Of a stretch of 35,874 nucleotides of DNA, positions 1 through 35,874 are shown piece after piece; positions within the stretch are counted from its first letter, which is position 1; every line of letters begins with the position of its first letter. The translations under genes were made by a program, and so were the position numbers. This DNA comes from a virus. The stretch is taken from positions 1 to 35,874 of the IMG/VR virus record IMGVR_UViG_3300029258_003225. One strand, 5' to 3'. Under the pieces are notes generated by a model. It was not told the origin of the DNA and searched no databases. It was given only the letters and a program-made list of their open reading frames with translations.

Positions 1-435
1 CCAAGCCTTCTTAGCTCGTCTTCATAACCCATTTGTTTAGTTTTATTTTCTTGGAAATCTTTTGCGTTGGCGTTGAAGAGATCTTTTTGACGAGTCGTTC
101 TCTCTTTAGGAGTTAATCCTTCAAATGTATTCAGTTTAGGCCATTGGAAGCCAGCTACTTCTTCAGATGTCGAAGAAACATCTCCACGTCTATTTGAGGA
201 TAAAACGTCTGTCTGTTCCATTATTTCGCCTGGAACATTATTAAATATTGCGGCGTCTTTCTCCGTTCCTGTTGATTGAGGTTGTGCTCCACCAAAGCCG
301 CCTCTTTGCATTCTATCAAAAAACATGTTTGCATACGCCGTTCTGCCTCCTGTTGGAAGAGATAGGTAAAGATCAGCTTCTCTTTCAGCTTGATTTTCAT
401 CCATACCAAAACGCTTCATGACATCCATTAATTGT
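1..435. repeat. Contig-end overlap, left copy (matches 35440-35874)
   Basis: Aligning the first and last 435 bases by eye gives 11 substitutions and no indels. The differences are at 135, 150, 153, 156, 186, 198, 254, 261, 287, 293 and 321; both flanks (1-134 and 322-435) are identical. Read in the gene that crosses the join, eight changes are silent and three alter residues (Gly/Ser, Ala/Thr, Ala/Ser). This supports a circular or circularly permuted genome whose ends come from two closely related variants. Confidence 0.9.
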
Positions 436-794
436 GATTTATTTTCTACACCTAAACCACTACCTTGACCTGTCGCTTGTGCTTTTTCCATGGCCGTTTG
501 AAGAGTCCCAAGTTTATAGATAGTCTCCATTGGGACGCCTTCAGACATAGCCTGATTAAAAGCCATAACTCTTTGCATTGGAGATGCGTCTTGTGGAAGA
601 TTTTGCATTACAGACTGCAAAACAGTTCCCTGTCTTTGAGCTTCTTGTTGTTCTTCTTGACGTAGTTGTTGACGGCGTTCTTCTTCATATTTTCTTTGGC
701 CACGCGTAGCTAAAGCCGACGCAAGAGCGCTACCGGCTGTAGCTATCCCCTCTCTCAATCCTCGATCTGCATCATACGTTATTATTTGCGCCAT
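1..794 (-). CDS. Probable internal virion (ejection-type) protein, N-terminal part; continues at 35439
   Basis: This is the 5' part of a 452-residue gene that crosses the contig join. The ATG at 792-794 begins MAQIITYDADRG and overlaps the end of the upstream S74 gene by 23 bases. The frame stays open to base 1 and resumes exactly in phase at 35439, ending at 34875 (794 + 565 = 1359 bases, 453 codons). Residues of about 30-60 are very rich in Arg, Glu and Gln and look like a coiled coil; the next stretch is helical with many Met and Gln. I do not recognise a catalytic domain. Its place after the tail genes and before another large helical virion protein suggests an ejection or internal core protein of the P22 gp7/gp20/gp16 or T7 gp14-16 kind. 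That role is inferred from position and composition. Confidence 0.75.
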   Translation of the reverse strand, partial: MAQIITYDADRGLREGIATAGSALASALATRGQRKYEEERRQQLRQEEQQEAQRQGTVLQSVMQNLPQDASPMQRVMAFNQAMSEGVPMETIYKLGTLQTAMEKAQATGQGSGLGVENKSQLMDVMKRFGMDENQAEREADLYLSLPTGGRTAYANMFFDRMQRGGFGGAQPQSTGTEKDAAIFNNVPGEIMEQTDVLSSNRRGDVSSTSEEVAGFQWPKLNTFEGLTPKERTTRQKDLFNANAKDFQENKTKQMGYEDELRRL

Positions 795-1743
795 CTGCTT
801 TCTCCAATTTAGCGACTTTTTCGCTTAATTCTTTGACCGAATTTACTAAAAGAGCCATCAGAGCATAAAGATCAACGTGTAAGACGTCATTTATCTCAAC
901 CGTCACATCCTCTGGAAGATCTTCGGCTATTAAACCTACTCGATCTTTTACTAAGGCCTCTTCTTCGTCTTCGATTTTATAATCGTATTTTTTGGCTTCT
1001 ACCTTCTTCAACGATTCTAATCCAAGAGTAAAATCTCTAATATTTTCTTTAACCTTTTTAGAAGACATCATTGCGGCAGCTCCAATTGATCCACCAGCTC
1101 CTATTAAAGAACCTAAAATACCTTGCCTCTGTGAGATCATTGGAGAAAATGTCTGTTGGCCAGCTAATCCGCCAAGGCCACTAAGAGCAGAGAGAATACC
1201 TTGTAAGTCTTGTCCATATGCTGATCTTTGTAGTTCCTGATGTTGCAGTGTCGGTGTTGTAGCACCAATAAGCCCTTGAGCAGCTGCCATTCGTTGCGCT
1301 TGCTGTTGTTGTTGATAAGGTAGATATTGTGCGGAAAGTTGTGTGGTGAGATCTCCTGCGCTTGCTGCCAAAGCTTGGTTAAGGGCGGATGAGGAGCCAG
1401 CTCCCACATCGGAATATCTTTGTTGGATTTCTGGGAGAACTCGTTGTTGGTATTGTTGCATCATTGGATCAACAACGCCTTTTTCAAAGCCCGCCATGTC
1501 ATCTTGTTGTCCGAGAATGCCTTTATAATAATCTCGTGAGGGCTCAAGCATTTTTTCAAATTTGCGTTGGCTTATCATATCTGGGCGCTCTATTCCAGGC
1601 TTTAAGATATCTTTATAAGCACCACGAGAATAATCCGTGAGATGTTTTGATCCTATAATTCCCGAAAGGAACTTTTTCTGATCTTTTGTGAGGAGATCTA
1701 TGTTTTTCTCATGAGTAGATCCGCCTGTAACCGTTTTCCCCAT
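772..1743 (-). CDS. Virion protein with C-terminal S74 intramolecular-chaperone domain
   Basis: The protein has 323 residues. Residues of about 80-200 are Gln/Ala-rich and helical, resembling proteins found near ejection genes in P22-like phages. The last ~95 residues match the peptidase S74 (endosialidase-type chaperone) pattern: SSKKVKENI near residue 230, then KKYDYK, VGLIAEDLPE and VDLYALMALLVNSVKELSEK. In that family the Ser and the following Lys form the self-cleavage dyad, and the released domain acts as a folding chaperone for a trimer. The start has a GGGAG ribosome site 8 bases upstream. S74 domains normally end tail spikes or fibres, so its fusion to an ejection-like body is unusual. 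The alternative is a short tail-tip or fibre protein. Confidence 0.75.
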   Translation of the reverse strand: MGKTVTGGSTHEKNIDLLTKDQKKFLSGIIGSKHLTDYSRGAYKDILKPGIERPDMISQRKFEKMLEPSRDYYKGILGQQDDMAGFEKGVVDPMMQQYQQRVLPEIQQRYSDVGAGSSSALNQALAASAGDLTTQLSAQYLPYQQQQQAQRMAAAQGLIGATTPTLQHQELQRSAYGQDLQGILSALSGLGGLAGQQTFSPMISQRQGILGSLIGAGGSIGAAAMMSSKKVKENIRDFTLGLESLKKVEAKKYDYKIEDEEEALVKDRVGLIAEDLPEDVTVEINDVLHVDLYALMALLVNSVKELSEKVAKLEKADGANNNV

Positions 1744-1747
1744 TTTG

Positions 1748-2272
1748 CTACTCCCGCTTAGATGGCAAAGCTTCTTTTTTAATTGTATACTCCATCAAAA
1801 CATTTTTTGAAGCTTCAAAGCCATGTTTTTTACTATGTTTTGGACAATTTGTAATCCAATAGATCTTTTTTAAATCTGCTTTTTTTGCTAAATCTGAAAC
1901 GAATTCTTCAAGCTTACGTACTGCACGACCTCCGCCCCAATATTCTTTATCTACAGAGAAAGTCTGAATAAAGACATCTTTAGATAATGGATTAATCGTA
2001 AACCATAGAAAACCTTTAGCTATATGCTTTGGATCTACAAGAAGCCATAGTTGATTAAGGGGGTTTAGCGTAAAGGAATTATTTTGATCTACTGATATGC
2101 AGTTAGTTTCTTGATATGTAAAAAAGTCCTCAATTGAAAAATCTCGACTCCTTACCTGTTCAATCAAATATCTTGGTATGTGGATAGGTGTAAATATGCG
2201 AATCCATTGCAATTCGGCCATTTTTTCTGCTTTTTTGTCCAAATTACTATCTTTTCTGTCCAGATTACTCAT
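1748..2272 (-). CDS. GNAT-like protein, T7 gp13-type internal virion protein
   Basis: This 174-residue protein has the outline of a degenerate N-acetyltransferase fold. A strand-rich centre (LWLLVD, GFLWFTINPL, VFIQTFSVDKEYWGGGR) is followed by a helix (AVRKLEEFVSDLAKKADLKKI) and a late strand (IYWITNC). The GGGR element sits where GNAT enzymes bind acetyl-CoA, but the usual Q/RxxGxG/A pattern is incomplete, so activity is doubtful. T7 internal virion protein A (gp13) is a GNAT-like protein at the same map position, between tail-tube and ejection genes. The gene overlaps its upstream neighbour by 8 bases and lies 4 bases from the next start, so translation is probably coupled. Confidence 0.6.
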   Translation of the reverse strand: MSNLDRKDSNLDKKAEKMAELQWIRIFTPIHIPRYLIEQVRSRDFSIEDFFTYQETNCISVDQNNSFTLNPLNQLWLLVDPKHIAKGFLWFTINPLSKDVFIQTFSVDKEYWGGGRAVRKLEEFVSDLAKKADLKKIYWITNCPKHSKKHGFEASKNVLMEYTIKKEALPSKRE

Positions 2273-2840
2273 ATTCTTGTCCTAAATAACGAATTGTGCC
2301 CTCTAATTTTTGATCGGATGATCCAAGTGCAGCACAAGTTTGATGGTTAGATGCGGCTCCATCACCATAAAGCCATATTTCTCCTCGATATGTATCAGGT
2401 ATCGCCTGGATGACCATGGCCGTATAACTAGTAGATGTAAAATCTACTTGAGACGGAATTACGACGCCTATAAACGGCTTTTCATCCGACTTTGCTACCT
2501 TATATGGCAGCTCTACATATAAATTTCCAGTAGCGGTAGTCGCTCCAGACCATTTCACACTAAACCAACAATCAACTAATAGATTTTGGCGTAGAACTGT
2601 TCCAATTTGATGAGTATAAGAAAACGAGCCTGCGGTAGTTGTCCCTTTTAATATAGGTTTCCAGCTTGCTTGTGTTGGATCTGTACTAGTTCTAAAAGTT
2701 CCGCTAGAAGACTTCTCTAGATTGTCATAAAAGCGCGAATAAGCAGCCTGTAAGCTTTCTAAATACCTATGTAGTACTTCTGGATCAGATATCCTATGTT
2801 TTGACGGTAGGCGTGGCTTATGTGATGTATCTTTTAGCAT
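2265..2840 (-). CDS. Small beta-rich tail appendage protein
   Basis: The protein has 191 residues. The first ~40 residues are polar and helical (HRISDPEVLHRYLESLQAAYSR). From about residue 60 comes a strand-rich domain of the kind seen at the ends of phage fibre or tail accessory proteins: WKPILKGTTTAGSFSYTHQIG, then LLVDCWFSVKWSG, then ATGNLYVELPYK. This resembles the repeated 'ATGNLxIxxLPF' beta-sandwich of tail appendages. The start codon overlaps the stop of the tail hub gene. A helical anchor with a beta head suggests a structural protein on the tail, possibly receptor-facing. This is a fold-pattern argument only. Confidence 0.55.
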   Translation of the reverse strand: MLKDTSHKPRLPSKHRISDPEVLHRYLESLQAAYSRFYDNLEKSSSGTFRTSTDPTQASWKPILKGTTTAGSFSYTHQIGTVLRQNLLVDCWFSVKWSGATTATGNLYVELPYKVAKSDEKPFIGVVIPSQVDFTSTSYTAMVIQAIPDTYRGEIWLYGDGAASNHQTCAALGSSDQKLEGTIRYLGQEYE

Positions 2841-4951
2841 TAGTTCGTCATTCTCCTGCCAACAGGTTTAAACTCTGGCTTTAAAAAAGATATCTTTAGA
2901 GGGGCATTTGTTCCAGAGCTTTGTATACGCATTCGATGCTGGAACCCGATACCTCCAGCTCTTACTCTTTTAACTACCCGACTCCTGTAAAATCTCTTCC
3001 TACAAACATATCCTCCTGTAGAATATGCCGTAAAGCCCGTCGAATTGATACCATCTAAAGAGAATGAGTTGTCGTCTACCTTAGTAATGGTATATTGGCC
3101 TGAAATCTCAGTCATCCCTTCGGAGATACCATAAATATATATAACATCTCCAGTACTTAACCCGTGATCTGGAGCTCCAACAACAGCAGGATTAGCTTGA
3201 GAAATGCTAGAAATAAGGCAAATATAACCAAGAGGGGGTAGCAAATCCGTAGAAACTGTTTTATACGGCGCATTTTCTGTATCCTTATAAAATGAGACTG
3301 TGAGTTTTGTAGTAGTATTGGCATCTGCATAGATATCTACATATAGCAATCTTGCAGATTTTCCCTCTCCTTGATAAGGATTCCAAGCGTTTGAGGTTAG
3401 AGCACACTCAATATTGGTTCCGTCATCAGAGGTCTCAGTATTTAGAGTATAAATCCTACCTGTAGTAGATCCCCCCAAGAAAGCTTCTTGCGATTCTTGG
3501 AAAAAGAATGAATCAAGAGTCTCCTCGTCCATATCATTAAGAGCAAAATCAAGGCCATTTGCTGCGGTGAAATCCTCTAAGGCATAATCTTGTGAGAAGT
3601 TGCCATATCCTAAGCAATTGAGACCGATATCGTATGTAGACCAATTATTTGTCCCATCTTCTATGATTAAGGCCTCAGTTGAAGTAATATTTGTTTCTCC
3701 AGGATATAAAGTCCAGAGACGCTCATTTTGGAAATCTCTAGCGCAATAAACCTTTTTGAACTCTGAGGCGTTAATTTCATCAACGGTAAAATCAGGATTA
3801 TTGTCATCTATGCGTCGGCTTTCTGTCCCATCAGAAACAAAAGCGCCTCGATTGCCAAACGACATAACAAAGCGGTCGAATGCGCAAGAAGCCATCTTGC
3901 CACCACATGATCTAAAATCATTAATCTTTTCCCATCTAAACGGTAATGCTGGATCAGATACAGGCCTAATGATCCAAACAGAGTTTGTGAAAAAGACAAC
4001 TATCCCCTCTTGTAGAGGACGGGCTGAGATTATCTGTTCTCCAGTACCAGCGTCTAAATAACCGCCCTGTCCAGGGGTAAGATCATTCCAAACCGATGGT
4101 TTTTGTATTTGGCACCAACGCATTCTTTGAGGATAATTAGTTGTTGCGCCTCCAACTGAATCATATTCGTGGGTGTTTAGAGCTATAATACGTTGTCTTA
4201 GAGTAAAGAGCAGTTTAGCTCCATAAAATGTTCTTGTCCCTCCAAGCGACGGAGTTAGGAGAGTTGTTGCTGTAGTAGATACCGTTGGGTCATAATAACG
4301 GACTCCATTTTTTGACACACCGTCATAAGCAAGACCATTAGTAAAATAGAGTCTATTTGCAGAGCCAGAAGGCTGCCAATCGGATGCCCAAACAAAATCA
4401 TCGTTAGTGGATGACATAATATCTGCAGCATCTAATGGGTTAAATCGTTCAGCAGATGAGTCGTAAATTGCTGCTCGCTTAGTATCAAAAGAAAGAACAG
4501 ATTGGGAGCCATCAGCGGCTTCATATCGGAAGATGCCCATAATGGGCAATCCAGGCACTAGATCGACTCTGCCGCCTGACGTATATGTGGAATACGAGGA
4601 GGTATCTACACCAGATAACTGGAATGTGTTAGTAGTGGCGCCCGCTACAGTAAATAGCGTATTATTGACCTCAGTCATTCCGCTGACATCCGTGATTAGG
4701 ACAATATTGCCATTGCTAAGTCCATGGCTTGCTGCCGTGACTACGCCTGGATTTGCTTTTGTTATAGCTGTAATCGTTGTTGATGGCTTGTGAACCATAT
4801 ATCCAAAAAGATTATAGCCGCTTCGTTTCTCTAGGTAACCGTGTCGTACGTGAAAGTTCTCCAATTCCCTAAAGGAGACAAAAGGGGCAAGGAATGGATC
4901 TGTGCTTGTTACTAATCCTGTTAATGGAGCTAGTAAAGCAGGATTTGCCAT
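2840..4951 (-). CDS. Tail hub/nozzle protein (P22 gp10 or T7 gp12-like) carrying two FCCH-like modules
   Basis: The chosen ATG at 4951 (703 residues, MANPALLAP) has GGAGG upstream inside the preceding gene. The N-terminus has the 'ELENFHVRHGYLEKRSGYNLFGY' style of phage tail hub proteins, where a list of positions is followed by a 'GxLxKRxG' element. The body has recurring blades (RLYFTNGLAYDG, IIALNTHEYDS, GIVVFFTNSVWII, RFVMSFGNRGAFVSDG) consistent with a beta-propeller, as in P22 gp10 and T7 gp12. Two copies of an ~70-residue module, about residues 59-130 and 578-650, share 'NPxVV...HGLSxGxxxxIxxxxGMTEx...F.L.G...S.Y..Y..GG.V'. The same module occurs in two other virion genes here. Confidence 0.72.
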   Translation of the reverse strand: MANPALLAPLTGLVTSTDPFLAPFVSFRELENFHVRHGYLEKRSGYNLFGYMVHKPSTTITAITKANPGVVTAASHGLSNGNIVLITDVSGMTEVNNTLFTVAGATTNTFQLSGVDTSSYSTYTSGGRVDLVPGLPIMGIFRYEAADGSQSVLSFDTKRAAIYDSSAERFNPLDAADIMSSTNDDFVWASDWQPSGSANRLYFTNGLAYDGVSKNGVRYYDPTVSTTATTLLTPSLGGTRTFYGAKLLFTLRQRIIALNTHEYDSVGGATTNYPQRMRWCQIQKPSVWNDLTPGQGGYLDAGTGEQIISARPLQEGIVVFFTNSVWIIRPVSDPALPFRWEKINDFRSCGGKMASCAFDRFVMSFGNRGAFVSDGTESRRIDDNNPDFTVDEINASEFKKVYCARDFQNERLWTLYPGETNITSTEALIIEDGTNNWSTYDIGLNCLGYGNFSQDYALEDFTAANGLDFALNDMDEETLDSFFFQESQEAFLGGSTTGRIYTLNTETSDDGTNIECALTSNAWNPYQGEGKSARLLYVDIYADANTTTKLTVSFYKDTENAPYKTVSTDLLPPLGYICLISSISQANPAVVGAPDHGLSTGDVIYIYGISEGMTEISGQYTITKVDDNSFSLDGINSTGFTAYSTGGYVCRKRFYRSRVVKRVRAGGIGFQHRMRIQSSGTNAPLKISFLKPEFKPVGRRMTN

Positions 4952-4953
4952 TT

Positions 4954-5583
4954 TTAGAATCCTCCAAATACGACACAAAAGCCACCAACGTCTTTCTTCG
5001 AGTCATTCTCGTCTCGGACGTATATCTCAAACTGTGTAGTTGATGTAATCTCTACAAAAGGAGCTCTCATAGAACCTGTTTCTTTGAGAGTTACCATAGG
5101 ATAGTAGTTTGTATTAGATCTTGCTGTAGTAAGCGTTACTCTATAATGTCCAGTCGCGACCCTAGTCATTGTACAGCCATAAGAGGCAGATGTTGCTCCT
5201 GCTGCAGTCCATCTTAAACCAGCTGTTGTGATGTTATTAATACCCCAATCAGTTGTATTTGTTCCAAACCTGATGTTGGCAAATTTGCCTTTCATAGTCT
5301 TTGAGCCAATAAAACCAACGCTAGTTAACTGCTGTATAGTCCCCGCACTCGACTTACAGAAAAGCTCTACCTTTCCATCGGCGTCAGTCTTTGTATATAG
5401 GATAGATGAGCCAGAAATGGTAGCTGGATCGTTTGATACACCTAAAGGCGTTCTATTCTGCAAATTAATTGCATAAGGCTTGAAAGAACTAGGCGCCTCT
5501 TGGATTGCAACAAAATTAGGGCGAATGACTGCTCCTAGATTTCTTATTTTTGTTGTATCTTTTGGCTGAGTTTTGTCAAACAT
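4954..5583 (-). CDS. Fibre-type tail protein with virion-attachment N-terminus
   Basis: This protein has 209 residues. Residues of about 45-90 contain NRTPLGVSNDPATISGSSIL followed by YTKTDADGKVELFCKSSAGT, a linker common in phage fibre and tail appendage proteins near their virion-binding end. The C-terminal ~110 residues (FANIRFGTNTTDWG, YGCTMTRVATGHYRVTL, YYPMVTLKET) form an all-beta domain that could bind a surface ligand. The start codon directly follows the stop of the HNH endonuclease gene, and two bases separate its stop from the hub start. It may be a short fibre or adaptor on the tail tube. Confidence 0.6.
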   Translation of the reverse strand: MFDKTQPKDTTKIRNLGAVIRPNFVAIQEAPSSFKPYAINLQNRTPLGVSNDPATISGSSILYTKTDADGKVELFCKSSAGTIQQLTSVGFIGSKTMKGKFANIRFGTNTTDWGINNITTAGLRWTAAGATSASYGCTMTRVATGHYRVTLTTARSNTNYYPMVTLKETGSMRAPFVEITSTTQFEIYVRDENDSKKDVGGFCVVFGGF

Positions 5584-6111
5584 TTAGACGTGCCCCCATA
5601 ATTTTTTTCTTTTAATATTTGAGATATTTGATTGATGACAGTTGAACTTTTTTGCAATTATCTTCTGTGAAATATTAAGAGAAAGCAGTTTTTTTATTTC
5701 TAAAATGTCCGTTATTTTCAACTTGTTACATGGATGGTTTTCACCCTTTAAGTCTGCCCTTCTATTTTTAGAATCCATATCTCTTATATTTTCTTTTTGT
5801 GATCCAATAAATAAATGGTCAGGATTGATGCATAATGGATTATCACAGCTATGACAAACTAATTTCCCCCTTGGAATTTCTCCATTAAACAATATGTATG
5901 ATGCTCTATGAGCTCTAAAAGTCTTCCCGAGATAACGTATTTTCCCGTATCTACCAGGTCCCAGGCTGGCCGTCCAGTTCCAACAGCCTTTTTTAGTTTT
6001 TTTTATATTTGCAAGCAACTTGCATTTCTCGGAACAATATTTTTTTGCTATATTTGTTCTAACAAATTTCTTCTTGCAATATTTACAGCTTATTTCCTTT
6101 GGATAATGCAA
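5584..6111 (-). CDS. Free-standing HNH homing endonuclease
   Basis: The 175-residue protein starts at TTG (6109-6111), with AGAGG about 6 bases upstream. Residues 9-33 form a zinc ribbon (CKYCKKKF...YCSEKC). Next comes an HNH_3-type core: WNWTASLGPGRYGKI, FRAHRASYILFNGEIP, LVCHSCDNPLCINPDHLFIG. It contains the catalytic His region and paired Cys residues. The last ~45 residues (ITDILEIKKLLSLNISQKII, then KKFNCHQSNISNIKR) look like a helix-turn-helix for target recognition. It sits as an insertion between the tail adaptor and fibre genes with almost no intergenic DNA, as free-standing phage homing endonucleases do. Its low GC and Lys-rich coding contrast with its structural neighbours. Confidence 0.88.
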   Translation of the reverse strand: MHYPKEISCKYCKKKFVRTNIAKKYCSEKCKLLANIKKTKKGCWNWTASLGPGRYGKIRYLGKTFRAHRASYILFNGEIPRGKLVCHSCDNPLCINPDHLFIGSQKENIRDMDSKNRRADLKGENHPCNKLKITDILEIKKLLSLNISQKIIAKKFNCHQSNISNIKRKKLWGHV

Positions 6112-6119
6112 AATTACCT

Positions 6120-7019
6120 CTAGAATCTTGGTTTAATGATCATTTGGCTTAATTGTTCATGAGTCCTTCTCATGCAGTAGTCGAGCTGCTCTTTGTATAA
6201 CGCAGAAACTTCCATATAGGCATCCATTTCACCGTTGTCTGCATGTATTTCTCTTGAAACTCCATATGCTATCATTGGACCCCATTCATCAAGTTCAGGT
6301 CTAGAATCTGCTGTACTCAATGCTGTTGGAACTTTATAGGCCTTACATTTGAATCTATATGTTGTGTCTGGAACTGGGTAAAACTTGAATCTATTTTCAT
6401 AAAAAAGAACGGATTGTGGTCTGCTAGGGACGAATTGAATCATTGAAACATAGATTGTTTGTCCTGAAGTAGGTGCTGTAGCAAATGAGACCGATATAGC
6501 TCCTGTTGAATAATTAATCGTTGCATTACCGCCTAAAGAGCCCGTGATAGAAACATCGCTAGTTGTATAGGTTTCAGTAGTATCTATGAATGTTTCGGTG
6601 TTATCGGTGGCTATAAATGTTCCTGGCATGATCTTGTTGCTAACAGTTGTTGTAAACGTTGTAGTCGATCCATCTCCAGTCCATGGCCTTAACTCTGTAT
6701 TGGCATTAATATTGGGTTCAGACGAGCTTTCAAATAGATACGGCTCTTGATAGTAACTCAAGACATATTGGTTGATGTAACAAGGCGGCTCGATATTTGT
6801 ATATGATTCATCATCAAACTCATACCAAGCCTGGTTTGGAGTGGTGAAAAACTCATAGAATACATGATTTTTTTGCAGCTTTAATTCAGCTGGTAAAATC
6901 AACTGATAAAACCTATTGATCCTCGTATCTAGATCAGAATTTGGATATTCATCAATCGAATCTCTCCCAATGATTGTTCTGATTTTGCTTCTGATAGATG
7001 ATAAGGTCCATGTAGCCAT
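6120..7019 (-). CDS. Tail adaptor / head-completion protein (P22 gp4-like), with beta insert
   Basis: The protein has 299 residues. The N-terminal helical part (TLSSIRSKIRTIIGRDSIDE, DLDTRINRFYQLILPAELKL) and the C-terminal helices (ADSRPELDEWGPMIAYGVSR, DAYMEVSALYKEQLDYCMRR) match the gp4-type adaptor that docks under the portal. Residues of about 110-193 are an inserted beta domain starting with RPWTGDGSTTTFTTT and ending TSGQTIYVSM. This is a common insert in phage adaptor proteins, probably exposed on the virion surface. AGGT lies upstream of the ATG. The P22 gp4 muralytic activity cannot be inferred here. Confidence 0.7.
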   Translation of the reverse strand: MATWTLSSIRSKIRTIIGRDSIDEYPNSDLDTRINRFYQLILPAELKLQKNHVFYEFFTTPNQAWYEFDDESYTNIEPPCYINQYVLSYYQEPYLFESSSEPNINANTELRPWTGDGSTTTFTTTVSNKIMPGTFIATDNTETFIDTTETYTTSDVSITGSLGGNATINYSTGAISVSFATAPTSGQTIYVSMIQFVPSRPQSVLFYENRFKFYPVPDTTYRFKCKAYKVPTALSTADSRPELDEWGPMIAYGVSREIHADNGEMDAYMEVSALYKEQLDYCMRRTHEQLSQMIIKPRF

Positions 7020-7034
7020 GAGTTTACCTGTATG

Positions 7035-7385
7035 TTAAAAGGATTGTGCCATTCTAAAACGCGGTTTTCGTCCTTTATATTTTTTAACCATTCTTCCTGA
7101 TCCATCTGGAGACCAATCATAAATTGGAGTACCACAGGATTCTATATGTCGAGCTATGAATCTCGGAACTCGATATTTTCCACCATGAAATAGCATAAAT
7201 TTATGATTGTTATTTGAACTGCCATATACAAAAGAAACTGTTAATCCTGGCTCTTCTGAATTAAGAAATTCAAACTCACATACTTCTCTTAAAAACTTTT
7301 CTTCTGCCTCTGATTTTGGTTGATTTCCAATAATCGGCAGATTCTTTAACTTTTCTTCTAATTTTTTGTCTTCTTTAGTTGTCAT
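7035..7385 (-). CDS. Small conserved head/tail-region protein, function unknown
   Basis: The 116-residue protein has a charged N-terminal helix (TKEDKKLEEKLKNLP), then a strand-rich part (GLTVSFVYGSSNNNHKFMLF, HGGKYRVPRFIARHIESC). It ends in a basic tail (KKYKGRKPRFRMAQSF). The 'FxLxHGGxYxVPRxIAxHIExxG' style occurs in small proteins encoded near capsid genes of podoviruses. A strong AAAGGAG site precedes the ATG. It lies downstream of a hairpin that may set lower expression than the capsid genes. I do not know its function; a head-tail joining role is possible. Confidence 0.55.
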   Translation of the reverse strand: MTTKEDKKLEEKLKNLPIIGNQPKSEAEEKFLREVCEFEFLNSEEPGLTVSFVYGSSNNNHKFMLFHGGKYRVPRFIARHIESCGTPIYDWSPDGSGRMVKKYKGRKPRFRMAQSF

Positions 7386-7409
7386 TTAACTCTCCTTTTT
7401 GGATGAAAG

Positions 7410-7430
7410 GGGAGGGATATATACCCTCCC
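7410..7430 (-). terminator. Hairpin between decoration and tail genes (attenuator or processing site)
   Basis: GGGAGGG and CCCTCCC form a perfect 7-bp stem around the 7-base loop ATATATA. It lies between the end of the abundant capsid-associated gene and the next reading frame. On the transcribed (minus) strand it is followed by CTTTCATCC rather than a U-run, so a leaky terminator, an attenuator or a stability/processing element are all possible. Confidence 0.45.
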
Positions 7431-7443
7431 TAATTACCTACTA

Positions 7444-8037
7444 TTAGGTCACTGTTTCTTCGCCATAGCAAATAGCTACCATGCTTGCAGAGTTTGCCCC
7501 TACAGCAGAGGTTCCAAGAGTCAAACCACGTTTTGCAACGTTTTCTTGAGCAACTGGATCGCCATTTGAATCGAGTTTTCGAACAACTGTCCCGCCAGAT
7601 ACATACACGCTATAAGCTGAAGTATTTGTAGCAGTTGTAATTGTGGTTGTCGTTACTGAGGCTACCGTATATTCACCATTGAGCGATGTAGCAGAACCAT
7701 CATCTGCCAAATTGGTGACAGTGATGGTGTCGCCTGCTACAATTCCATAAGAGGCCACATCATCAACCGTAATAACACCTGGTGAGGCGTTTGTCATGCC
7801 GCTAATAGCAGGACCAATTGATGTGCTTTCTGCCAAAGGTGTTACGCCATTTGTTGCGGTATATGCCAATGTGCCTAAGACGAAGATAGAGGCATCTGCC
7901 ATATCTGAGGTCCACTCAAATCGATTTGGAGTTGTTAAATCCCAAATCTCTATTTTCGAAACTGTAAATCCAACACTGAGTTCTTTAGCAACAGCTGTAG
8001 AAGGATTTGTCCAGCTAAATCGTTTAATTTGTGCCAT
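7444..8037 (-). CDS. Capsid-associated (decoration-type) protein with FCCH-like module
   Basis: The protein has 197 residues and lies 18 bases downstream of the major capsid gene, with its own AAGGAG site. Residues 1-75 are beta-rich (KRFSWTNPSTAVAKELSVGF, KIEIWDLTTPNRFEWTSDMA), a pattern of small proteins that follow capsid genes. Residues of about 78-152 are a copy of the module found in two tail proteins here: NASPGVITVDD...GDTITVTN...LNGEYTV...TSAYSVYVSGGTV. The C-terminus (LGTSAVGANSASMVAICYGE) is again strand-rich. A capsid decoration or stabilising role fits the position; the module probably makes it surface-exposed. Confidence 0.6.
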   Translation of the reverse strand: MAQIKRFSWTNPSTAVAKELSVGFTVSKIEIWDLTTPNRFEWTSDMADASIFVLGTLAYTATNGVTPLAESTSIGPAISGMTNASPGVITVDDVASYGIVAGDTITVTNLADDGSATSLNGEYTVASVTTTTITTATNTSAYSVYVSGGTVVRKLDSNGDPVAQENVAKRGLTLGTSAVGANSASMVAICYGEETVT

Positions 8038-8055
8038 AATTAATACTCCTTACAA

Positions 8056-8997
8056 TTATGAATGTGTTGCCAACAATAAAGCACCGAATGCATCATTTAG
8101 GATACGTGCAGCGAATGGATGTTGGAAGCCAACTGTTGCTCTTTGATGCAACGGATCGGCTGTTCCTGCAGAACCTAGTTGTTCAACATAAAAATCGCCA
8201 CTTTCTGAGCCGAGATGAATACAGGCATAAGCCTCCTTACCTACAATCGGCATACTATACACAGCTGGAGTTGCAGATGACTTGATACCAATAGGGGTAT
8301 ACTTCCATCTGACGTTGCCAGTCGAGCCCCACTCGAAAGGTGTTACCTTCTGTACGGCTGAGTAGTTGCTTGATGAAACAAAGTTTGCAACTGACTCAAG
8401 ATCATCCAGCAAGTCTGTATGGATAAATCCAAAGAAAGCTGGTCTTGTTGGTGCAGTAGCAAATGCATCGGTTCCAGGAATTACCTCAGAGATCATCTCT
8501 GCTGAGTTTCCAAGTAATGTTTTTACAACAGAATCGATATCTTCCTTTGCCAATTCTGTTGGGGTTGACCCGTTAGAACCGTTTGAGCATTGGATAACTG
8601 TTGCCATCGATGCCAAGACGTCTCTTGTTATTTCGTCCATTGTTTGGGCGTAATTCTGTGCGATTAGCCTCGTAGCCTCATTAAGAGTGCGATCTTCGAC
8701 TGTCATCATGACCTGATTTGTAAGGGTCACAAAATTACCATAAAACGAGACGCGAGCTTTGATGTCTGTTGCAGACAATGGAGCTCCTGGAGGGGTTATA
8801 CCATCTACCAATGGAATAGGCACTGTATCTAACTTTGAATATCGTCTAAATACAATGGTATCGCCACTATTTCGAGGCAGCATTCTTTTTTGAGCAAAAC
8901 TGGTGTGAACCAATGCTGGGTATGCCGTCATGAGTATCAGTCGATCGTAGTACTCTCGAACGGCTGGGCTCAATTGGCTTGTGCTTGTAATAGTCAT
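8056..8997 (-). CDS. Major capsid protein, N4-gp56 family
   Basis: The 313-residue protein has hallmarks of the N4-gp56 capsid family, an HK97-fold group. The N-terminus is LSPAVREYYDRLILMTAYPA, then HTSFAQKRMLPRNSGDTIVF and RRYSKLDTV. Next come PLVDGITPPG and VSFYGNFVTLTNQVMMTVED, and later a C-terminal TVGFQHPFAARILNDAFG. It would self-assemble into the icosahedral shell around the scaffold encoded just upstream. AAAGGAAG precedes the ATG. Length and gene order (portal, scaffold, capsid) are as expected. Confidence 0.9.
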   Translation of the reverse strand: MTITSTSQLSPAVREYYDRLILMTAYPALVHTSFAQKRMLPRNSGDTIVFRRYSKLDTVPIPLVDGITPPGAPLSATDIKARVSFYGNFVTLTNQVMMTVEDRTLNEATRLIAQNYAQTMDEITRDVLASMATVIQCSNGSNGSTPTELAKEDIDSVVKTLLGNSAEMISEVIPGTDAFATAPTRPAFFGFIHTDLLDDLESVANFVSSSNYSAVQKVTPFEWGSTGNVRWKYTPIGIKSSATPAVYSMPIVGKEAYACIHLGSESGDFYVEQLGSAGTADPLHQRATVGFQHPFAARILNDAFGALLLATHS

Positions 8998-9025
8998 AAA
9001 GTTTCTTCCTTTTTAAAAACTTTCG

Positions 9026-9724
9026 TTAGAAATAACCGCGGTTTCTATTTGCAAGAGTTGAAAACTCCTCATCAGACATATCCTTAAACCTTTTGGCTGT
9101 GCTTTTTGCTGTTGCACTACCAATCGAGCTTAGTGATCCTGGCTGCTCGGCATTTTTAAGAATCCGTTCAACATCGGCATTTTTCTTTGTCTGTTTAGAC
9201 TCTGCCTTATATGCATCTGAATTCTTAGCCAAATAGTAGGCAAGCTCATAGTCTTGAGACTGCTGTAGAGTTGCTCTTAACTGCGGTGATTGCTTTAAAA
9301 CTTCAGGAAGGTATTTGCTTATGACGTCTTCATAATCTTTGTATTTCTGCGCCATGCGAAGTTCTGCGATATTTTGTTTATATGCAGATTCTCTGGCCGA
9401 TAACAATTCCTCGAATTCGCCATATGTGAGCACGTCGTCTTTTGAAAGCTTCGGCTTTTGTTCTTCAACATTTGGTTGTTGCTGTTGATACATTTGAGCG
9501 TTTGCTTGCATGAGAGACATATGATCACTCATTACCTTCACTCTCTCTTCTAGCTCCTGCCTCTTGGCTCGTTCTGATTGCAAAGCTGCCAAGGGGACTG
9601 CTCCCTCTTGACTAACTCCCTCAGATTGTGAGACATCCTCATCAGAGACTGGTTGCATCTGAGCGGCGACCTCAGGTGCTTGTTGCATTTCGCCCGAAAA
9701 TTCTTGTGTGCCAACTGTAGTCAT
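9026..9724 (-). CDS. Capsid scaffolding protein
   Basis: The 232-residue protein is acidic, Gln/Glu-rich and mostly helical. Residues of about 45-100 form a coiled-coil-like stretch (AALQSERAKRQELEERVKVM). It is followed by a helical middle (YGEFEELLSARESAYKQNIA) and a C-terminal basic segment (ATAKSTAKRFKDMSDEEFST). Composition and position between portal and capsid are typical of podovirus scaffolds, which guide procapsid assembly and leave before DNA entry. GGAGG lies 7 bases upstream of the ATG. Confidence 0.82.
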   Translation of the reverse strand: MTTVGTQEFSGEMQQAPEVAAQMQPVSDEDVSQSEGVSQEGAVPLAALQSERAKRQELEERVKVMSDHMSLMQANAQMYQQQQPNVEEQKPKLSKDDVLTYGEFEELLSARESAYKQNIAELRMAQKYKDYEDVISKYLPEVLKQSPQLRATLQQSQDYELAYYLAKNSDAYKAESKQTKKNADVERILKNAEQPGSLSSIGSATAKSTAKRFKDMSDEEFSTLANRNRGYF

Positions 9725-9780
9725 TGGCTTCCTCCTTTTTTTGTCGCCCGTTCAACTCGGCGGCAGTTTTCTTTTTTTTG

Positions 9781-10155
9781 TTACTGAGTTACATATGCAC
9801 TCGGTATCGTAGTTGTTTCGTAGATGACTTCATTTGTTTTTTCTACTCCAAAGATTCCAAGAGCGTCATAGTCAATTGGGGCTTGAGGCATATTGACTTC
9901 CCAATCAATTACCCCTTTTTTATTGCTTACCTCGCCTATGATCATTCCGACCATAGATTTAGGCCTGTATTGATGATAAGCTTTGATAAGCTTTACCAAT
10001 GTGGGCTTCCCATCAACTCTTACTTTGGCTGGTTTTGCGAAAATAACGATCCAGTAAGGCTCTTTTTTGTCCTTATTCTCATTTAGGATCTTTTCGATCT
10101 CGTTGTTGTCATCCTCGATCATTGCATCTCTAGTTTCACCTAGATCTTGGGCCAT
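9781..10155 (-). CDS. Hypothetical protein of the head module
   Basis: The protein has 124 residues. The N-terminal ~30 residues are acidic and helical (RDAMIEDDNNEIEKILNENK). The rest alternates strands and short turns (KEPYWIVIFAKPAKVRVDG, TLVKLIKAYHQYRPKSMVGM, GEVSNKKGVIDWEVNMP). AAAAGGAG precedes the ATG and the gene is in line with the portal and scaffold genes. I do not recognise the family. Confidence 0.6.
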   Translation of the reverse strand: MAQDLGETRDAMIEDDNNEIEKILNENKDKKEPYWIVIFAKPAKVRVDGKPTLVKLIKAYHQYRPKSMVGMIIGEVSNKKGVIDWEVNMPQAPIDYDALGIFGVEKTNEVIYETTTIPSAYVTQ

Positions 10156-10181
10156 TTATTGTCTCCTTTTCCCAAGTTTGT

Positions 10182-10382
10182 CTAATAATCCATGGCTTTC
10201 TTGGGGTATTCGCTCATGGGATATTTTTTAATATCGACTTCTTTAAATCCGTGGCCAATTGGCATGTCTAACTTGCCAGGCTTAGAGGCATGAGATCCGT
10301 TTTCGATCTTTACGCCTTTAGGCATGTACTTGTAGTTGTTCTCCATAGCCTTGGATTTTTCGCCTTTATAAGAGTCTTTCAT
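10182..10382 (-). CDS. Small basic head-module protein
   Basis: The ATG at 10382 (66 residues, MKDSYKGEKSKAMENNYKY) is preferred because AGGAGG lies 8 bases upstream, inside the end of the portal gene. An upstream in-frame start would add a low-complexity Asn/Arg stretch translated from the portal's Gln-rich tail. The protein is Lys/Pro/Gly-rich with PMGHGF-like turns and ends in KKYPMSEYPKKAMDY. It overlaps the portal stop by 17 bases. Small basic proteins of this kind are common behind portals; the function is unknown. Confidence 0.6.
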   Translation of the reverse strand: MKDSYKGEKSKAMENNYKYMPKGVKIENGSHASKPGKLDMPIGHGFKEVDIKKYPMSEYPKKAMDY

Positions 10383-11412
10383 CTTGAGGCACCTCCTGTG
10401 GTTGTTGTTGTATGGGTTGTTCTTGAATTGATTGTTGTTGTTGCGACATCTGCACATCTGGCTCAGCCGCCATCTCAGTTACCGCAACATTTTGCATCTT
10501 GATTCTGTTCTCAGACTCTTTGTTAGATTCCTCAAACATCTTGATAAGGGCTAAATATCTTGAGAGGTTCTCAGTATCCATCTTCTCAAGTTCAGATATG
10601 GTTTTAGCTCGAGTTAACGCAGCATCAGATCTGTCTTGTACAGCCTTGCTGGCCCGCTCATCTTCAAGTCCAAGATTTGCGATCGACCTTGTGAAGCGCT
10701 CTTTAGCAAGAGCCACATCAGAGATGGCTTTTGCTTGTGCCATTTGAGATTGATTTGCGATAAGCTGATTTTGTATTTGCTGTTGTTCTTGCGCAGCTTG
10801 TGCCTGTTGTTGTTCCATCTGGCCAATCTTCTCAACAAGATCAAATGAACCCTGAATTGGGGCTTCTTCTGCAAGCATTTCTCCAGTGATTGGAGCACCG
10901 AGATTTCTAAGTTCAACTAGCTGCATAAAGCGCAGCTGTTTCTGCTCTGGAGTTAAGGCGCCTTCTTGGATCGATATGTCATATTTATAGAAATCTTCAT
11001 CATAAAAGCCGTCTGCTGGAGGCTCATTGATGATTCTCTGTACCTTAGCTGGACTATTAGATAGAGACATCTTCAAGATTTTTCTTGATATTCCCTTCTG
11101 TGCGATACGAAGATTCTCAAAATAGCCTTGAATATTAGTAACAGCAGCAGACTGCCTTAGGTTCATGAGAGCAGCAGACTCATTTCCAGAATCTGGTATA
11201 CCGAATGCTGCATCATTTAAGCCACTGATAGCCATTAAATCGTTTTGTAATGAACTTTCTTCTTGGAAAAAGGAGGGTGGAACCTGAATTGGGTCCATTC
11301 TTTGTGGAGTAGGCGACCCTTTTCTATTCCAAACAACAACCCCCTGACCCGAATTAAATAGCGAGTCAGGATTGATAACCGAGTTCTCCTCTGCCATCCA
11401 GCCAGAATTCAT
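10366..11412 (-). CDS. Portal protein, C-terminal part (separated by a frameshift)
   Basis: This holds the second half of a P22-type portal. Its frame is open from 11553, so coding starts before the ATG at 11412. The residues just upstream (SAIRQIIDPQRALNRNRSQR) are a standard portal segment. Clear portal features follow: MNSGWMAEENSVINPDSL, then PPSFFQEESSLQNDLMAISG and GNESAALMNLRQSAAVTNIQ. A long Gln/Ala/Glu-rich helical C-terminus with QQQ runs resembles the portal barrel. No ribosome site precedes the ATG at 11412, so this part is probably not an independent gene. See the N-terminal part for the break. Confidence 0.75.
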   Translation of the reverse strand: MNSGWMAEENSVINPDSLFNSGQGVVVWNRKGSPTPQRMDPIQVPPSFFQEESSLQNDLMAISGLNDAAFGIPDSGNESAALMNLRQSAAVTNIQGYFENLRIAQKGISRKILKMSLSNSPAKVQRIINEPPADGFYDEDFYKYDISIQEGALTPEQKQLRFMQLVELRNLGAPITGEMLAEEAPIQGSFDLVEKIGQMEQQQAQAAQEQQQIQNQLIANQSQMAQAKAISDVALAKERFTRSIANLGLEDERASKAVQDRSDAALTRAKTISELEKMDTENLSRYLALIKMFEESNKESENRIKMQNVAVTEMAAEPDVQMSQQQQSIQEQPIQQQPQEVPQDERLL

Positions 11413-11501
11413 ATTCTTTTCGACAATATCCGTTCTCTGAGACCTGTTTCTATTGAGCGCTCTTTGTGGATCAATGATTTGTCTGATAGCTGATTGTAGT
11501 T

Positions 11502-12350
11502 TTAATCCCCAGTTATCAGAGGTCGCTCTATGTATTGTTTCTGTTTTTTTACCTTAGTAAAGTTTGGATACATCTCTAAAAAGAGTTTCATCCTGTCTTT
11601 TGGTATCTCAAATGGCAAAATTTCTGCTGTTTCTGAGTCAATGAGCAAGTCAACTTCTTTCCATTTTTGAAGATACATCTCATCATAGGCCATCATCTCT
11701 TGTCCGCCAGGCTGTCTCTGATATGGTAGCCATGTAAATTTACCATCTCTATCCCAACCAGCATCAAAAAGATCCTCAACCTCTTTTCTGTGCTTTGGCA
11801 AAAGAGATTGCGCTTGATCCAGAGATAAATACTTACGTTTTAAGACATATGAGCAGTCAGACCAGTCTAGTTTTGAAAAATAAGGATCACAGAGAAAAGA
11901 AGACCATGGATCAACAGCAAAACGAATATCTCCGTCTAAAACATCATCTCTATAGTCCTTATAAACCGAAGCAAGAGCGATACCTGTACGCATGGCACTG
12001 GCAAATGCTTGAGAAAGCATCTCATATCCGCCACCGTTTGATAGAACATGCATAAGATACTTGGATCTTTGATCTGCCGTTTGTCTATCGGATGATTCAA
12101 CTGGAAGCACAATGGAGGAAAGGCGGTGTTTAATTTGATATCCAGAAAGTTGATCAACAGTACGTTTGATCATATTTATGACAAAGGCTTGCCTTTCTTG
12201 CTCCCATAGATATCTTTTTTCATCTTCGGACCATTGATCTCCAAGATAAAACCTTAAATCTATCTCAGCAGCCGAAAGATAGGGGCTCCACACAGAATAA
12301 GCGTGATCATAAAGATAATTATAATCTTGACGGACATCTAAATCAGACAT
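11502..12350 (-). CDS. Portal protein, N-terminal part (separated by a frameshift)
   Basis: The 282 residues match the N-terminal half of P22-type portals: AAEIDLRFYLGDQWSEDEKR, then QAFVINMIKRTVDQLSGYQI, GIALASVYKDYRDDVLDGDI and RFAVDPWSSFLCDPYFSKLD. A portal is a dodecamer at one capsid vertex through which DNA is packaged and ejected. The frame ends at a TAA in CTGGGGATTAA just where portals normally continue for about 40 more residues (a strand-rich 'FPFVP' region) before the RQxxDPQR helix. The two halves are in different frames, shifted by -1. An A-run (A AAA AAA) lies shortly before the stop. The missing segment favours a small deletion or misassembly over programmed frameshifting. No strong ribosome site is visible. 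Confidence 0.8.
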   Translation of the reverse strand: MSDLDVRQDYNYLYDHAYSVWSPYLSAAEIDLRFYLGDQWSEDEKRYLWEQERQAFVINMIKRTVDQLSGYQIKHRLSSIVLPVESSDRQTADQRSKYLMHVLSNGGGYEMLSQAFASAMRTGIALASVYKDYRDDVLDGDIRFAVDPWSSFLCDPYFSKLDWSDCSYVLKRKYLSLDQAQSLLPKHRKEVEDLFDAGWDRDGKFTWLPYQRQPGGQEMMAYDEMYLQKWKEVDLLIDSETAEILPFEIPKDRMKLFLEMYPNFTKVKKQKQYIERPLITGD

Positions 12351-12355
12351 AATAC

Positions 12356-12365
12356 ACTTGCAAGT
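12356..12365. other. Perfect 10-bp palindrome in the portal leader
   Basis: ACTTGCAAGT is a perfect palindrome 6 bases upstream of the portal start, where a ribosome site would normally lie. It could be a protein-binding site or chance; no clear consensus promoter is visible in the 150 bases upstream. Confidence 0.3.
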
Positions 12366-12470
12366 AAAAATTTAAATTGTCTTTTACCGCATAATTGCAA
12401 ATTAAATTTTTATTTAGCAATGCTAATGGTCTTTCTTGTAAAAAAAAGATGTGTGTGAGAATGTGTGGTT

Positions 12471-12487
12471 GAACTTGGTCAAAGTTC
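12471..12487. promoter_or_regulatory. Candidate operator in the divergent region 12351-12562
   Basis: GAACTT-GGTCA-AAGTTC is an inverted repeat with perfect 6-base arms. It lies in the ~210-base gap between the leftward portal block and the rightward nuclease block, next to a weak possible rightward -35 (TTGAAC at 12469). The rest of the gap is AT-rich with no reading frame and no clear -10. The symmetry suggests a dimeric regulator site. Confidence 0.4.
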
Positions 12488-12512
12488 GTTTTGTTTATCT
12501 TTTTTTCTATCG

Positions 12513-12543
12513 TGGCTGGTACTCCCTCCTAGGTTACCAGCCA
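12513..12543 (+). promoter_or_regulatory. Leader hairpin with anti-ribosome-site loop
   Basis: TGGCTGGTA and TACCAGCCA form a perfect 9-bp stem around a 13-base loop. The loop contains CCTCCT (12525-12530), complementary to the AGGAGG ribosome site at 12551-12556 just downstream. The RNA could therefore switch between a hairpin and a form in which CCTCCT masks the ribosome site, giving translational control of the gene at 12563. Confidence 0.45.
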
Positions 12544-12562
12544 TTTTCAAAGGAGGTTCTCT

Positions 12563-13024
12563 CTGAACGAAAAGAAAAAGCTAAGAGTTCCCTATAAAAA
12601 GAAACTGCCAGAAAAAGAAGATCTCCACATCGAATATTCAAAAGAGATACGAGCTAAAATGAAGGCTTGTATACAAGCAGAAATTGATAGGAAGAAGTTA
12701 TGTCTCCTTGATAAAGCATATCTTACATGGCAACTTAAAGAAGTGGACTATTGGGAGCAAAAAGAACGAATAGCTGCTCTTACATACAAAGAACGAAGCA
12801 CAGTTCTTAAAAAGATCTTAAGAAAAAGATATCACAAAAACGCCAACTTCCCAAAAAATATCTATTGTGAGCATTGGCTCTACGCCAATCGAGAATCTAT
12901 CGATCCGAACCTTTTTGAATTTATGACGGCATTATACGAGCCTAAAAAGAATAAATATTTTAATGGTGAGTTTTATGATTTAGAGGCATTAATTGCGCCA
13001 TATGAGCATGAGAAACACAAATAA
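12563..13024 (+). CDS. Hypothetical basic protein, probable CTG start
   Basis: The best-placed start is CTG at 12563, 6 bases after a perfect AAAGGAGG. It gives 153 residues beginning (M)NEKKKLRVPYKKKLPEKEDL. The first in-frame ATG is at 12659, has no ribosome site, and would discard a charged N-terminus that looks like real coding sequence. The protein is Lys/Arg-rich and helical (MKACIQAEIDRKKLCLLDKA, KERSTVLKKILRKRYHKNAN). It ends in LIAPYEHEKHK, overlapping the nuclease gene start. The function is unknown; it is probably co-translated with the nuclease. Confidence 0.55.
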   Translation: MNEKKKLRVPYKKKLPEKEDLHIEYSKEIRAKMKACIQAEIDRKKLCLLDKAYLTWQLKEVDYWEQKERIAALTYKERSTVLKKILRKRYHKNANFPKNIYCEHWLYANRESIDPNLFEFMTALYEPKKNKYFNGEFYDLEALIAPYEHEKHK

Positions 13025-13349
13025 AGGATGGCGTTTGATTGGTGGTAAAAAACATTACTACAAATCTGGGTGGGAAATGGCATATGCTCTTTTCTTGCAG
13101 AGGAGAAAAGAGGCTGGTTTTATAAAAGATTGGGAATATGAGCCAGAGACATTCTGGTTTGAGAAAATCAAGCGGGGAGTTAGGTCATATAAACCTGATT
13201 TTAAAGTATATGACCTAGACGAAAAGGCTCGATGGATTGAAGTGAAAGGCTATATGGACCAAAAGAGCCGTACAAAGATCAAACGATTTAAAAAGTACTA
13301 TCCAAAAGAAAGTTTAGAAGTTATTGGGAAGGAGTTTTTTTGTGGCTAA
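13008..13349 (+). CDS. PD-(D/E)XK endonuclease
   Basis: The start at 13008 (MRNTNKGWRLIGG, 113 residues) is chosen over two closely spaced upstream ATGs. The fold pattern is a PD-(D/E)XK nuclease. A conserved Glu lies in KSGWEMAYALFLQRRKEAGF, then WEYEPETFWF, the catalytic Asp in SYKPDFKVYD, and Glu/Lys in RWIEVKGYMD. This matches phage endonucleases of the DUF1064/TnsA-like group, which cut branched or double-stranded DNA. It overlaps its upstream neighbour by 17 bases. A role in resolving recombination or replication intermediates fits the phage's RecT system. Confidence 0.78.
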   Translation: MRNTNKGWRLIGGKKHYYKSGWEMAYALFLQRRKEAGFIKDWEYEPETFWFEKIKRGVRSYKPDFKVYDLDEKARWIEVKGYMDQKSRTKIKRFKKYYPKESLEVIGKEFFCG

Positions 13350-13437
13350 ACATGTATTAATCCTTTGGGTATCTTTATTGCCAATAGCTTTTTTCTTTGT
13401 GTATATGGTTCAGGCTTTTAATGATGAGTTTCTTTAA
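13342..13437 (+). CDS. 31-residue membrane microprotein
   Basis: A GTG start lies inside the end of the nuclease gene, with AAGGAG 8 bases upstream. The 31 residues (start MAKHVLILWVSLLPIAFFFV) form one transmembrane segment followed by a short polar tail ending NDEFL. It is coupled to the nuclease by an 8-base overlap and overlaps the convergent gene at 13418 by 20 bases. The function is unknown; a lysis or membrane-modifying role is possible. Confidence 0.5.
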   Translation: MAKHVLILWVSLLPIAFFFVYMVQAFNDEFL

Positions 13438-13612
13438 GCCTTTTCTCACGTTTTTTTTCACAATAGCGCTTGTCTTTTGCAAACTGATCCCTACAAAGCT
13501 TGCAACAAAAAAAGTTCTTTTGACCGTATTTTATCTTATATCTGTAATGACTCAGTGGGACCTTAAAATCCCTTTCACAAAACGAGCAATTCATTTTTTT
13601 AAATTCTACCAA
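13418..13612 (-). CDS. Small zinc-ribbon protein
   Basis: The 64-residue protein has paired cysteines typical of a small zinc-binding domain: NCSFCERDF near residue 8 and FFCCKLCRDQF near residue 35. A very basic Lys/Arg C-terminus follows. The same CxxC...CxxC style occurs in the two HNH endonucleases of this phage, but no HNH core is present here. It overlaps the upstream coiled-coil gene by 7 bases. It may be a DNA- or RNA-binding accessory protein or an endonuclease remnant. Confidence 0.55.
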   Translation of the reverse strand: MVEFKKMNCSFCERDFKVPLSHYRYKIKYGQKNFFCCKLCRDQFAKDKRYCEKKREKRLKETHH

Positions 13613-13842
13613 AGATCATAATCCTTTTCTTTTGGGCGTATTTCTTGCCAAAGCTTTTCATCGTTTTTGGCAATACTTTTCTTTAATGTTTCGTAGTCAT
13701 ACTTAAGCGTTTCGTGCTCTTTCTTTAGAGCCGACAGACGAGCAAAGAGGCCCTTTCTCAAGGATGAGACCTCTTTCTTTAAAAGACGGAGATCTTGTTT
13801 AACAAGGGTCTCCTCTGAATCGAAAAAATCTAAAAGTTCCAT
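13606..13842 (-). CDS. Small coiled-coil protein
   Basis: The 78-residue protein is almost entirely charged helix with heptad spacing (LRLLKKEVSSLRKGLFARLS, LKKEHETLKYDYETLKKSIA), indicating a coiled coil. It starts 4 bases after the stop of the 27-residue membrane microprotein, so translation is probably coupled. The function is unknown; an accessory to the recombination genes or a spanin-like bundle partner are possibilities without direct support. Confidence 0.5.
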   Translation of the reverse strand: MELLDFFDSEETLVKQDLRLLKKEVSSLRKGLFARLSALKKEHETLKYDYETLKKSIAKNDEKLWQEIRPKEKDYDLW

Positions 13843-13845
13843 CTC

Positions 13846-13929
13846 TCAAATCCAAGGATAATCTTCTTTGGCAAACAAGCCAAACAAACACATGAGTAAG
13901 AGTGGAGCTATCATTAATGCAAAAAACAT
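13846..13929 (-). CDS. 27-residue membrane microprotein
   Basis: TAGGAGGT precedes the ATG at 13929. The 27 residues begin MFFALMIAPLLLMCLFGLFA, a single hydrophobic helix, and end KEDYPWI. It lies between the exonuclease and the coiled-coil gene, with near-zero spacing on the downstream side. The size is far below typical holins; the strong ribosome site is the main reason to accept it. Confidence 0.5.
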   Translation of the reverse strand: MFFALMIAPLLLMCLFGLFAKEDYPWI

Positions 13930-13939
13930 AACAGACCTC

Positions 13940-14488
13940 CTAAACGTTTAAATATCGGTATGTAAGTAAAGCGGCTTTACATATGTTGGCTAAAGTATTG
14001 CTTATCGTAAACTCATGGGCAATAGCAGGAGAACCATCCTTGAAAAGCTGTACAAAAAAGAAGTTTTTGGACAGAGTAAGATTGTTAACAGTTGCCAAAT
14101 AGTGGTACAAACAGCCTTGCAGCGGCCATATCTTTGCATCTTTTGACGCGGATGTCTTGTAGTCGATCAAGAATCTATCACCCGATCTTGATTCGGCTAC
14201 AGCATCTATCTTCCCTGTTATTTTAAGTTTATCACAATAAAACCTCTGTTCGCTATGTATCAAATTAAAGCCAGAATCTTTTTGCCATTCTAAAAAACTA
14301 TCGAAGTATCCCTGTGCCTCTTTCGAAACTGGGATAAATGCCATATTGGTAAATGATGATATTGCATCATGAACTTCTGTTCCTATTCTCTGCTTCTTCT
14401 TCAAAATATCTTTTGGTATATGTCCAAACCTGTCCCATTGAGACAGGATAGACGATACTCGTGTGTATCCCTCTTTAATCTGTTCCAT
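13940..14488 (-). CDS. PD-(D/E)XK exonuclease, RecE/lambda-Exo-like partner of RecT
   Basis: This 182-residue protein shows the RecB/Cas4-type nuclease pattern. GTEVH lies at residues 36-40, a Glu in HSEQRF at about 80, and GKIDAVAE at 92-99 provides the metal-binding Asp. The catalytic core is LIDYKTS at 107-113, followed by the QxxxY motif in WPLQGCLYHYL at 121-131. Such enzymes resect double-stranded DNA 5' to 3' and hand the single strand to an annealing protein. Its start overlaps the end of the RecT-like gene by 14 bases, matching the classical exonuclease-annealase pair. Confidence 0.82.
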   Translation of the reverse strand: MEQIKEGYTRVSSILSQWDRFGHIPKDILKKKQRIGTEVHDAISSFTNMAFIPVSKEAQGYFDSFLEWQKDSGFNLIHSEQRFYCDKLKITGKIDAVAESRSGDRFLIDYKTSASKDAKIWPLQGCLYHYLATVNNLTLSKNFFFVQLFKDGSPAIAHEFTISNTLANICKAALLTYRYLNV

Positions 14489-15290
14489 TTTCTAAATTCC
14501 TTTTTCTTTTCTCAAAGTTTTCTAAAAACAGTTCTTTTCTCTCGATCCATAAAGGGACTAATGCCTCTAATGGTCTTGCAGTTTTATTTGCACAAAACTC
14601 AATATATTCAATCATTTCAGGAGTCTTGTCGATTCCAAGAGCACAGGATATCTCTTCAGAGGCTCTTTCTGCTGTGTATTCTTCAGTAGAGACAACTTCC
14701 GCCTCCTCAAATTGTTGCTCTGGCAACTCTTGAACTTCTCCTGTTGCATATGTGCCACATCCTATGACATCGCCAAATAGTCTTTTACCAAGGCGAGACA
14801 TAGCTCTTGAGTACAGCATGTCCTTTGTATATTTGTTCCACCCAGAGTCTCCCCTACAGAGACCAGCTTTTTCAGCCTCTTGAATGCTGAAAGAAACAGT
14901 CATGCTCTCGCCTGTATCTCTCCTCTCACCTTTGATAGTACAGATAGTATCTGATAGCTCAACAATTGTAAGTTTGTGACCCCGTCCCCGTATCAAGGAA
15001 TTCATGGCATGTGGAGCAATCTCTATCTTACCCATGATACAATTCATCCCGCCAAAGACGGCTTGCATTGGTGGGAGCCCAATCTCTTTTGCATAAAGCA
15101 TGATTGAAAAGATCCCTGGGAAACCGCCAAGCTTTTTGAAGAAAGGAGTTTTTGACGCCTCATTTGCTATTTTAGATACAAGCTGTAAATCAGCATCGGT
15201 AACGCTTCTTGATGGAGCTTGATATTGTATTGATTGACGAGCCTGAACTTGCTTCTCAATCTTTTGCTTTTTTTTCTTCTTTTTTGCCAT
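14475..15290 (-). CDS. recT: RecT-family single-strand annealing protein
   Basis: The protein has 271 residues. After a very basic N-terminus (AKKKKKKQKIEKQ) it shows RecT-family features: GGFPGIFSIMLYAKEIGLPP, then QAVFGGMNCIMGKIEIAPHA and KYTKDMLYSRAMSRLGKRLF, ending GDVIGCGTYATGEV. The 'Y(T/K)xDMLxxRAxSRxxRxLFxDVI' element is the usual RecT signature. It anneals complementary strands and promotes strand exchange in phage recombination and concatemer formation. Length agrees with the family. The poly-Lys start is coded by an A-rich run after the preceding gene. Confidence 0.88.
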   Translation of the reverse strand: MAKKKKKKQKIEKQVQARQSIQYQAPSRSVTDADLQLVSKIANEASKTPFFKKLGGFPGIFSIMLYAKEIGLPPMQAVFGGMNCIMGKIEIAPHAMNSLIRGRGHKLTIVELSDTICTIKGERRDTGESMTVSFSIQEAEKAGLCRGDSGWNKYTKDMLYSRAMSRLGKRLFGDVIGCGTYATGEVQELPEQQFEEAEVVSTEEYTAERASEEISCALGIDKTPEMIEYIEFCANKTARPLEALVPLWIERKELFLENFEKRKRNLENGTD

Positions 15291-15495
15291 ATAATCCCCC
15301 GTGGCCCTTTAACAAATTGTCTATATAGTCCTTTTTAAAAAGGATCTTCCCCGTTAAGGGATGTTTGGTTGTTTCTATCTTTTTATCTCGCACCCAAAGA
15401 TATAATGTTGTTTTACACACTCCAAAGAGGTTCAAAACCTCAAAGCGTGTATAATAAAGGTCTGACAGCTTAGGATGTGCTGCTTGTTTTGGCAT
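15256..15495 (-). CDS. MerR/excisionase-type helix-turn-helix protein
   Basis: The start at 15495 (MPKQAAHPKLSDLYYTRFEV, 79 residues) has GGAG upstream; a longer frame exists but lacks a ribosome site. Residues of about 14-60 match an HTH_17/excisionase domain: a helix with LNLFGVCKTTLYLWVRDKKI, then a wing with KHPLTGKILFKKDYIDNLL. It would bind DNA as a small regulator. It overlaps both neighbours, so it is embedded in the recombination operon and could autoregulate it. Without an integrase in the window, a true excisionase role is unlikely. Confidence 0.7.
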   Translation of the reverse strand: MPKQAAHPKLSDLYYTRFEVLNLFGVCKTTLYLWVRDKKIETTKHPLTGKILFKKDYIDNLLKGHGGLYGKKEEKKAKD

Positions 15496-16039
15496 GTCTA
15501 CGGATCTCCATTTTCTTAGTGGTATATATTTCCAACCCTGGAACATCACGAACACCAGCTTTGAAGAGAGATTTCACTTTCTTTTCGTCTACTTTTAGGT
15601 ATTCACGTGGTATAAGGGTTAAATCGTTAACAGAATACTCGGTTTTCTCTTTTTGTAGGACAAAAGCTTTAGAAGTGATGAGTCTTGCATTTTCCATAAG
15701 ATCAGGCAGTAAGATCTCAGCATCTGCCCAGTCTACTTCCTGTAGTTCTTCTTGAGGAACGGTAGTGGACCAGTCTTCCAGCCTTTCAACGGCATTTTTT
15801 TGCATAGCATCTAAGGCAGATACCAACATCTTTGCCTCGGCATCTACTTTTGCTATATATGCTCTTTCTACCTGAGTTAGCTCCTTCCGTTTCTCATCAA
15901 TCGCATCTACAAGAGTTCGAGCTTCTGCTATATAGTCTACAACCTCTAGAGCTCGACTTCTCGAGGTTATAGGCTCTAGATGTCTTGTTTTCTTTAGTAA
16001 GAGAGCCATTGGCTCCGTGTATTTTTCTAGTGTGTTCAT
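15470..16039 (-). CDS. RecT-associated conserved phage protein (DUF1351-like)
   Basis: The 189-residue protein has long charged helices in the first two thirds (SRALEVVDYIAEARTLVDAI, KRKELTQVERAYIAKVDAEA). It ends in a conserved-looking domain: VNDLTLIPREYLKVDEKKVK followed by SLFKAGVRDVPGLEIYTTKK. The 'IPREYLxxDxxxVxxxxKAGxxxxPGxxxY' ending is typical of proteins encoded next to RecT-type genes. These are often labelled DUF1351 and sometimes compared with Gam. Its role may be host-nuclease inhibition or support of annealing. The 5' leader is duplicated before the gene at 16439. Confidence 0.6.
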   Translation of the reverse strand: MNTLEKYTEPMALLLKKTRHLEPITSRSRALEVVDYIAEARTLVDAIDEKRKELTQVERAYIAKVDAEAKMLVSALDAMQKNAVERLEDWSTTVPQEELQEVDWADAEILLPDLMENARLITSKAFVLQKEKTEYSVNDLTLIPREYLKVDEKKVKSLFKAGVRDVPGLEIYTTKKMEIRRHAKTSSTS

Positions 16040-16070
16040 AAAATTCCCTTAGTTTGGTTGTTTTATTTTA
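16026..16070 (-). repeat. Duplicated leader and start codon, copy 1 (copy 2 at 16426-16469)
   Basis: About 44 bases covering an AT-rich leader, the AAGGGAA ribosome site, the ATG and codons for MNTLE are nearly identical in front of two unrelated genes exactly 400 bases apart. Only the GGTTG/TTGTTG region differs. The duplication gives both genes the same translation-initiation region. Confidence 0.8.
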
Positions 16071-16187
16071 AATATACGAGCTTTCATCATCTTCTTTTTT
16101 AAAGGCAATTCTTAGTATGCCAATGAAAAAAGCTAACAATTGACAGGCAGCCCAAAAAGAAAAATCAATAGCTATAATTCTAAACAT
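16068..16187 (-). CDS. 39-residue membrane microprotein
   Basis: GGAGATAGGT precedes the ATG at 16187. The product begins MFRIIAIDFSFWAACQLLAF, has one hydrophobic helix (WAACQLLAFFIGILRIAF) and a charged tail KKEDDESSYI. It starts 10 bases after the stop of the coiled-coil gene and ends just before the duplicated leader. No recognised family. Confidence 0.5.
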   Translation of the reverse strand: MFRIIAIDFSFWAACQLLAFFIGILRIAFKKEDDESSYI

Positions 16188-16196
16188 ACCTATCTC

Positions 16197-16439
16197 CTAT
16201 AGTTGGCATAGTTTGTTATAACGATTCTCATAAAGGTGCATCTGATCTTCGAGGAGATCTATGCTATCTAACAAACGAGCAAGTTCTTCGTCCGCTTGTT
16301 CAGCTTGTAACTCATAATGATCAGAGATCTCTCTTAAAATCTCTTTCTGCTCTTCGACCTGTGCTTCTAAACAATCGATCGTTTCGTTGTATCGGTCTAT
16401 GGTATCTGCTAATAACTCTCTTTGTTCTAGTGTGTTCAT
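16197..16439 (-). CDS. Small acidic coiled-coil protein
   Basis: The 80-residue protein is a Glu/Leu-rich helix throughout (TIDRYNETIDCLEAQVEEQK, EQADEELARLLDSIDLLEDQ) with heptad character. It shares its leader and first five codons with the DUF1351-like gene downstream, but the proteins are otherwise unrelated. An oligomerising accessory or anti-host small protein is possible; no motif points to a specific role. Confidence 0.55.
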   Translation of the reverse strand: MNTLEQRELLADTIDRYNETIDCLEAQVEEQKEILREISDHYELQAEQADEELARLLDSIDLLEDQMHLYENRYNKLCQL

Positions 16440-16462
16440 AAAATTCCCTTAGTTTTGTTGGT

Positions 16463-16528
16463 TTATTTTGGGTCTTGTAAAACAAAAATAAAGTAAAACG
16501 ATATCACAAGTAATATAGTTGTTATCAT
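16463..16528 (-). CDS. 21-residue membrane microprotein
   Basis: GGGAGGTGTCGAT-ATG gives a strong ribosome site. The product is a single hydrophobic segment beginning MITTILLVISFYFIFVLQ and ending DPK. It lies alone between two in-line genes. Acceptance rests on the ribosome site and on similar microproteins elsewhere in the phage. Confidence 0.4.
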   Translation of the reverse strand: MITTILLVISFYFIFVLQDPK

Positions 16529-16549
16529 ATCGACACCTCCCGTTCTTTG

Positions 16550-16858
16550 TTATTCTTCTACGGCTCCGAAAACGTCCTCGTACTCTGACACCGTTAAATG
16601 CCTTTCTCCCCATCTTTTTGCAGCATCAAGAGATAGGGGCACAATGCCACTTCCGCTACGATATCCTCCACCAGCGCAAGCGTGTGCATATCTCGAAAGG
16701 CCACCACCTTCGCCATAGAGAAAAAATTCGCCTGTCTTTTTTTTATACAAACTTTCCTCGTAGTGATTAAAATCGCGCTCGCCGAGGCCATTCCAATAGC
16801 TCTCAATAAATTCTGCGGTTTCTGTATCGTACATTCTACCATTAATTATTTTTCTCAT
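16550..16858 (-). CDS. Conserved small phage protein, function unknown
   Basis: The start at 16858 (MRKIINGRMYDTETAEFIES, 102 residues) is preceded by TTAGGAG; an in-frame upstream start would run into the promoter region. The pattern 'MxKIIxGxxYDTETAxxI...NGxxxxDFxxxEExLYxxxxGxxFLxGEGGxxSxYA' and the ending EYEDVFGAVEE fit a small protein family often seen in phages and plasmids of many bacteria. No activity is known to me. It is the first gene of the leftward recombination operon, so it is probably made early. Confidence 0.65.
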   Translation of the reverse strand: MRKIINGRMYDTETAEFIESYWNGLGERDFNHYEESLYKKKTGEFFLYGEGGGLSRYAHACAGGGYRSGSGIVPLSLDAAKRWGERHLTVSEYEDVFGAVEE

Positions 16859-16896
16859 AATTTTACTCCTAATTAATTTGTTGGTTTGATAGTACA

Positions 16897-16925
16897 AGTA
16901 TGTAATAAGCATGATTTAATTACAA
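16897..16925 (-). promoter_or_regulatory. Candidate leftward sigma70-type promoter
   Basis: Read on the minus strand, TTGTAA (16920-16925) and CATACT (16897-16902) are separated by 17 bases, each matching four of six consensus positions. It would start transcription about 30 bases before the gene at 16858 and drive the recombination operon. Confidence 0.4.
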
Positions 16926-16980
16926 TAAAAAAGGATTAAAAAGATTTAGATATGGACATAAAGAATTAGAATAAAGGGGC

Positions 16981-17009
16981 TTACATTAAAATGGCACCAT
17001 GCATACAAT
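16981..17009 (+). promoter_or_regulatory. Candidate rightward sigma70-type promoter
   Basis: TTACAT (16981-16986) and TACAAT (17004-17009) are separated by 17 bases. The -10 matches five of six consensus positions. Transcription would begin near 17016, 25 bases before the ATG at 17041. This excludes the further-upstream ATG at 16999 as a start and drives the packaging block. Confidence 0.6.
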
Positions 17010-17040
17010 AACTTTTTTTAAGCAAAAAAGGAGACTAATC

Positions 17041-17325
17041 ATGCTAAAGGTTACACTTTATACCATTGATAATAAGCAAGTTGGGAAGTCGCTTATAAGC
17101 CAAGATGAAATGCTTTTTGATGTGCTAGAGGCGGCAAAAGACGGACTGCCAGTACGACAAGAGGACGAATATTTTGTGTGGCATAATCCGAGACACGTGT
17201 ATACAGCTAAGATAGAGCAGATAGAAGGAGACAAAAATGGTAGTATGGAGACAGGAAAACTGGAAGCTCGAGAAGATAAAGCCGAATCCGAAGAACCCAA
17301 GGAGACTCAACAAAGCCAAGTTTGA
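17041..17325 (+). CDS. Small acidic protein at the head of the packaging operon
   Basis: The start at 17041 (MLKVTLYTIDNKQVGKSLIS, 94 residues) has AAAAGGAG 8 bases upstream. The first ~60 residues alternate strands and helices. The tail is highly charged (KLEAREDKAESEEPKETQQS). The last third overlaps the ParB-like gene by 89 bases in another frame, so the charged tail may partly reflect the coding constraint of the overlap. I do not recognise the family. Confidence 0.55.
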   Translation: MLKVTLYTIDNKQVGKSLISQDEMLFDVLEAAKDGLPVRQEDEYFVWHNPRHVYTAKIEQIEGDKNGSMETGKLEAREDKAESEEPKETQQSQV

Positions 17326-17767
17326 GCAACTTAAAGTCTCTATGGACAAGTTTGGCCCATGTCAAGCTCTAGTAGTCAATCGAGACGGAGTTATCATCGG
17401 AGGAAACCAGAGATATTTGGTTTATCAAGGACTGGGATACACATCAGCAGATGTTATGATACCTCATAGACTGCTAGATCCACAAGAGGTAGATGAGTTG
17501 TCTATTAGGCTTAACCGACATGCTGGCGAGGATAATTTTGACATACTTGCCAACGAATTTGAGGTTGAGGATCTGTTGGATTGGGGCTTTGACAGTAAAG
17601 AGCTAGGTTTGCCATCTATAGATGAGATGCTAGAGGAGACCAAAGAAACGCCACAAAAGATACAGTTTGTCGCGACGTTTGATACTAAGGACGACCTAGA
17701 CCAGATATCAGCAGATTTAGCACATCTTGTGGATAAGACTGGTGGTAAATACAAGATAAAGGATTAG
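17237..17767 (+). CDS. ParB/sulfiredoxin-fold nuclease-like protein
   Basis: The 176-residue protein starts after AGAAGGAG. The ParB N-terminal pattern is clear: KIKPNPKNPRRLNKAKFEQL, then SMDKFGPCQALVVNRDGVII, GGNQRY at residues 55-60, and RLLDPQEVDELSIRLNRHAG. Phages often encode such proteins just before terminase, sometimes paired with a methyltransferase; none is present here. The C-terminal half (VATFDTKDDLDQISADLAHL) is a small alpha/beta unit. There is no ParA partner, so plasmid partition is unlikely. A nuclease or DNA-binding role in packaging or host takeover is more likely. Confidence 0.75.
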   Translation: MVVWRQENWKLEKIKPNPKNPRRLNKAKFEQLKVSMDKFGPCQALVVNRDGVIIGGNQRYLVYQGLGYTSADVMIPHRLLDPQEVDELSIRLNRHAGEDNFDILANEFEVEDLLDWGFDSKELGLPSIDEMLEETKETPQKIQFVATFDTKDDLDQISADLAHLVDKTGGKYKIKD

Positions 17768-17769
17768 CT

Positions 17770-18255
17770 ATGGCTGCCAAGAAAAAGAAAGACGATGATA
17801 AGCCAAGGCCAGGGACTATAGTCAACGGGAAAATGGTGCCACCGCCACCACCACCTCTTCGAGAGTATGATAAGAAGACTTTTGAGGGGTTGTGTTTTGT
17901 GCACTGCACAATTAACGAGATCGTAAACATTTTTCGTACCGATCCAAGGACTCTTGATAAGTGGTGTAAGAGGACTTACGGAGAGGGCTATTCCAGCTGT
18001 TATAAAAAATTTTCAGATGGAGGGAAAGCCTCTCTTAGGCGTATACAAATCAATTTAGCTAAGAAAAACGCCGCCATGGCTATCTGGATGGGCAAACAGT
18101 GGCTAGGACAAAGAGATATACCACAAGAACTAGAGCAGTTTAACGGGAAATTGGCAGTTTTGCTAGATAAACTTGCACATATAAAGCTCAAGGAGATTGA
18201 TGACGCTACAAGTGCCGATGAGCCAGAAGCAGATCAAGTCATTCCAGGAGTCTAA
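17770..18255 (+). CDS. terS: Terminase small subunit
   Basis: The 161-residue protein lies directly upstream of TerL and overlaps it. After a basic, Pro-rich start (KKKKDDDKPRPG, PPPPPP) it has a helix-turn-helix near residues 45-65 (TINEIVNIFRTDPRTLDKWC). Then comes RRIQINLAKKNAAMAIWMGK followed by QWLGQRD, a segment characteristic of small terminase subunits of this type. It would recognise viral DNA and deliver it to TerL. The C-terminal tail is acidic. No cos or pac site could be assigned. Confidence 0.82.
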   Translation: MAAKKKKDDDKPRPGTIVNGKMVPPPPPPLREYDKKTFEGLCFVHCTINEIVNIFRTDPRTLDKWCKRTYGEGYSSCYKKFSDGGKASLRRIQINLAKKNAAMAIWMGKQWLGQRDIPQELEQFNGKLAVLLDKLAHIKLKEIDDATSADEPEADQVIPGV

Positions 18256-20428
18256 CTCTCGTATCAACATCTTTGAGGGCTCTGTACGCGCAGGAAAGTC
18301 GTTCATAGCGCTCGTTAGATGGCTTGAGTTTATTCGTTCTGGGCCAGCTGGACCATTAGTAGCCTGTGGCCGTACAGACGCTACAATCAAGCGTAACATT
18401 GTTGATCCTCTATTTGATCTAGTCGGACCATCAGGGCTAAGATACTTCCCAGGCAAGAGAGAGCTGCACATCTATGGGCGTGTCATGATGCTCATTGGGG
18501 CGAATGACGATCGAGCGGAGGCAAAGATTAGAGGCTCTGAGATAGTAGGGGCATTGCTCGATGAGATTACCATCCTCCCAGAGTCCTTTGTTAAGATGCT
18601 GCTATCTCGTATGTCCATAAGAGGAGCCAAGCTATTTGCTACCACCAACCCAGACTCACCGTATCACTGGGTCAAGAAGGATCTTATAGACAGGAGAAAT
18701 GAACTGGATTGCTCTGTCTTTTCTTTTCGGCTTGATGATAATCCATCCCTTGATCCGTCATTTAAAGAGGCGCTTAAGAAAGAGTACTCAGGACTCTGGT
18801 ATAAGCGATTTATTGAGGGTCAGTGGGTTGTTGCTGAAGGCGCCGTCTATGACTTCTTCGACGAAGAAGTGCACACTATCAAATTTCCTCCACACAATCC
18901 ACGAGAGTATATCGTAGGCGTCGATTATGGCACAACTAACCCAACTGTCTTCAGCTTAATAGGTTACAGTCCAAATTCTTATCCAAACATCTGGCTCCAA
19001 GAGGAGTACTACTATGATTCTAAAGAGCACAATAGGCAAAAGTCTGACTTCGAATACGCCGAAGATTTCAAGAAATTTATTGATGGAAAGCATATCTCAG
19101 CTATCTACATCGACCCATCGGCAGCCTCATTTAAGCAAGAACTCTACCGTAACGGTATAACCAATATCTGCGATGCAGACAATGACGTCCTCTCGGGAAT
19201 TAGATTTACATCTAACCTGCTAACATCAGGAGCCTTAAAGATATGCCAGCAATGCACGAGGACTATTAGAGAGTTTGGTGCTTATGTGTGGGATGCAAGG
19301 GCTACAAAACTAGGTAAAGACGCTCCAATGAAGGTATCAGACCATTGCTTTTGTTGTAAAACCCCCATATTGACTGATCAAGGATACAAACCAATAGAGA
19401 GCCTCAGGAAAGGCGATAATGTTTTAACAACTATAGGCTACCAACCGATAGTAGAAACATTTGAGCGAGAAGCCGATTGCTATGAGTTTGATATCTTAGG
19501 CAAGACTCTCGCATGTACATACGATCACAAGATGTATTTAGCTAACCTGGATGATTACAAAGAGATCAACAAGATTGGGAGCCGAGATATTCAACTAATT
19601 TATTTAGGAGAAGGGGCATGGTCACAACAACAAGATTCGATGGAACAATTTTCAGAAGATATCCAAGCTCAAAAAACAGAACTGATAGAGTCTATTTCAA
19701 GGCTACAAAAGGAAAATATCGAGGAAGATATCTGCATCGAGTCTTATGGGAACGAGAGTTTGGAGAAATTCCAAAAGGATGCCATATTCATCACAAAAAC
19801 AAAGACACAACAGACAATAGCATTGGCAATCTCGAGTGCTGCCGAGCTTTCGACCATCTTTCCGAGCATGGCAGTAATCCTACAGAAAATCAAAGAAGAG
19901 CTCTCAAAGAAAACCTCCCTTATATGCTTGAAAAAGCAAAGCAATGGCACAAAAGTAGAGAGGGAAGCCTTTGGCATAGTCGACATGCAAAAGAGGCCTA
20001 TGCAAAGAGAGAGTATAAATCCTGCACATGTCTTTTCTGTGGAGAATCCTTCACAAGTAGAGACCCAAAAAAAGCAAAGTTTTGTAGCAATAAGTGTAAG
20101 GCTGCAAACAGACGGAGAAGTAAGATTGATAATGAGAAAAGAAAATGCCCTCTTTGCGGAAAGCTTTTCTCTAGAAACAAATACGACAAAAGAAAATTCT
20201 GCTCAATCTCGTGCGGAAGGAAAGCCTATTGGAAGGCAAAAAGTATATAACCTACACATAGCCAATAAACACGAGTATTTTGCGGATGGTATCTTGTCAA
20301 AGAATTGTATGGACAGCTTAAGGTACGGTGTATTTTCCCACTTTTTCTCCCAAGACGCCGTCGGCTATGGTATGTCCAAGTCTGATGCTAAGGCACTTGA
20401 GGATCGATATAAGGTAAGGATGTATTAA
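18200..20428 (+). CDS. terL: Terminase large subunit interrupted by an intein
   Basis: The ATG at 18200 has AAGGAG 4 bases upstream; the gene overlaps TerS by 56 bases. The ATPase has Walker A GSVRAGKS (residues 27-34), Walker B ALLDEIT, and the coupling segment FATTNPDSPYHW. The RNase H-like nuclease shows VGVDYGTTNPT and IYIDPSA. The third catalytic Asp lies in SDH|CMDSLRYGVFSH, which is split by a 320-residue intein (residues 383-702). After splicing the protein would be about 422 residues, normal for the family. The motor translocates DNA into the procapsid and cuts concatemers. Without splicing the nuclease site would be broken. Confidence 0.93.
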   Translation: MTLQVPMSQKQIKSFQESNSRINIFEGSVRAGKSFIALVRWLEFIRSGPAGPLVACGRTDATIKRNIVDPLFDLVGPSGLRYFPGKRELHIYGRVMMLIGANDDRAEAKIRGSEIVGALLDEITILPESFVKMLLSRMSIRGAKLFATTNPDSPYHWVKKDLIDRRNELDCSVFSFRLDDNPSLDPSFKEALKKEYSGLWYKRFIEGQWVVAEGAVYDFFDEEVHTIKFPPHNPREYIVGVDYGTTNPTVFSLIGYSPNSYPNIWLQEEYYYDSKEHNRQKSDFEYAEDFKKFIDGKHISAIYIDPSAASFKQELYRNGITNICDADNDVLSGIRFTSNLLTSGALKICQQCTRTIREFGAYVWDARATKLGKDAPMKVSDHCFCCKTPILTDQGYKPIESLRKGDNVLTTIGYQPIVETFEREADCYEFDILGKTLACTYDHKMYLANLDDYKEINKIGSRDIQLIYLGEGAWSQQQDSMEQFSEDIQAQKTELIESISRLQKENIEEDICIESYGNESLEKFQKDAIFITKTKTQQTIALAISSAAELSTIFPSMAVILQKIKEELSKKTSLICLKKQSNGTKVEREAFGIVDMQKRPMQRESINPAHVFSVENPSQVETQKKQSFVAISVRLQTDGEVRLIMRKENALFAESFSLETNTTKENSAQSRAEGKPIGRQKVYNLHIANKHEYFADGILSKNCMDSLRYGVFSHFFSQDAVGYGMSKSDAKALEDRYKVRMY
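19346..20305 (+). other. Intein in TerL, 320 residues
   Basis: The intein starts with Cys (CFCCKTPILTDQGYKPIESL, then RKGDNVLT: block A). It has the block B TxxH motif in LACTYDHKMYL (Thr 440, His 443 of the precursor). It ends with a block F/G-like segment (KVYNLHIANKHEYFADGILS, then KN), followed by Cys as the +1 extein residue. The penultimate residue is Lys rather than the usual His. The splicing domains are about 90 residues at the front and 18 at the back. The ~210 residues between them are low-complexity Ser/Gln/Glu/Lys-rich in this frame and overlap an HNH gene in another frame. Confidence 0.85.
19618..20250 (+). CDS. HNH homing endonuclease nested out of frame inside the TerL intein
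   Basis: The 210-residue reading frame is +2 relative to terL and has its own AGGAG 7 bases before the ATG. It starts MVTTTRFDGTIFRRYPSSKN. The HNH core is GRYLHRVLWEREFGEIPKGC, then HIHHKNKDTTDNSIGNLE. Two tandem zinc ribbons follow near the C-terminus: CLFCGESF...FCSNKC and CPLCGKLF...FCSISC. These are much more protein-like than the terL-frame translation of the same bases, so this frame is the evolved endonuclease. It would cut intein-less terL alleles to spread the element. Normally an intein endonuclease is fused in frame; here it is a separate nested gene. Confidence 0.85.
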   Translation: MVTTTRFDGTIFRRYPSSKNRTDRVYFKATKGKYRGRYLHRVLWEREFGEIPKGCHIHHKNKDTTDNSIGNLECCRAFDHLSEHGSNPTENQRRALKENLPYMLEKAKQWHKSREGSLWHSRHAKEAYAKREYKSCTCLFCGESFTSRDPKKAKFCSNKCKAANRRRSKIDNEKRKCPLCGKLFSRNKYDKRKFCSISCGRKAYWKAKSI

Positions 20429-20458
20429 AAAAAGAGCGGCCCACACTAAAGACCGCCC
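20427..20458 (-). terminator. Minus-strand terminator-like hairpin downstream of terL
   Basis: GAGCGG (20434-20439) pairs with CCGCCC (20453-20458), one G-U pair included. On the minus strand the stem is followed by seven T residues. It would stop leftward RNA from entering terL antisense. On the plus strand no T-run follows, so it is not an obvious terL terminator. Confidence 0.5.
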
Positions 20459-20533
20459 AAACCAAGCTAACTAAGAGAATTAGCAAGATTAGTATAGTCG
20501 CCTAACTCAATTTAAGTATATTTAAACCTTTAG

Positions 20534-20568
20534 AAAAAAAAGAAGGCCGTGCCGTTAAGGCAACGGCC
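20534..20568 (-). terminator. Second minus-strand terminator-like hairpin
   Basis: GGCCGT (20545-20550) pairs with ACGGCC (20563-20568), with an alternative inner stem GCCGTT/AACGGC. The minus-strand stem runs into TTCT followed by seven T residues. Together with the hairpin at 20434 it gives two in-line leftward stops between the origin region and terL. Confidence 0.5.
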
Positions 20569-20572
20569 CATG

Positions 20573-20591
20573 CAAAGTATGTTATACTTTG
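20573..20591. promoter_or_regulatory. 8-bp inverted repeat next to the iterons
   Basis: CAAAGTAT-GTT-ATACTTTG is a perfect inverted repeat 32 bases upstream of the first iteron. It is a likely dimer binding site or part of the origin. Confidence 0.45.
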
Positions 20592-20623
20592 TTAATTATA
20601 GGACTTCGATTTTAGGAGAGGAA

Positions 20624-20733
20624 TTTGCAACAATAGGTGGTCGACTTTGCAACAATAGGTGGTCGACTTTGCAACAATAGGTGGTCGACTTTGCAACAAT
20701 AGGTGGTCGACTTTGCAACAATAGGTGGTCGAC
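20624..20733 (+). repeat. Five perfect 22-bp iterons, probable replication origin
   Basis: Five head-to-tail copies of a 22-base unit, beginning TTTGCAACAAT and ending GGTGGTCGAC, lie at 20624, 20646, 20668, 20690 and 20712 with no spacer and no mismatch. The period equals about two helical turns, so a bound protein would face the same side at each copy, as in iteron origins. The initiator-like gene starts 320 bases downstream. Confidence 0.85.
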
Positions 20734-21053
20734 TTTTTACGAATTTTCGATTGCCACTGATTTTAGAAGAACATCAAATGATGGGGCCCCAGGTTTTACC
20801 CCGAGAGCCCCAAAAAGATGACGCAAGAAAAAGAAATCCCTTGCGTAGTATTAATCATCATAGATAGTCTAGGTTTTCATTTTCTTCTGGAGAAATAGTC
20901 CAGAACAAAAACCAATACAATCGCCAAATTGTATTTGTCGACGGATCCATCTGATCGACACTAAGATTAACATTTTAGGGTTTAATTCTAAAGTACTCCA
21001 GAGAAAAGTGAAACAAAAAGTAAATTTTTGACAACTTTAAGCGAGTACATCTT
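20734..21053. other. Origin-proximal non-coding region
   Basis: No convincing gene is present. The region has inverted repeats TGGGGC/GCCCCA (about 20782-20813) and ACGCAAG/CTTGCGT (about 20821-20846). A TTGACA hexamer lies at about 21028, but a 17-base spacer would put its -10 at the initiator start codon, so a normal promoter is not evident. These structures could serve origin melting or leader control. Confidence 0.45.
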
Positions 21054-21965
21054 ATGTTTTCAGTCCCACAACACACGCAAATCCCGAACAAACTCTTTGA
21101 TGAATTAATACCCACATTGAAAGAGGGCGAGCTTCGAGCGCTCCTTGTGATCATGCGTCAAACATATGGATGGCATAAAGAATGGGATCGAATATCGATA
21201 ACATTTCTGATGAAGAAAACTGGAATGTGCCGCCAATCCGTTTGTCTAGCCGTTAAGAATCTAATCAAAAAAGGGATGATCAAAAAGGAAAAATTTGGTC
21301 AATGTGGAACTGAACAAGTTTTCTATTCTTTATGTCTAATTAATGATGAAAAAAACGATCAAAATGGGCCTAATATAGAGACAAATTCAAATAAGTTATA
21401 CCAGTCTACTTACAAGACCCCCCCCAGTCTACTTAGTAGACCCTCAAAAGAAACTCTTACAAAAGAAACTATTAAAGAAAAAGTAAACCAAAAAGACCCC
21501 CCAACCCCCAAAGGGGGAGATCTAAATTCTTTATCTTTGAAAGAGAAAAAAGAGAGCTCTGCGAAGCAAGCGATCTCCGAAGAAGCAAAAGAGTTGGTAA
21601 CTTACGTTCAAGAGAAAGTTCATAGCTCAAATGCTAACGCAATTTCGCTTAACTCTAACCAACTCACAAGAGAGAGAAAGGCTGCGCAATCTTTACTCAT
21701 AGCTCTCACCCCCCGTAGTTCCGCGGCTTCCCCCTCTCTCACTGAAGCTTTTGCAATAGCAAAACAAGTAGTGGATAGGACGATGGATGATGATTTTTGG
21801 AAAGACAAGTTAATAAACGTTGCGTATCTCAAAAAGAAATGGAATCAACTCTCAAACTTAAATATCAAAAAATCCAATAATCGTCCTAAATGTAAATTTG
21901 ATGAAGACTGGAAGCCACCTACAGAGGAAGAAATGAAAGCTGGTGGGAGGTTGATTTATGTCTAA
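21054..21965 (+). CDS. Replication initiator, lambda O-like
   Basis: The 303-residue protein has the phage replication O N-terminal pattern: HTQIPNKLFDELIPTLKEGE, then LRALLVIMRQTYGWHKEWDR and ISITFLMKKTGMCRQSVCLA, then KNLIKKGMIKKEKF (a winged-helix DNA-binding domain, residues ~1-85). A Pro/Lys/Ser linker (about 110-165) leads to a C-terminal domain that should recruit the helicase loader (LTEAFAIAKQVVDRTMDDDF). Iterons lie upstream and two 20-base repeats lie inside the linker-coding part. The next gene is DnaC-like and overlaps by 8 bases. The ribosome site is weak, suggesting low expression. Confidence 0.8.
   Translation: MFSVPQHTQIPNKLFDELIPTLKEGELRALLVIMRQTYGWHKEWDRISITFLMKKTGMCRQSVCLAVKNLIKKGMIKKEKFGQCGTEQVFYSLCLINDEKNDQNGPNIETNSNKLYQSTYKTPPSLLSRPSKETLTKETIKEKVNQKDPPTPKGGDLNSLSLKEKKESSAKQAISEEAKELVTYVQEKVHSSNANAISLNSNQLTRERKAAQSLLIALTPRSSAASPSLTEAFAIAKQVVDRTMDDDFWKDKLINVAYLKKKWNQLSNLNIKKSNNRPKCKFDEDWKPPTEEEMKAGGRLIYV
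21401..21443 (+). repeat. Two 20-base direct repeats inside the initiator gene
   Basis: CCAGTCTACTTACAAGACCC (21401-21420) and CCAGTCTACTTAGTAGACCC (21424-21443) differ at two bases, and a run of eight C residues joins them. They lie in the linker part of the O-like gene. That is where lambda keeps its own iterons, so they may be a second initiator-binding cluster. Confidence 0.55.
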
Positions 21966-22722
21966 GTTAGTTTCGAATATTACGAAAAATATGCTTCAAT
22001 TTTCGGATGGTGATCTAATTGTTTTGGGGCGAAGAACTCCTCTCACACAGGAGATTTCATGGTTTGATGAGCCAAAATTGTGTAAAGACGTATCGTGTTC
22101 AGTGTGTGGATTTAATTTTGGGCACTTTTGTCCAAAAGATAAAACCTGGTGTTGCGGAAGATGTTACAAGCCAACGGTTGGAACCCAGCCAACTAGATAC
22201 GTTCCGAAAGTTAATTCAATAGAAGAGTTTGGGGTCTTGGGATCTTTCGTTTCCGCAAACATCGAGAACTGTAAAAGAGAAGGTCTCAAACCTTTTTTAA
22301 CACAAATCGCCTCAACTCCTACTGGATTTATCCTATTTCAAGGAGATTTTCAAGTGGGAAAAACCTACGCAGCGTGTGCGTGCTTAGAAGAGTATCGTAG
22401 ACTTGGTGGTACAAATGGGTATTTTAAGCGATTTTCAGATTTATTTTCAGATTGGAAAGAAAGTTTGAATATCAAAGGAGAGGAAAGAGGGTTAAGGGAA
22501 AAATATAATACACTCCAGTTCCTAATATTAGACGATATTGGAGTAAGAGAGCCGCCGACTGCGTTTCAAGATTTTTTCTATTGTCTTATTGACTCAAGAA
22601 AGACAAATGATAAACTTACGACGTTATTGACTACAAATTTATCAAATAGTGAGCTATCTGAACTATATGGGGCGAGAATTTTGAGTCGGATAGCTCAAGC
22701 TAATACTGTTAAATTTAAATAG
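21958..22722 (+). CDS. DnaC/IstB-type helicase-loader ATPase
   Basis: The 254-residue protein has an N-terminal Cys-rich zinc site (about residues 43-72: CSVCGF, FCPKDKTWCCGRC), as in DnaC-like phage loaders. The AAA+ domain follows: Walker A GDFQVGKT (129-136), Walker B LILDDIG (189-195), sensor-1-like LTTLLTTNLSNSELSELYG and arginine-finger-like ARILSRIAQ. It would bring the host replicative helicase to the initiator complex. The start lies inside the end of the initiator gene, so translation is coupled. Confidence 0.85.
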   Translation: MSKLVSNITKNMLQFSDGDLIVLGRRTPLTQEISWFDEPKLCKDVSCSVCGFNFGHFCPKDKTWCCGRCYKPTVGTQPTRYVPKVNSIEEFGVLGSFVSANIENCKREGLKPFLTQIASTPTGFILFQGDFQVGKTYAACACLEEYRRLGGTNGYFKRFSDLFSDWKESLNIKGEERGLREKYNTLQFLILDDIGVREPPTAFQDFFYCLIDSRKTNDKLTTLLTTNLSNSELSELYGARILSRIAQANTVKFK

Positions 22723-22728
22723 GCACCC

Positions 22729-22745
22729 TGTCGGAAATTCCGACA
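22729..22745. promoter_or_regulatory. 17-bp perfect palindrome downstream of the loader gene
   Basis: TGTCGGAA-A-TTCCGACA is a perfect inverted repeat 6 bases after the helicase-loader stop. It has no T-run, so it is an operator or RNA hairpin candidate rather than an intrinsic terminator. It could control the small gene that follows. Confidence 0.5.
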
Positions 22746-22825
22746 TGTTCGATTTAAGCAAAGGCTTAAAAATTGACAACCAAAGAACTCACAAAATCGA
22801 GCTAGATCAATCGAAAAGGACTAAT

Positions 22826-23008
22826 ATGACCAAAACCACTCGGAAAGAAAGTTTTTTGAATACAGAGCAAATAAATGCCGTTGTAATGGGTTTTGATAAA
22901 GTAATGGAATACAATGATCTTGAAAAACTCAAACAACAGGGCTGGGAGATATATAACGATAAAACAAAAAGTGCTATACAGCGAGCTAGTGCCGTGTATA
23001 CATTTTGA
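22826..23008 (+). CDS. Small hypothetical protein after the replication genes
   Basis: The preferred start is the ATG at 22826 after AAAAGGA, giving 60 residues (MTKTTRKESFLNTEQINAVV). An in-frame ATG at 22745 overlaps the palindrome and has no ribosome site. The protein is helical and mixed-charge (MGFDKVMEYNDLEKLKQQGW, EIYNDKTKSAIQRASAVYTF). No family recognised; possibly a small replication accessory. Confidence 0.5.
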   Translation: MTKTTRKESFLNTEQINAVVMGFDKVMEYNDLEKLKQQGWEIYNDKTKSAIQRASAVYTF

Positions 23009-23560
23009 TGTACAAGAAACTTTTTTAATATATCAAAATAAATCTTTAACGTTGGAAAAGTCATCGTTTTCTAGAAAAAATCACTGTTTTACATGCCAAA
23101 TGCTCAAAAATTACTGTTTTTTTCAACATATACACAGAATATGTCCATTCCGTGTGCACGAAATCTCTAGAATTCACCCTTAAAAATAAAAAACCCAAGC
23201 TGAGCTATCACCCAGCCTGGGAAACATTTCATTAGAAGAACACATGCTTATATGGTTAAAAAAATGTTTTTATAAAGCAGAAAACTTGCTTCAACTAAGA
23301 TTAACCTTATCAACAATTTCCACCAACCAAAAAGAGGATTAAATAGAATTGGAATTGTTTATCTTCTTCTTTATGTGGTGTTGAAGTTGTTGATAACTCA
23401 GCTAGAAAAATCCAACTTTTGTACAAAACCTGGATTTTCTTGTTTTTTCTCTACCCTATAACAGGCGTCTAAAGCGTATTTTCAAATTCTTGTCTTTTTT
23501 TGTCTTTTTTTGTTCATAGATTTAATACAACTGATCATGGATTTAACAAAATTAAACAAA
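23009..23560. other. 552-base gap between convergent blocks
   Basis: Apart from the terminator at 23182-23221 this gap holds no convincing gene. Inverted arms TTATCAACAA (23307-23316) and TTGTTGATAA (23387-23396) are 70 bases apart. A hairpin AAAATCCA/TGGATTTT (23407-23438) followed by CTTGTTTTTT could terminate rightward RNA. TGTCTTTTTTT is repeated twice near 23500. A structured non-coding RNA is possible. Confidence 0.4.
23182..23221 (-). terminator. Strong leftward intrinsic terminator
   Basis: On the minus strand CCCAGGCTG and CAGCTTGGG form a 9-bp stem with one G-U pair around a 10-base loop. TTTTTTATTTTT follows. It lies about 340 bases beyond the sigma-like gene and would end the leftward regulatory block before it reaches the replication genes. 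Confidence 0.8.
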
Positions 23561-23968
23561 TTAAGCGTCTATGCCTTTGACATACTTGTCATACACAGAG
23601 TTTTGAACAAGATGTGCTAAGGGTTTTGAACGAGATTCATGGCGTAGTTTTCTTAAAGCTTTGATCTCAATCTGGCGAATACGCTCTCTTGTGATGTTAA
23701 ATTCTTTACCAACAGAATCTAGCGTTAAGGAATTTACAGAGAGGAACCCAAATCTTGCGAGGACGACAAGCTTCTCTCTTTCAGATAGTGTATTTAAAAT
23801 AGCTTTAATGCCGTCTAAGAGATATTTCTTGTCAATTTCGTCTCTAAAATCCGAATTATCAGAGAGATTTAGGGTCTCGTTGTCAAGATCAGGCTGAATT
23901 AGAGAGTCAAAAGAACAGAAGTGGCGAGATGGAAGCTCTTTTAGTGATGGCTTCCACTCTTTTGCCAT
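23561..23968 (-). CDS. Sigma-factor region-4-only protein
   Basis: The 135-residue protein has a sigma70 region 4: LSEREKLVVLARFG (residues 61-74), then LTLDSVGKEFNITRERIRQI (81-100) and EIKALRKLRHESRSK. That is a complete helix-turn-helix that in sigma factors binds the -35 element and the beta-flap of RNA polymerase. Sigma regions 1-3 are absent; the N-terminal ~45 residues are unrelated and acidic. It may redirect host polymerase to late phage promoters or act as an anti-sigma competitor. It begins immediately after the stop of the 47-residue membrane protein and is the last gene before the terminator. Confidence 0.82.
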   Translation of the reverse strand: MAKEWKPSLKELPSRHFCSFDSLIQPDLDNETLNLSDNSDFRDEIDKKYLLDGIKAILNTLSEREKLVVLARFGFLSVNSLTLDSVGKEFNITRERIRQIEIKALRKLRHESRSKPLAHLVQNSVYDKYVKGIDA

Positions 23969-24112
23969 CTATCCATTCCTCTCAATGCCAAATCTAGGAG
24001 GATACTCATCAAATTCGTCGCCTTCATCTATTTCGCTTAGAAGAAAGATAAGCATTACGATCAATATAGTAAAAGCGACTCCAAAAATATAAAACTTATA
24101 GTTTTGCAACAT
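23969..24112 (-). CDS. 47-residue single-span membrane protein
   Basis: GGAGG lies 11 bases upstream of the ATG at 24112. The product starts MLQNYKFYIFGVAFTILIVM, has one transmembrane helix, and ends in an acidic cytoplasmic-type tail (SEIDEGDEFDEYPPRFGIER). Its TAG stop directly abuts the ATG of the sigma-like gene, so the two are translated together. A membrane partner for that regulator is conceivable but unproven. Confidence 0.55.
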   Translation of the reverse strand: MLQNYKFYIFGVAFTILIVMLIFLLSEIDEGDEFDEYPPRFGIERNG

Positions 24113-24138
24113 TTAGTCAAAGTCCTCCGTATGATATT

Positions 24139-24333
24139 TTATCTTTTTAATCGATGAATTTTTAGGTTTCGATAGCATGTATTCGTGTTATCTAAAACTA
24201 ATTTTACAACTTTAAAAATTGCTTTTTCTCTACTCTCTTCTACGGCATAGAATTCTTTATCTGTAGTGTGCGCTATCCAATCATAATCATTCATTGATCG
24301 TTTGATAGTTATATTAAGAGTATTAATTAACAT
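24139..24333 (-). CDS. Small hypothetical protein (DUF-like)
   Basis: The start at 24333 (MLINTLNITIKRSMNDYDWI, 64 residues) follows the upstream stop by 5 bases and has GGGGAA upstream. The protein reads as strand-helix-strand: YDWIAHTTDKEFYAVEESRE, KAIFKVVKLVLDNTNTCYRN. No family recognised. The longer frame with an earlier start would overlap the secreted-protein gene. Confidence 0.5.
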   Translation of the reverse strand: MLINTLNITIKRSMNDYDWIAHTTDKEFYAVEESREKAIFKVVKLVLDNTNTCYRNLKIHRLKR

Positions 24334-24338
24334 GCAAG

Positions 24339-24620
24339 CTATAGTTCCCCATAGGCTTTCTTTGATATTTTTTGTATATTTCTCATGCAATCACGTTTAA
24401 ATTGCTTGTCTTGGAGTTTTTCAGCTACATAAAGCCTCATTAACCAAGTATGCAAGTCATTTTCTACTGACGTATGATCTAAACAGGTGAGCTCATATAA
24501 AGCCGCGTCATAGACTTTTTCATTAATTATCTGCCAAATATAAGCTTGATCGTCGATTGTTGATTGTACGGCAAATAGAGCCACTGGTAGGCAAATTAAG
24601 CTAAGCATTAGTTTTTTCAC
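24339..24620 (-). CDS. Small exported protein with signal peptide
   Basis: A GTG start at 24620 has GAGG upstream. The 93 residues begin with a classical signal peptide, MKKLMLSLICLPVALFA followed by VQS, with a likely cleavage near residue 17. The mature ~75 residues are helical and charged (DDQAYIWQIINEKVYDAALY, WLMRLYVAEKLQDKQFKRDC). Exported small phage proteins often act in superinfection exclusion or lysis. Neither is proven here. Confidence 0.6.
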   Translation of the reverse strand: MKKLMLSLICLPVALFAVQSTIDDQAYIWQIINEKVYDAALYELTCLDHTSVENDLHTWLMRLYVAEKLQDKQFKRDCMRNIQKISKKAYGEL

Positions 24621-24689
24621 CGACTACCTCGTTGTTAGATTTTGTATTTTTTAAATTTAATTTTACATCCAGAAGCTTTTGGTATCTCT

Positions 24690-25031
24690 TTAACTTTTGT
24701 ACTTAAGTCGGAACCATACTTCTCGGTGATGGACATTATCGACCCAAGGACTATAAAGGGGTCTTTTCGTAATGTTTTTATCTTTTTCGCTAAGATTTTC
24801 TTCTTTCTTCTTAATCCGCTCATATAGATCTAAAAACCCCTTTTCGAGTGCTTTGAAACGCTCTTGCCTCTTAGCATTATAAGACACTTTTTTATGCAGT
24901 TTATTTTTTACGCTTAAATAGGCGTCCAAAATGTCTCTAAGTGTAAACGTTGGTAGCGGCATATTTAATAGTTCTGAGTTGTAAAATTGATTAATCTCGC
25001 AAATAATGTTAATGTCGACCTCTTTAGCCAT
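24690..25031 (-). CDS. Small basic hypothetical protein
   Basis: The start at 25031 (MAKEVDINIICEINQFYNSE, 113 residues) lies inside the end of the upstream gene with AGAAGG upstream. It has helical, Lys/Arg-rich stretches (SVKNKLHKKVSYNAKRQERF, KALEKGFLDLYERIKKKEEN) and ends VHHREVWFRLKYKS. No recognised motif; a nucleic-acid-binding role is possible from its charge. Confidence 0.5.
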   Translation of the reverse strand: MAKEVDINIICEINQFYNSELLNMPLPTFTLRDILDAYLSVKNKLHKKVSYNAKRQERFKALEKGFLDLYERIKKKEENLSEKDKNITKRPLYSPWVDNVHHREVWFRLKYKS

Positions 25032-25215
25032 CCTTCTTCTCTGTCTTCTCAGTTTTTCTCTCCATTTCCATTCTAATCTCATTAATCGAAGATTCAAGAT
25101 TTCTTTTTAATAACGATCGAACAGCTTTTTCTACTAATGGATGCTTTCCAGCATTTTCATCATTAATTATAATAAATTTAGCTATAGATCCATCACTTAG
25201 CTCTATGTCTTCCAT
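25024..25215 (-). CDS. Small hypothetical protein
   Basis: The 63-residue protein begins MEDIELSDGSIAKFIIINDE and has a central helix (HPLVEKAVRSLLKRNLESSI) and a charged tail (EKTEKKDG). It overlaps both neighbours by a few bases, as is usual for this block. Function unknown. Confidence 0.45.
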   Translation of the reverse strand: MEDIELSDGSIAKFIIINDENAGKHPLVEKAVRSLLKRNLESSINEIRMEMERKTEKTEKKDG

Positions 25216-25403
25216 TTACAAAGTCCATTAATGGTAATCAAAAGGTATGCAAAGAAAAGAGCGCACATAGCCCACTCCAAAATGCAGGCGTTATAGATAC
25301 AAAACCCTAGGTTTGAGATAACCCAAAAGTAAAAACCCCTCTTTTCGCCTTGAGAGTTAAAAAATGCACCAATAAGCGCAATAATAGTTAAGATCCAGGA
25401 CAT
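25203..25403 (-). CDS. Minimal PnuC-like membrane protein
   Basis: The 66-residue protein has GGAGGACAG before the ATG and three hydrophobic segments: WILTIIALIGAFFNS, FYFWVISNLGFCIYNACIL, and ALFFAYLLITINGLCKWK. The order and conserved residues (WxLTIIALIGxxxN, then GFxxWxxSNxxxxxYN, then a C-terminal xxxYxxxxxNGxxxW) resemble half of a PnuC nicotinamide riboside transporter. PnuC channels have about six to eight helices, so this would work as an oligomer or in another role. A NadR-like P-loop ATPase is encoded three genes upstream. The assignment is by pattern only. Confidence 0.55.
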   Translation of the reverse strand: MSWILTIIALIGAFFNSQGEKRGFYFWVISNLGFCIYNACILEWAMCALFFAYLLITINGLCKWKT

Positions 25404-25579
25404 CTGTCCTCCTGTATTTGTGCCGATTCTTGTAAGATTTTCAAGGCAATTGCTTGTATGACTATCGCAACGGCATCTTCTTCTTTTTCTTCCAAAGCGT
25501 AGCCGTCTATATATGATGAAGTAGCTAAATAGAGTGTTCCGTCTCTGAGATTGTATTGAGTTACTTCAATTGGCTGCAT
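25388..25579 (-). CDS. Small acidic hypothetical protein
   Basis: This 63-residue protein begins MQPIEVTQYNLRDGTLYLAT and continues with an acidic helix (DGYALEEKEEDAVAIVIQAI). AATAGGTGA precedes the ATG. It overlaps the PnuC-like gene by 16 bases. No family recognised. Confidence 0.45.
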   Translation of the reverse strand: MQPIEVTQYNLRDGTLYLATSSYIDGYALEEKEEDAVAIVIQAIALKILQESAQIQEDRCPGS

Positions 25580-25586
25580 ATTTCAC

Positions 25587-25847
25587 CTATTTCTCAAAAA
25601 ATCCGTATGCATCAGCTATTCCAAGATCTACAAATTTCGCCAGCTCTTCTCTCATCTCGATCTTATCTTTTGAGAGCATGTGCAAGAGGTACGAGGAGTT
25701 GTATATAGTCGAGAGCAGCGTTATTGTTACCTCTTCCGTCCTTTCTATAATTTCTTCTTCTGAGGCGTCCTTGAGTCCTTCAAAATACCCTTCGATAAAC
25801 TCATGGAAATCAGCGCTTTTCTCTTTTAGTTTTTCTGCTAGCGACAT
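25587..25847 (-). CDS. Small helical hypothetical protein
   Basis: The start at 25847 (MSLAEKLKEKSADFHEFIEG, 86 residues) follows AAGGCG; an upstream in-frame GTG is less likely. The protein is helical and acidic (FEGLKDASEEEIIERTEEVT, then MLSKDKIEMREELAKFVDLG). No family recognised. Confidence 0.5.
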   Translation of the reverse strand: MSLAEKLKEKSADFHEFIEGYFEGLKDASEEEIIERTEEVTITLLSTIYNSSYLLHMLSKDKIEMREELAKFVDLGIADAYGFFEK

Positions 25848-25859
25848 AAACACGCCTTT

Positions 25860-26396
25860 TTAAAATATTTTATTTACCAATTCATCAATATCTTTTGAAA
25901 AGACATACTTAGACGGAAAAACAATTAAATCTTGTTTTTTTAAATCAATTATTTTAGCAAATTGATCATGTACAGTCTCTTGAAACTCTTGATCTGTACT
26001 TCTAACGCCATCAAATGCGGGCTCTTCGCCTGAGGGAGTTACAAAAATGATATAATCGTATGTCAACATCCACTCTTCTGCAAAGATTCTTAATCCCTCA
26101 TAGTTTGCCTGAGGGCTATCGATTGCCTTGAGATAACAGATCGGGTCAATAGCAGACCGATCACAGACAATGCATTGTGTTTTTTGTTTTTTAGCATCCA
26201 GTTCGCGTTTAATTTGTGTTGTAATAATCCAATTCGCGCCGTCTGTATCGAAATCTTTATTAAGTGGGAATGGATTAGCCCTGGCGACTTCACCGACGAC
26301 CTGCGTTGAGAGGCCTTTTTCTTGGGCCTTTGCAGCCAGCATGTAGGCTAGCGTTGTCTTGCCTGTACCGTGTGTTCCGATGATTGCTATTTTCAT
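25860..26396 (-). CDS. P-loop ATPase, NadR-kinase-like (AAA_28 type)
   Basis: The 178-residue protein has Walker A GTHGTGKT (residues 7-14) after a hydrophobic strand (MKIAII). Then follow VVGEVARANPFPLNKDF, a DRS motif (79-81), ICYLKA, and FDGVRSTDQEFQE (128-140). The 'xDGxRSxDxEFQ' element matches the kinase domain of NadR and related AAA_28 NTPases, which phosphorylate nicotinamide riboside or similar substrates. With the PnuC-like gene nearby it may support NAD salvage, but other nucleoside or protein substrates are equally possible. It follows a repeat-rich regulatory gap. Confidence 0.7.
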   Translation of the reverse strand: MKIAIIGTHGTGKTTLAYMLAAKAQEKGLSTQVVGEVARANPFPLNKDFDTDGANWIITTQIKRELDAKKQKTQCIVCDRSAIDPICYLKAIDSPQANYEGLRIFAEEWMLTYDYIIFVTPSGEEPAFDGVRSTDQEFQETVHDQFAKIIDLKKQDLIVFPSKYVFSKDIDELVNKIF

Positions 26397-26551
26397 TATT
26401 TGTGTCTCGTTTTTTGTTACTTTCGCTTCTCTGCCTCAAAATCTACCAATTTTCTACCAATTACTTATCAATTGGTAAATAGCTTACTTTCTTTTTGTCA
26501 CTCAAACTGGAAAAGTGTCACTCAAACTGGAAAAGTGTCGCTCAAATGTCA
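26397..26551. promoter_or_regulatory. Repeat-rich control region upstream of the ATPase gene
   Basis: There are two perfect tandem copies of GTCACTCAAACTGGAAAAGT (26497-26516, 26517-26536) followed by a partial third (GTCGCTCAAA). TACCAATT occurs at 26444 and 26455, and its inverse AATTGGTA at 26470, forming an 8-bp inverted pair. A protein-binding regulatory array for the leftward ATPase gene is likely. No clear consensus promoter is visible. Confidence 0.55.
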
Positions 26552-26776
26552 TTAAAACATATCCTCTGTGTATGGAACCGTCTGGTCAGGTAAAGTAGGC
26601 AAAGGCATCCAATAATCGATTTTTATATAAAAATCTTGAAAAGAAGCACATGGGATAAAAGCGTCGATTTCCTCGTCATAATAGCAGAGGATTGGATAGC
26701 CTGTTTGTCCTTTTTGGCAACCCAAAACCGTTTGATCATCTGTCGGTTTTTGTTGATTAAAGTTGATCCATTCCAT
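26552..26776 (-). CDS. DUF551-like protein with acidic C-terminal tip
   Basis: The 74-residue protein fits DUF551: MEWINFNQQKPTDDQTVLGC, PILCYYDEEIDAFIPCASFQ, then the signature YWMPLPTLP. DUF551 proteins are common in phages and have no known function. Its last residues, VPYTEDMF, nearly repeat the end of the upstream protein (IPYSEDMF). The ATG overlaps the upstream stop by one base (TGATG). Confidence 0.7.
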   Translation of the reverse strand: MEWINFNQQKPTDDQTVLGCQKGQTGYPILCYYDEEIDAFIPCASFQDFYIKIDYWMPLPTLPDQTVPYTEDMF

Positions 26777-27105
26777 CAAAACATATCTTCAGAATATGGG
26801 ATACTAGTCTCAGACAACGCTTGTTGACCGAACTTCTCTTTAATATAATCCTCTACAAGCTTCAGCACTTTTTCTTTAAATCTAGCCCCAGTGTCTTTAC
26901 CAAACCACCAGTAGTCTTTGTAAATCTCTTTCCCATCTTTATCTTTGCCTTTAAAAGAGGGGCCTGCAATAAATAAACCACCGTTCAGCGTACGAATGAC
27001 CTTCATTTTGCTAAAATATAGATCCCATTCTGGAATCTTTAATCCAAACTCACCTACGATCTTGCTTTCAGGATCTCTTGATTTAAAATAGTATGTGATT
27101 TCCAT
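26776..27105 (-). CDS. Possible ssDNA-binding protein with SSB-like acidic tip
   Basis: The 109-residue protein has a beta-rich core (EITYYFKSRDPESKIVGEFG, YFSKMKVIRTLNGGLFIAGP, KEIYKDYWWFGKDTGARFKE) with aromatic and Lys/Arg side chains. This is reminiscent of small OB-fold or SpoVG-like nucleic-acid-binding proteins. A helix (KVLKLVEDYIKEKFG) and a short linker lead to IPYSEDMF. Bacterial SSB proteins end in a hydrophobic-acidic tip (DDDIPF) that recruits partners; this tip is similar in acidity and terminal Phe. AGAGAG precedes the ATG. The assignment is inferred and not certain. Confidence 0.5.
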   Translation of the reverse strand: MEITYYFKSRDPESKIVGEFGLKIPEWDLYFSKMKVIRTLNGGLFIAGPSFKGKDKDGKEIYKDYWWFGKDTGARFKEKVLKLVEDYIKEKFGQQALSETSIPYSEDMF

Positions 27106-27118
27106 TTTTTCTCTCTTC

Positions 27119-27346
27119 TTAGTTTTGCTCTTTAATCCATTCGACTAGGTCTCTCTTCGGAATCACGAATTTTCTCTTTGACAACCTAACTAAGGGGAAG
27201 TTTTTATGTCTCAATCTCCACCAATTGAACTTCTTTTTGCTCTCAAAAAGTCCGATTTCAATTAGATCCTCAAGCTGCAAGAGATTCTTTTTGTGGAAAT
27301 TATTTCTGATGATTGATAAAACGGTATTAACTGCTTTTCCTTGCAT
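27119..27346 (-). CDS. Small DNA-binding-type protein
   Basis: The 75-residue basic protein begins MQGKAVNTVLSIIRNNFHKK. It has two helices followed by a wing-like ending, RLSKRKFVIPKRDLVEWIKE, similar to the C-terminal half of excisionase or winged helix-turn-helix proteins. It is the first gene after a strong leftward promoter, so it is probably an early regulator. Confidence 0.6.
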   Translation of the reverse strand: MQGKAVNTVLSIIRNNFHKKNLLQLEDLIEIGLFESKKKFNWWRLRHKNFPLVRLSKRKFVIPKRDLVEWIKEQN

Positions 27347-27381
27347 ACTCAGCCCTTGAAGGATTTAATAAGTTTAATAGG

Positions 27382-27410
27382 ATTATATATAATGCAAAAA
27401 GAAATGACAA
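27382..27410 (-). promoter_or_regulatory. Strong leftward sigma70-type promoter
   Basis: On the minus strand TTGTCA (27405-27410) and TATAAT (27382-27387) are separated by 17 bases. They match consensus at five and six of six positions. Transcription would begin near 27375, about 30 bases before the ATG at 27346, and drive the leftward regulatory block. Confidence 0.75.
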
Positions 27411-27550
27411 TAGAAGAAGATATAAAAATGGCTAATTTTTACAAAAAATTGGAATTGATCGACAGGGAGTTAGCCGAGAAATTGGAAAGAAGCTATCAAG
27501 AAAAGAAAGATGTTTTGGCTACTTCTTCTTTGAAGGCTTCTTCCATTTAG
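27392..27550 (+). CDS. Doubtful small rightward protein
   Basis: The 52-residue frame begins MQKEMTIEEDIKMANFYKKL and is helical with ELAEKLERSYQEKKD. It starts inside the leftward promoter and overlaps the convergent 39-residue gene by 32 bases. AGGA lies upstream, but no rightward promoter is clear. Coding composition is plausible, position is not. Confidence 0.35.
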   Translation: MQKEMTIEEDIKMANFYKKLELIDRELAEKLERSYQEKKDVLATSSLKASSI

Positions 27551-27638
27551 GCTTTTTGGCGTGTTCAGCAAACTTCTTGGCCACTTCAGGCTTTTGAGAA
27601 TATAGAAATTTGCGCTGCTTAGAGCTTTTAAAAGGCAT
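27519..27638 (-). CDS. 39-residue basic phage protein
   Basis: The ATG at 27638 begins MPFKSSKQRKFLYSQKPEVA and the protein ends with KKPKWKKPSKKK. 'MPFKSxxQRxFL...P(E/K)xAKK(F/W)AxH' is a familiar small basic phage protein pattern of unknown function. It starts 2 bases after the upstream stop. Confidence 0.6.
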   Translation of the reverse strand: MPFKSSKQRKFLYSQKPEVAKKFAEHAKKPKWKKPSKKK

Positions 27639-27640
27639 TG

Positions 27641-27847
27641 TTAAGGCGCCTCAATGATGGTTAGCTCTCTGATATCCCCTAATATTTTTTCTTCCTCATC
27701 AGAGACATTTTCGCCATATTTGAGCCTGTTGCGGATTAATTGGTTAATTTGATCCAATGCTATCTTATAGCTATAAGCATGTGCGTATATCAATAGGTCC
27801 TCATGCTCGTCATCACAACAAGCTTCAACTTCAAGTTTTATTTTCAT
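27641..27847 (-). CDS. Small acidic hypothetical protein
   Basis: The 68-residue protein has MKIKLEVEACCDDEHEDLLI, then helices SYKIALDQINQLIRNRLKYG and EEEKILGDIRELT. Short proteins with 'ALxxIxxxIRxxLKYG' are common in phages, function unknown. It overlaps the upstream membrane protein by 17 bases. Confidence 0.55.
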   Translation of the reverse strand: MKIKLEVEACCDDEHEDLLIYAHAYSYKIALDQINQLIRNRLKYGENVSDEEEKILGDIRELTIIEAP

Positions 27848-28022
27848 TTTCCATGCTCTCAGGCGTTAGGTCAATATCTATGTCACTGTGATGTTCTACA
27901 ATATCTTCGATAATTTCTTCTACAGCACTATCATCTTCATATCCTGGAAACATCTTTTTAATTCCCCAAAAGGAAAGAAGTAATATAGGTATGATAACTG
28001 CGATAACGATTAATTTTTTCAT
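27831..28022 (-). CDS. Small single-span membrane protein with acidic tail
   Basis: The 63-residue protein starts MKKLIVIAVIIPILLLSFWG, an N-terminal membrane anchor. The tail contains SAVEEIIEDIVEHHSDIDID followed by LTPES, a '(V/P)VEEhhEdhh...hDLTP' pattern seen in small membrane proteins of several tailed phages. The ATG overlaps the upstream stop (ATGA). It lies at the end of the fibre cluster, where lysis genes often occur, so a lysis role is possible but unproven. Confidence 0.6.
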   Translation of the reverse strand: MKKLIVIAVIIPILLLSFWGIKKMFPGYEDDSAVEEIIEDIVEHHSDIDIDLTPESMENENKT

Positions 28023-28210
28023 TCTTCTGTTTCTAACATTCTTGTTTTTTTGGATTTGTAATCTTCTTGCTGGAATACTAATTCAGCAAAAGCATCATTA
28101 TTAAGTGGAATAGACTCAATACCAGTTGATGTTGACATAGTGATAGCATTAGTACCACCTTTACTAATTTCTATTGGTATGTCTGAATTTATTGCGTTTT
28201 TTGTTACCAT
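28019..28210 (-). CDS. Truncated fibre paralogue (N-terminal anchor only)
   Basis: The first ~22 residues (MVTKNAINSDIPIEISKGGT, NA) are identical to the next two upstream genes; the rest (FAELVFQQEDYKSKKTRMLE) is unrelated and much shorter. It shares the leader TTTTTAGCTCTCTAAATC... (partly) with the other paralogue. It is a decayed fibre copy or a small adaptor that keeps only the attachment segment. Confidence 0.6.
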   Translation of the reverse strand: MVTKNAINSDIPIEISKGGTNAITMSTSTGIESIPLNNDAFAELVFQQEDYKSKKTRMLETEE

Positions 28211-28212
28211 TT

Positions 28213-28902
28213 TTAGCTCTCTAAATCTTTATATAATGAAAATCTTGCTGAAGAAAATGTTCCTCCTGTAACAAGACCAAATCTTAAAGCATTAACATTT
28301 GCTGGCCCCTCACCAACTGCCATTATATAACTTGATCCACTCCGAGTACGCAAACCAGATGCATATACATGCGAGTTATTTGCTGTATTGATGTTATTTA
28401 AATTTATAGTAAAGTTGTAAGCTCCACCACTACCACTTGAGCCACCAAACCTAAAATACGATGTAGTATTTTGATTAGTTAAAGACGCTGAGTTATACCT
28501 CCAAAAAGTAGCCCCAGATGTATATCCGCTCGTTTCCCATGTCGAGCCATTATCATCACTAACTTCTAAAGCTAACACATCATCATTAGTTGAAACGGCA
28601 TAATCTACAATAACAACAAAATGTGTGTTAGATGGCAAGTCATCAAATATAACATAGGAGGTAGAAGATGAAATTGTAATAGTTTCTACTAATTCAAGAT
28701 TTTGTGTCTTAGCTTGCATGGTAGGAGCAGAACCAGCACCATTACTTGTGAGAACTTGTCCTGCTGTTCCAACTGTTGTTGTTTCAAGTCTAGTTCCATC
28801 AAAATAAACAACCCCATTTGTATTAGTCATAGACGATGCATTTGTACCACCTTTGCTAATCTCTATAGGTATGTCTGAATTTATTGCGTTTTTTGTTACC
28901 AT
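28213..28902 (-). CDS. Fibre-tip protein, paralogue A
   Basis: The 229-residue protein has the common fibre N-terminus MVTKNAINSDIPIEISKGGT followed by NASSMTNTNGVVYFDGTRLE and GTAGQVLTSNGAGSAP, a linker of many tail fibres. A C-terminal beta domain of about 150 residues follows and ends FSLYKDLES. It is a tandem copy of the next upstream gene: identical blocks alternate with diverged blocks. The tip is likely receptor-binding. Confidence 0.72.
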   Translation of the reverse strand: MVTKNAINSDIPIEISKGGTNASSMTNTNGVVYFDGTRLETTTVGTAGQVLTSNGAGSAPTMQAKTQNLELVETITISSSTSYVIFDDLPSNTHFVVIVDYAVSTNDDVLALEVSDDNGSTWETSGYTSGATFWRYNSASLTNQNTTSYFRFGGSSGSGGAYNFTINLNNINTANNSHVYASGLRTRSGSSYIMAVGEGPANVNALRFGLVTGGTFSSARFSLYKDLES

Positions 28903-28904
28903 TT

Positions 28905-29600
28905 TTAGCTCTCTAAATCTTTATATAATGAAAATCTTCCACTAGAAAATGTTGGGGTTCCACCCCCTGTCATACGAAACCTTAAAGCATTAACATTTGC
29001 TGGCCCCTCACCAACTACCATAACGTAATAAGATCCGCCTCTTGTTAACATGCCTTCTGCAAAAAGATGTGATGCATTTGTTGTATTGATGTTATGAATA
29101 TTCACACAAAAATTATGACCTTCTCCAATTCCGGATGTTCCACCAAACCTAAAATACGATGTAGTATTTTGATTAGTTAAAGACGCTGAGTTATACCTCC
29201 AAAAAGTAGCCCCAGATGTATATCCGCTTGTTTCCCATGTCGAGCCATTATCATCACTAACTTCCATTACCAAAAGATCATCCGATGTAGAATAGACTTC
29301 ATCAATAATAACAACAAAATGTGTATTAGAGGGTAAATCGTCAAATACAACTGATGCTGTAGTAGAAGAAAATGAAATCGTTTCTACAAGTTCTAAATTT
29401 TGTGATAAAGCTTGCATGGTAGGAGCAGAACCAGCACCATTACTTGTGAGAACTTGTCCTGCTGTTCCAACTGTTGTTGTTTCAAGTCTAGTTCCATCAA
29501 AATAATTCACCCCATAAGTATTGGTCATGGATGATGCATTCGTACCACCTTTACTAATTTCTATTGGTATGTCTGAATTTATTGCATTTTTTGTTACCAT
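28905..29600 (-). CDS. Fibre-tip protein, paralogue B
   Basis: The 231-residue protein shares with paralogue A its N-terminal ~60 residues, the block EVSDDNGSTWETSGYTSGAT FWRYNSASLTNQ, and the ending EGPANVNALRF...FSLYKDLES. The stretches QNLELVETISFSSTTASVVF, then FVVIIDEVYSTSDDLLVM and EGHNFCVNIHNINTTNASHL differ. The alternation suggests gene conversion or selection on exposed loops. It lies 10 bases after the end of the previous fibre gene. Confidence 0.72.
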   Translation of the reverse strand: MVTKNAINSDIPIEISKGGTNASSMTNTYGVNYFDGTRLETTTVGTAGQVLTSNGAGSAPTMQALSQNLELVETISFSSTTASVVFDDLPSNTHFVVIIDEVYSTSDDLLVMEVSDDNGSTWETSGYTSGATFWRYNSASLTNQNTTSYFRFGGTSGIGEGHNFCVNIHNINTTNASHLFAEGMLTRGGSYYVMVVGEGPANVNALRFRMTGGGTPTFSSGRFSLYKDLES

Positions 29601-29609
29601 AAAAAGCCC

Positions 29610-30152
29610 TTAAACTATTGTTAAATTACCCTGTAATCCAAAACTTATCCATGCAGTATTGGCTATAATACATCGACATTTAATGCAATCGCCAACTGCA
29701 GATGCTGAAACAGAACCTCCAACTCCAGTTGTGCTTGTTGTGTCTCCTACACGTATATACTGACCGGCAGCTTGTGCAATAGACCAATTTCCTAAAATAC
29801 CATTTATTTCAAATACGGTTCCAACGGGCGCAATTGATGGAAGAGTAAATGCAACACCTCCAGCTCTATTAGCTCCATAAAGTTTATTTACCTCTATAAC
29901 ATGAGTTGCAGAAGTAATTTCTTCGTATGAGTTTTCTGGATTTGTAGAAGATAGGCTTTCCCAATCTGCAACTCCTGCAGCTTTTGATAATAACTGCCAT
30001 GATGTTTTATCGACTGTATTTATCCAAAAATCACCAATATCCCACCCAGTAATATCATTTACAGTTGGATCTCTTGTAAAAAGCTTTATATTTGGAGGGT
30101 TTTTCTCTTTGACCCCTAAATAGCCAAGTGGATTTAAATTAGGTACTCCCAT
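29610..30152 (-). CDS. Short fibre-region protein sharing a C-terminal domain with the long fibre
   Basis: The 180-residue protein has a Trp-rich middle (VNDITGWDIGDFWINTVDKT, then SWQLLSKAAGVADWESLSST) and a C-terminal domain of about 90 residues ending ISFGLQGNLTIV. The same domain ends the next upstream gene (WLVTSSMGNITVV). Conserved points include a Leu-Pro turn, GQYIRVG/NQQIRIG and STTxGxGGS. AAGGAAG precedes the ATG. It is probably a fibre or assembly partner. Confidence 0.62.
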   Translation of the reverse strand: MGVPNLNPLGYLGVKEKNPPNIKLFTRDPTVNDITGWDIGDFWINTVDKTSWQLLSKAAGVADWESLSSTNPENSYEEITSATHVIEVNKLYGANRAGGVAFTLPSIAPVGTVFEINGILGNWSIAQAAGQYIRVGDTTSTTGVGGSVSASAVGDCIKCRCIIANTAWISFGLQGNLTIV

Positions 30153-30161
30153 AAGTCTTCC

Positions 30162-31889
30162 TTAAACTACAGTAATATTTCCCATTGATGAAGTTACAAG
30201 CCACGTTAAATTCGCAGTTACACAAACCATGGTGATTGTATCTCCTTGTGCTGTTGAAGCTAAACTACCACCGGCCCCCAATGTTGTGGTGGACGATCCT
30301 ATACGAATTTGCTGGTTTGCACCTTGAGTCACTGTCCATGACGTTGATCCATCAAGACCAAGACTAATGGTATCACCAACAGCCGATGTTGCAGGAAGAG
30401 CAAATGATAATGCAGCACCTCCAGTGCACAGGAAGCCTTCGTTTACTGCAAGCGTATCATTGGCAGATTTTGTAGACCAAGTAAGGCCTCCACCAGTACC
30501 ATCTATTGTTACTGAGCCTGCTGCATTAGTAATAGAAATACCTGTTCCTGCTGTTAATGTGGCAGCAGATGGCGCATTACCAGTAGAGCCTACAACTAAC
30601 TGCCCATTAGTCAGAGGACCAACCTCAGATAAAGCGCCAGATGCACCATAGATTGAAACAGCGTGTTGTGTTCTAGAGGTGTCAGTAAGGGCTGTAGATG
30701 TTACTGCATTTAAGAGTGATTCCCCATCTCCTCGTAGTAAAGAAAGAGTTCCAGCATTCGTTTGTGTTCCTGAGAGTTCATTTACTACTAAGTTCAAAGT
30801 TCCAGCAGCTGCAACATCATAGGCTGTTGTAGATTCTAATGTGTTACACAAGAGATTGACACTTCCGGAGTTTACATCTAAACCAACAGCAAAACCCTCA
30901 ATCCTCGATACTTCAAGATCCATTGTTCCTAAAGTATTAAAAATAGCAGTTCCATTACCTCCTCCGGTATCAAGAAGGTGGTCTACTCGTCCAACTATGG
31001 TTCCTGCTGCAATTCTAGCGATTCCAATACCAGTACCAGTGACATAAATATCACCACCTTTGATGTGAATATGCTGCAATGCTGATGAAATATCACCTAT
31101 ACCAACACCGTTAACAACAGACATTCTTTTGAAGCTTATATTGATAAAGCCTGACGTTGCTACTACACCAATAGCGGTTCCAAGTAAATCAATATTCTCA
31201 ATGTCAACAAATGCGTAAGAAGTTCCGACACCTTTTACTAATCCAATTGTTCCTGAAGCTACAATTTGAGAACTAAATGTAATCATTACTTCATCAACAA
31301 GTGTAATATTGCCACCAAGGGTTGCATTAGGAGCAAAAATATCTACATACTGAACGGCAGTTAAATTCTCTGCATATATTCCATCGTCTAAGCATACAAT
31401 GGCAAATTTATTCAATGCTGTAGGTGTTTGAGCCGATGCTAAAACTAATGCTTGTGTAAAAGTGAGAACGGCTTTTCCAATTGTTTTACCATCATTGGCA
31501 TCATTACCATGTTTTCCAACATAATAAATTTGATCTTGAACTTGTCCTAATGAAGAAAGGTCAATAGACCCAGCTCCATTAGTAATGCCAATGCTGCCAT
31601 CTGTTGATGTCAATGCTGCAGCAGCTGGCGCATTGCCTGTATCGCCAATTAAAAGTTGTCCATCAGTCAACGGACCTATAAATTTAGGCAAGCCTGTATC
31701 GCCAGCTAAGACAGTGCCAATACCACCAGCCGTCAATATGTCATCTAGAGTGTCTAGTGATTTTTGAACATCTGTATCTGAGGCAGATAACCACCCGTCG
31801 AAATTTGTTGTATCTGTCGTTATGCTAGCCGCATTGCTTGGATCGACTCTATCAAGCTCGCCTGTGATGGCGTTGTATTTATAGGGCAT
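30162..31889 (-). CDS. Tail fibre with beta-helix body
   Basis: The 575-residue protein starts MPYKYNAITGELDRVDPSNA, a common virion-attachment segment. It then repeats 'GPLTDGQLLIGDTGNAPAAA' and 'GPLTNGQLVVGSTGNAPSAA' about 390 residues apart. Between them lies a repetitive strand-turn region (IAGTIVGRVDHL, TLGTMDLEVSRIEGFAVGLD) typical of a beta-helix. The C-terminal domain is shared with the next gene. It is the main fibre candidate. Confidence 0.72.
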   Translation of the reverse strand: MPYKYNAITGELDRVDPSNAASITTDTTNFDGWLSASDTDVQKSLDTLDDILTAGGIGTVLAGDTGLPKFIGPLTDGQLLIGDTGNAPAAAALTSTDGSIGITNGAGSIDLSSLGQVQDQIYYVGKHGNDANDGKTIGKAVLTFTQALVLASAQTPTALNKFAIVCLDDGIYAENLTAVQYVDIFAPNATLGGNITLVDEVMITFSSQIVASGTIGLVKGVGTSYAFVDIENIDLLGTAIGVVATSGFINISFKRMSVVNGVGIGDISSALQHIHIKGGDIYVTGTGIGIARIAAGTIVGRVDHLLDTGGGNGTAIFNTLGTMDLEVSRIEGFAVGLDVNSGSVNLLCNTLESTTAYDVAAAGTLNLVVNELSGTQTNAGTLSLLRGDGESLLNAVTSTALTDTSRTQHAVSIYGASGALSEVGPLTNGQLVVGSTGNAPSAATLTAGTGISITNAAGSVTIDGTGGGLTWSTKSANDTLAVNEGFLCTGGAALSFALPATSAVGDTISLGLDGSTSWTVTQGANQQIRIGSSTTTLGAGGSLASTAQGDTITMVCVTANLTWLVTSSMGNITVV

Positions 31890-31899
31890 CTCTTACCTA

Positions 31900-32451
31900 C
31901 TATGCATATGTGTATTGTAAAACATTAGGAGCGTATACAGTCCCACTAGAAGTGTATAACGTGTATGCAGATGAATCAATTCCGCTAAGCTCAAACGTAT
32001 TTCCTGCAATATTGGCTACTGTATATAGATTGTCTCCGTCAAAATTGACTTCTGTCATCCCAACTACATCTGTAATGTATATTTTATCTCCATTTGATAA
32101 ATCCCCAATGGAGGATACAGTTACAACGGCAGGATTTGCTTTTGAAATCCCAGTAATCGTTAATGGTGTAAATCCAGAGTCCCAGATAAACTCATAATCT
32201 CCAGAGACTACAGGGACTGTATTAGTTGGCCATTCAATTTTTGTAACTCCATTAACATCGTCGTATGTTAGTTTTCTTATCTGCCATTTTTCTTCGGCTT
32301 CTGTTATGCCGATTTTAGCTCGTCCAAGAAATATAGGATTACCAGAGAGGTCGTTGATTGCTCTGAATGTAACTTCAGACTCTTGGACAATAAATTCTCT
32401 ACGATCTCTTTCGCCGAACTTAAACGGCCTATTTACTCCTGGACGAGTCAT
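31900..32451 (-). CDS. Fibre-region protein with FCCH-like module
   Basis: The 183-residue protein has an immunoglobulin-like N-terminal domain (NRPFKFGERDRREFIVQESE, KIGITEAEEKWQIRKLTYDD). From about residue 97 it carries the shared module: TGISKANPAVVTVSSIGDLS, then NGDKIYITDVVGMTEVN and FELSGIDSSAYTLYTSSGTV. AAGAGG precedes the ATG. A fibre connector or baseplate-like role is likely. Confidence 0.6.
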   Translation of the reverse strand: MTRPGVNRPFKFGERDRREFIVQESEVTFRAINDLSGNPIFLGRAKIGITEAEEKWQIRKLTYDDVNGVTKIEWPTNTVPVVSGDYEFIWDSGFTPLTITGISKANPAVVTVSSIGDLSNGDKIYITDVVGMTEVNFDGDNLYTVANIAGNTFELSGIDSSAYTLYTSSGTVYAPNVLQYTYA

Positions 32452-32461
32452 GTTTTACCTC

Positions 32462-33385
32462 TTAAATGGTTACAATTCTGTAAAGAACAGATACAGTCAG
32501 TGTATTATCGTCTCCAGCATTACCAGCAAAGTTGCTACCAAGGTTGTCGAGAACTAATGCTTGAGCTTCTGCGCCTGTTGCTGCAACAATAGCATCTTTT
32601 ACTGGCACTGCGCTTGTGTAAGTGCTAGCTGCCTGATCAATGAAGCCTGTAGCCTCAATTGTATCGGAAACTTGGACCCCTGATGCATCTGTATATTTGA
32701 TACCTAGGTTATCTCCTGATTCTGTAAATACATTTGTCCCACCATATGTCAATTTAAGGGACGCCCCTTCAAAGATGATGGCACTACCAGCAGCAGGTGC
32801 TGCAACTAACTGTATTGGAGTTGTAGCTAAGGCTTTTACTTCTGCAGATGTCATTGTTACGCTAGCAACAGATGGTATGCTTTCAGCGAGACTTACTGCT
32901 CCTGAAGTCACTGTAAAATCTGTAGCACTGAAACTGGCAGCGCCTTTCACAGAATCTGTAGCATCATTAATTGTTACATCACCTGCAGTTACGGTAAATT
33001 GAGTTGCATCAAAACTGGCAGCGCCTTTCACAGAATCTGTAGCATCTAGAATTGTTACTGCTCCAGATGAAGTTGAAAATTGAGCAGCTGGAAAACTTGC
33101 AACGCCTTTTGTTGTTGTGGTTGCGTCATCTCCAGTTATAGTAACTGTATTACTTGTTGCTGATGTTGTTATACCAGAGCCACCTGAAATAGTAGCTTTT
33201 CCAGCTGCATCTGGAGTAGCTGTACCAGAATCACCAGCGAGTGTATCAACGGCTAGGCCACCACCCTTTAACTTAACGATCCCGTTGACTACTGTAAATT
33301 GTGTGCCATCAAATTGCACATCACCTTGAACTTTTGTGCTACCAGACACTCTGCCTGTGTAAGCTAAAGGATTTTTGTTAGCCAT
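32462..33385 (-). CDS. Fibre shaft protein with repeats
   Basis: The 307-residue protein has four repeated units of about 24-28 residues between residues ~90 and 165: TKGVASFPAAQFSTSSGAVT, then SVKGAASFDATQFTVTAGDV, SVKGAASFSATDFTVTSGAV. The N-terminus (LAYTGRVSGSTKVQGDVQFD) and this repeat form a shaft pattern of many fibres. The C-terminal ~140 residues are a beta domain that appears to end the shaft (VKDAIVAATGAEAQALVLDN). Confidence 0.7.
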   Translation of the reverse strand: MANKNPLAYTGRVSGSTKVQGDVQFDGTQFTVVNGIVKLKGGGLAVDTLAGDSGTATPDAAGKATISGGSGITTSATSNTVTITGDDATTTTKGVASFPAAQFSTSSGAVTILDATDSVKGAASFDATQFTVTAGDVTINDATDSVKGAASFSATDFTVTSGAVSLAESIPSVASVTMTSAEVKALATTPIQLVAAPAAGSAIIFEGASLKLTYGGTNVFTESGDNLGIKYTDASGVQVSDTIEATGFIDQAASTYTSAVPVKDAIVAATGAEAQALVLDNLGSNFAGNAGDDNTLTVSVLYRIVTI

Positions 33386-33402
33386 TTCTTATTCCCTCTT
33401 TT

Positions 33403-34878
33403 TTAATTTTCTTCTTCGAAATCAACTGTTTCGTATGGATTTTCTTTAAAATCCTTTTCCAATCCATCGTTTAAGAATTTCATATTTCTCATTAATGAAG
33501 CTTTATTTTGCTGTAAAGATGACGTTACAGTATTCATATAATATCTCCGCAAAGCAGGACTCTGAGATATTCTCTTCAAAACTTCAGCAGAATAAGCGGT
33601 CGCCCCTAAGGCGCTAACACCAGCTGCTGTTTTAAAAGCCATTGGAGCTCCAATTAGTGCGCCTTCTAGTCCAAAAGCGCTCGCCGCATAAGCATAATCT
33701 TTTGGACTAATATTCTTCTTAACCCAATTTCCTACCTTTCTAGACATCTCAGTAGAGGCAAAAGCTTGATTAGCATCTTTCCACTTAGAAGCAAATGCTT
33801 CATTTGTTGCCCCATATTCTTTAGTTGCATTATGTAATGCATCTCGTACGTCATAAAGCTTATTTTGACCTCTTACTAGACCTTTTGAATCATAGATGGA
33901 TTCATTTACATCCCTTGTAAGTTCTAAAATTTCATCAATTGAAATTTCTCCGCCGCTTATCTTGTTTTTTATTGCATTAATCTTCTGAAAGGCTTCTTGC
34001 TTACTTGCAGCAGCTGGATCTCCCTTCTTTAAAGCGGATTCGATTCTATTAAGTTTGTTAGAAAGATTTTTAGAAGACACTGATGCTCCCTCAGGAACTT
34101 CTGCTCTCATGTCATCATAAAGACCGCTAATATATTTCTTAACGCCTCCTTGATTTCTTCCAACCATTCCAGCAAAAAATAATAAGCCTAATTTTGTGTA
34201 GTTTTTAGCATCTTCTCCGAAAAAAGCATCTGCAACTTCTGCGCCAGAATTGGCAAATAGGGAGGTCCCAAGAGCTCTAGCAAAAGGAGGCTTCCCCTTT
34301 ATTGGTATAGCTAAAACTGTAAAGTCTTGTACAACTTCATCAGCAAAAGCTTCCTTTTTATTTTGAGGTTCTAGGTAATCGCCAGTATATTTTCTTGTAA
34401 TACCTTCTCTTACTTCTTGAGATGTTGGGAAAGATTCTGCTAGTTTTCCAATTAAATCCCAGTTTTTTGGTTTTGTTTGTTCCCTAATGTATTCTTTCTG
34501 TTCCTCGGTAAGCGGCTCTTTTCCCATTAAAGATCGTGCTTTATCACCTAGCCATCCACCAATAGCTCCTGTAAATTCTCTTATGTCACCAGGCAACCCA
34601 ATAAGAGTTTCGCCAGCACGAGCAGCAGATCTTGCAGCATGTCTTGGCATATCTTTTGGTACTAATAAGCCTATTTGTCCAATTCCTTCAACAGCCCTTC
34701 CTAATCCACCAATAGCTCTTCTTGCTAGACTTTCTGTTTCTGTGGAAGGTATAGCTTCCGATTCAAATTCATCCTGTTCTTCAAAGCCTTGACCACCTCG
34801 GGTTCTCTGCTTAACAACATCATCAAAATATTCTATACCGAAATCATCTTCTTCTATACCAAACTGAGGAGAGGTCAT
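33403..34878 (-). CDS. Large internal virion / ejection-type protein
   Basis: The 491-residue protein has a charged N-terminus (GIEEDDFGIEYFDDVVKQRT), then Ala/Gly-rich helices (AARSAARAGETLIGLPGDIR), Lys-rich helices in the middle (NLSNKLNRIESALKKGDPAA) and a possible membrane-active segment near residues 400-435 (AYAASAFGLEGALIGAPMAF, then KTAAGVSALGATAYSAEVL). P22 gp16/gp20 and T7 gp15/16 have this general design. Its ATG overlaps the upstream stop (ATGA). It is inferred to be ejected with the DNA. No lysozyme motif is seen. Confidence 0.65.
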   Translation of the reverse strand: MTSPQFGIEEDDFGIEYFDDVVKQRTRGGQGFEEQDEFESEAIPSTETESLARRAIGGLGRAVEGIGQIGLLVPKDMPRHAARSAARAGETLIGLPGDIREFTGAIGGWLGDKARSLMGKEPLTEEQKEYIREQTKPKNWDLIGKLAESFPTSQEVREGITRKYTGDYLEPQNKKEAFADEVVQDFTVLAIPIKGKPPFARALGTSLFANSGAEVADAFFGEDAKNYTKLGLLFFAGMVGRNQGGVKKYISGLYDDMRAEVPEGASVSSKNLSNKLNRIESALKKGDPAAASKQEAFQKINAIKNKISGGEISIDEILELTRDVNESIYDSKGLVRGQNKLYDVRDALHNATKEYGATNEAFASKWKDANQAFASTEMSRKVGNWVKKNISPKDYAYAASAFGLEGALIGAPMAFKTAAGVSALGATAYSAEVLKRISQSPALRRYYMNTVTSSLQQNKASLMRNMKFLNDGLEKDFKENPYETVDFEEEN

Positions 34879-35874
34879 AATGGTTTGTATCCCTTTTTCT
34901 GAGCTTTATCAAGTTGGTCAGTCCAAATGTAAACAATACGTCCATCTGGCGCTCTTGCTGGCATCTTATTAGCTGGAGCTAATTGTCTTGCTTCATAAAC
35001 TTCTTGTGCTTGCATAGCTTGCTTATAGTCTTGAAGCAGTGCAGCCTCGTCATCTTTCCTTAGTTCTTTAGCTATTTTCTCTGCTTGTTGAACATCTATA
35101 TTTCTAAGACCGTATTTATCGTATACCTCGTTTAAACTGTCATGATAAAGTTTATTTAGTGAGGCTTGAGCAGACATTTGCGCAAGAATCAAGCGCCGAC
35201 CTTCTTCAGAGTTGGCAAGCGTTGGCAAACGACGCATAAAGGTTCCTAATTCAAAGTTAGTCACTCTAGAACCATATGTATCTTTAGCTTTTGTCGTGAA
35301 GTCATTTACAGATTTAACGAAGAGCTGAGTTTCTGGATTAGCTAATCTAGGAAACTTAATATCCCCCGTTGTCCAATTTATGTTAAGATTTTGCAATCCT
35401 TCTGGAAGTTTTCCACTATCATTAAGAGTAGCCATTGATCCAAGCCTTCTTAGCTCGTCTTCATAACCCATTTGTTTAGTTTTATTTTCTTGGAAATCTT
35501 TTGCGTTGGCGTTGAAGAGATCTTTTTGACGAGTCGTTCTCTCTTTAGGAGTTAATCCTTCAAATGTATTCAGCTTAGGCCATTGGAAACCTGCAACTTC
35601 TTCAGATGTCGAAGAAACATCTCCGCGTCTATTTGAAGATAAAACGTCTGTCTGTTCCATTATTTCGCCTGGAACATTATTAAATATTGCGGAGTCTTTT
35701 TCCGTTCCTGTTGATTGAGGTTGTGTTCCACTAAAGCCGCCTCTTTGCATTCTATCAAAGAACATGTTTGCATACGCCGTTCTGCCTCCTGTTGGAAGAG
35801 ATAGGTAAAGATCAGCTTCTCTTTCAGCTTGATTTTCATCCATACCAAAACGCTTCATGACATCCATTAATTGT
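34875..35874 (-). CDS. Probable internal virion (ejection-type) protein, C-terminal part; starts at 794
   Basis: This is the downstream part of the 452-residue gene whose start is at 794 on the left end. The frame is open to the contig edge, and the first in-contig ATG (35867) is not the real start. The end includes helical stretches (LILAQMSAQASLNKLYHDSL, EIAKELRKDDEAALLQDYKQ mix) and the tail QLDKAQKKGYKPL. It overlaps the next gene by ATGA. The right-hand copy of the overlap has three residue differences from the left. Confidence 0.72.
   Translation of the reverse strand, partial: QLMDVMKRFGMDENQAEREADLYLSLPTGGRTAYANMFFDRMQRGGFSGTQPQSTGTEKDSAIFNNVPGEIMEQTDVLSSNRRGDVSSTSEEVAGFQWPKLNTFEGLTPKERTTRQKDLFNANAKDFQENKTKQMGYEDELRRLGSMATLNDSGKLPEGLQNLNINWTTGDIKFPRLANPETQLFVKSVNDFTTKAKDTYGSRVTNFELGTFMRRLPTLANSEEGRRLILAQMSAQASLNKLYHDSLNEVYDKYGLRNIDVQQAEKIAKELRKDDEAALLQDYKQAMQAQEVYEARQLAPANKMPARAPDGRIVYIWTDQLDKAQKKGYKPL
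35440..35874. repeat. Contig-end overlap, right copy (matches 1-435)
   Basis: This is the second copy of the end overlap. It differs from 1-435 at 11 positions, all between left-copy coordinates 135 and 321. Reading the gene through either copy gives an intact frame. Confidence 0.9.

Follow-up and report, generated by a model that had tools for sequence, protein, structure and literature searches.

How can an intein retain an intact endonuclease gene that is out of frame with the intein itself? The question is raised by the large terminase subunit gene (terL) of an uncultivated-virus record (IMG/VR IMGVR_UViG_3300029258_003225), which was analysed over its whole 35,874 nucleotides (hereafter the window). 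A first-pass annotation, made from the letters of this DNA alone, had described a TerL intein with splicing blocks at both ends and, nested within it in the +2 frame, a complete HNH endonuclease gene with two zinc ribbons and its own ribosome site. We have characterized both elements and compared them with those of related viruses.

Architecture of the terL insertion

The terL ORF comprises 743 aa when counted from a TTG codon, although a nearby ATG may be the real start. Its intein was delimited correctly by the first-pass annotation (Table 1). It opens with CFCCKT, in which C1 is the nucleophile (the codon begins at 19346), has the TxxH motif of block B and ends with N320 (codon 20303-20305) followed by a cysteine. 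Two models matched the intein above cut-off, Pfam Hint_2 at the N end and TIGR01443 intein_Cterm at the C end. The fold is that of a Hint domain (Foldseek match to the gp41-1 intein, E 2e-5; profile search, E 9e-19), and the best PDB matches of the splicing domain were gp41-1, a split intein from fractured phage genes, and then other inteins. The junctions read SDH/CFCC...SKN/CMDSLRY, where a slash marks the point of splicing and the last cysteine is the +1 extein residue. The ligated extein would thus be DH-CMDSLRY and not DH-MDSLRY as first proposed; many intein-free relatives already have DHCxDSxRY. The insertion is precise and lies at a conserved host site, TerLs that lack it carrying DHxxDSxRY at this point. 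A group I or II intron was ruled out as the identity of the insert, as there was no Rfam intron match in 18100-20700.

Table 1. Features of the terL locus in the window, and related arrangements at other viral loci (L numbers).
Feature	Position	Strand	Evidence or remark
terL, large terminase subunit with intein	18197..20428	+	TIGR01547 phage_term_2 E 8e-38; Pfam Terminase_6N E 2e-12
TerL N-extein, ending ...KVSDH	18197..19345	+	51-65% identity to mostly intein-free TerLs that run straight on as DHxxDSxRY
Intein, 320 aa, C1 to N320	19346..20305	+	Hint_2 and intein_Cterm above cut-off; C1, T58, H61 and N320 invariant (40 aligned inteins)
N-terminal splicing half, blocks A and B, T58-Y-D-H61 at 19517-19528	19346..19615	+	AlphaFold2 pLDDT 80-97 per 10-residue block; Hint match to gp41-1 intein
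Shine-Dalgarno AGGAG of nested HNH gene, 7 nt ahead of ATG	19606..19610	+	Sequence; anti-SD duplex -7.3 kcal/mol versus control median -3.0
Nested HNH endonuclease gene, 210 aa, +2 frame relative to terL	19618..20250 (ATG to TAA)	+	HNH_3 E 8e-16; phrog_15471 (PHROG HNH endonuclease) E 9e-32; AlphaFold2 mean pLDDT 94.6; I-HmuI the sole PDB sequence relative
HNH_3 catalytic domain (HIHH...N...N...H)	19726..19842	+	Pfam HNH_3; H58, H59 and H80 invariant in alignment A1
Zinc ribbon 1, C138/C141/C156/C160	20029..20097	+	Invariant in alignment A1
Zinc ribbon 2, C177/C180/C195/C199	20146..20214	+	Alignment A1: three Cys invariant, fourth nearly so
C-terminal splicing half, blocks F and G, ...KVYNLHIANKHEYFADGILSKN	20222..20305	+	TIGR01443; AlphaFold2 pLDDT 94-96, residues 291-320
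TerL C-extein, CMDSLRY...	20306..20428	+	Alignment to empty alleles DHCxDSxRY
Split-TerL loci, HNH between or overlapping the halves	L030, L032, L040, L060, L061, L064, L069, L101, L103, L115, L117, L125, L129, L138, L148		
Second TerL intein of L124, in P-loop	L124:503-1387		Nested NUMOD4-HNH_3 gene 687-1274, opposite phase
First TerL intein of L072, in P-loop (...GGSR/C to HHN/SGKT)	L072:598-1551		HTH-HNH_3 gene 704-1450, minus strand (antisense)

The nested gene is complete, as had been claimed: its ORF, its HNH_3 and PHROG matches, both Cys4 ribbons and the AGGAG element are all present. The HNH motif and the DNA-binding modules of a homing endonuclease are thus intact, and the AlphaFold2 model is confident along its whole length. 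A Foldseek search of this model against the PDB gave no confident match, the top hit being I-HmuI (E 0.66). From 19555, ahead of its own ATG, the HNH frame is already open, and so overlaps the end of the N splicing half; its stop codon falls within block F of the C-terminal half.

Stop codons are excluded from the overlapped TerL frame

There is no TerL-frame stop over the HNH gene in the window, in agreement with the first-pass annotation; the third frame has 17. The accompanying argument that a random frame would meet several stops was overstated where only the window is considered: if codons are redrawn from local usage under an unchanged HNH protein, 2.4 TerL-frame stops are expected and the probability of finding none is 0.0375. 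By itself the open frame is suggestive, being only mildly improbable. The argument is borne out by relatives. These were gathered with an HNH protein query, which is blind to the host frame, first as 69 loci and then as 150, encoding 125 distinct HNH proteins. In 82 of the 125, a single ORF contains both splicing halves and the HNH gene occupies another frame, although these counts are not natural frequencies, nor the 82 loci 82 independent origins, because loci were found through their resemblance to a nested HNH and duplicates were discarded only when the proteins were identical. The nested phase is the same in 82/82, and the TerL frames of these loci contain not one stop over the HNH gene, versus 351 expected.

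Relatives with other arrangements behave differently. Stops per gene in the corresponding phase numbered 6.67 in split relatives (5.17 expected) and 6.08 in free-standing ones (5.23 expected, with L096, described below, set aside), while the third, unused frame of the nested copies had 20.3 versus 19.9 expected. Exclusion of stops is therefore specific to the nested copies. A frameshift fusing the HNH frame to the intein, or stops in the overlap, had been named at the outset as observations that would speak against a nested gene. No in-frame fusion was found among the 125 homologues, the HNH gene being out of frame in the window and at all 82 nested loci, and overlap stops are confined to loci with TerL in two ORFs or with a free-standing HNH gene. 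We conclude that the nested layout, present in more than 80 distinct viral sequences, is a real and widespread selfish element and not a chance overlap.

Unequal selection on the two frames

A codon-level comparison of both frames across relatives, as suggested in the first-pass annotation, revealed purifying selection on the HNH frame, with dN/dS of 0.08-0.31 in closely related nested pairs and 0.12-0.25 in free-standing pairs. In the TerL phase of the overlap the values were 0.9-1.7 for nested copies and 0.93-2.1 for free-standing controls. The spectra of changes by codon position were also alike, with 183/334 changes at HNH third positions in nested copies versus 97/179 in free-standing ones (Fisher p 0.93). 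As each such change alters position 2 of a TerL-frame codon, this similarity indicates that, within the reach of the test, the overlapped TerL frame is constrained only against stops. The view that selection has kept this DNA for two purposes at once consequently stands in part: both frames are kept readable, but the HNH frame is kept at the amino-acid level and the TerL frame by stop exclusion alone.

Structure prediction gave a similar picture. AlphaFold2 was confident for intein residues 1-90 and 291-320 (80-97 per block), whereas the middle scored mostly below 60, with one helical stretch reaching 77. The overlapped TerL frame is a stop-free and, as modelled, mostly unstructured linker, not a second conserved protein. 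A search of IMG/VR with the TerL-frame intein as query returned no matches while HNH-frame queries worked, consistent with a lack of conservation in that frame. Matches to phrog_30251/35162 had hinted at a conserved TerL-frame overlap; given the spectra and dN/dS values, these are best read as a shadow of HNH conservation. At one locus (L003:2365-3015) the nested HNH gene has a premature stop and the TerL frame is still open, a case of endonuclease decay without loss of the intein.

Translation start of the nested gene

Of the 81 nested genes open to examination, 79 had an in-frame start codon (67 ATG and 12 GTG), mostly 3-5 codons ahead of the conserved region. The median anti-SD duplex was -5.4 at nested starts versus -3.0 at control starts within TerL, and 44% of nested starts reached -6, versus 13% of controls. 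These sequence features support independent initiation of translation in the nested HNH genes; the Shine-Dalgarno element is weak or absent in about one-third of nested copies and two have no recognised start, so that initiation could sometimes work otherwise.

Split, free-standing and antisense relatives

The halves of the intein are in one ORF in the window. In 15 relatives, including Vibrio phages 1.238/1.245, Brochothrix BL3 and Lactobacillus CL2, TerL-IntN, HNH and IntC-TerL are separate ORFs, which is the arrangement of a split intein. Free-standing relatives adjoin terL in 21 of 25 cases. On a tree of 119 HNH proteins, the nested, split and free states must have changed into one another 19 times or more, and its starred branches alone force at least 4 changes for the nested state. 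The tree is unrooted and weakly resolved, so that the direction of change cannot be read from it.

Two further TerL inteins, each known from a single locus and both in the P-loop, show that HNH genes of other types have established themselves inside TerL inteins, in another phase or on the opposite strand. That of L124, whose nested gene is in the opposite phase, has no host-frame stop versus 14.6 expected (none of 2000 draws fell below 6). That of L072, in which the HNH gene is antisense, has none versus 4.1 expected (P 0.009); the terL frame of this locus is apparently shifted downstream, and the ORF ends at 2034.

Two more loci have composite arrangements. At L096:2300-3769 terL has a free-standing HNH gene downstream of it, and beyond that gene the TerL C-terminus is nearly duplicated (GDCKRYDLCNFEYTTFKNLGHYQKR) in the nested phase, with no nested-phase stop over the HNH gene; from its sequence, this looks like a nested element detached through duplication of the 3' end of terL. 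A single TerL ORF at L042:399-4814 contains three inteins, one with an in-frame LAGLIDADG endonuclease, one of conventional appearance and one with a nested HNH gene. Overlaps of HNH and host genes annotated in Enterococcus phage SSsP-1 and Lactobacillus phage BH1 were considered as parallels and set aside, since only short ends overlap.

Insertion site and distribution

Of about 25 close relatives of the window's TerL, mostly 51-65% identical to it, three carry the intein as the window does. Where the site was covered, the remaining close TerLs read through it as uninterrupted DHxxDSxRY or close variants, and thus terL alleles without the insert, anticipated by the first-pass annotation, do exist. 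In most close relatives no HNH gene was found in terL or at the adjacent positions; one locus with an empty site (L178) has an HNH relative immediately downstream of terL. Among occupied sites the insertion point shifts by a few codons inside the motif (DH/C, DHA/C and DAMDS/C).

Identity between loci was 41% for HNH, 36% for the splicing domain and 21% for TerL. The first two are more alike than TerL, as would be expected of mobile elements, although this is an indirect sign of mobility because proteins of the HNH class evolve more slowly than TerL for other reasons too. HNH and TerL distances correlate (r 0.58), indicating considerable vertical inheritance. The presence of the element among close TerL relatives is sporadic. 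A locus near-identical to another (L007:2253-2363, compared with L006) is without ~20 codons covering the intein C-terminus and the DAIRY motif, and is either a splicing-dead allele or an assembly error.

Discussion

We assign a probability of roughly 0.85 to the reading that the insertion is a splicing mini-intein in TerL which carries an independent, out-of-frame homing endonuclease gene. The Hint domain would splice in cis from between DH and CMDSLRY, close to the TerL C-terminus, and the +2-frame HNH gene, located between blocks B and F where inteins usually hold their endonuclease, would be translated separately. Ribosomes in the terL frame would make a precursor whose intein includes a linker of ~200 unstructured residues, and self-excision of the intein would leave TerL ligated. 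Ribosomes starting at the internal ATG would produce free HNH protein, predicted to cut intein-free terL at or near the DHxxDSxRY codons, and repair by recombination would then copy the whole intein with its nested gene into the cut allele. Homing would maintain the HNH frame, and the TerL frame on the same DNA would be maintained only as stop-free. The window also encodes a RecT-like annealing protein (14475-15290, minus strand), which could serve recombination in homing.

Three other readings of the locus were weighed. An HNH protein that acts as a DNA-packaging partner of terminase, like the HK97-type HNH beside terminase genes, and lies inside terL for co-expression would account for the position of 21/25 free-standing relatives next to terL, and terminase-adjacent HNH proteins can assist cos cleavage (discussed in PMC10448857). 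Sporadic presence in close relatives ill suits a packaging part, however, the family is HNH_3 with an intron homing enzyme, I-HmuI, as its sole PDB sequence relative, and a part in packaging would leave unexplained why the gene is found in an intein, at the place where endonucleases usually lie; we regard this role as improbable. A programmed frameshift by which translation passes from the N splicing half to the HNH frame, making the element a fused intein in disguise, could draw on the open HNH frame ahead of the ATG, but is still harder to accept: a start codon stands at a nearly fixed place in 79/81 nested copies, with Shine-Dalgarno elements better than those of internal controls, the same gene is an ordinary ORF in split and free-standing relatives, and one frameshift would leave the product without its C splicing half because the HNH stop lies within block F. 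That the intein, the HNH gene or both are decaying relics and the overlap coincidental is suggested by the HNH-frame stop in L003 and by the chance of 0.04 that the window alone would be stop-free; with 82 loci free of TerL-frame stops, invariant catalytic residues and an HNH dN/dS well below 1, we give this account almost no weight.

The mini-intein with an independent endonuclease gene, our preferred reading, leaves two possible origins. Invasion of a mini-intein by a free-standing, terL-adjacent HNH gene, the route envisaged in the first-pass annotation, fits the free and split relatives beside terL and the opposite-phase and antisense nested genes, and is probably correct, though the order of events which it implies is not readable from the unrooted tree. 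Alternatively, a frameshift in an intein whose HNH domain was fused could have produced the nesting. The nested gene has the same position as fused endonuclease domains (PMC6801210), and a tree that leaves events unordered would permit this derivation. We consider it unlikely, as none of the 125 homologues is fused, free-standing and split members adjoining terL are common, and the antisense HNH gene of another TerL intein is not derivable by frameshift from an in-frame fusion.

Several known systems share parts of this arrangement. Dassa, in 2009, reportedly described fractured genes, in which the intein is split and an endonuclease gene lies at the break. The 15 split relatives (TerL-IntN, HNH, IntC-TerL) resemble these, as does a splicing domain whose nearest PDB relative is gp41-1, but in the window the halves form one ORF overlapped by the HNH ORF. 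Endonuclease domains of inteins occupy one conserved position (Beyer, 2019; PMC6801210); canonical inteins with fused endonucleases likewise have a Hint domain with the endonuclease between its halves, whereas here the endonuclease is a separate out-of-frame ORF and the in-frame insert is unstructured. TerL inteins are also common in mycobacteriophages, but are located in the ATPase domain (Kelley, 2016; PMC5050341) and not near the C-terminus at DHxxDAxRY as here. In collaborative homing, discussed for introns with adjacent free-standing endonucleases (PMC10448857), splicing element and endonuclease are similarly separate units with one target site; here, the protein would be what is spliced, and splicing element and endonuclease gene overlap.

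The closest parallel is with ShiLan-type out-of-frame HNH insertions in phage methylases, whose host frames are open (Arsenault, 2025; PMC11855218). Both involve a zinc-finger HNH gene hidden in another frame of a phage gene, an open host frame and a disjunct distribution. No splicing motifs were found in the ShiLan-type insert, which was argued to be unspliced and not an intein, and its start is a GTG without a Shine-Dalgarno sequence; in the window, full intein blocks flank the HNH gene, a Shine-Dalgarno element is present and the host gene is terL. The same paper cites a preprint on non-canonical actinobacteriophage inteins (10.1101/2025.01.02.630785) for overlapping frames. Full-text searches of the literature, apart from that preprint, yielded no other account of such overlapping genes, so that any priority for inteins is provisional.

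We are inclined to think, with some reserve, that such ‘overprinted inteins’, mini-inteins with an independent endonuclease gene in another frame or strand and held by stop exclusion alone, form a widespread and so far undescribed class. If so, they would connect split inteins with contiguous ones, and both with free-standing endonuclease genes, because one stop in the overlap and a new start for the C half would yield a fractured gene. This bears on how inteins acquire endonucleases, on why these occupy a single position and on the origin of split inteins. As one HNH family occurs at terL in three states, nested, between split halves and free-standing, the steps of invasion and fracture are directly testable. 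The locus also offers a clear-cut example of gene overlap, where protein conservation acts on one frame and all that is conserved in the other is its freedom from stops, and it is a warning that a ‘low-complexity intein’ can conceal an intact endonuclease gene.

Downstream of terL, between it and a replication O-like gene, positions 20624-20736 of the window hold five perfect copies of a 22-bp repeat (TTTGCAACAATAGGTGGTCGAC), perhaps an origin or a packaging signal.
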